IMG/VR virus record: IMGVR_UViG_3300030202_000083
Span: 1 to 31,188 of that record
Strand: one strand, 5' to 3'
Source: a virus
Length of the DNA: 31,188 bases
Of this stretch, positions 1-31,188 are shown piece after piece (the stretch's first letter is position 1; every line of letters starts with the position of its first letter). Position numbers and translations under genes: made by a program. The notes under the pieces were generated by a model. It was not told where the DNA came from. It worked only from the letters and a program-made list of their open reading frames with translations, and searched no databases.

Positions 1-1345
1 CTAGCACAGGGTCATTGGAAGGAAGAAGATACTTGTTAACATCTTCTCTCTTCTTTACCTCTTCCCATAGCTTGTTGACACCCTGATGTTCTTCTGCTGG
101 TTCCTTATCATCAGCGTCCTTGGTGAAGTAGTCATCCAATACAACAATCTTGTTGTGCTTCAACTGCTTGTAGTCATGTGACACTGTGCCATACGAGTGA
201 CCCCCGTCAATGAACACAAAGTCAGCAGTGGGTTTATCCTTCAAAGTTTTGTTGGTGTTCCCTTCAATAAGGTTAAACTCAAAAGTCTTATCATCCTTGG
301 CCTTCTCCAGTGCATAGGCTGTAAGTCTTTCTGACACAGCTTCCACTGAGTTGGTTGCCTTGGAGTTAAATTCTTTCTTGTTAAGTTCTGCAGTGGTGGT
401 GCCAAACAGATCGTACCCTGTATAGGTTACCTTGTCAGCGTGAGCAAACGCTGCCTCTGCCATTTGAATAGCTCTGCCCCCGTTGTAGGTCCCGGTCTCT
501 ATAAAGCTGGAACACTTGTAGAAGCTGATCATCTCAGAGATCTGCTTGTACCTCTGCGCTGACTCCAAACTTACATCTCCAGAGACACCGTTCTTCTGTG
601 CTCCCTTGAAGTGCTGCATCTTCTCAGCCAGAACAGATGTTGCAAAGGCATTGAGATCAGTGACGTTAGGTGTAAGGTTCAGAGCTTTCAGCCCATGGTA
701 CTGGTGTAGCTTGAGCAAGCGTTCAAAGATAAACCCATCGTGCCACTCTCTAAACGTAATGACTTCGTAGTTATCATAGGTCTCTCGCAGGTCAGCTAGA
801 AAATCTTTGGCAGGTCTACCCTTGAGGTTGAACGCAACAAAAGAAGTCTCACTATAGTCAGCGGCAGTGCGCCCCAAGTGTATAATGTCATACTGTTCAT
901 CACAGATGCTGTCAAGAAACTCACCCGTAATTTCAGAGTGCGTGGTGGTATCTGCATCTAGCCAGATAAGCCAGTCTTTCTCCTGTATGATATGTGGATC
1001 AGAAGCTGTCTCTGTCAGGGCATAGACTTTGTGACACCACTTGATAGCATCTAGTCTCCAGTTGTACTTAATCTTTCCTTCTTCTGTACCGTCATGGATT
1101 TTCATCTTCTCTCTGTAATCTATCATGTCCTTTACATTATTCAGATTACAGTAGTTGATACGCTCAGTTGGTATCTCTAGTTCATTGAACCTTAGATAGA
1201 ACGCAGGATCTCCAAAGTCATGGTACCACGCATGTAGTTTGATGTTATCTCCTGACCAGTTCTCAACATAAGAGTTGAGCATGTTCCTCCCGTATAGTTC
1301 AAGCCCATCAGGATTAAAAGATGTTACAATATCATACTTACTCAT
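1..1345 (-). CDS. Glycosyltransferase-methyltransferase fusion, 3' end cut by window edge
   Basis: I translated this frame by hand: it is open for 448 codons from the ATG at 1345 to the left edge, with no stop, so the C-terminus is missing. Residues 1-230 look like a GT-A glycosyltransferase: an N-terminal beta strand (YDIVTSF), then WLIWLDADTTTH at 126-137, where D130-A-D132 fits the metal-binding DxD motif. Residues 270-448 look like a class I SAM-dependent methyltransferase of the Methyltransf_24 type: motif I FIETGTYNGG (281-290), an acidic residue after strand 2 (YDLF, 311-314), FVFIDGGHSYG (376-386) and VVLDDYF (401-407). The gene starts one base after the stop of the neighbouring glycosyltransferase, so the two are probably co-translated. 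It would transfer a sugar and methylate a sugar or glycan; the substrate is unknown. The two-domain call is fairly secure, the specificity is not. Confidence 0.8.
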   Translation of the reverse strand, partial: MSKYDIVTSFNPDGLELYGRNMLNSYVENWSGDNIKLHAWYHDFGDPAFYLRFNELEIPTERINYCNLNNVKDMIDYREKMKIHDGTEEGKIKYNWRLDAIKWCHKVYALTETASDPHIIQEKDWLIWLDADTTTHSEITGEFLDSICDEQYDIIHLGRTAADYSETSFVAFNLKGRPAKDFLADLRETYDNYEVITFREWHDGFIFERLLKLHQYHGLKALNLTPNVTDLNAFATSVLAEKMQHFKGAQKNGVSGDVSLESAQRYKQISEMISFYKCSSFIETGTYNGGRAIQMAEAAFAHADKVTYTGYDLFGTTTAELNKKEFNSKATNSVEAVSERLTAYALEKAKDDKTFEFNLIEGNTNKTLKDKPTADFVFIDGGHSYGTVSHDYKQLKHNKIVVLDDYFTKDADDKEPAEEHQGVNKLWEEVKKREDVNKYLLPSNDPVL

Positions 1346-1346
1346 A

Positions 1347-2120
1347 CTAAAATATCTCCACTATTTTTCTAAAACTACTTAAACTAAATTCAAAGTGATC
1401 AAGCTCTGCTTCCCACTCTTCAGCAAACTCAGTGTCTTGGTAACCGTCCAACCAAGGGCCACCAAGGCTGTAATGAACAGCTTTAATATCATTAATACCA
1501 GAGCTAACACCGGGAATAAAATTCCAACCATGAGGTAAGCTACCAATCTGGTCATCACCGTCAAGCCAGCAGAAGTTAGCACCTGTTTCACTGTTGACCA
1601 TTACCTCATCTAATCTATCATTCGCGGGATGGTCCAAGTTGTAGAGGACAAAGGAGGACCAGAGCTTCTTGTTATAGTCTTGTTGTAACATCCCATCCAT
1701 CTTGATGGCTTCTTCAGGATGGTAATTATGTTTGACACACATAACTGCATAGTCATCATCACAGTAATCAAATACCTCACATACATTAGAAAGAAAAAGA
1801 AAGTCACAGTCACAGAAAAGTACCCACCCAGAAAGGTTGTTCCTTCTGGCTATCTCAGGTACTAGAAATCTACTGTGAGAAAATTCTGTGGAGAAAGGTT
1901 TACCATCTACCTCGTCCCAGTACTGGCCGTCCTCATCTATTCTCCAAGGACGGTAGAACATACCAGAATGGCGAAGGGTCTTGTGGTAAACGGGAGTTAC
2001 CTCCACCGGGAGGGAAGACCTCCGGGTGAGGGAGTGCGAACACACCTTAAAAGGAATATGCTCTCGGGAATCATATCCTAGAAAGACATGCCGTGCTTTA
2101 TTTTTAAGTTCATCCTGCAT
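1347..2120 (-). CDS. GT-A fold glycosyltransferase (GT8-like)
   Basis: This 257-residue protein resembles glycosyltransferases found in marine phages and bacteria. It opens with HVFLGYDSREH (11-21), a typical first strand and loop of this group. STEFSHSRFLVP (77-88) is followed by LFCDCDFLFL (101-110), whose D104-C-D106 fits the metal- and nucleotide-sugar-binding DxD motif. HYSLGGPWLDGY (216-227) is like the C-terminal His-containing motif of GT8 enzymes. It presumably works in the host cytoplasm on a phage or host glycan; donor and acceptor cannot be told. It is the first gene after the only real spacer in the window and sits one base ahead of the glycosyltransferase-methyltransferase gene. 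Its ribosome binding site is poor: AGGA lies only two bases from the ATG. A lipopolysaccharide glycosyltransferase of host origin is an alternative reading. Confidence 0.8.
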   Translation of the reverse strand: MQDELKNKARHVFLGYDSREHIPFKVCSHSLTRRSSLPVEVTPVYHKTLRHSGMFYRPWRIDEDGQYWDEVDGKPFSTEFSHSRFLVPEIARRNNLSGWVLFCDCDFLFLSNVCEVFDYCDDDYAVMCVKHNYHPEEAIKMDGMLQQDYNKKLWSSFVLYNLDHPANDRLDEVMVNSETGANFCWLDGDDQIGSLPHGWNFIPGVSSGINDIKAVHYSLGGPWLDGYQDTEFAEEWEAELDHFEFSLSSFRKIVEIF

Positions 2121-2174
2121 AGTCCTACACTAGCAGGGGATAAAAAGCTAACAAACAAAAAAATTATCTAAACT
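2121..2174 (-). other. Longest intergenic spacer in the window, AT-rich
   Basis: This 54-base gap separates the 1830-residue virion protein from the sugar-modifying genes. On the minus strand it contains a run of seven T, further T-rich sequence and a GATAAT hexamer. I find no convincing -35 partner at the usual distance. The only hairpin is TAGC/GCTA with four pairs and a long loop, too weak for a clear terminator. All other junctions are 20 bases or shorter, so this is the likeliest place for a promoter or transcript end, but the sequence alone does not show one. Confidence 0.35.
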
Positions 2175-5100
2175 TTAATTAATGTTTTCTTTTTGTCTGG
2201 TCTCTATCTCTTCCATACCACCTCCATACTTTTCTAATCCTAGAACTTGATCAGCGTAACGCTTGTGAACCGTTAGCCTTAGATTAAAATTAGGATCAAT
2301 TCTATCAGACATTTGATCTTGTTTGAGGTCATGGTCTACAACATCTTTAAACAGTTTTTCTATCTCATTTCCTATCTCTGCTTTCTCCTCTGCAGAGCTA
2401 GTATTCTTTTGCTTTACCATAAGTCTTAGTATCTTATCAGCGTAATAATCTTTGATGGCATTGCTTTTTGAAAGGTAAGTTTTTAATCTGTACAGTTCTT
2501 GCCTAGGGACGTAGACACTCTCAGTTGCAAATCCTAGCGTCATGGCAGCTAGATCTTTAGGTCCTAGAGAATCTGTTAATATCCTACCCTTTCCTGTGGC
2601 AACTCCCATCTCTCCTGCTTCCCAAGCATTAATCATATTTTGAACCACAGCCAGAGGAGCCAATCTTAAAAGAGCTTTACCTAAATCACCTCTTTCAAAA
2701 GCATCAAAAGATTTTCCTATGGCGTTTGTAAAGAAAGCACCGGAAGGACCGGAGACAAGTTCTGTTACAGATGCTTGCCCTGTACCAGCTTCAATCAAAG
2801 TTCTAAAAGGAGAAAGAGATACACGTTGAGAAATGTCTATACCTCCCCATGATTTGATAGGACCTCTGGCAATTGCCTCTGCATAAGATAATGATTCAGG
2901 TCCAAAAATATCTGTCATTATATCATAGAACGCAAGCTCTAAGTCTGACTGTTGTAGACCCAGAGAAACTCCTACAGGTGACCTTATGATTGCTTTTATA
3001 ACTTCTTTCATATCATCTGCAAAGGGAAGACCGAACATTCCTCCCATGATAACTTGAGGTAGTAGTAAGAAAGCAAGTGTTCTTTTACCTTGCGGAGTCA
3101 TGTTGAGGACACCACCTCTGATAGTTCCGTACTTATTACCTCCGTACTTATGTATAGCATTTGCATATACCTCTGTCATCATGGTGACAAACGGTATGAA
3201 CTGAAGAGTAACCCCTCCTATACCTTTACCTTCAAAAGCAATACGAGGTCTGTTAAAAGCACTAAGATTAAATTGGCTTTCATCTATGATATACTGCATA
3301 GCATCTTCTATAGTTACTATTCTACCTTGATTAGCAGTTTCAGAAGCAAACTGAACCATGGGTTCTAGACCAGCATTAACTATTGCCTTCTGATCTGTAC
3401 TACCTTTAAGCTGTTGTTCACCGTGTGCCTTGACAGTATTGTAAGTGGCTAGTGCTGCTGCTATTCTGTTGGCAACCTCAGTGGTAGAGTATACCCCGTC
3501 TATTATTTTTTTACCAGTCTTAGCGTAGTCTTTAAATCTCTCTACATTTTTTGCATCTACTCTACTAGAAACCTTTTGTTCTAGATTGTTTAGCCCAAGC
3601 TTCTCAGACCAGTACTCTGTGGTAAGATCAGCGTTTTCATTTAAAGCCTGTGTGTTAATCCTACCAATGCTTCCTCTTTTTTGTAATTCATATAGTGCAT
3701 TAAACTGCTCGTTAGCTTCTGTTAAATTTCTAGCTGCCCCTGTCTCAAGAAGTATTTTAGATACATTATCTTTATCTGCTTGGAGGAATGCTTGTTTTCT
3801 TTGATAGTAAATAGACAAGCGCGTGGCAGCTGCTGCAGCTTTAGCAACTTTAGGTTGAAAAATTTTACCATAGGCACCGAAGAGGAGAGAAGCTGTGACA
3901 AAGTTTTGAGTGAGGTTAAGAATAGAAGAAGAAAAGTTACCACCTAGAAAACCATAGAAGGCCAAACTCTTTAGGGCAGAGGCACCTCCTTGTGGAGACT
4001 TAGTGTTCTGCCACATGCTGTTCGCAACATTTACAAAACTTCCACCTTTTTCTACCGCTTGATTTAGTGAGTTTAAACGCTGTAGCTCAGAATTAATTTC
4101 ATCTTCTACATCATTCTTGGCAACGTACCTACCCATGGATACAACGTACTGCGCCCAAGCATTATCATGGTATGAGTTAACATTCTCAGGTGTTATGTAC
4201 CCCGGAATATTTTTTCTCCTCATCATAGAACCTCTAAATCCCTGTCCTTGTATTCTGTCTCTTCTTTGTTTTGTCAAGAGTTTTATAAAATCCTCTGAGC
4301 TTGTTACAGTTTCATCTATAATGTTACCGTCCATGTCCTTGGTAACACCGCTCCAGAGTGTTGTATTACCTGAGAAGTCTTCATTAAGTTTAGCTTCATG
4401 GATAAGAATAGCTTCTAAAATAGAGATATCTGAAAGTTCTTCGTCAGCAAACACGGTATAGTTTTGACTTCCTCTAGATACAGCTTCTACACTTACATCT
4501 AATCCTTTCTCTTTATAGAAAGATTCTAAAGGATCTGTGTATTTTTTCTTTACCCAATCCATGGGTTGCTGATCACTCCTTAGTGTGCGCCACAGAGGAG
4601 CATTTACATCTCTCCGATAGACAACCTTTCTAAAGGTTCTTTCTTTTCCGTTCTTATCTTTTTCAGTAAACGTGGCAAAGACCCTGATAATAATATCACC
4701 CATCCTCATACGGGGAAAGAAGCCTTGCCTTCTTCCTTCTATTACACCTTCCATTTCTATAATGCTGGAGGGAAGAAGGTCAAAAGCTTTCTTAGATATT
4801 CCTCTAGGTGTTCCTTGTTTTTCCTGTATTAACCGTTGCCTTTCATTTACTCTTTCCAAAGCTGCAAGAAAAAGATCAAAGCTTGTAAGCTCACTAACAA
4901 CATCTTCTTTGGTTGACCCTTCTGGTAAACCTCTGAACCCCTCCAATAGAATATCATCCTCTACTGATTCTATATAACGGACAGTACTATAAGCACTACC
5001 ATCTTTATCATCAGCTTCTGTTAGTTTTCTTTTTATGCTTCTTATTCTACTGGCAATTATGTTATCCCACATGGCATTAGCTGTGTTCTGTTCCTGAAAT

Positions 5101-7667
5101 AAAGCATCAACAACAGCTTGATCAGTCTCTTCTATGTACCCTCTTTGTATTTCTTCCGGGGTAAAGTTTAAGTTTAGTTGAGAAGAATGTGGATCATACG
5201 CTTGATAGGGCATGATTTGATCCATGTATTCTTTTCTCTGTGCTAATTTTTGAGCTAGGCTTAACCCCTGTTCTGCTTCAGGAGGAACTATATAAATCCT
5301 AGCCACACTAGCTGCTGATAAATCTCCAGCTCCTTCAAACTTAATAGGCTGGCTAATCATATCTGCTTTGGTACGCATGGTTCTGTACTTCCTACGTGGT
5401 TCTCCGCGAGGAAGAGCAAGCACCAGATTTCTACCTTCTATTCCCTGAGTGATAATAGAAAACCATGTTTCATTATATCTTTTTACAAGGTTATAAGTCT
5501 TTCGTAGTTCAGGAAATTTATCAGCTATTCTTTTATTAGAAGACATAAACCTCATGTACATACCCACACGGTTGAGCATACCTTGAGGTCCGTTGTCATC
5601 AAAGTTTACAGAGTTAGGAGGGTTGTCATCTAACTGCCCTCTTCCTCCTTTGTTATTAGCAGCGTCTGTTAAATTCTTTTTATGCTTCTGCATATCTATG
5701 TCAAAAGCAGTAGGGGCCTTAACTTCTGCTGGATCAAACTTAATATCCACTTGTTCAAATCTTCTAGGACTAAGCTCCACTCTACTTGTAGGATCAACTC
5801 GGAGAAAAGGAATTTGTTTTTTAATGTGTTCTACCAGAGCTAATCTTTCTTGAGCAAGAGGTAAGTTAGTCAAAAGATTAGGATCTTCTGGTATAGGAGC
5901 ATTCATTAGATCATCAACATAAAAAGTAGCAGCTTCCTGAGTTACTATAGGAACTCCGGGTTCAAGTTCAATAGGATTGTCATTTAAATCTCTAAGACCC
6001 GGTAAAATATCAACCTCATTAACTACCCCGGGAGGAAGCCTAGCTGCATTAAACTCTTCTTGTCTTGTATCAAGCTCTGCTCTTATGTTGTCTAAGCGTT
6101 CTTGTAAAGCAGGATTAATTTTGAGAGAAGCTTGAAACTGAGGAGTTCTAATAATTTTCTCCATCTCTCTAAGTTTATCTGTTCTCTCTACCAGACTTTT
6201 AGCTAAGTTCGGTTGAACACCTTCTGTACGTCTAGGGCCACCGAATAACCTAGACTTTCCCTCCTCTCTCAAATCAATAAACTCTCTTTGCAGATCACCA
6301 TACTCATTGATAAACGCAGCAGTTCCATCACCAGATTCAGAGAACTGTTGACCGTCCCTGTTTCTTAGGTTCATGGTATCTGCTAGTTCTCCTACATCAA
6401 CAGCAGGGGCTTCTTCATTTTCAATTTCTGTTACTTGAGTTTCTACTCCTTCTACAGATTCAGTCTTACTATCAGGAATTTCTATTTCAGCGGTATCTTC
6501 AACCTTTACGGTCTCCTCTTTTTCTTTGACTGGATCTGTTTTAGTCTTACCTCCTTTGAGTGCACCTACAACAGCACCCGGTCCAAACCCTGCTATACCT
6601 CCTTTAACAGCAGACTCTAGAATAGAAGAAAGAAACTCTTCATCTTCTATCCCTGTGGAACCTTCTGCCAGAAGAGTTCCTATGGCTTCTTGAGTTCCCT
6701 CTGTAAGACCTTCTCGGGCAAGCTGCTTTGTTCCTTCTATTCCACCGCTGGCTAATCTACCTCTGTTTATATCTCTACCAGCTGCAATGATATTAGCTTC
6801 TGCCTTGGCAAAGTCTCCTCCTGCTTTCTTGAGTTCATCTATTGCAGTGGCTGTACCGTTTCTAGAAACAACAAAGTCAATCCCTGATTTCTCTAGTGCT
6901 TCAGTGGTAGCCTTCTCAGTAAATCCTTTACCTAAAAATTTAAGAGCAGGTATAGCAGCGGCAGCAGTATCCAGTGCACCTATGATAAGACCACCTCCCA
7001 TGGCAGTGAAGGGGTCCTCATAGTCAGAATCACCTGTGAGGTTTTGCATCTTTAGCTGGACTTCACCTGCACCTAGAAGAGAAGAAGGAAGGAAGGCACC
7101 TGCGAGTGCTCCTCCAGTGGCAGTCAGAGCAGCAACAGGAGTAGCAGCTGCACCTACGGCACCTACTGCCGCACCCGCTGCAGCTATTCCCATGGAAGGT
7201 AGGGTTTCTCCTAGGGTCTGGATGATAAAGTCAGTGGTGTTCTCACCAAAGTCTACGTCATCTAATCTAATTTGTGTGTACTGTTTGGCAGACTCTTCAG
7301 CTTCTTTAAGGTTTTTTTCTTCTAGGTCTCTACCATATTCTTCTAGACTTTCTAGATTAAAACCCTGACCAACAGCTTTAATACCTGCTCCTAGAGCAGC
7401 TTGTGCTGTGTCTGCTCCGTAGGCCAGAGCAGGGAGGAAGTTGTCATCTGATGGAGGAGGAGGGACAGGTGCAGGAGTAGGTTCAGGAAGCTCTACCTCT
7501 GATGGTTGATTGAGTGCACTAATAATAAAAGAGAGAACTTCTGCCTCTGACTTTCCCTCAAGTTCAGGAAACTCCTCTGCAGTAAAACCATATTTTCCTA
7601 TGTCAAAAGCAGGAGTGCTGTCCTCCATAGTAGGAGAAGTTATATCCGCTGTAGGAATCTCAACCAT
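2175..7667 (-). CDS. Giant internal virion / DNA-ejection protein (1830 aa)
   Basis: This is by far the largest gene. I recognise no catalytic motif, but its build matches the very large internal virion proteins of podovirus-like phages, which leave the head and form a conduit for DNA entry. The N-terminus is acidic and proline-rich. It is followed by long Ala/Gly hydrophobic stretches near residues 150-200 and 220-245, and by EGLTEGTQEAIGTL near 320 with another Gly/Ala segment. Such segments are common in large polyvalent phage proteins and could insert into the host membrane. The middle is long, charged and helical. Later, FNRPRIAFEGKGIGGVTLQF followed by a hydrophobic segment resembles the module near the C-terminus of such proteins. 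It begins directly after the stop of the 820-residue protein, with GGAAAG just before its ATG. I see no lysozyme or transglycosylase signature. Confidence 0.65.
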   Translation of the reverse strand: MVEIPTADITSPTMEDSTPAFDIGKYGFTAEEFPELEGKSEAEVLSFIISALNQPSEVELPEPTPAPVPPPPSDDNFLPALAYGADTAQAALGAGIKAVGQGFNLESLEEYGRDLEEKNLKEAEESAKQYTQIRLDDVDFGENTTDFIIQTLGETLPSMGIAAAGAAVGAVGAAATPVAALTATGGALAGAFLPSSLLGAGEVQLKMQNLTGDSDYEDPFTAMGGGLIIGALDTAAAAIPALKFLGKGFTEKATTEALEKSGIDFVVSRNGTATAIDELKKAGGDFAKAEANIIAAGRDINRGRLASGGIEGTKQLAREGLTEGTQEAIGTLLAEGSTGIEDEEFLSSILESAVKGGIAGFGPGAVVGALKGGKTKTDPVKEKEETVKVEDTAEIEIPDSKTESVEGVETQVTEIENEEAPAVDVGELADTMNLRNRDGQQFSESGDGTAAFINEYGDLQREFIDLREEGKSRLFGGPRRTEGVQPNLAKSLVERTDKLREMEKIIRTPQFQASLKINPALQERLDNIRAELDTRQEEFNAARLPPGVVNEVDILPGLRDLNDNPIELEPGVPIVTQEAATFYVDDLMNAPIPEDPNLLTNLPLAQERLALVEHIKKQIPFLRVDPTSRVELSPRRFEQVDIKFDPAEVKAPTAFDIDMQKHKKNLTDAANNKGGRGQLDDNPPNSVNFDDNGPQGMLNRVGMYMRFMSSNKRIADKFPELRKTYNLVKRYNETWFSIITQGIEGRNLVLALPRGEPRRKYRTMRTKADMISQPIKFEGAGDLSAASVARIYIVPPEAEQGLSLAQKLAQRKEYMDQIMPYQAYDPHSSQLNLNFTPEEIQRGYIEETDQAVVDALFQEQNTANAMWDNIIASRIRSIKRKLTEADDKDGSAYSTVRYIESVEDDILLEGFRGLPEGSTKEDVVSELTSFDLFLAALERVNERQRLIQEKQGTPRGISKKAFDLLPSSIIEMEGVIEGRRQGFFPRMRMGDIIIRVFATFTEKDKNGKERTFRKVVYRRDVNAPLWRTLRSDQQPMDWVKKKYTDPLESFYKEKGLDVSVEAVSRGSQNYTVFADEELSDISILEAILIHEAKLNEDFSGNTTLWSGVTKDMDGNIIDETVTSSEDFIKLLTKQRRDRIQGQGFRGSMMRRKNIPGYITPENVNSYHDNAWAQYVVSMGRYVAKNDVEDEINSELQRLNSLNQAVEKGGSFVNVANSMWQNTKSPQGGASALKSLAFYGFLGGNFSSSILNLTQNFVTASLLFGAYGKIFQPKVAKAAAAATRLSIYYQRKQAFLQADKDNVSKILLETGAARNLTEANEQFNALYELQKRGSIGRINTQALNENADLTTEYWSEKLGLNNLEQKVSSRVDAKNVERFKDYAKTGKKIIDGVYSTTEVANRIAAALATYNTVKAHGEQQLKGSTDQKAIVNAGLEPMVQFASETANQGRIVTIEDAMQYIIDESQFNLSAFNRPRIAFEGKGIGGVTLQFIPFVTMMTEVYANAIHKYGGNKYGTIRGGVLNMTPQGKRTLAFLLLPQVIMGGMFGLPFADDMKEVIKAIIRSPVGVSLGLQQSDLELAFYDIMTDIFGPESLSYAEAIARGPIKSWGGIDISQRVSLSPFRTLIEAGTGQASVTELVSGPSGAFFTNAIGKSFDAFERGDLGKALLRLAPLAVVQNMINAWEAGEMGVATGKGRILTDSLGPKDLAAMTLGFATESVYVPRQELYRLKTYLSKSNAIKDYYADKILRLMVKQKNTSSAEEKAEIGNEIEKLFKDVVDHDLKQDQMSDRIDPNFNLRLTVHKRYADQVLGLEKYGGGMEEIETRQKENIN

Positions 7668-10130
7668 TTACTTTCCTTTAACAGCATTAACTACCATTTT
7701 TTGTACTGAAGGATTAGCTCCTAGTATACTTTGAGGTGTAGTTAAACCACCGATAGCTTGAGCTTCAGCACTTTCTTGTGAATATCTTTGTACAAGTCTG
7801 GCAAATTGTGCTGCCATGGCTTCTGCTTTTGCCACTTTGGCAGCTGCAGCTGGATCACTTTTAGCTTGGGAGCGTAAGATAGGATCATCCAAAGTAGCTT
7901 GAGCTATTTTCATTCCTTCTGTAGCTGCTTTTAATCTCACCCTAGCTGGTTCATCTCTGAGAGATGCTGTTCGTGCAAGAATTTCTGCATCCTTGAGAGT
8001 AGCTGTACGTGCTGCTCTTTCTGATGCAGCCTTCTTCAGTTTAGCTTCACTAATCTTTCTACGTTGCCCCATCTCTGTATCTTTAAATCCTTTGTAAGCT
8101 TTCAGTGCTTCAGAGATGTTGGCCAGTGTTACGTTCTCTCCTGCAAAGTATCTCTTAGCTGCCTTCTGCCCTGCATCAGAGTCCATTAAACTAGCATAAG
8201 CCGCTTCTTCTGGAGATCTATAGAGGTCTGTCTCAGTTTTCTTAGTCTTAGGATCATCTGTACCTTTCTTAGTCTTAGGATCTTTAGTATCTTCTTTAGG
8301 TCTTAAAGAATCAGGGGCCTCGGCCACCGCTACTTCAAAATCTTCAGTGACAGACACTTCTTCTCCTCCAAGAGCAGAAGGAGCAGCACCTATAAATTGT
8401 TTACGCAGTTGCTCGTTTATTCTTTCGTTCTCTTCGTACATTTTACCAGCTGTTCCCGCAGGTTCAGTAAAGATAGCACTTCCCATAGATAGAGGTCCTT
8501 GCTTCTGCCTGAGTAGTTCATTTCTTTGTCTGTCTCTTTCTGCCATGGCAGCTTGACTAGCAGAAATATTATCTAAAAATAAATCAAAATCTGTTGTAAC
8601 ATCCTGATAGGCAGTCTTACCAAACTGTACCCTGTTGGTAGGAAGGTTGACCATCTGTTGAAGACCACCTCCTCCTTTGAAGGACTGTCTCACCTGAGAA
8701 CCTACCTGCCCCTGACCTGTACCCTGTGCTCCTGCCTGTTGAGCCTGTGCTGCTCTCTGCCTTAGCGCAGCGTCTATCTGCTTGTCCACCTCTTCTTGTG
8801 TAAGCCCCTCCTTAGAAATAACTGGAGGAGGAGGAGCACTACCGCCGCCGCCCCCACCTAGAAGGTTCTGTAGACCAGCTGGCAACTGTCCTCTAGAAGC
8901 TGCAAAAGCAGGACTTAGGAAAGATGCAAGACCTCCCAGCCCTTCTTTTTTACCTGCTCTGAGAGCACCAAAAGCAGGACTCAAGAAGCTTAGTATATCT
9001 CCACCTTTGGCCATTTGTATAACAGGAGAGGCATCAAGGTCTTGTGTTTTCTGGAGCAGAGAACTAAGAGCACCTCCTCCTTGGTAACCCATGGGCATCT
9101 CCTTGACCATGCCACCGGCTTGACCAAAGGCACTTCGTATGCCAGCTTGACCTAGTGCACCCAGAGCTTGAGTACCCACACCCAGTAGCTGAGTAGACAA
9201 AGGTTGAGCAGCGGAGAACTGTTGAGAAGTAGTTGTTCTGGTAGGATCAATGGGAAAGCCTCTGAGAATAGAGGAAAATTCTTGAAGAGTTCTAAGAGGG
9301 AAAGCTTCCTCTGCTTCAAACTCCTGCCTAGCCAGATCAATACCTCTCTGGGCCTGTGTTTGCCTAGCTGCACCTACACCTGACAGTGCGCCTAGTTCTT
9401 TCAACTGTTGAGCAGGTATAGCAGAACCCAAGGATGCCAGCTGAGTAGCACCTGCTGCTTCTCTGGCTCTCTGTTGTCCAAGCCTTGTCTGAGCATCTTG
9501 GAAAGAAGCTGCTAGTCCTCTGGCTTCTATGTCATCTAGTTGCTGCCCTAAATTACGTTGCCTCTCTGCCTCTAGTATAGCTGCTCTGGAACCTCCAAAG
9601 GCTCCTGCCTGTGCAGCTTGCGCTCCTAGTCGCTGTTCCTGTACATCTGCCACCCGCTCTGCTTCTCTCTTCTGAATATCTGTGACATTCCTGAGAAATG
9701 GATTCATAAAAGCTGCTACTTCTGCAGGGTCAGTGGGAGCAGTGGTGGCCTGTCTGGCAAAAGAAGTAGCTTCGTCAAAGAGTGGTTTAGTAGCCCCGGG
9801 AATATTTTCTATGGCTTCAAATGCTCTGGTCTGAGAAGGATCAAACTCAGCTTGAAGCGGTCCCTGAAAACCTTGAAATCCTTCCCTCTCTCTTTGCCTC
9901 TGTATTCCCTGTGCCTTACCAAAGATATCTTCAATAAAAGGTTTTAGCTCAGTGGGAAACTCACTCTGATTTACATTAGTTTGAACAGATGGAGCAGGAG
10001 CAGGGGGAGGAGGGGAGCCACCACCACCTTTACCATAACAGATGCCTTGCCCCTCCATAGACAGAAGTTCTTCCTCTGTCCACTGGTCAAAGGGGTTATC
10101 ATTCCAAGTTCTTTTTAAATTTGTCATCAT
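7668..10130 (-). CDS. Internal virion / DNA-injection-type structural protein (820 aa)
   Basis: Residues 31-48 are CYGKGGGG followed by a proline-rich run, a common opening for structural proteins of marine phages. GAFGGSRAAILEAERQR (177-193) lies in an Ala/Gln/Arg-rich predicted helix; this GxFGGSRA signature recurs in phage DNA-ejection-type proteins. The middle is Gly-rich and holds an approximate repeat (LSFLSPAFGALRAG and ASFLSPAFAASRG). A highly charged linker with DPKTKKGTDDPKTKKTETD follows, then a long alanine-rich coiled-coil-like tail. Its ATG overlaps the stop of the upstream GNAT-like gene (ATGA), and its own stop abuts the ATG of the giant protein, which suggests coupled translation and a shared role in genome ejection. 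A second ATG follows at once, so the start could be one codon later. The family role is inferred from recalled signatures. Confidence 0.65.
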   Translation of the reverse strand: MMTNLKRTWNDNPFDQWTEEELLSMEGQGICYGKGGGGSPPPPAPAPSVQTNVNQSEFPTELKPFIEDIFGKAQGIQRQREREGFQGFQGPLQAEFDPSQTRAFEAIENIPGATKPLFDEATSFARQATTAPTDPAEVAAFMNPFLRNVTDIQKREAERVADVQEQRLGAQAAQAGAFGGSRAAILEAERQRNLGQQLDDIEARGLAASFQDAQTRLGQQRAREAAGATQLASLGSAIPAQQLKELGALSGVGAARQTQAQRGIDLARQEFEAEEAFPLRTLQEFSSILRGFPIDPTRTTTSQQFSAAQPLSTQLLGVGTQALGALGQAGIRSAFGQAGGMVKEMPMGYQGGGALSSLLQKTQDLDASPVIQMAKGGDILSFLSPAFGALRAGKKEGLGGLASFLSPAFAASRGQLPAGLQNLLGGGGGGSAPPPPVISKEGLTQEEVDKQIDAALRQRAAQAQQAGAQGTGQGQVGSQVRQSFKGGGGLQQMVNLPTNRVQFGKTAYQDVTTDFDLFLDNISASQAAMAERDRQRNELLRQKQGPLSMGSAIFTEPAGTAGKMYEENERINEQLRKQFIGAAPSALGGEEVSVTEDFEVAVAEAPDSLRPKEDTKDPKTKKGTDDPKTKKTETDLYRSPEEAAYASLMDSDAGQKAAKRYFAGENVTLANISEALKAYKGFKDTEMGQRRKISEAKLKKAASERAARTATLKDAEILARTASLRDEPARVRLKAATEGMKIAQATLDDPILRSQAKSDPAAAAKVAKAEAMAAQFARLVQRYSQESAEAQAIGGLTTPQSILGANPSVQKMVVNAVKGK

Positions 10131-10546
10131 GTCAATGGTCTTTCTATAATGCTAAATCTTTTAAGCCATCCTAATTTTTTTACCTTACGTTCCCAACCTG
10201 CTCTTCCACAGGCTTCTACAAAATCACATTCCATAACCTTGGCAAAGTCTACAAACTTCTGGTCTATCTCTGGCATCCACTCTGAAAAGTCATCACCAGA
10301 AAGAAAGACAACAGAGAGAGCTTTCTTTCTAGGGTATTTTAAAATCTCTGTACACGCTGCGCCTATGTACTCTGGACCTTCTTTGTAAGCAACCCACAAA
10401 TTAAATTTATTTATTACACACTCATGTAGGATATCTATCTCTTCGTATCTTCCGTAGGTGTATTCAGCTGCTTTCTCTAAGTGTCTTGAAACATCTCCCC
10501 AGATATTTCTAATCTCATCAACGGGTACTAGTGAAATTTTAACCAT
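10127..10546 (-). CDS. GNAT-like small virion protein
   Basis: This 139-residue protein resembles the small GNAT-fold proteins that sit beside ejection proteins in marine podoviruses, comparable in position to the internal virion protein A of T7-like phages. The N-terminal region (KISLVPVDEIRNIWGDVSRHLEKAAEY) would give the first strand and helices. LWVAYKEGPEYIGAACTEIL (50-69) fits strands 2-4 of the fold, and the protein ends with GRAGWERKVKKLGWLKRFSIIE (114-135). The usual acetyl-CoA loop (Q/RxxGxG/A) is not clear, so it may have lost acetyltransferase activity and be purely structural. It starts right after the stop of the 522-residue protein and overlaps the next gene by four bases. The alternative is an active acetyltransferase acting on host or virion proteins. 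Confidence 0.65.
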   Translation of the reverse strand: MVKISLVPVDEIRNIWGDVSRHLEKAAEYTYGRYEEIDILHECVINKFNLWVAYKEGPEYIGAACTEILKYPRKKALSVVFLSGDDFSEWMPEIDQKFVDFAKVMECDFVEACGRAGWERKVKKLGWLKRFSIIERPLT

Positions 10547-12115
10547 CTAAAGTAAACTATTAAGTCCTCCGCGCATCTCTGGTGGTTGGTTTGGTCTACC
10601 ATACTTATCCATTCTAAAGTTTCCTATGAACGCATCCAACTCATTTGCACCAGCAGAGCTTGATCCGTTACCTAGCATAGACACTACATCTGCTGGTATG
10701 ACATACTCATCAGGAGAAAGAACAGCAGGTTGCATACCCATCTGCCCACCTTCTTGCTTACCTGCAATGACAAATGGAATGTTATCTGTCATACCATCTC
10801 CGGGTCCTTCAACTCTACCTTCAAAATACTCTGAAGGGTTATCACGGGCTTGTTGCATTAACTGATTAATAAATGCACTTCCAAGATTAGATCCAAAGGA
10901 TAGTGATGGAACTTGACCACCTTCTTCAAAAGGCTGGGGAGGTTGTCCACCACCCATGGAAATACCACTGGTTGGCATGGCTCCTAGTGTACCCAGTGTA
11001 CCCAAAGGATGCCCTGCAGTTACAGACTGTTCCTCTTCTTCAGGCTTGGTAACTGCTTGTGCAATCATGGGAAGAATTGATGTACCTTCTCCTCCGGTCA
11101 GGGCTGTGACAGCTTCTGCAATTTCACCTCCAGTTTGTAGTCCCACCAGACCACCTGTTTTTATTTCTTCTGCTTCATCTATTTCTGTAAAGACAGTAGG
11201 TGTAAAGAACCTAGAGGACTGCCCCTCTGGTAGACCCTGTACCACCTGTAGGATATCCTCTTGTGTTATTTCTCCATCCTCGTCTAGGTCTAGATTTCTA
11301 CGGGTACGATCTGCTCTGAAGTTCTTAGGATCAAAGGGTTCTCTTGTATCACCTTGGGGTCCTGTTGCTGGTAAAGGCTCATCAAACTCTCCTCCCAGTG
11401 CTGCGATACCCAGAGGTGCGGCTAGTCTGGGTATGGGTTTCTCCATTAAGAACTCACCAACTTCTGTAGGTGATCTTATTAAGTCTGTGTAACTTGACGG
11501 GTCACCAGCAACATCAATAGTCATAGGGCCTGAAGCAGGATCAACAGCTGCAGCAGGTATAAAAGCATCAAAAGTAGTGTCTACAGGAACAGTAGTAGCA
11601 GGATTAAAGCTTCCGGGTGCTCCTGCCATAGCTGCTTCAAAATCCCCAATAGGAGAAATTTGCCCTGCTGTTGTTGCAGCATTCGCTGGTGCAGCACTAA
11701 ATCCTAGACCAGAAGTTAGACCTGAACCTACACCTGCCAGTGCGGCTCTGCCAAAGTCTAGGTCCTGTCCTGTCAAAGCTTGCCCTGCAAGGTGCCCTCC
11801 AAATCCTGCCAGACCTGTACCTATTCCAGTAGTCAAAGCAGTAGCTGTGCCACCTCCTAGTGCAGCGCCAGCCATGGGACCTAAGAAAGCAGAGGCCCCT
11901 ATGGCAAGGACCGTGGGAAGCAACTTCTTAAATATACCTGCCTCTGGAAGACCTGTCTCTGGGTTTGTTCTTAGTGGCTCATTAAACACCAGACCAGAGA
12001 GACCATTGAGGGCCTGTATCTCTGAGTCAGTCATGTGAATAAGCTGCGTATCAGGACCTCTGCCCATACGCTTGAGAGCCTCTGCTTGCATCCTAGGATT
12101 TTGAACTGTATTCAT
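10547..12115 (-). CDS. Structural protein with hydrophobic N-terminal region and one dockerin-like EF loop (522 aa)
   Basis: The N-terminus (RMGRGPDTQLIHMTDSEIQAL, then NPETGLPEAGIFKKLLP) resembles structural proteins from marine phages. It leads into a long Gly/Ala hydrophobic region (65-135) that may interact with membrane. Residues 276-287 (DLDEDGEITQED) form a Ca-binding EF-hand-type loop: acidic at 276, 278 and 280, Gly281, Ile283 and Asp at the last position, as in dockerin repeats. The C-terminal part (GPGDGMTDNIPFVIAGKQEG, then LSPDEYVIPADVVSMLGNGS) is a pattern I recall from conserved tails of this protein type. It overlaps the next upstream gene by one base (TAATG). Its place just before the GNAT-like and ejection proteins suggests a role in the head core, tail or injection apparatus. 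It has no enzymatic motif. Confidence 0.6.
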   Translation of the reverse strand: MNTVQNPRMQAEALKRMGRGPDTQLIHMTDSEIQALNGLSGLVFNEPLRTNPETGLPEAGIFKKLLPTVLAIGASAFLGPMAGAALGGGTATALTTGIGTGLAGFGGHLAGQALTGQDLDFGRAALAGVGSGLTSGLGFSAAPANAATTAGQISPIGDFEAAMAGAPGSFNPATTVPVDTTFDAFIPAAAVDPASGPMTIDVAGDPSSYTDLIRSPTEVGEFLMEKPIPRLAAPLGIAALGGEFDEPLPATGPQGDTREPFDPKNFRADRTRRNLDLDEDGEITQEDILQVVQGLPEGQSSRFFTPTVFTEIDEAEEIKTGGLVGLQTGGEIAEAVTALTGGEGTSILPMIAQAVTKPEEEEQSVTAGHPLGTLGTLGAMPTSGISMGGGQPPQPFEEGGQVPSLSFGSNLGSAFINQLMQQARDNPSEYFEGRVEGPGDGMTDNIPFVIAGKQEGGQMGMQPAVLSPDEYVIPADVVSMLGNGSSSAGANELDAFIGNFRMDKYGRPNQPPEMRGGLNSLL

Positions 12116-12528
12116 TATGACATGGCTCCTATTTTATCCGTTAAGCTGGCCAGACCTCCTTGCTGATTCCCGGGATTAGCAGTGGTCTGTGATAACTGGC
12201 CTGTACTGGACCCTGTTATCATGGACCTTTGACTTTGATCAAACGGAGAGAGTCCTTGGTTTTCTTGTATATTCTCTAATGTATTATACCCTTCCATACC
12301 AACATTAGCAAAGTTTGCCCCCGGGTATAGTGGGGTAGTTTTAAGAGTATTAAGCATATAATCGTAGTCTGCCTGTGCTTGAGGCGCAGAAGGAGGAGGT
12401 ACTATCCTTCCTCCTAGAGAAGCTGTAGGTATAGGAACAGAAACAATAGGAGGTATTACAGTACCTTGAGGAGAAGGTGCAGGTGATGCTCCCATCATAG
12501 ATAGTAGTGTGTTCATATCATAGTTCAT
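12115..12528 (-). CDS. Small proline/glutamine-rich hypothetical protein
   Basis: This 137-residue protein has low-complexity character. The first 55 residues are rich in Pro, Ile, Val and Ser (PPIVSVPIPTASLGGRIVPP), and the rest is rich in Asn, Gln, Ser and Gly. There are no cysteines, no signal peptide and no transmembrane segment. I do not recognise a family. It overlaps the following structural gene by one base (TAATG), which suggests translational coupling and a small accessory virion role. Another ATG lies at codon 5, so the start is not certain. Confidence 0.6.
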   Translation of the reverse strand: MNYDMNTLLSMMGASPAPSPQGTVIPPIVSVPIPTASLGGRIVPPPSAPQAQADYDYMLNTLKTTPLYPGANFANVGMEGYNTLENIQENQGLSPFDQSQRSMITGSSTGQLSQTTANPGNQQGGLASLTDKIGAMS

Positions 12529-12539
12529 TTTAGTTTAAC

Positions 12540-12839
12540 CTACGGTGTAAATGAATTAAATTCTGACCATCCAATGGTGGTCCCTGCTACGCTTACAAAA
12601 CCCCTAAACTTACCTGTCTTTCTTTCATATATTATATCTCCTGCCACTGGTTGACCTATGACACCAACAGATACCTGCCTGTTAACTCTAACAGTACCTG
12701 TTCTGGAAGTTTCTAGGTCTCTTCCTTCTAGTTCGTTAATCAGAGAGTCTGTCCATTGTCTTATTTCGGAGTATGCTTGTACTAGTTCATCGTCTGTTAG
12801 TCTGTATAGATCAGGAAGTGTAGGATAAACTGCTGCCAT
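12540..12839 (-). CDS. Small structural-type hypothetical protein (99 aa)
   Basis: The first half is a predicted helix starting AVYPTLPDLYRLTDDELVQAY, with an alternating charge pattern typical of a coiled coil (EIRQWTDSLINELEGRDLE). The second half is beta-rich: GQPVAGDIIYERKTGKFRGF, then a short C-terminal strand. A helix followed by a small beta domain is a common build for short tail-associated proteins. I recall similar proteins next to nozzle genes in marine phages but have no function for them. It starts six bases after the nozzle-like gene and is followed 11 bases later by the proline-rich small protein. Confidence 0.6.
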   Translation of the reverse strand: MAAVYPTLPDLYRLTDDELVQAYSEIRQWTDSLINELEGRDLETSRTGTVRVNRQVSVGVIGQPVAGDIIYERKTGKFRGFVSVAGTTIGWSEFNSFTP

Positions 12840-12845
12840 ATCTAC

Positions 12846-14945
12846 CTACCTGAGACCATCTTCTTGTATATCTAATCTCATATCTCCGTATCTCCATTCA
12901 GTTCCTGTGGCATCGTTCTCTATCTTAATTCTTGCCTGCCTACCTCTACTTCTAAACCTAACTGTCTGGGTATTTTGAGTGAGATTAAACGGTCCTTTTG
13001 TTCTTAGTTGCCCATTGGGAAACTCTTTGGTTTGAATGGTAAAAGCAATCTGCCCATTGTTAATTTCAATATCAGGAATTAACCTATCAACAAAGAGCAT
13101 ATCATTACCATCACCTATGCCAAAGTCAGCACTTTCAATAAAAGAATCTATCTTTAGCCCCTTACCTGTAAATGTATTTGGAATTTCATTGTCATATATA
13201 CGAGTCACACCTACAGATGTTCCGGTGTTAATAACATTATCAAAGACACCTCTGTCACTCCACGTAGTCCAGATAGCTTCTCCGTAGACCCAGTAGTTTT
13301 CTTCCATGGACCACGAAACATACCTGTTACATTCCGTTGAATCAGCAGATGGGTACAGCCACGTAACCTCCTTGAACTCTGAGTTAACACCCGCATATAT
13401 TTTATTCATCTCAGACCTGTTAATGTCACTAAAGATATGTCTTCGGACAGTACAGTCTAATCTTCTAACCCTACCATCAAAGGCAAAGAAGTTATTAAAG
13501 CCCATCCAGACAGGTGTACCGTCCATATCAATACCGCCGTGCTGACTAACTCCTCCGCACCCTGTTCCTAGTTCAGTAAAAGAAAAAATAAAAGGAGGAC
13601 CAGTAAAGCGCATACCATAGAGAACATGGTCAGTAAGAATTGCAATCTGGTTTCTACTTCTGATACCTTGCACAATTTCAGTACCACCTGATAGGGTGTT
13701 TTCTCCTGACGTAGAACTAATAGAAGGGGTCCAATTAGTATAATCATTTTGATCTGACCACCTTACAAGTAGAGGTTCTTTTGGTCCTGCAAAAGTAGAA
13801 CAACCAAAACAAACAACGTGCCTATCATTAGGAGAGACAAGAAATGAATTAATACTAACAGGAGCGTTGGTAACAGGAAAGGCTCTAGCTGTTCCACCTG
13901 AAGTAGGAAACCACTGGTTTAGTCCCATTCCTCTTTTGTTTGAAAGAAGTATCTCTCCAAAGGTATCTAGCTGCCAGTTAGCAGGAATGAAGTTAATAGC
14001 AGATGATACAGCAGGAGAGTTCCATGTTCTAAATCCTGCCGTGGTACTAACATCTACAAGGAACTGTGCTGTTGCCAAACCTGCTCCTGTGCTTGTTGCA
14101 ACTGCACTGACCAAAGAATTAATGGTAAAGTTATTAGCATCTTCTGCCGATACCACCTGAAAAATAGGACCACCAAAAGTAGAATCTGTAAGAAGAATAT
14201 TATCTCCCACTGTTGTTGCAGTGGTAAAGAAAACAAAGTCATTAATCTCTAACCCATGGCTAGGACTAGTTATACTAACAGCAACTGTGGCAGCTACCAC
14301 GTTGATAACACTGGTCAGAACCACAGAGGTAAACACCTGTGCATTATATTCTGCTGCACCGTAGCCTGTACCTGTGATACCAATAGAAGCAGCAGTGGGT
14401 ATAAGGTACTGAACAGTAGCCTCTCCTGCTGCTGTTGTATTATCAGGTGCAGAGGTAGAGGCATCAAAAGTATAGACGTTTGAATTGATAACACTGACAG
14501 GAAACATGGCGTTAAAAGAAAAATCAGTGGCAACAGAGGAAGAAGTAAACACAGCAAAGTCACCAGAGGCCAACCCATGCCCTGTGTCTGATACACAAAC
14601 TCTTACATTGTTTGCCTGTGTTCCAAAGGCATTGGTCAAAGATACACTGGCTCTGACAGGTGTAATGTTAAAAGTTTTTGTTCCTTGGTAAAGGTATAAA
14701 GCTTTCTCAGTTCCAATAGCCATCTGTTTCTGAGTAATATTATCTTGCCATGTAATCAGATCTCTACCTGTACCAAGAAGAGTACCAGAAGTTTTAGCGT
14801 CCCAACCTCTGATATTCTCAGGTTTCTTGTCCCTAAACCTAACCCTGTTACCGTCATACCAAGAACCTTGCTCCGCATACTGCGTAGATTCTCTGTGTAT
14901 TCCCGGTCTGAAGTTAAGCTTTTTTGTTTGTGATAGTGTAGACAC
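12846..14945 (-). CDS. Tail nozzle/hub-like structural protein (699 aa, GTG start)
   Basis: The N-terminus LNFRPGIHRESTQYAEQGSW (10-29) followed by NRVRFRDKKPENIRGW (33-48) is a signature I associate with the large tail nozzle or stabilisation-type protein of marine podoviruses. Much of the rest is beta-rich and could form a propeller. Two related inserted segments, about 114-182 and 220-298, each contain an S/T-x-x-HGL-x-x-x-DF motif, so a small beta domain has been duplicated or inserted twice. The start codon is GTG, preceded by AGGAGT at five bases. That site overlaps the stop of the upstream fibre gene. The protein presumably forms the tube below the adaptor through which DNA leaves. Exact equivalence to P22 gp10 or T7 gp12 is inferred. 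Confidence 0.6.
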   Translation of the reverse strand: MSTLSQTKKLNFRPGIHRESTQYAEQGSWYDGNRVRFRDKKPENIRGWDAKTSGTLLGTGRDLITWQDNITQKQMAIGTEKALYLYQGTKTFNITPVRASVSLTNAFGTQANNVRVCVSDTGHGLASGDFAVFTSSSVATDFSFNAMFPVSVINSNVYTFDASTSAPDNTTAAGEATVQYLIPTAASIGITGTGYGAAEYNAQVFTSVVLTSVINVVAATVAVSITSPSHGLEINDFVFFTTATTVGDNILLTDSTFGGPIFQVVSAEDANNFTINSLVSAVATSTGAGLATAQFLVDVSTTAGFRTWNSPAVSSAINFIPANWQLDTFGEILLSNKRGMGLNQWFPTSGGTARAFPVTNAPVSINSFLVSPNDRHVVCFGCSTFAGPKEPLLVRWSDQNDYTNWTPSISSTSGENTLSGGTEIVQGIRSRNQIAILTDHVLYGMRFTGPPFIFSFTELGTGCGGVSQHGGIDMDGTPVWMGFNNFFAFDGRVRRLDCTVRRHIFSDINRSEMNKIYAGVNSEFKEVTWLYPSADSTECNRYVSWSMEENYWVYGEAIWTTWSDRGVFDNVINTGTSVGVTRIYDNEIPNTFTGKGLKIDSFIESADFGIGDGNDMLFVDRLIPDIEINNGQIAFTIQTKEFPNGQLRTKGPFNLTQNTQTVRFRSRGRQARIKIENDATGTEWRYGDMRLDIQEDGLR

Positions 14946-14950
14946 TTATA

Positions 14951-14956
14951 ACTCCT
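14951..14956 (-). promoter_or_regulatory. Shine-Dalgarno site fixing a GTG start
   Basis: AGGAGT on the minus strand lies five bases ahead of the GTG at 14945-14943 and overlaps the stop codon (TAG, 14957-14955) of the upstream fibre gene. It supports the GTG as the true start of the 699-residue protein and suggests coupling to the end of the preceding gene. Confidence 0.7.
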
Positions 14957-15845
14957 AGGGTGCAGTGGCGAGAGCTTTAATAAGGAGAGTTGATATAGCA
15001 GTGGTAGTCCTTGCATTATAAACAAGAAGGTCAACAGCATTAGCAGCTGTACTCATAGTTGGAGCAGTACCACTTACAAAAACGTAGGCGCTGGCAAAGG
15101 AAAGTGTTCTGCTACCTGTGCCATCTTGTACTACATAGATATGCCCTGTCTGCCCCCGTTGTACACCAGCAGGTGCGCCCAGTGTTCTGTTACCTGCCAG
15201 TGTTATGGCAAAGTTATTTCCCAGAGCCATGTTGACAACTATAGAAGCAGCGTCTGTAAGAGAGACAACTGGCCCAATGACTGGACCTGTAAAGGTAGTA
15301 GCACTGGTAAATGTTTTTGCTGATGGTATGGTAGAGGAGACAGAGGTTCTAACATACCTAATATCTGCAGTGGATACTGGAATAAGATCTGCATCTGCAG
15401 TGCCAATGTTAAGATCTGCAGCTGCACCTAGTCCTAGACCAGTGGCATTGGGCTGATGAACAGACACCCCGTCACAAACAAACCATCCATCTGAGCTGAC
15501 CCCCACAGTTGCACCTTGACCTGCCAGAGTTTTAATCTTTGTAGTTTCAGTACTTGATGGAACAGTTTGGTTTCTGACAAAGTATCCTTTAGATTGTTGA
15601 GGGATGACGACATTAACATCATTGGTCAAAGTTCCTTGTAATTCAAGAAAAGCACTTCTGGCTTGATCAGGGGTGCCGTCAAGATTGGTTAAAGTTACAT
15701 CTACAGAAGACAGGGATACTGTGACATAGGCAGCTATAGCATCATCAACAAGATCAATGACATTATCGTTAAGCACAGTTCCCCAAGAGTTAGGGTTAGC
15801 CCCATCATCTTGCTTTTCTAATCGTATTCTAGTGGTAAACGCCAT
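14955..15845 (-). CDS. Tail fibre-like protein (296 aa)
   Basis: The N-terminus (FTTRIRLEKQDDGANPNSWG, then TVLNDNVIDLVDDAI) is a common virion-attachment segment of phage fibres. The middle is Thr/Ser/Val-rich beta sequence. The C-terminal third, with LAGNRTLGAPAGVQRGQTGH, IYVVQDGTGSRTLSF and AVDLLVYNA, is a recurrent fibre domain with a 'QDGTGSRTL' core. It is related in pattern to the C-terminus of the fibre-like protein at 24865-25608. It would form part of a receptor-binding or decorating fibre. It lies between a small membrane protein and the nozzle-like gene. No enzymatic domain is seen. Confidence 0.75.
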   Translation of the reverse strand: MAFTTRIRLEKQDDGANPNSWGTVLNDNVIDLVDDAIAAYVTVSLSSVDVTLTNLDGTPDQARSAFLELQGTLTNDVNVVIPQQSKGYFVRNQTVPSSTETTKIKTLAGQGATVGVSSDGWFVCDGVSVHQPNATGLGLGAAADLNIGTADADLIPVSTADIRYVRTSVSSTIPSAKTFTSATTFTGPVIGPVVSLTDAASIVVNMALGNNFAITLAGNRTLGAPAGVQRGQTGHIYVVQDGTGSRTLSFASAYVFVSGTAPTMSTAANAVDLLVYNARTTTAISTLLIKALATAP

Positions 15846-15863
15846 GGTACTATCTTCCTTACT

Positions 15864-16070
15864 TTAATACGTGAATACTTTCTGTATAATAGCAGACATA
15901 GCTGCTCCTAAACCAGAGGCTACTATGAACACTCCTAGAAGAACTCCTTTGCCTTTGTCAAGTTGACTTTCCAATTGGTCAAGTCTAATGGTTAACCTGT
16001 CAACTTCTTTACTCAACTGATCTACAGCTTGTAGCATCTTGCCTATCTCTACATCAGTTAAGTCTGGCAT
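15864..16070 (-). CDS. Small coiled-coil membrane protein, holin-like
   Basis: This 68-residue protein has a predicted coiled coil at 11-38 (regular Leu/Ile spacing with Lys/Glu/Asp) and then one transmembrane segment at 42-61 (VLLGVFIVASGLGAAMSAII), with a short KVFTY tail. This coiled-coil plus C-terminal membrane anchor build resembles XhlA-type lysis accessory proteins and small holins. It begins two bases after the stop of a small signal-peptide protein, which would also act at the envelope. No endolysin is visible in the window, so a lysis role rests only on shape and position. A virion membrane-interaction role is possible. Confidence 0.5.
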   Translation of the reverse strand: MPDLTDVEIGKMLQAVDQLSKEVDRLTIRLDQLESQLDKGKGVLLGVFIVASGLGAAMSAIIQKVFTY

Positions 16071-16072
16071 CT

Positions 16073-16450
16073 TTAGATTCCTTTACCCGGGATACCTGCA
16101 GCTACAACGTAGCCTACAAGGTCTTTGTTACTTCTTGCTTTTATTTTTAGTACACAGGTAGCCTTATTTTCATGGTCTGTATAAGTTGTTATGACCTCTG
16201 CAACTATAAACTTTTGCGGAGGTGCTAGTCTAAAGCAGCTTTGCGTAATACTTTTTTCTAGTAACTTCTGACCATATGTTTCTATGTCTTTAGAATCTGC
16301 CAGAGCTACGTCCATTATATCTTTTTCTTTGGCACAGAGAAAGAAAGTAAGTATTGGATCTCCTTTAACCCATGTCTCTTCAGCCAGTACAGAACTAGAA
16401 GATGTTAATATTAGACACAGAACAGCCAGTACTTTGGTTAGTGCTTTCAT
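16073..16450 (-). CDS. Small secreted (periplasmic) hypothetical protein
   Basis: The N-terminus is a clear Sec signal peptide: a basic start (MKALTK), a hydrophobic core (VLAVLCLIL) and a probable cleavage site after VLA at 23. The mature part is about 102 residues with three cysteines (39, 72 and 99 of the precursor), giving at most one disulfide bond. Cys12 lies in the signal peptide in the context AVLC, which does not match a lipobox because the residue before Cys is Leu. I do not recognise the family. It sits between an assembly-chaperone-like gene and a small membrane protein. It could help lysis, modify the periplasm or affect superinfection. The preceding ORF ends three bases upstream, with AAGGTGG as a likely ribosome site. 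Confidence 0.6.
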   Translation of the reverse strand: MKALTKVLAVLCLILTSSSSVLAEETWVKGDPILTFFLCAKEKDIMDVALADSKDIETYGQKLLEKSITQSCFRLAPPQKFIVAEVITTYTDHENKATCVLKIKARSNKDLVGYVVAAGIPGKGI

Positions 16451-16453
16451 GTA

Positions 16454-17014
16454 TTATACACCACCTTCTCTTGGGTTAACAGGCCAGTCATTAATTTCTG
16501 CTACAGACTCTATGTCATCCTCTGCCATCTCAGCAGTTACAATGGTCATGGCTTCTAGATCTGCTACATTGCCCTTACTATCCACAGCAGCTTCTAGCAC
16601 CAGTGCTCTGGCCCTCAGATCATTCCTCCATTTAACAATATCAGCAGGAACTTCTTTACCTGTGTCTAACTCTCTGATAAAGTACCAATCGGTTTCTCCA
16701 AACCAAGCAGAAAGAACTGCATTAATCTGACTTTTCATTGTAGCTTTAATATCAGATAGTTCTCTGGCAGTTGTAGTTCTGGTAACAGTTACCTTGTGAT
16801 CTAGCACAATAGGAGCAGATTCAGAGGTTGTATAGAACATATCATTTCGCAGTTTACCTGTGTACTCATAAGGTACAATGCCTATACTTTTTCTTTCTGC
16901 GTCTGTCCAAGCATCAGTAAAGATAGTTTTAGGGTATTGAACCCCATTAATCTTCATACCTTTAGGCACTCGGATAATCTCTAATACTTGATTACCTGAT
17001 ATTCTTGCCCACAT
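16454..17014 (-). CDS. Tail assembly chaperone-like / fibre-associated protein
   Basis: The first 50 residues follow a pattern seen in fibre-associated proteins: short strands (MWARISGNQVLEIIRVPKG), then a YP..IFTDAWTDAERKSIGI motif. The second half contains WFGETDWYFIRELDTG followed by W-R-N-D-L-R-A-R. This resembles the 'SDWTQLPD ... W..YRQALR' signature of Phage_tail_APC-type assembly chaperones. It follows the large LamG adhesin gene, the usual place for a dedicated fibre chaperone. The resemblance is at pattern level; it may instead be a minor structural protein. The ATG at 17014 has AAGGAAAT a short distance upstream. Confidence 0.5.
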   Translation of the reverse strand: MWARISGNQVLEIIRVPKGMKINGVQYPKTIFTDAWTDAERKSIGIVPYEYTGKLRNDMFYTTSESAPIVLDHKVTVTRTTTARELSDIKATMKSQINAVLSAWFGETDWYFIRELDTGKEVPADIVKWRNDLRARALVLEAAVDSKGNVADLEAMTIVTAEMAEDDIESVAEINDWPVNPREGGV

Positions 17015-17034
17015 TTCTAATTTCCTTTCATAAT

Positions 17035-19545
17035 CTATATGCCGTATATAGGTGGTAGTGTACCATGGCCACCTATGTCTGCCATAGCAATATAAACATA
17101 ATTACCCAGTAATCCATTCCCTATACTGGTTATGCTATTAAACTTAATACCATTAGAAAGAAAGTCAACATCCCCCAGTGTTCCTGATGTATCTATATCT
17201 GTTGCATTAGGCCGTAAAACTAACGGATCAGTAGTGGTATTAAAAGGATTCCGCGCCATGTCTATGACGCACCAAGGAAGTCCTCCGCTGTCAGCACGCC
17301 TTATTAAAACCCAACGTGGTTTAAACTCAAAGTTTACCCAAGGACCATTAGTTGTTCCATTACCTGTGTACGATCCTACTTTACAAACACCGGGAATAGA
17401 TCTAAAGGCCATAAAAGACATAGTTGCACCGGATTGATTTGTTTGATTATTGCCAGCACCCACGAAAAAGACTGTAGAGGTAGGTGCCTGACTAGCCCAT
17501 GCTGTGCTACTAGCAGTTACCGGGGTAGTAGTATTTAATCCTAGAAAATTATTTTCAGGATTTCCATTTATACCTGTGACGTTCTTTATATATACTGCCC
17601 AGTCAGTTGAACCAGTGGTGGCATTCTTTACAAAGATAGCGTCTGGCACATCTCCTAGTGAGTGACCCACATTTGTAAAAGTGCCTGTTCCAGTAAATGT
17701 ACCTACTGAAAAGTTTTGAGCCGCTGATGTAACAAGTGTACTGTTAGTAGAACCTGTGCTATTAGTTACACCACCAGTTGCAGAGCTGCCTGCTAACCAC
17801 TGCCAGAGAACAAAGGTACCAGCGTTAAGGTTTACCTGTGAATCTGCTCCTAGCTCCCCACCCCTCTGTAAAAAGCTTGTCAGAGTATCTCCGTCAAATA
17901 CTTCAGCATCTGCAGCGTTAGAGTGTAAGTCCCGCGCCACTCCCCTTACTCTGTCATAGAGCATATGGCTAGAGGTGGCGCTTCTACTTTTTATCCAAGC
18001 AGAGGCTGTAAACTTAGAATCACTCCCGCCTCCTACAGTTTGAGTAGCACTGTTACCTGTGTAAAGGGTAGCGTCAAAGAAGTCCTTACCCTGGAAACTT
18101 GGAGTGGCTAGGTCTTCTGTGTTAATTGTTTTGTTACCGCTTCCTATGGTGTGTGGAAAGTCTGCTTCGTCAAAATGAAAGGTACAATCATAGTTATTAA
18201 AACGGGCAACTGCAGCATAGTATGTAATACCCGGTTCGGTAGATACCGTTGTTCCTTGAGCAGAATTATTTAATAAAAAGTTTAACTCATTAGCAGTGGC
18301 ATTATATCTAACCGTTATAACATCACCGCTAGACCACGGTAGTCCAAAAGCAGTTGTTGTTTGCGTACTTTGAGTTCTCTGTCTTAATGTTCCCGGCTCA
18401 TCATAAGAATACGCTGCATTAAAACCTACAGCTGAACCACCAAACGTATTGTTTGAGGGTAACGCCGCTGCTGCTAGACAGTTTTCATAACAACAAATAC
18501 CTACTCTACCCTCACCGTTGTTGGTAGTCATCTGAAATTCTGTGGTGCCTGTGGTAGCTAATGGAAGAGTGGAGAATGTTCCACTATCTCCTCCAGCTGT
18601 TCCAGTAACTCTTCTATTCCCTTCTGCAAATGTTACTGTGCCAGCATCTCCAGAAATTAACATATTCATTGTAGCATACATCTTAGAAGGTGTGTTACCA
18701 GTTGCATTTGCACTGGACATACCCGTAGGAGTAAAGTCATTGTTATTAGAACTAGCATCATTACCCAGAGACGAAGAGTTAGAAAAGTCTAGAGAGAATG
18801 AATTACCGCCTGCGTTACTGGCTAGAAGAGCTACATTTGCATCACTCTGTGGAATAACTTGTGATCCATTTGTTCCAAAAGTATGTGTACCTAAAAAGTC
18901 TGAGATAGTTGCGCTCCCACTTTGAATGGATCTACCTACTAAAAAAGTATACTGAGAAAAGTAACCTTTCCAAGGAAACAAGTCAGTGATTGCGTTATTG
19001 TACTTACCTATGAAATGGAGCGCACCACTGGTACCCCATGAGTTAAGGCTACCTGTAAAGTCAGAACCAAATATTTTAGTAAGAGCAACTTCATCCCCAT
19101 TGACAAATATTTTAACTGTGTCAGAACCAGAGGCCGTTCCATCAATTGATAAAAGAATATGATACCAACCTATATCTTTCAAGATTCTATCTGATTCGTA
19201 CTGTGTTGTTGTGGATACACCGCTTTCAGTGTGTACTTTTAATTTATCTGCAGCTGTTATTGTCAGTCTATTAGAGGCTGTACTCCCACCAGCGCCTCCT
19301 AATGAAGCAAGAATAGCTTGCTCTGTTCCTAGTGCACACCGTTGAATCCACGTACTAACAATAACCCGTGATTGAACAGCTCCACTAGAAAAAGTTTTTG
19401 AAAAAAAGTCAGAAGTATCTTCTTGCCAAACAGAACCCGTGACTAGTGAAGGGGAAAATGGATCACCACCTCCACCCCCTCCACCACCACCAGATTCAGC
19501 GGTAGCTTCTGCACCCATTAAAAGAAGATTATTAAAAGTGCTCAT
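17035..19545 (-). CDS. Large LamG/SPRY-like tail adhesin (836 aa)
   Basis: A short N-terminal segment (MSTFNNLLLMGAEATAES) leads into a nine-glycine linker (about 19-27). Next comes a concanavalin A/LamG-like domain (roughly 45-250; IGWYHILLSIDGT and KIFVNGDEV are typical strands). A second jelly-roll region (roughly 300-470) has a SPRY-like signature: WSSGDVITVRYNATANELNF. The remainder (about 480-836) resembles the phage C-terminal domain I recall as DUF7483, with FVLWQWLAG, GHSLGDVPDAIFVKNATTGS and DWAVYIKNV. LamG and SPRY-type folds bind glycans or proteins, so this is a strong candidate for the receptor-binding adhesin or a major decoration. The gene follows the APS kinase fusion after two bases and has a weak ribosome site, so it may depend on translational coupling. 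Confidence 0.7.
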   Translation of the reverse strand: MSTFNNLLLMGAEATAESGGGGGGGGGDPFSPSLVTGSVWQEDTSDFFSKTFSSGAVQSRVIVSTWIQRCALGTEQAILASLGGAGGSTASNRLTITAADKLKVHTESGVSTTTQYESDRILKDIGWYHILLSIDGTASGSDTVKIFVNGDEVALTKIFGSDFTGSLNSWGTSGALHFIGKYNNAITDLFPWKGYFSQYTFLVGRSIQSGSATISDFLGTHTFGTNGSQVIPQSDANVALLASNAGGNSFSLDFSNSSSLGNDASSNNNDFTPTGMSSANATGNTPSKMYATMNMLISGDAGTVTFAEGNRRVTGTAGGDSGTFSTLPLATTGTTEFQMTTNNGEGRVGICCYENCLAAAALPSNNTFGGSAVGFNAAYSYDEPGTLRQRTQSTQTTTAFGLPWSSGDVITVRYNATANELNFLLNNSAQGTTVSTEPGITYYAAVARFNNYDCTFHFDEADFPHTIGSGNKTINTEDLATPSFQGKDFFDATLYTGNSATQTVGGGSDSKFTASAWIKSRSATSSHMLYDRVRGVARDLHSNAADAEVFDGDTLTSFLQRGGELGADSQVNLNAGTFVLWQWLAGSSATGGVTNSTGSTNSTLVTSAAQNFSVGTFTGTGTFTNVGHSLGDVPDAIFVKNATTGSTDWAVYIKNVTGINGNPENNFLGLNTTTPVTASSTAWASQAPTSTVFFVGAGNNQTNQSGATMSFMAFRSIPGVCKVGSYTGNGTTNGPWVNFEFKPRWVLIRRADSGGLPWCVIDMARNPFNTTTDPLVLRPNATDIDTSGTLGDVDFLSNGIKFNSITSIGNGLLGNYVYIAMADIGGHGTLPPIYGI

Positions 19546-19547
19546 GT

Positions 19548-20303
19548 TTACTTAGCCATTGCTAATCTAATATCTGTTGCTGAGATGCTTTCTATCTCTT
19601 CACCCAGATGCTCCTGTTCAATTTTGTATCCAACATCTCTCCCATATGTAATGTTTACAATGTTAGGAACGTGCATAATCTCATAGTCTACACCGTAGGT
19701 AAAGTTGTGCTCTGTCAAGTCCTTTACAAGATAACTCCAGTCAAAGTACTCTTCACCTGTGTCTCTTACCATAATTATAACTTGCCCAGTTTTAGCGTGG
19801 GCTTTTTTAAAAAGTTCTCTGTGTCCAGCGTGCCAAGGTTGATAACGTCCTAACATCTGAACAGTTGGTTTTTGTCGGTCCATTCTTTTTCCATTATTAA
19901 TTGTTGTTAGTAACTCATTAATATCTGTAAGCCACTTTGTTATATGATAGTCACATTTACTCGGTTCTTCAAACATTAAATTAGTATCTTCAAAGCGTCC
20001 CTCTTTAATTGTATCCATCCAGATAGTAAAGTCTGCACCAAACTCTTCTCTGGCTTTTTCAGTAGGACAAATAAAATCAGCAACAGCAACCTGTCCTGCC
20101 ATGTTAGCACCGTCAGATAAAAACTTCATACGCATTGCTTGACGCATTCTCCCTTCTGGAGTAAAGTCCCAATCATCATACTGTTCTCTTACTTTATCTG
20201 CATTAATCCAGACACCGTTCAGTCCTTTGGCCAGAGCTTCTGCAAGGTGGCTTTTGCCTGACCCCGGTAGGCCCATCACAAGAATTTTCTTTTTAAATAT
20301 CAT
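19548..20303 (-). CDS. Bifunctional APS kinase-like / HxGH nucleotidyltransferase
   Basis: This protein is a fusion. Residues 6-120 resemble adenylylsulfate (APS) kinase: P-loop GLPGSGKS (11-18), NADKVR (34-39, in place of the usual DGDNVR), DFICP (76-80, usual D/AFISP), a WMDT strand and a FEDTNLMFEEP segment where APS kinases have F.GIDSPYE. APS kinase phosphorylates APS to make PAPS, the sulfate donor. Residues 145-251 are a nucleotidyltransferase: MLGRYQPWHAGH with HxGH at 158-161, and ISATDIR at 240-246. This half resembles NMN or cytidylyl transferases; GRD at 221-223 invites comparison with ATP sulfurylase, but that is speculative. I chose the ATG at 20303, one base after the upstream stop. 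A TTG seven codons earlier would overlap that gene. It is adjacent to a sulfotransferase, which supports the PAPS role. Confidence 0.75.
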   Translation of the reverse strand: MIFKKKILVMGLPGSGKSHLAEALAKGLNGVWINADKVREQYDDWDFTPEGRMRQAMRMKFLSDGANMAGQVAVADFICPTEKAREEFGADFTIWMDTIKEGRFEDTNLMFEEPSKCDYHITKWLTDINELLTTINNGKRMDRQKPTVQMLGRYQPWHAGHRELFKKAHAKTGQVIIMVRDTGEEYFDWSYLVKDLTEHNFTYGVDYEIMHVPNIVNITYGRDVGYKIEQEHLGEEIESISATDIRLAMAK

Positions 20304-20304
20304 T

Positions 20305-20709
20305 CTACAACTTTGCTCTTTCAACTGCTATTAAGTCTCTGTTAGCCTGAAGCCAAGCTTTTCCTTCTTCTGAGAGTACAGCCTCTGCTATTCTTGTAGG
20401 AGTTTCTAGCTGTTCAAGTCTTTCAATTTCTGCTAGAGCATGGTTTCTAGTTTTAGCTTCTCTCTCTTCTTTAGTCATATCACGTTTTCTTTCAGTAGTA
20501 GTGACAGACTCCTCAGTGATAGTTTGAACCCACCCATCAGAGACTTCATTCTCTCCTATAGTAGCTGGCTTCTCTATCAAAGGTACCCAGCCTAGTGACT
20601 TTAAAAAAGCACTATCATTAACCTTATTTAGATTAGAAGTATTACGCCAATTCCTTGGGAGCGATCCCATGTAAGTTACGCTGCCGTCTTCAACGTGTGC
20701 ATATAACAT
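20305..20709 (-). CDS. Fibre-assembly-like / tail-associated hypothetical protein
   Basis: This 134-residue protein has a short beta-rich start (MLYAHVEDGSVTYMGSLPRN) and a segment LGWVPLIEKPATIGENEVSDGW. It then has a long basic-acidic helical tail (KRDMTKEEREAKTRNHALAE and onward). This build is common in tail fibre assembly-like and minor tail proteins of marine phages, where a small N-terminal domain precedes a coiled helix. Its first 34 bases overlap the end of the sulfotransferase-glycosyltransferase gene. It thus lies between the two sulfur-related genes, so it could be the partner or target of that system, but that is inference. There are no catalytic motifs. Confidence 0.55.
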   Translation of the reverse strand: MLYAHVEDGSVTYMGSLPRNWRNTSNLNKVNDSAFLKSLGWVPLIEKPATIGENEVSDGWVQTITEESVTTTERKRDMTKEEREAKTRNHALAEIERLEQLETPTRIAEAVLSEEGKAWLQANRDLIAVERAKL

Positions 20710-22376
20710 TGTAGTTTCTCCTTAATTTGTTCAAACGGTGTAGACCAATCACCGTATTTTTCCTGTCTATAGAGGGTAACGCTATTATAGTATGGTGAAG
20801 TAGGTATAGGCAATGCCCATAAGTAGTAAGCTAATATAGGAGTGATGATCCAAGTTTCAACCCCCATGGCAGCTGCTAGGTGTGCAGTAGATGTACAGCT
20901 GGTCACCATCAGTTCACACTCACTAATAGAACGCCTAGTTGCGTTCCAGTCTTCAACCTCTGCTTGATCCATCCAGCTAGGTTTTAATTCACTACCTTCA
21001 TCTCTTTGAAGAGAAACACAGTCAGTACCTTTCACTGCATCAAACATTAAATTAGCAGGAAACAATCTATGTTGTTCATGCTCAAACTGAGGATTACCTT
21101 GCCAACGAACTCCTATTCTACCTTTGATGAGTTCAGCTGTTCTAGGTATATAAGCATCTCCCTTTAGATCACTGTACTCATAGCCCAAGGGGAGGACAGC
21201 TGACATAGAAGGACAGTAGTAATCATGGTATACTCCGGGTGCTGCTTCGTGCTGCACCGTGATAAACTGTTCTGCAAAGATAGGAGCAAGTTCAGCAGAA
21301 CAAGAGATAACAACTTTACACCCCTTCTGCTCTATGTCCTTGGCAAATCTAAAACCATGTATCTGATCACCTAGACCTCCTTCTAACTCTAATAGAACAG
21401 TTCCTTTTTCTCCCTTCCACGTAGGCATACCTGATGTTTTTCTATTTCCAAAAACATCCTCTAACCGCCCTTGGTCTAAGAGCTTATGTCCTTTCTGAAG
21501 ATTACCTCTACGTAGTTCGTACCATCCACGATTAAAAGAGGCGCGGTTATCATCAGGGTCTGCTTGTTGGGCAATCTCCCAACCCTTTTTAAAGTCACCT
21601 CGTAGACCTGCTTCAACCTGCATGTCTATTAACTCTGGCTCTCGCACTGGTTCAGGTTTATCATTCCAGAACTCACCACCTTCATAACGCTTGGCAAGCT
21701 TCTCTCCCAAAATAGAGACTACATCTAGGTTGCGGTTTGAAACTACTGGACGTACAGCGTGTAGATCTTCTATGCCCCATGCTTCATCTTGTTCTCTACT
21801 AGCTGGTACATTGTTTAGGTCGTGGGTAAACTTAGTAGTACCTACAAACTCAGCTATACGGTCCATCTGATTCTGTGTATCATTTACCAGAGCATCGTAT
21901 TCAATAAGAAGAAACTTATCTGGGTAAGCTTCGTACCCTGCTTTTAAAATGTGATAAGAACTAAAGAAATGATTTACCAGCGGTCCTTTAAAAAACTCGT
22001 TTATATCTTCTGGTTTTGATATGTTAACAAAAGATGCCAGACATTCAACAGTGGGGCGTACTGTGGCTACTATTTTTACCTCTTGAAATTTAGAAATAGT
22101 TTCTATAATTTTAGGTTGCGGCCAGCTACGACTCTTATCAAATACCATCTTCTCTGTATTGTATCTACTGTCAGAGATACCTTTAAGAATACGTATCAAG
22201 TCTTCTTCTGTACCGTTGGTGGCCTTAGTAGTTGGGTTATGCTCCCACTCTCTTACAGCTGCTCCCATTGTATCAGAAAGATTACTGGTGGGAGTAGCGT
22301 AAGTATCTCCTCTTTGATTTAGTAAAGATGTTAGTAAAGTTGAACCTGATCTAGGAAGTGATGCTAAGTAAATCAT
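20676..22376 (-). CDS. Sulfotransferase-TPR-glycosyltransferase fusion
   Basis: Residues 1-195 form a PAPS-dependent sulfotransferase domain. SLPRSGSTLL (6-15) is the 5'-phosphosulfate loop and IVATVRPTVECLASF (102-116) fits the 3'-phosphate-binding region, with R107 and S115 at expected places. Residues 255-305 look like a TPR-type helical repeat (GDFKKGWEIAQQADPDD, then SFNRGWYELRRGNLQKGHKL). Residues 325-555 resemble the GT-B glycosyltransferases that follow TPRs (GT9/GT41-like): GGLGDQIH (333-340), GVRWQGNPQFEHEQHR (422-437) and CTSTAHLAAAMGVETWII (494-511). One polypeptide could therefore both glycosylate and sulfate a target. The next genes encode a fibre-associated protein and an APS kinase fusion that could supply PAPS. 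A ribosome site is weak; the start is supported by the P-loop lying at residue 6. Confidence 0.8.
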   Translation of the reverse strand: MIYLASLPRSGSTLLTSLLNQRGDTYATPTSNLSDTMGAAVREWEHNPTTKATNGTEEDLIRILKGISDSRYNTEKMVFDKSRSWPQPKIIETISKFQEVKIVATVRPTVECLASFVNISKPEDINEFFKGPLVNHFFSSYHILKAGYEAYPDKFLLIEYDALVNDTQNQMDRIAEFVGTTKFTHDLNNVPASREQDEAWGIEDLHAVRPVVSNRNLDVVSILGEKLAKRYEGGEFWNDKPEPVREPELIDMQVEAGLRGDFKKGWEIAQQADPDDNRASFNRGWYELRRGNLQKGHKLLDQGRLEDVFGNRKTSGMPTWKGEKGTVLLELEGGLGDQIHGFRFAKDIEQKGCKVVISCSAELAPIFAEQFITVQHEAAPGVYHDYYCPSMSAVLPLGYEYSDLKGDAYIPRTAELIKGRIGVRWQGNPQFEHEQHRLFPANLMFDAVKGTDCVSLQRDEGSELKPSWMDQAEVEDWNATRRSISECELMVTSCTSTAHLAAAMGVETWIITPILAYYLWALPIPTSPYYNSVTLYRQEKYGDWSTPFEQIKEKLQCYMHTLKTAA

Positions 22377-22386
22377 AATTTTTATT

Positions 22387-23586
22387 TTATCCCGCCGATT
22401 TCAACATTGCCACGACTTGTCCACCCCCTGCACCAAAGAACACATTAGGTGCGAAGTAGTGTGTGTTGGTACCAATTTGAATAGGTGAAGAAAATTTTGC
22501 AGTTGCTGTTCCAGTTTGAAGTATATCTGGATAATTTCTACCAAATCCCCAAAGAGTACCATCTGTCTTAGTACAAAAACCTGTTCCTGCTCCAGTCAGA
22601 GCATCAGGAACTGCCCAGTCTGTAAGACTCCCAACTTGAATAGGTGATGAGTAAGTAGTGGTGTTACCCCAAGGACTGTACCCATCACCCCCTGTACCCC
22701 ATGCCCAGAAAGTTCCGTCTGTTTTTATAACGGAAGCACCGTTCTGCGTAAGCTCTATTCTAGCCCAAGTTGTTAAAGAACCTATCTGAACAGGAGAAGA
22801 ATAAGTAGTAGTATTGTTTGTTCCTACCTGTCCTTGACTGTTATGGCCCCAGCTAAAAAGCGTCCCGTCTGTTTTTATCATTGCGGCGCGATAACGAGCA
22901 ACGCCAAAGTCAGCTACTCCTGTTGCTACCTGAACTGGAGAAGAAAAGCTATAGGTTACAGCAGGGTCTACATTAACACCGAGAGATCCAAATCTATTTT
23001 GACCCCATCCCCAGAGAGTGCCGTCTGACTTTAAAGCAAAGACGCTCATATTAGAACCTCTGATTTTGCAGCTTGTACCCCAGTCTGTAAGAGAACCAAT
23101 CTGTACAACTGATGATTTATTAACTGTAGTACCGTCACCAAGCATACCCATGGTACCGTCACCCCATGCCCACAGCGTCCCGTCCTGTTTAGTGGCGTGC
23201 ATGGTAGATCTATCACAACCATTGGACAGATTTGCCCAGCCTTGATCTCCTACTATTTGAGTAAAGGGAGGAGCATAGGTTGGACCACTTGTGGTAGCTC
23301 CGTTGTTAGCTAAGATTCCCTTAGTTTGGTGGCCCCAAGCGTACATATTTCCTTCTGAAATAACAAACCCTGACAGGGACGCATTTGCCCACGCCCTTGC
23401 ACCTGTTACACCTGTTGTTCCGGGTGCTGAACCCGGTCCAGTTATTTGAATAGGAGAACTTCTAGATACTTTAGTACCAGAACCTTCAGGTAGTTGAGCA
23501 AGAGTTCCTGCACCCCACGTATATAATTGATCTCCAGCACCACCAGCACCAGCTGCTCCCATAAAACCTTTTTTTAAATTAGGCAT
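22387..23586 (-). CDS. RCC1-repeat beta-propeller protein B (399 aa)
   Basis: The protein starts MPNLKKGFMGAAGAGGAG, a short hydrophobic/Gly-Ala leader. Seven RCC1-type repeats follow, each with a WG or FG-x-x-x-x-G start and an SSP[IV]Q-like strand, for example WGHNSQGQVGTNNTTTYSSP and WGTGGDGYSPWGNTTTYSSP. Blades 2 and 3 are more divergent (YAPPFTQ, KSSVVQ). Between repeats runs a TDGTLWSWG-like strand. Seven blades close a beta-propeller, as in eukaryotic RCC1. In a phage fibre region this most likely works as a binding or decoration domain, not as a GTPase regulator. It follows its paralogue by 11 bases and has AAGGAG before its ATG. The sulfotransferase fusion starts ten bases after it. 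Repeat identity is certain, role inferred. Confidence 0.85.
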   Translation of the reverse strand: MPNLKKGFMGAAGAGGAGDQLYTWGAGTLAQLPEGSGTKVSRSSPIQITGPGSAPGTTGVTGARAWANASLSGFVISEGNMYAWGHQTKGILANNGATTSGPTYAPPFTQIVGDQGWANLSNGCDRSTMHATKQDGTLWAWGDGTMGMLGDGTTVNKSSVVQIGSLTDWGTSCKIRGSNMSVFALKSDGTLWGWGQNRFGSLGVNVDPAVTYSFSSPVQVATGVADFGVARYRAAMIKTDGTLFSWGHNSQGQVGTNNTTTYSSPVQIGSLTTWARIELTQNGASVIKTDGTFWAWGTGGDGYSPWGNTTTYSSPIQVGSLTDWAVPDALTGAGTGFCTKTDGTLWGFGRNYPDILQTGTATAKFSSPIQIGTNTHYFAPNVFFGAGGGQVVAMLKSAG

Positions 23587-23597
23587 TTATTATCTCC

Positions 23598-24851
23598 TTA
23601 TTCTTCAAACGCCCAAGCAGCGCCATAAGCAGCATAAGCAGAGACCCAAGATGTAGACGTACCTATTTGAACCGGAGAAGAATAACTAGTAGTATTACCT
23701 CTTCCTATTGCTCCTGCTCCTCCATTTCCCCATGACCAGAGAGTTCCATCAGTTTTTGTTTTTGCCCAGCTTGTCTGAAACTCAGGGTCACCCGATGCTG
23801 ATGGGCCAACACCGTTTAAGTTACCAAACCCTAGAATATTAGAACCACCAGAGTCAGTTACACCAAACCCTGCCCAAGTTGTTAGTGATCCAATTTGAAC
23901 TGGAGAAGATACACAATCATTAACACCTGTTCCCGGTCCTTCAAAACCCAACTGACCGCGACGGTTTAGCCCCCAAGAAAACATAGTACCGTTTGCTTGT
24001 ACTGCAACACACTGATTATATCCAAGTGCTATACTTGTAAAAGTTTCACTTCCTGAGACTTGAACAGGACTAGACTGATTAGCAGCACCTCCAACGCCAC
24101 CACGTTCATTATTTCCTAAATTACCGTAGTAATTATTACCCCAGCAGAATGTTTTACCATCACTCCTAATTCCCGCTGCTGCGTCTCCACCGCAGCTAAT
24201 ATCTATCCAACCTGTATAGGTACCAATTTGAACTGGAGAACTGATATTAGCTGAAGAACCATTTCCTAATCGTCCACCAAGACCGGAACCCCATGACCAG
24301 ATGGTTCCATCAGTTTTAAGAGCAGTGGTAAAGTACCTTCCCATCATAACTTTTTTCCAAGTGGTCAAGGCACCTACTTGAACTGGAGAAGAATAATTAG
24401 TAGTATTACCTCTTCCTAGTGCGCCCTGCGCACCGCATCCCCACATCCAAAGACTTCCATCAGTTTTTATAGCCGCTGATCTAGGTTTGATCTGACCCCC
24501 GCTTTGTCCTTGCCTTACAGTACTAATCCAAGCCCAAGTTGTTAAAGAACCTATTTGAACTGGAGAAGAAAGATCCGTTGTATTACTATGTCCTGTTGCA
24601 CCGTAAAGACCATCACCACAGGACCACATACTTCCGTCAGGTTTTAGAAATAAAGAATGTCCTCTACCACTTACACAAGCTCGCTGCCAATCTCCTGCAG
24701 CGCCTAGTTGAACAGGAGAAGATAGAGCAGTGGTGTTACCTAACCCTAAACCACCGTTATCATTGTTTCCCCATACAAAAAGTTTTTTACCAGAAGCACC
24801 TCCCCCAGTAGCAACAGATGCTGCCATTAAAGCTTTTTTTACATTAGGCAT
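23598..24851 (-). CDS. RCC1-repeat beta-propeller protein A (417 aa)
   Basis: After the leader MPNVKKALMAASVATGGGAS there are seven RCC1-type repeats, each ending in SSPVQ (ALSSPVQLG, DLSSPVQIG, NYSSPVQVG, NISSPVQIG, NQSSPVQVS, CVSSPVQIG, SYSSPVQIG). The WG-x-x-x-x-G-x-L/I-G turn and a K[TS]DG[TS]-[LI]W-S/M-WG strand recur. This predicts a seven-bladed propeller filling the whole protein, with no extra domain. It is a paralogue of the next gene, sharing leader, repeat number and motif, so the pair arose by tandem duplication. Its repeats are more regular than those of protein B. It probably is a receptor-binding or fibre-decoration protein. TAGGAGAG precedes the ATG. Confidence 0.85.
   Translation of the reverse strand: MPNVKKALMAASVATGGGASGKKLFVWGNNDNGGLGLGNTTALSSPVQLGAAGDWQRACVSGRGHSLFLKPDGSMWSCGDGLYGATGHSNTTDLSSPVQIGSLTTWAWISTVRQGQSGGQIKPRSAAIKTDGSLWMWGCGAQGALGRGNTTNYSSPVQVGALTTWKKVMMGRYFTTALKTDGTIWSWGSGLGGRLGNGSSANISSPVQIGTYTGWIDISCGGDAAAGIRSDGKTFCWGNNYYGNLGNNERGGVGGAANQSSPVQVSGSETFTSIALGYNQCVAVQANGTMFSWGLNRRGQLGFEGPGTGVNDCVSSPVQIGSLTTWAGFGVTDSGGSNILGFGNLNGVGPSASGDPEFQTSWAKTKTDGTLWSWGNGGAGAIGRGNTTSYSSPVQIGTSTSWVSAYAAYGAAWAFEE
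23661..24421 (-). repeat. Near-identical RCC1 repeat-unit DNA (copies at 23661-23712 and 24373-24421)
   Basis: The stretches encoding the TNYSSPVQV/TSYSSPVQI strands of blades 3 and 7 in RCC1 protein A differ at only a few bases over about 45 bases. Shorter copies of the same motif occur in the other blades and in the neighbouring RCC1 gene. The DNA similarity indicates recent duplication or gene conversion and would allow blade swapping by recombination. The units are coding and not evenly spaced, so they are not a CRISPR array. Confidence 0.7.
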
Positions 24852-24864
24852 CTAGACTCTCCTA

Positions 24865-25608
24865 CTACGGGGTCTTACTATCTAAACTAGCTGCCATTCC
24901 ATGGTAAATAGTTCCACCGTCTGTGGTCACAAAAACTAAAATATCTAACCCAGCGGCTGTAAGAGTAGGAGCAGTGCCACCGGGGAAGTCAACAGATCCT
25001 GGCCAGTTTACAGTTTGTGAACCTCCGTTGGTGAGGAAAAGTGTAAAGCCACAGAGTTCATCACTAGCAGTGGGGTTACTAAAAGTAAAAGTAGTAGTAC
25101 CTGTATCAACGGTAGCTGTTACATTGTTACCTAGGCTAATGTCAATATCTTGGGTACCACCTCCTATTGATCCAATAGCATTTGTAATTTCACCGTAGTC
25201 CTTTAGATTTATTTCACTCACTGTTCCAGCGGATATTGCTGCAGCAGCAAGAGAAGTAAGGTTAGCTCCACTGGCGGCGGGGAGAGTAGCAGGAAACCTA
25301 GCATCTGGGAGGGTCCCACTGCCTAAGTTAGTTGCGTTTAAAGCAGTGAGGTTGACGCCACTGGCAGCTGGGAGGGTGGCGGGAAACCGTGCGTCAGGGA
25401 CCGTGCCACTGGCAAGGTTAGTTGCATTAAGATCTGTAAGACCAGACCCGTCACCGCTACCACCAGAAGCTAAAAATGTAGAAGTAAGGGCGGTACCGTT
25501 TAACTCAGCTCCCGTTGCTAAGTTTACCTTACCTGTACCGTTACCGCTAAGATTAAGATCCCCATTTAAGGTGGCGCCTGTTACAGCATCTGTTTTTAAT
25601 GTACTCAT
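24865..25608 (-). CDS. Tail fibre-like protein with a 30-residue tandem repeat (247 aa)
   Basis: The N-terminus (MSTLKTDAVTGATLNGDLNL) and Gly/Thr/Asn-rich composition are typical of phage fibre shafts. A 30-residue unit containing NATNLxSGTxPDARFPATLP is repeated twice in tandem, as expected for a trimeric fibre shaft. The C-terminal part (LKDYGEITNAIG, DISLGNNVTATVDTGTTTF, LCGFTLFLTNGGSQTVNWP and a final strand) is like the globular end domain of other fibre-like genes. It lies between another fibre-like protein and the RCC1 pair, in what appears to be the adsorption cassette. Its partners are unknown. Confidence 0.75.
   Translation of the reverse strand: MSTLKTDAVTGATLNGDLNLSGNGTGKVNLATGAELNGTALTSTFLASGGSGDGSGLTDLNATNLASGTVPDARFPATLPAASGVNLTALNATNLGSGTLPDARFPATLPAASGANLTSLAAAAISAGTVSEINLKDYGEITNAIGSIGGGTQDIDISLGNNVTATVDTGTTTFTFSNPTASDELCGFTLFLTNGGSQTVNWPGSVDFPGGTAPTLTAAGLDILVFVTTDGGTIYHGMAASLDSKTP
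25261..25440 (-). repeat. 90-bp tandem repeat (two copies) in a fibre gene
   Basis: Bases 25261-25350 and 25351-25440 are two copies of one 90-base unit with scattered differences and no length change. Each encodes 30 residues including SGTxPDARFPATLPAASG. The exact multiple of three keeps the frame, so copy number can change without breaking the fibre. Confidence 0.85.
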
Positions 25609-25620
25609 TGTTCAATCCTC

Positions 25621-26319
25621 TTATATTAATGTAAGATTACCATTAACAGTTAAAGTAGTTCCAGAAGCTATCGTTATAGGAGCTGTTCCTGAAGCGTTCT
25701 CTATAGTGGTAATAACTGTATCTGTATTTAACTCTTGTTCATTGATACGGAAGATATCTCCGGGTCCTGTGGTGGGATCACCCGTATCCCCGTTGTCACC
25801 TTTAAAGAAACCACCTCCTGCTCCTGCATCTACAAAACTTAATGTATCAGTTCCATTGGTCTGCAGCACTTGACCATTGTTACCAGCAGAAGAAGGATAA
25901 GTCAAGACCCCAGCAAGTAAACTAGTGGCAGATACAGTAGCCCCACCTATGGCAGTGGCAGTTAGGTCTGTAAGACTAAGAGAAGGGTTAATTCTAGCAG
26001 TAACACTGGTGAGTGCAGTGCTAACAGAGGTACCCTCCTCTGTCAGGAGGATTGTCCCGTCATTGGCGGTTAAAGCTTTAAAACCACCAAGGGCTATATT
26101 ATTAAGCTGATCTGCTGTGGCAGTAAGAACTGTACCCCGGAGAGCAAACTGGCCCGTGACGTTTAACTGTGCCGTACTCATAGAGATAGGGGCAGCAGTT
26201 CCTCCACCATCTTGAATAGCCCTGACTGTACCGTCAAGACCATCATTAGGATTTTCTGCATTGACTTGCAGCAAATCCTTGTAAGTGTTAGCTATCAGTT
26301 GGTTTGTTAGATCAGCCAT
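25621..26319 (-). CDS. Tail fibre / structural protein (232 aa)
   Basis: The sequence starts MADLTNQLIANTYKDLLQVN, followed by a beta-rich Thr/Ala/Gly shaft. YPSSAGNNGQVLQTNGTDTL is a very common fibre element, usually followed by a strand (SFVDAG here). A short collagen-like patch (KGDNGDTGDPTTGPGD) follows, and then a C-terminal beta segment that ends in TLTVNGNLTLI. It has AAAGGA about ten bases ahead of its ATG. It is first in a run of fibre and propeller genes. Function is probably a fibre or baseplate-connecting protein; no receptor specificity can be read. Confidence 0.7.
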   Translation of the reverse strand: MADLTNQLIANTYKDLLQVNAENPNDGLDGTVRAIQDGGGTAAPISMSTAQLNVTGQFALRGTVLTATADQLNNIALGGFKALTANDGTILLTEEGTSVSTALTSVTARINPSLSLTDLTATAIGGATVSATSLLAGVLTYPSSAGNNGQVLQTNGTDTLSFVDAGAGGGFFKGDNGDTGDPTTGPGDIFRINEQELNTDTVITTIENASGTAPITIASGTTLTVNGNLTLI

Positions 26320-26333
26320 AATAAATTATTCCT

Positions 26334-26573
26334 TTACTTACGGCTTTTCCTTTTCAAACCAAAGACGCCGCTTCTTCCTTCTTTCTTACTACTCTTCTTT
26401 TTTCTGGCTCCTTGAGCTTCATCACGCCTAGACTTAAAGCTCTGGCTTTTCTTTCCTCTACGTGCTGCAAGACTTTCGTCTTCTCTGTCCTTATAACCTT
26501 GACGCTTGGCAGTCTTCTTCGCTGGCTTCTTTTTCTTCATGTCTTTCTTGGCATTAAAATAAGCTCTTGGCAT
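26334..26573 (-). CDS. Very basic small protein with an internal repeat (79 aa)
   Basis: I start this protein at the ATG at 26573 (MPRAYFNAKKD) because AGGAG lies nine bases upstream; a TTG three codons earlier would overlap that site. The protein is extremely rich in Lys and Arg. It has an approximate repeat: DREDESLAARRGKK and then SRRDEAQGARKKK. There are no cysteines and no hydrophobic core, so it is probably disordered and binds nucleic acid or an acidic surface. It is one of several basic proteins between the adaptor and fibre genes, and may be a virion protein that contacts packaged DNA. Not recognised as a named family. Confidence 0.6.
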   Translation of the reverse strand: MPRAYFNAKKDMKKKKPAKKTAKRQGYKDREDESLAARRGKKSQSFKSRRDEAQGARKKKSSKKEGRSGVFGLKRKSRK

Positions 26574-26588
26574 TGTGATCAACTCCTT

Positions 26589-26876
26589 TTATATAAAGTT
26601 CCATTCAGTGGTAGTGTCTTCCCATTTAGTTGTAACAGTTTCCCAACTTTTATTTCTATCTTCATTACTAGGTGGTCTTGCATCTCTGATAAATTCTTTG
26701 TCTACTGGAAATTTTACCCTATTTTGTGGGTCTGTTACAAGATTAAAAATACCATCACTTTCACTCTTTGCAACAATAAACTCTGTTCCCGGTTCCTTGA
26801 CTCTTTGATCAAGAGGAAAACGAAACCCTGATCTATCACTGATAAAGAATGCTTTCTTACCTATTGGTGTAGCCAT
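26589..26876 (-). CDS. Small structural-type hypothetical protein (95 aa)
   Basis: The first half contains FFISDRSGFRFPLDQRVKEPG, a pattern I recall from small marine phage proteins in the head-tail region. The C-terminus ends in an aromatic-rich repeat-like tail (WETVTTKWEDTTTEWNF). There are no cysteines, no signal peptide and no catalytic motif. It begins directly after the stop of the DUF6321-like gene and precedes the basic 79-residue protein. The Trp-spaced tail suggests an amphipathic strand that packs against a larger virion protein. Function unknown. Confidence 0.6.
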   Translation of the reverse strand: MATPIGKKAFFISDRSGFRFPLDQRVKEPGTEFIVAKSESDGIFNLVTDPQNRVKFPVDKEFIRDARPPSNEDRNKSWETVTTKWEDTTTEWNFI

Positions 26877-27173
26877 TTAACATTTCCACCTTTTTCTAGC
26901 TTGTCTTAGTCTTGAGTTAGGATTCTTTGCAGCTTTTGGAAACTTCTTCATTTGACCTGCAGATCTGGCGCAGTAGCTCTTACGTCTATTTGCATCCTTA
27001 CTACCCTTCTTCACAGATCCGGTAACAGCTGTCTTTAGCTTACTACCCGGGTTGTCTCTCCGGTACTTTGCCACACCCTTCTTGGTCATACCTGCACCAG
27101 CTTTGGTAGGTCTTTTCTGTCCACCGCTGATGCTATGACCTTTCATAGTACCTTTTCGTTTCTTAACTGCCAT
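26877..27173 (-). CDS. Basic DUF6321-like protein (98 aa)
   Basis: I start at the ATG at 27173, which overlaps the upstream stop by one base (TGATG); a GTG one codon earlier is also possible. The core KAGAGMTKKGVAKYRRDNPG (24-43) followed by SKLKTAV and KKGSKDANRRKSYCARSAG (55-73) matches the pattern I know as DUF6321. It ends in RKRWKC. The two cysteines (68 and 98) flank a basic segment. Related proteins are known from marine phages and some large DNA viruses, with no established function. It is strongly positively charged, so binding to nucleic acid or the capsid interior is plausible. It sits in a run of similar basic proteins. Confidence 0.65.
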   Translation of the reverse strand: MAVKKRKGTMKGHSISGGQKRPTKAGAGMTKKGVAKYRRDNPGSKLKTAVTGSVKKGSKDANRRKSYCARSAGQMKKFPKAAKNPNSRLRQARKRWKC

Positions 27174-27592
27174 CACCTTTTCTTCTTTGCAAAAGTTTTA
27201 ACATTGGTAGGCTTACCACCTACACCTTGCTTCACTGATCTTTTGCGTTGAACAGCAGACTTCTTTTGTCCAGCTGTCATACGCTTTGCCTTGGCCAGCG
27301 GAACACACTTAGGGTATTTTCTTTTGGAACCTGTGGCAGACTTTCTTCCACAAGGTTGAAACTTACCGTTCTTCTTAGGAGCACCTATGTCTACCCATTC
27401 TTCACCTACCCACTTTCTCAGACCACCTCCTGTCTTGGCTCCTACAAGTTTTTTCTTCTTTCCTTTTTTCTTTCCCCCGGGTTTGACTTTACCAGAACAA
27501 ACAGCAGAGGCGTACATATTTGCGTAAGCTGAAGGGTAAACATCAAACTTACGTTTAGCCGCTGCCTTTCCTTTGGGGCAGAGTTTAGCCAT
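27173..27592 (-). CDS. Basic two-module protein, DUF5872-like C-terminal half (139 aa)
   Basis: The N-terminal module (1-38) has the pattern C5...AKRKFDVYPSAYANMYAS..C32, which recurs in small marine phage proteins. A lysine-only linker (41-48) follows. The second module has GGGLRKWVGEEWVDIG (55-70), then GKFQPCGRKS and KYPKCVPLAKAKRMT; this resembles DUF5872. Cys5, 32, 81 and 96 could bind metal or form disulfides. The charge is extremely positive. Function is unknown; similar basic proteins occur near phage structural genes, and I infer a virion-associated or DNA-binding role. It overlaps the next gene by one base and starts one base after the adaptor-like gene. Confidence 0.65.
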   Translation of the reverse strand: MAKLCPKGKAAAKRKFDVYPSAYANMYASAVCSGKVKPGGKKKGKKKKLVGAKTGGGLRKWVGEEWVDIGAPKKNGKFQPCGRKSATGSKRKYPKCVPLAKAKRMTAGQKKSAVQRKRSVKQGVGGKPTNVKTFAKKKR

Positions 27593-27593
27593 T

Positions 27594-28283
27594 CTATACT
27601 ATCCTTAATCTTGGAGAGATAAACAAACTTACCCGTTCTTTGTCTGCTTCCAGAGCCGTAGCCAAAAGACTTTCGTAGTGAGCTTGGAGCATGGTGATAC
27701 GTTCTGTAGGAACATTAGGTCTCTTGAGACTTAGGTAGTAAGCAAGACCTACAGTGAGACAGGGAAGAAATCTGAAAGGAACATCTGCATTTTCCAGAGC
27801 ACTTCTGTTAACATCTTTCAAACGCTTCATTCTGTACTGTCTAAAGGTATAGGTATCTGCTGCATCAGGAACAGGAAAGACAAATATCTTCATGTTGTCC
27901 CTGCCTTTAAGACTGGCAAACTGAGTAGGTCTTCCTGCTGTAGCTTTGTTGGTGATAGCTTCGTATTCTTCAAAGGACATACGGTTCATCTGAAAGTCAT
28001 TAGAGTTAGAAGACAACCTGATATACCCGTTGAGAACATCTACTGTGTCATCGTCTAGAGTATACTCAGCTACATTCTGAGTAAGAACAGTAGACTTTAT
28101 ATCTGTACCCCAGAGAAGAACACCTCTGTTCTGCCAATCAGTAAGAAGAAGATTAAGAGAACGTCTGGCAGTGATACCATCATTACCTAGTTCTGGCTCT
28201 CCTCCTATCATGGAAAAGGCTTCTTCTATCACCTCGTCTATAAAGAAGGTAGCGTCAAAGTCTGATGTAGTTGCAACTGCCAT
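27594..28283 (-). CDS. Head-tail adaptor-like protein (229 aa)
   Basis: The N-terminal helix EVIEEAFSMIGGEPELGNDG followed by ITARRSLNLLLTDWQNRGV is a strong signature of the adaptor family that joins portal and tail in podovirus-like marine phages (P22 gp4-like in role). Later motifs fit too: AEYTLDDDTVDVLNGYIRL, AGRPTQFASLKGRDNM, and the beta segment IFVFPVPDAADTYTFRQYRM. It would bind the portal ring and pass DNA to the tail nozzle. It lies between membrane and metal-binding small genes upstream and basic proteins downstream. A second, differently built adaptor-like gene lies at 30593-31188. Confidence 0.75.
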   Translation of the reverse strand: MAVATTSDFDATFFIDEVIEEAFSMIGGEPELGNDGITARRSLNLLLTDWQNRGVLLWGTDIKSTVLTQNVAEYTLDDDTVDVLNGYIRLSSNSNDFQMNRMSFEEYEAITNKATAGRPTQFASLKGRDNMKIFVFPVPDAADTYTFRQYRMKRLKDVNRSALENADVPFRFLPCLTVGLAYYLSLKRPNVPTERITMLQAHYESLLATALEADKERVSLFISPRLRIV

Positions 28284-28286
28284 AAC

Positions 28287-28475
28287 TTATCTATTCCTCA
28301 TCCACGCTGGTTTCACAGGACCACCTACAGCATACTCAATAGGACCTCCTCCAGCATACTGAGAAGGTTTAGATTTCATATAAGGCACACGCCTACCAGA
28401 AGGTAGCTCCTGCGTTACCTTAACTTTTTTTGATCCAAAAGGTTTTACCGTGAGGTCAAATTTTTCAAAAGCCAT
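28287..28475 (-). CDS. Small hypothetical protein with GGP repeats (62 aa)
   Basis: This short basic protein starts MAFEKFDLTVKPFGSKKVKV and has two close GGP elements (YAGGGPIEYAVGGPVKP). It has no cysteines or membrane segment. I do not recognise it. Its ATG overlaps the stop of the holin-like gene by one base (TAATG), and the adaptor-like gene starts three bases after it, so it is probably co-translated with both. Confidence 0.55.
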   Translation of the reverse strand: MAFEKFDLTVKPFGSKKVKVTQELPSGRRVPYMKSKPSQYAGGGPIEYAVGGPVKPAWMRNR

Positions 28476-28753
28476 TAGGACCTATACCTTTCTTTTGATT
28501 CTTTTAATAAGGGATCTGAGCTATGTTGTAGAACTGTGTCTAGCTTAGAGTCCATTCTTTGTATTAAAGTTTCTACTCTGTTACTCTTATCTATCAGAGC
28601 AATTATAATTTCATCTTGACTCTTTAGCGCGGTTGCTACATCTCTAAGCATAAAATGTAAAAGTTTCCAAGCTGCTGCACCCGCTCCTATGGTGGCAACT
28701 ATGGCAAGCCCGTAATCTGAAATAGCCTGAAATACACTAAAGTCCTCCACCAT
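28475..28753 (-). CDS. Holin-like small membrane protein (92 aa)
   Basis: One transmembrane segment (about residues 15-37: GLAIVATIGAGAAAWKLLHF and neighbours) is followed by a helical cytoplasmic-type tail with many charged residues (ALKSQDEIIIALIDKSNRVE, then RMDSKLDTVL). This matches the shape of small holins of the BhlA type. AAGGA lies five bases ahead of its ATG, just after the stop of the metallothionein-like gene. A second ATG four bases upstream is out of frame. No endolysin is visible next to it, so lysis function is inferred. A second small membrane protein with the opposite order (coil first, then membrane) is at 15864-16070. Confidence 0.5.
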   Translation of the reverse strand: MVEDFSVFQAISDYGLAIVATIGAGAAAWKLLHFMLRDVATALKSQDEIIIALIDKSNRVETLIQRMDSKLDTVLQHSSDPLLKESKERYRS

Positions 28754-28764
28754 TCATATCCTTT

Positions 28765-28887
28765 CTATTCTCCAGTTGGTTGTGTACAGCCACACCCCCC
28801 TTCTTTAGAACAAGAACAATCATCACACCCTGTGCATTGGCAAGAGGGGTTGCCGCACGCTTTCTCTGTTGTATATTCGTCAGACAA
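28765..28887 (-). CDS. Cysteine-rich metallothionein-like peptide (40 aa, TTG start)
   Basis: I found this frame by reading the gap between neighbouring genes. From the TTG at 28887 it encodes 40 residues, starting MSDEYTTEKA and ending TQPTGE. Eight residues are cysteine: C11, C16, C18, C21, C24, C26, C32 and C34. Three CxC pairs and two CxxC spacings are the mark of small metal-thiolate proteins (metallothioneins) that bind Zn, Cu or Cd; there is no aromatic residue in the Cys region. AAAGGA lies seven bases before the TTG, and the preceding gene ends inside this one (eight-base overlap), which supports translation. No ATG exists in this frame before the upstream stop. It has no signal peptide, so it would act in the cytoplasm or virion. 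A zinc-ribbon or iron-sulfur protein is less likely. Confidence 0.7.
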   Translation of the reverse strand: MSDEYTTEKACGNPSCQCTGCDDCSCSKEGGCGCTQPTGE

Positions 28888-29047
28888 TGTTTGGTCCTTT
28901 CCTTGCAGCCCCGTAACCTTGACCAGTGGGTCTGCCTACGATTGCATCCAACATCTTTGTAGAAGTTGGAGGATTCTGGTCTATATCCTTTGAAGTCTGT
29001 GGTTTATTGAAAGCTTCTAGTTTTTTCTCTTTAAGTGTTTCAGCCAT
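28880..29047 (-). CDS. Small hypothetical protein (55 aa)
   Basis: This frame was translated by hand: 55 residues starting MAETLKEKKLEAFNKPQTSK and ending GYGAARKGPNIV. The ATG is eight bases after an AGAGGA site that lies within the last codons of the upstream gene. The end GQGYGAARKG is like the Gly/Arg-rich tails of the two lysine-rich neighbours (GKGxGxALRGF), which suggests a relation or shared binding partner. It overlaps the Cys-rich peptide by eight bases. No cysteines, membrane segments or catalytic motifs are seen. Function unknown. Confidence 0.65.
   Translation of the reverse strand: MAETLKEKKLEAFNKPQTSKDIDQNPPTSTKMLDAIVGRPTGQGYGAARKGPNIV
28895..28900 (-). promoter_or_regulatory. 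Shine-Dalgarno site for the TTG-started Cys-rich peptide
   Basis: AAAGGA on the minus strand lies seven bases before the TTG at 28887-28885, inside the codons near the end of the preceding 55-residue gene. Spacing and strength are those of the other genes here, and it is the main reason to accept the unusual start codon. Confidence 0.65.
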
Positions 29048-29049
29048 GA

Positions 29050-29517
29050 TTAAAATCCTCTCAGTGCTACACCTGCTCCTTTACCGGAGAAGTTAGCTCT
29101 TTTTCTTATAGTAGTCTTCTTTACTTTACCGCCTTTTTTTCTTTTTGTAGTTTCTCCTTTAGCAGGTAGGCGCATTCTCTTTTGTGAACTAGGGGTTGTT
29201 GGAGACTGCGTTACCTTCTCTGCAACTTTTTCTTTTGCATCTGATGCTGCAAGAGCTTCGGCCCGTTTCTTACGAAACTTTGGGTCCTTCATTTTTTCTT
29301 TTCTTCTTACTTCGTTAGGGTTTATTTGCGGATCAGCCTGTCTAGCAGTTTTACCTTCCGCAGCTTTTTTTGCATCCTTTGCCGCCTTCTCTGCAGCCTT
29401 TGCAGCTGCTTCTTCTTTCTGCATCTTTGCAATACGTGCTCTATTTGCAGCTGCATCTCCTACTTGTTCAGAGTCAAACATTCCTCTTATTATTTGTTTC
29501 ATTCCTCCTTTAATCAT
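29050..29517 (-). CDS. Lysine/alanine-rich virion-type protein with FSGKGxGxALRGF tail (155 aa)
   Basis: The protein starts MIKGGMKQIIRGMFDSEQVG. Its middle is a long Ala/Lys/Glu-rich helix, probably a coiled coil (RIAKMQKEEAAAKAAEKAAK and onward). The basic C-terminal third ends FSGKGAGVALRGF, nearly the same as the end of the next gene upstream. Composition is that of a nucleic-acid-binding or histone-like protein. A second ATG five codons in has AGGAGG too close to it, so I keep the first. The gene begins two bases after its neighbour's stop, using a site within that stop region. Role is probably structural; not a recognised family. Confidence 0.6.
   Translation of the reverse strand: MIKGGMKQIIRGMFDSEQVGDAAANRARIAKMQKEEAAAKAAEKAAKDAKKAAEGKTARQADPQINPNEVRRKEKMKDPKFRKKRAEALAASDAKEKVAEKVTQSPTTPSSQKRMRLPAKGETTKRKKGGKVKKTTIRKRANFSGKGAGVALRGF
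29056..29061 (-). promoter_or_regulatory. Shine-Dalgarno embedded in the LRGF codons
   Basis: AGAGGA, part of the codons for the Arg-Gly of the C-terminal LRGF, lies eight bases ahead of the ATG at 29047. The same arrangement and spacing occurs at 29526-29531, so the conserved protein end also serves as the ribosome site for the next gene. Confidence 0.7.
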
Positions 29518-29519
29518 AA

Positions 29520-30590
29520 TTAAAATCCTCTAAGGGCAGCTCCTGAACCTTTACCAGAGAAGCCACTGCGTTTACTACGGTTCATACCTTGGGTCTTCAT
29601 CTTTCCTCTTCCGGGTCTGCCCCCTGCTTTTTCTCCATCACTGTCATCAAAGTCTTTGTCAAACTGCTTTTGAGTGGCGTACTGAATACCATGCTTTCTA
29701 GAGAAGTCTCCTAGACCAGTACCCTTTTTACCGTAGAACCTGTACCCATCATCTGGTTGTTTAGAAGTTTTTCTAGAACCAGAACCTCCTCCCATATTTA
29801 ATTCATCTTCTGCCCCACGAGGAGAAGGATTAACAGATTGACCACTGCTTCCTGATTGACTACCTTGAGCAGGTTTAGCTTTTTTCTCTGACTGAGAAAG
29901 ATAAGCAGCTGTTCCTAATGCTGCTGCTCCTCCTCCTAGAGGACCTGTAAGATTACGTTTTCTTTTTGTAGATCCTAAGTTAAAACCACGTTTTTTATTA
30001 ACAGGAGATGTTGAGGCTCTTTTTGCAGGAACAGCAGGTCTCTTTGCAGGTGGTTGTCCACTGCCTCCTCTTTTTGCTTTTATATCTGCTGCAATCTTTC
30101 TTTGATTTGCAGTGTCTTTAACTTTTTCAGCACCCTTCTCTGCTTTATCTACTAAAGATTTTTTAGCCGCGCCTGTCAAAGGTTGAGCTTTAGGAGAAGT
30201 AACCTTTTTTGTCTTTACATCAGTTCTTGGAGCCGTGGGAGTCTTTGGCTTAATTTTATCTGGCGTCTTTCCTATTAATTTTTTTACAAGTGACTTAACC
30301 ATAGGTTTTCCCCTTTGTGCTGCTGGTCCTATAAGTGGTAGAGCAGCGAGACCTGCGAAAGTTCCCTCTACTCCTAAATTTACTTTATCATCTGTGTTTA
30401 ATTCTTCACCTGAAAAAGCTTTTCTAAATACTCTAGGATCAGGAAGAACATTAGAAGCTCTATCATATACCTTATCTGAGAGAAGTTCTGAAGTAGTCTT
30501 TCCTTTGCGCCGAGCAGCAGACTGTCTTTGTTTAGGTCTCTGCCCTAGCCTAATCCTAGCAGCTAAGTCTTCTTGAGACTTTCTTTTCAT
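29520..30590 (-). CDS. Large basic virion-type protein with FSGKGxGxALRGF tail (356 aa)
   Basis: This 356-residue protein is highly basic and mostly low-complexity. The N-terminal 60 residues hold RIRLGQRPKQRQSAARRKGK and DKVYDRASNVLPDPRVFRKA. A short hydrophobic patch (GTFAGLAALPLIGPAAQ, near 75-91) follows. The middle is a Lys/Pro/Ala-rich segment (about 110-215) like a histone tail, then a Gly/Ser-rich part. It ends NRSKRSGFSGKGSGAALRGF. I recall marine phage proteins with a DGYRFYGKKGTGLGDFSRKH-like segment as here, but not their function. Position next to the adaptor suggests a head-interior or completion role. It starts two bases after the adaptor-like gene ends. Confidence 0.6.
   Translation of the reverse strand: MKRKSQEDLAARIRLGQRPKQRQSAARRKGKTTSELLSDKVYDRASNVLPDPRVFRKAFSGEELNTDDKVNLGVEGTFAGLAALPLIGPAAQRGKPMVKSLVKKLIGKTPDKIKPKTPTAPRTDVKTKKVTSPKAQPLTGAAKKSLVDKAEKGAEKVKDTANQRKIAADIKAKRGGSGQPPAKRPAVPAKRASTSPVNKKRGFNLGSTKRKRNLTGPLGGGAAALGTAAYLSQSEKKAKPAQGSQSGSSGQSVNPSPRGAEDELNMGGGSGSRKTSKQPDDGYRFYGKKGTGLGDFSRKHGIQYATQKQFDKDFDDSDGEKAGGRPGRGKMKTQGMNRSKRSGFSGKGSGAALRGF
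29526..29531 (-). promoter_or_regulatory. Shine-Dalgarno embedded in the LRGF codons (second instance)
   Basis: AGAGGA lies eight bases before the ATG at 29517 and encodes part of the LRGF end of the 356-residue protein. It matches the site at 29056-29061 in sequence and spacing, so both copies of the motif couple to a downstream start. Confidence 0.7.
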
Positions 30591-30592
30591 CT

Positions 30593-31188
30593 CTAGTCGC
30601 TCCCTTTAATCAGCGTGTTAGGTCCTCCAGCTGGGCTGAAGTTTGTTTGCATGTCATCCTGTCTACTTCTTCTGGCTCTATTCCTTAACCGCTCTATCTC
30701 TCCTTGGTACTCTTGTTGCCACGCCTGAGTTGTGTTAAAGCTCTTCATAAAGAGAGAAGCTTCTATCATGGTAGCAAAGAAGAGCGCATTCTGACAGTGC
30801 TGCGTAAAGTAGTTGGTAGGACTTGCAGATGTAATAGTTGTAATCTGTGCAATGAATCCTATCTGAGAGTCTACCGTGGCAGAAGGTGTAGGCGCTACTC
30901 TGATCTCTGTGTTAGTCTTAAAGCCGTAGTACCTAGGTGTACCTGTGGAAGCTGAGACTGGCCAGTAGTCTAGCATATACTCATAGGGTCTATGCTTCAA
31001 CTGAGTTCTGGCACCACTGACCTCTATGGTAAAGGTCTTGATGATCTCTCCACCACTAGGAACAGATACTTCTGCAGTTCCAGAAGATACAGCTACACTG
31101 GCGTAAGAGACAAGACCCTGATCATCTAGGTCATTCATCATCTTATCCTGTGCTCTCTGTATCATATTAGGAAGAGCACCTAAAAATT
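30593..31188 (-). CDS. Adaptor-like tail/head-completion protein, 5' end beyond window
   Basis: The frame is open to the right edge; codons before the ATG at 31165 read FLGALPN in frame, so the true start is likely beyond 31188. Residues of this frame fit a phage adaptor-like family: LPNMIQRAQDKMMNDLDDQG at the start, HRPYEYMLDYWPVSASTGTP, then YYGF, and a C-terminal helix IERLRNRARRSRQDDM. Proteins with these signatures are widespread in marine podovirus-like phages and appear to sit at the portal-tail joint. Known members begin with a helical segment, supporting an N-terminal extension. Together with the gene at 27594-28283 it gives two different adaptor-like proteins in this operon. Confidence 0.7.
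   Translation of the reverse strand, partial: FLGALPNMIQRAQDKMMNDLDDQGLVSYASVAVSSGTAEVSVPSGGEIIKTFTIEVSGARTQLKHRPYEYMLDYWPVSASTGTPRYYGFKTNTEIRVAPTPSATVDSQIGFIAQITTITSASPTNYFTQHCQNALFFATMIEASLFMKSFNTTQAWQQEYQGEIERLRNRARRSRQDDMQTNFSPAGGPNTLIKGSD

Follow-up and report, generated by a model that had tools for sequence, protein, structure and literature searches.

Fusion of an APS-kinase-family domain to an HxGH-type nucleotidyltransferase is known from the bifunctional PAPS synthases, including human PAPSS1/2 and the Aquifex Sat-APS kinase (2gks). The marine phage protein described here (hereafter kinase-NT, NT being its HxGH nucleotidyltransferase domain) has a similar make-up and, as we propose, the same overall reaction, but its NT of ~110 aa has no profile homology to ATP sulfurylase and no QxRN at the HxGH motif, and its kinase lid is deleted. 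With CysC/CysNC and CysDN it shares the kinase family and a linkage to sulfotransferases and DUF2061. However, CysD belongs to the PAPS-reductase/PP-loop type, and its partner CysN is a GTPase, while kinase-NT is found where both are absent and, as proposed, would need neither. The NMN adenylyltransferase (NMNAT) MJ0541 (1f9a) and NadR resemble NT in their GRxQPxHxGH start and C-terminal S.T.IR motif, although the phage NT is shorter and its kinase partner is APS-kinase-like rather than a ribosylnicotinamide kinase. The family phrog_10255, which matches the whole fusion, carries the name "kinase" and no pathway. A neighbouring gene encodes a second fusion, the halves of which have predicted folds like those of the tyrosylprotein sulfotransferases (TPSTs) and the TibC/GT9 heptosyltransferases; unlike these, the phage protein fuses both through a TPR-like linker and occurs in phage adhesin islands. 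A study of marine phages describes the function of phage sulfotransferases as unclear (PMC10580990). We found no description of the kinase-NT module or of an NMNAT-like ATP sulfurylase in open-access full text, a search that left subscription papers and preprints mostly outside, and a prior description is possible.

The window analyzed here, a stretch of 31,188 nt, is part of a 41,648-base IMG/VR virus record in which a terminase, a capsid protein and an SU10-type adaptor are encoded along with the cassette. The three cassette genes, all on the minus strand, had the order and positions given in the original prediction. They encode a 566-aa ST-TPR-GT protein (20676..22376; Pfam Sulfotransfer_3/1, a 27-member alignment A2, structure model and Foldseek), a 134-aa ORF between the two enzymes (20305..20709; ORF call and gene order) and kinase-NT (19548..20303; whole-length phrog_10255 match, a 35-member alignment A3 and a structure model). 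The ORF ends also confirmed the reported 34-base overlap of the first two genes (20676-20709). The one-base gap proposed before kinase-NT fits its likely ATG at 20303, which lies one base past the stop of the 134-aa ORF and gives 251 aa, and a longer mechanical ORF of 258 aa starts at a TTG at 20324; residue numbers of kinase-NT follow the 258-aa numbering. The cassette does sit amid fibre/adhesin genes, with RCC1-repeat proteins on one side and a DUF7483 fibre-like protein on the other. As for the 134-aa ORF, its description as fibre-associated agrees with its position among fibre genes, but it had no Pfam or NCBIfam match and a single marginal PHROG match, of unknown function there; among the loci surveyed, its family (cluster 17) lies next to kinase-NT in none but the closest relatives. 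The observation goes beyond chance, as intact homologues number in the dozens and their catalytic motifs are invariant.

Both sequence and model support the assignment of the N-terminal half of the 566-aa protein as a putative sulfotransferase, as first proposed from the motif SLPRSGSTLL at its N-terminus. Pfam Sulfotransfer_3 (E=2e-12) and Sulfotransfer_1 (6e-10) were both over cut-off, and the family profile matched TPSTs as well as CurM/Ols sulfotransferases. In the structure model (mean pLDDT 89, pTM 0.62), the sulfotransferase domain (~residues 1-240; 21657..22376, minus strand) had the TPST fold, the best Foldseek matches being human TPST2/TPST1 with PAP bound (E ~1e-6). The predicted PAPS-binding loop LPRSGSTLL (residues 7-15; 22332..22358, minus strand) is conserved in A2; across the 27 homologues R9, S10, G11, S12, T13 and R107 are invariant and S115 nearly so. 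By sequence and model, the protein has the 5'-PSB loop, the 3'-phosphate-binding Arg/Ser and the fold of PAPS-dependent sulfotransferases. The TPR-like linker (~residues 246-306; 21459..21641, minus strand) is helical in the model and its family profile matched designed TPR proteins, but its Pfam match was weak (TPR_16, 0.07). The GT-B-like domain (~residues 320-566; 20676..21419, minus strand) was recovered through its fold, with Foldseek matches to TibC (4rap), WaaC and the GT9 protein 3tov; its TIGR04414 score, 12 bits, was far below the cut-off of 200. Since the TPST and TibC/GT9 groups both include protein modifiers, these modelled folds may hint at a protein target.

The other enzyme joins, as predicted, an APS-kinase-like domain to an HxGH nucleotidyltransferase: Pfam matches to APS_kinase (5.5e-7, 30.2 bits vs a cut-off of 21.1) and CTP_transf_like (3.7e-4, over cut-off) were obtained, and phrog_10255 covered the whole fusion (9e-62). 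The structure model of kinase-NT had a mean pLDDT of 85 and a pTM of 0.60, a value that leaves the relative placement of the two domains uncertain. Forty residues are invariant in the 35 homologues of A3, including the P-loop, D43, R46, F54, R59, R65, HxGH, YGRxVGY and IS.T..R. The kinase domain (19884..20303, minus strand) was closest to APS kinase 2yvu by profile (3e-16), APS kinases were its top Foldseek matches (1e-6), and it could be aligned to canonical CysC. Its P-loop GLPGSGKS (residues 18-25; 20250..20273, minus strand) has G18, G21, G23 and K24 invariant. In M. tuberculosis CysC, Phe492, Arg497 and Phe576 hold the APS adenine (PMC4373884). The CysC lid, with RDPKGLYKKA, carries Lys562 and the ATP-stacking Arg559. 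On alignment to canonical CysC, F54, R59 and F111 (F or Y) align with the adenine clamp, but the RDPKGLYKKAREGT lid is absent, ~16 residues being deleted and only R110 aligning. A defence-system identity was rejected, as those matches reflected only weak P-loop similarity.

The NT domain (~residues 150-258; 19551..19877, minus strand), aligned with its homologues in a 24-member set (A5), is nearest by sequence to the NMN adenylyltransferase 1f9a (1.5e-7). Its predicted nucleotide-binding motif HAGH (residues 165-168; 19821..19832, minus strand) has H165, G167 and H168 invariant in A3. The same applies to Y227, G228, R229, V231, G232 and Y233 of YGRDVGY (residues 227-233; 19626..19646, minus strand) and to I247, S248, T250 and R253 of ISATDIR (residues 247-253; 19566..19586, minus strand), which resembles both ISGTKIR of a Sat and SGTEIR of an NMNAT. 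HxGH and S.T..R, the motifs that characterize HxGH nucleotidyltransferases, are invariant in A3 and A5. We looked for homology to ATP sulfurylase and found none: kinase-NT had no match to PF01747 (Sat), the NT profile search retrieved no ATP sulfurylase, and hhalign aligned only 10 columns. The shared GRD (GRDHAG of Sat) and ISxTxIR stretches are a motif resemblance only. Kinase-NT is also of different families from CysD and CysN, neither of which is encoded beside it.

We propose that the C-terminal NT would join sulfate and ATP to give APS, that the N-terminal kinase would phosphorylate the 3'-OH of APS to give PAPS, and that in this phage the neighbouring sulfotransferase-glycosyltransferase would use this PAPS; the acceptor would probably be an adsorption-related surface structure (a fibre protein or a host glycan). 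We give a probability of about 0.7 to kinase-NT being a compact, non-canonical PAPS synthase in which NT replaces ATP sulfurylase and whose PAPS the neighbouring ST-GT spends. Counting against it are the resemblance of NT to NMNATs and not ATP sulfurylases, the loss of the lid and the phage carriers with no sulfotransferase. The PAPS reading draws its support mainly from evidence outside this phage. Genomic context gives good support to PAPS supply by kinase-NT, and it is from context only that we assign a putative sulfate adenylyltransferase activity to NT. The computations themselves tell which domains are present, which motifs are conserved and which genes co-occur, and that most bacterial carriers lack canonical ATP sulfurylase; what the two domains act on, how they are coupled and what is sulfated we infer. 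The original prediction had considered PAPS synthesis by the kinase; that the HxGH domain probably supplies the step before it, APS from sulfate + ATP, and that marine bacteria widely carry the module go further.

Alternatively, the kinase could make PAPS from host APS while the fused NT does another job, such as making another dinucleotide or adenylylated compound. This agrees with the NMNAT-like sequence of NT and with three freshwater phages, all also with the ST fusion, in which the kinase occurs without NT, but the bacterial relatives make it unlikely. A genome scan confirmed at least 578 of these, and SAR11 and SAR86, together with further marine Alpha- and Gammaproteobacteria, made up most of the best 80; a few matches in Paceibacterota and Euryarchaeota MAGs may be misbinned contigs. 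Among 50 bacterial carriers, Sat was found in one and CysD in three others, so that 46/50 had neither as a source of APS, yet Sulfotransfer_3 was present in 35/50. Moreover, kinase and NT remain together, either fused or, in SAR86 and some others, as two short ORFs that usually overlap. It appears that in SAR86 and other bacteria abundant in the ocean, kinase-NT takes the place of the textbook enzyme that they lack.

APS-kinase family members can use other nucleotides: in Campylobacter CDP-phosphoramidate synthesis, an APS-kinase homologue acts on CDP-NH2. By analogy, the kinase-NT pair might make a different 3'-phosphorylated nucleotide donor, a doubtful alternative with which the altered lid and the lack of ATP sulfurylase homology in NT would be compatible. 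Against it stand the conserved adenine clamp and the repeated linkage to ordinary sulfotransferase families, CysQ and DUF2061. A Sulfotransfer_3 gene lies directly upstream of kinase-NT in 8/80 bacterial loci, and a CysQ-type gene adjoins it in SAR116-like loci, that of locus L231 being the genome G140 match over the TIGR01331 equivalog cut-off; only the adjacency is informative, since CysQ-type matches are near universal, control genomes included. DUF2061, a small membrane protein, adjoins or is near kinase-NT in ~29 phage loci and is located between kinase and NT in the SAR86 locus L216 and some phages. The gene order in Mesorhizobium huakuii is sulfotransferase, DUF2061, cysD, cysN; in three other plasmids inspected, DUF2061 had unrelated neighbours. 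This neighbourhood supports, without proving, a sulfate link for kinase-NT. The DUF2061 literature we found concerns iron.

Kinase-NT and the sulfotransferase could also lie side by side in a variable adhesin island with no link in function, which we regard as improbable. When 17 related contigs were aligned to the window, they proved to share its backbone up to ~17.1 kb and from ~26 kb wherever covered, and the stretch of ~17.1-26 kb is largely replaced; two of the 17 have the 17.0-19.5 kb fibre gene in common with the window and then diverge. With its middle variable and its backbone kept, the window thus carries the cassette in a swappable adhesin island, and such hypervariability would suit unrelated neighbours. 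In a profile scan of 36 related structural loci, kinase-NT and ST occurred only together, in L336 (L336 and L001 are one contig). Of the 80 capsid control loci, none had kinase-NT and one had ST.

The phage survey, with 80 loci kept for the kinase-NT search and 80 for the ST search, gave a mixed answer to the question of whether the two genes occur independently. Of 50 ST-fusion records, some of them partial, 24 matched the kinase-NT profile (20 full-length kinase-NT, three kinase only and one, BUCT-ZZ01, with a weak partial NT match). The kinase domain was thus present in 23/50 (20 with NT) vs 1/116 control loci, where the single positive had been recognized before as a contig with both genes. 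On the other hand, most phage contigs with kinase-NT had no ST fusion and many no recognizable sulfotransferase, a point in favour of unrelated neighbours. In 50 kinase-NT records, PF13469 was found in five at E<=0.001 (three over cut-off); in a near-identical set of 50, PF03567 was found in 13 at E<=0.01 (10 over cut-off) and PF00685 in nine (two over cut-off). The scarcity of PF13469 had suggested that kinase-NT is unrelated to sulfotransferases, a view softened by neighbours that are Sulfotransfer_2 or RSGST-motif proteins, although many carriers still have none. Four kinds of sulfotransferase(-like) genes lie directly beside kinase-NT or within ~600 bases: the ST fusion, a single Sulfotransfer_3, Sulfotransfer_2 and an RSGST-motif family (cluster 32), called sulfotransferase-like only because it had no Pfam or PDB match. 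The annotated sulfotransferase of phage DLP_6 is ~90 kb away from kinase-NT, and three Pfam profiles detected no sulfotransferase in the complete phages Suzuki, Bhz60 and AhaSv. A freshwater phage group has a UDP-galactopyranose mutase followed by kinase-NT, with glycosyltransferases nearby. In phage Bhz60, a NADAR-domain gene adjoins kinase-NT.

Against unrelated neighbours, the co-occurrence in phages is repeated, independently, in SAR86 genomes and operons. In a test sample of 151 genomes from the SAR86 order (that of G134), the A3 profile matched 81 and Sulfotransfer_3 was found in 87. One A3 match, in G222, was weak (2.7e-13); in this genome, the only one of the 151 with CysD, the locus encodes CysD next to a CysN-CysC fusion and lacks kinase-NT, so we took the match as the CysC domain of the fusion and rejected it as kinase-NT. 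In this single genome, canonical CysD/CysNC replaces kinase-NT. After this correction, 76 genomes had both genes, four kinase-NT only, 11 the sulfotransferase only and 60 neither; that is, a sulfotransferase in 76/80 with kinase-NT vs 11/71 without (odds ratio 104, p ~1e-25, counting the 151 genomes as independent and leaving shared ancestry and completeness uncorrected). Finally, a NadR-type NAD-salvage enzyme (kinase plus NMN adenylyltransferase), brought to mind by the GRYQPxHxGH motif, weak NadR matches and the NADAR-domain gene of Bhz60, is very improbable given a NadR equivalog score of 30.1 bits vs a cut-off of 341, the sulfotransferase association in both phages and bacteria, and a kinase that is APS-kinase-like by profile and fold, which led us to exclude both NadR and plain NMNAT identities.

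The original proposal that the phage makes and uses PAPS finds partial backing, in the phage and bacterial genomic context and in a sulfotransferase recognized by sequence and predicted fold. The PAPS synthase reading is more interesting than first noted, because NT probably performs the first step and the module is common to abundant marine bacteria. Few bacteria in the ocean are as abundant as SAR86 and SAR11, which are generally described as having no assimilatory sulfate reduction; yet sulfotransferases are present in many of the genomes examined. It is moderately probable that NT represents a third class of ATP sulfurylase, one that is NMNAT-like, and that kinase-NT, among the smallest PAPS synthases, supplies sulfation in phages and in the streamlined ocean bacteria SAR86, SAR11 and SAR116, which lack textbook sulfate activation. 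If true, this would add an unrecognized kind of sulfate-activating enzyme, a hidden PAPS route would explain the sulfotransferases of SAR86 and SAR11, and phages would gain a self-contained means of sulfating surface structures.

Comparison with close relatives placed the cassette in a hypervariable adhesin island (window positions about 17,100-26,000), the content of which has been exchanged in most of these relatives, with conserved flanks on both sides. Two tandem genes for RCC1-repeat (beta-propeller) proteins (22,387-24,851) lie directly upstream of the cassette inside this island, and the neighbourhood survey found RCC1-like genes again near the kinase-NT or the sulfotransferase (ST) in about 25 loci. 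At the edge of the window, a partial ORF (2-1,345) matches phage DNA methyltransferases.

The neighbours of the kinase-NT were also surveyed. In freshwater phages (L115, L119, L121, L124, L156 and others), the gene is directly preceded by a UDP-galactopyranose mutase gene, with glycosyltransferases and a methyltransferase close by. Three freshwater phages (L108, L109, L116) carry both the ST fusion and a kinase lacking the NT domain. A TagD-like cytidylyltransferase family was seen near this kinase in L108 and L109. In phage Bhz60 (L160, 7,559-8,735), the kinase-NT stands between a NADAR-domain gene and a DNA methyltransferase gene, in that order. Phages Suzuki and AhaSv have a similar gene order around their kinase-NT, and sulfotransferase profiles gave no match in either phage.

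Four loci (L021-L024) harbor tandem copies of an unnamed family of approximately 280 residues, located about 2-1,200 bases upstream of the kinase-NT and bearing an N-terminal NRSGSTILTDL motif. Comparison with Pfam and PDB returned no match for this family, which is possibly a new sulfotransferase family. Finally, one SAR86 genome and phages have separate kinase and NT genes with a DUF2061 gene in between (SAR86 locus L216, 7,399-7,614; L062, 8,459-8,680; similar cases elsewhere); DUF2061 is a candidate sulfate-related membrane protein.
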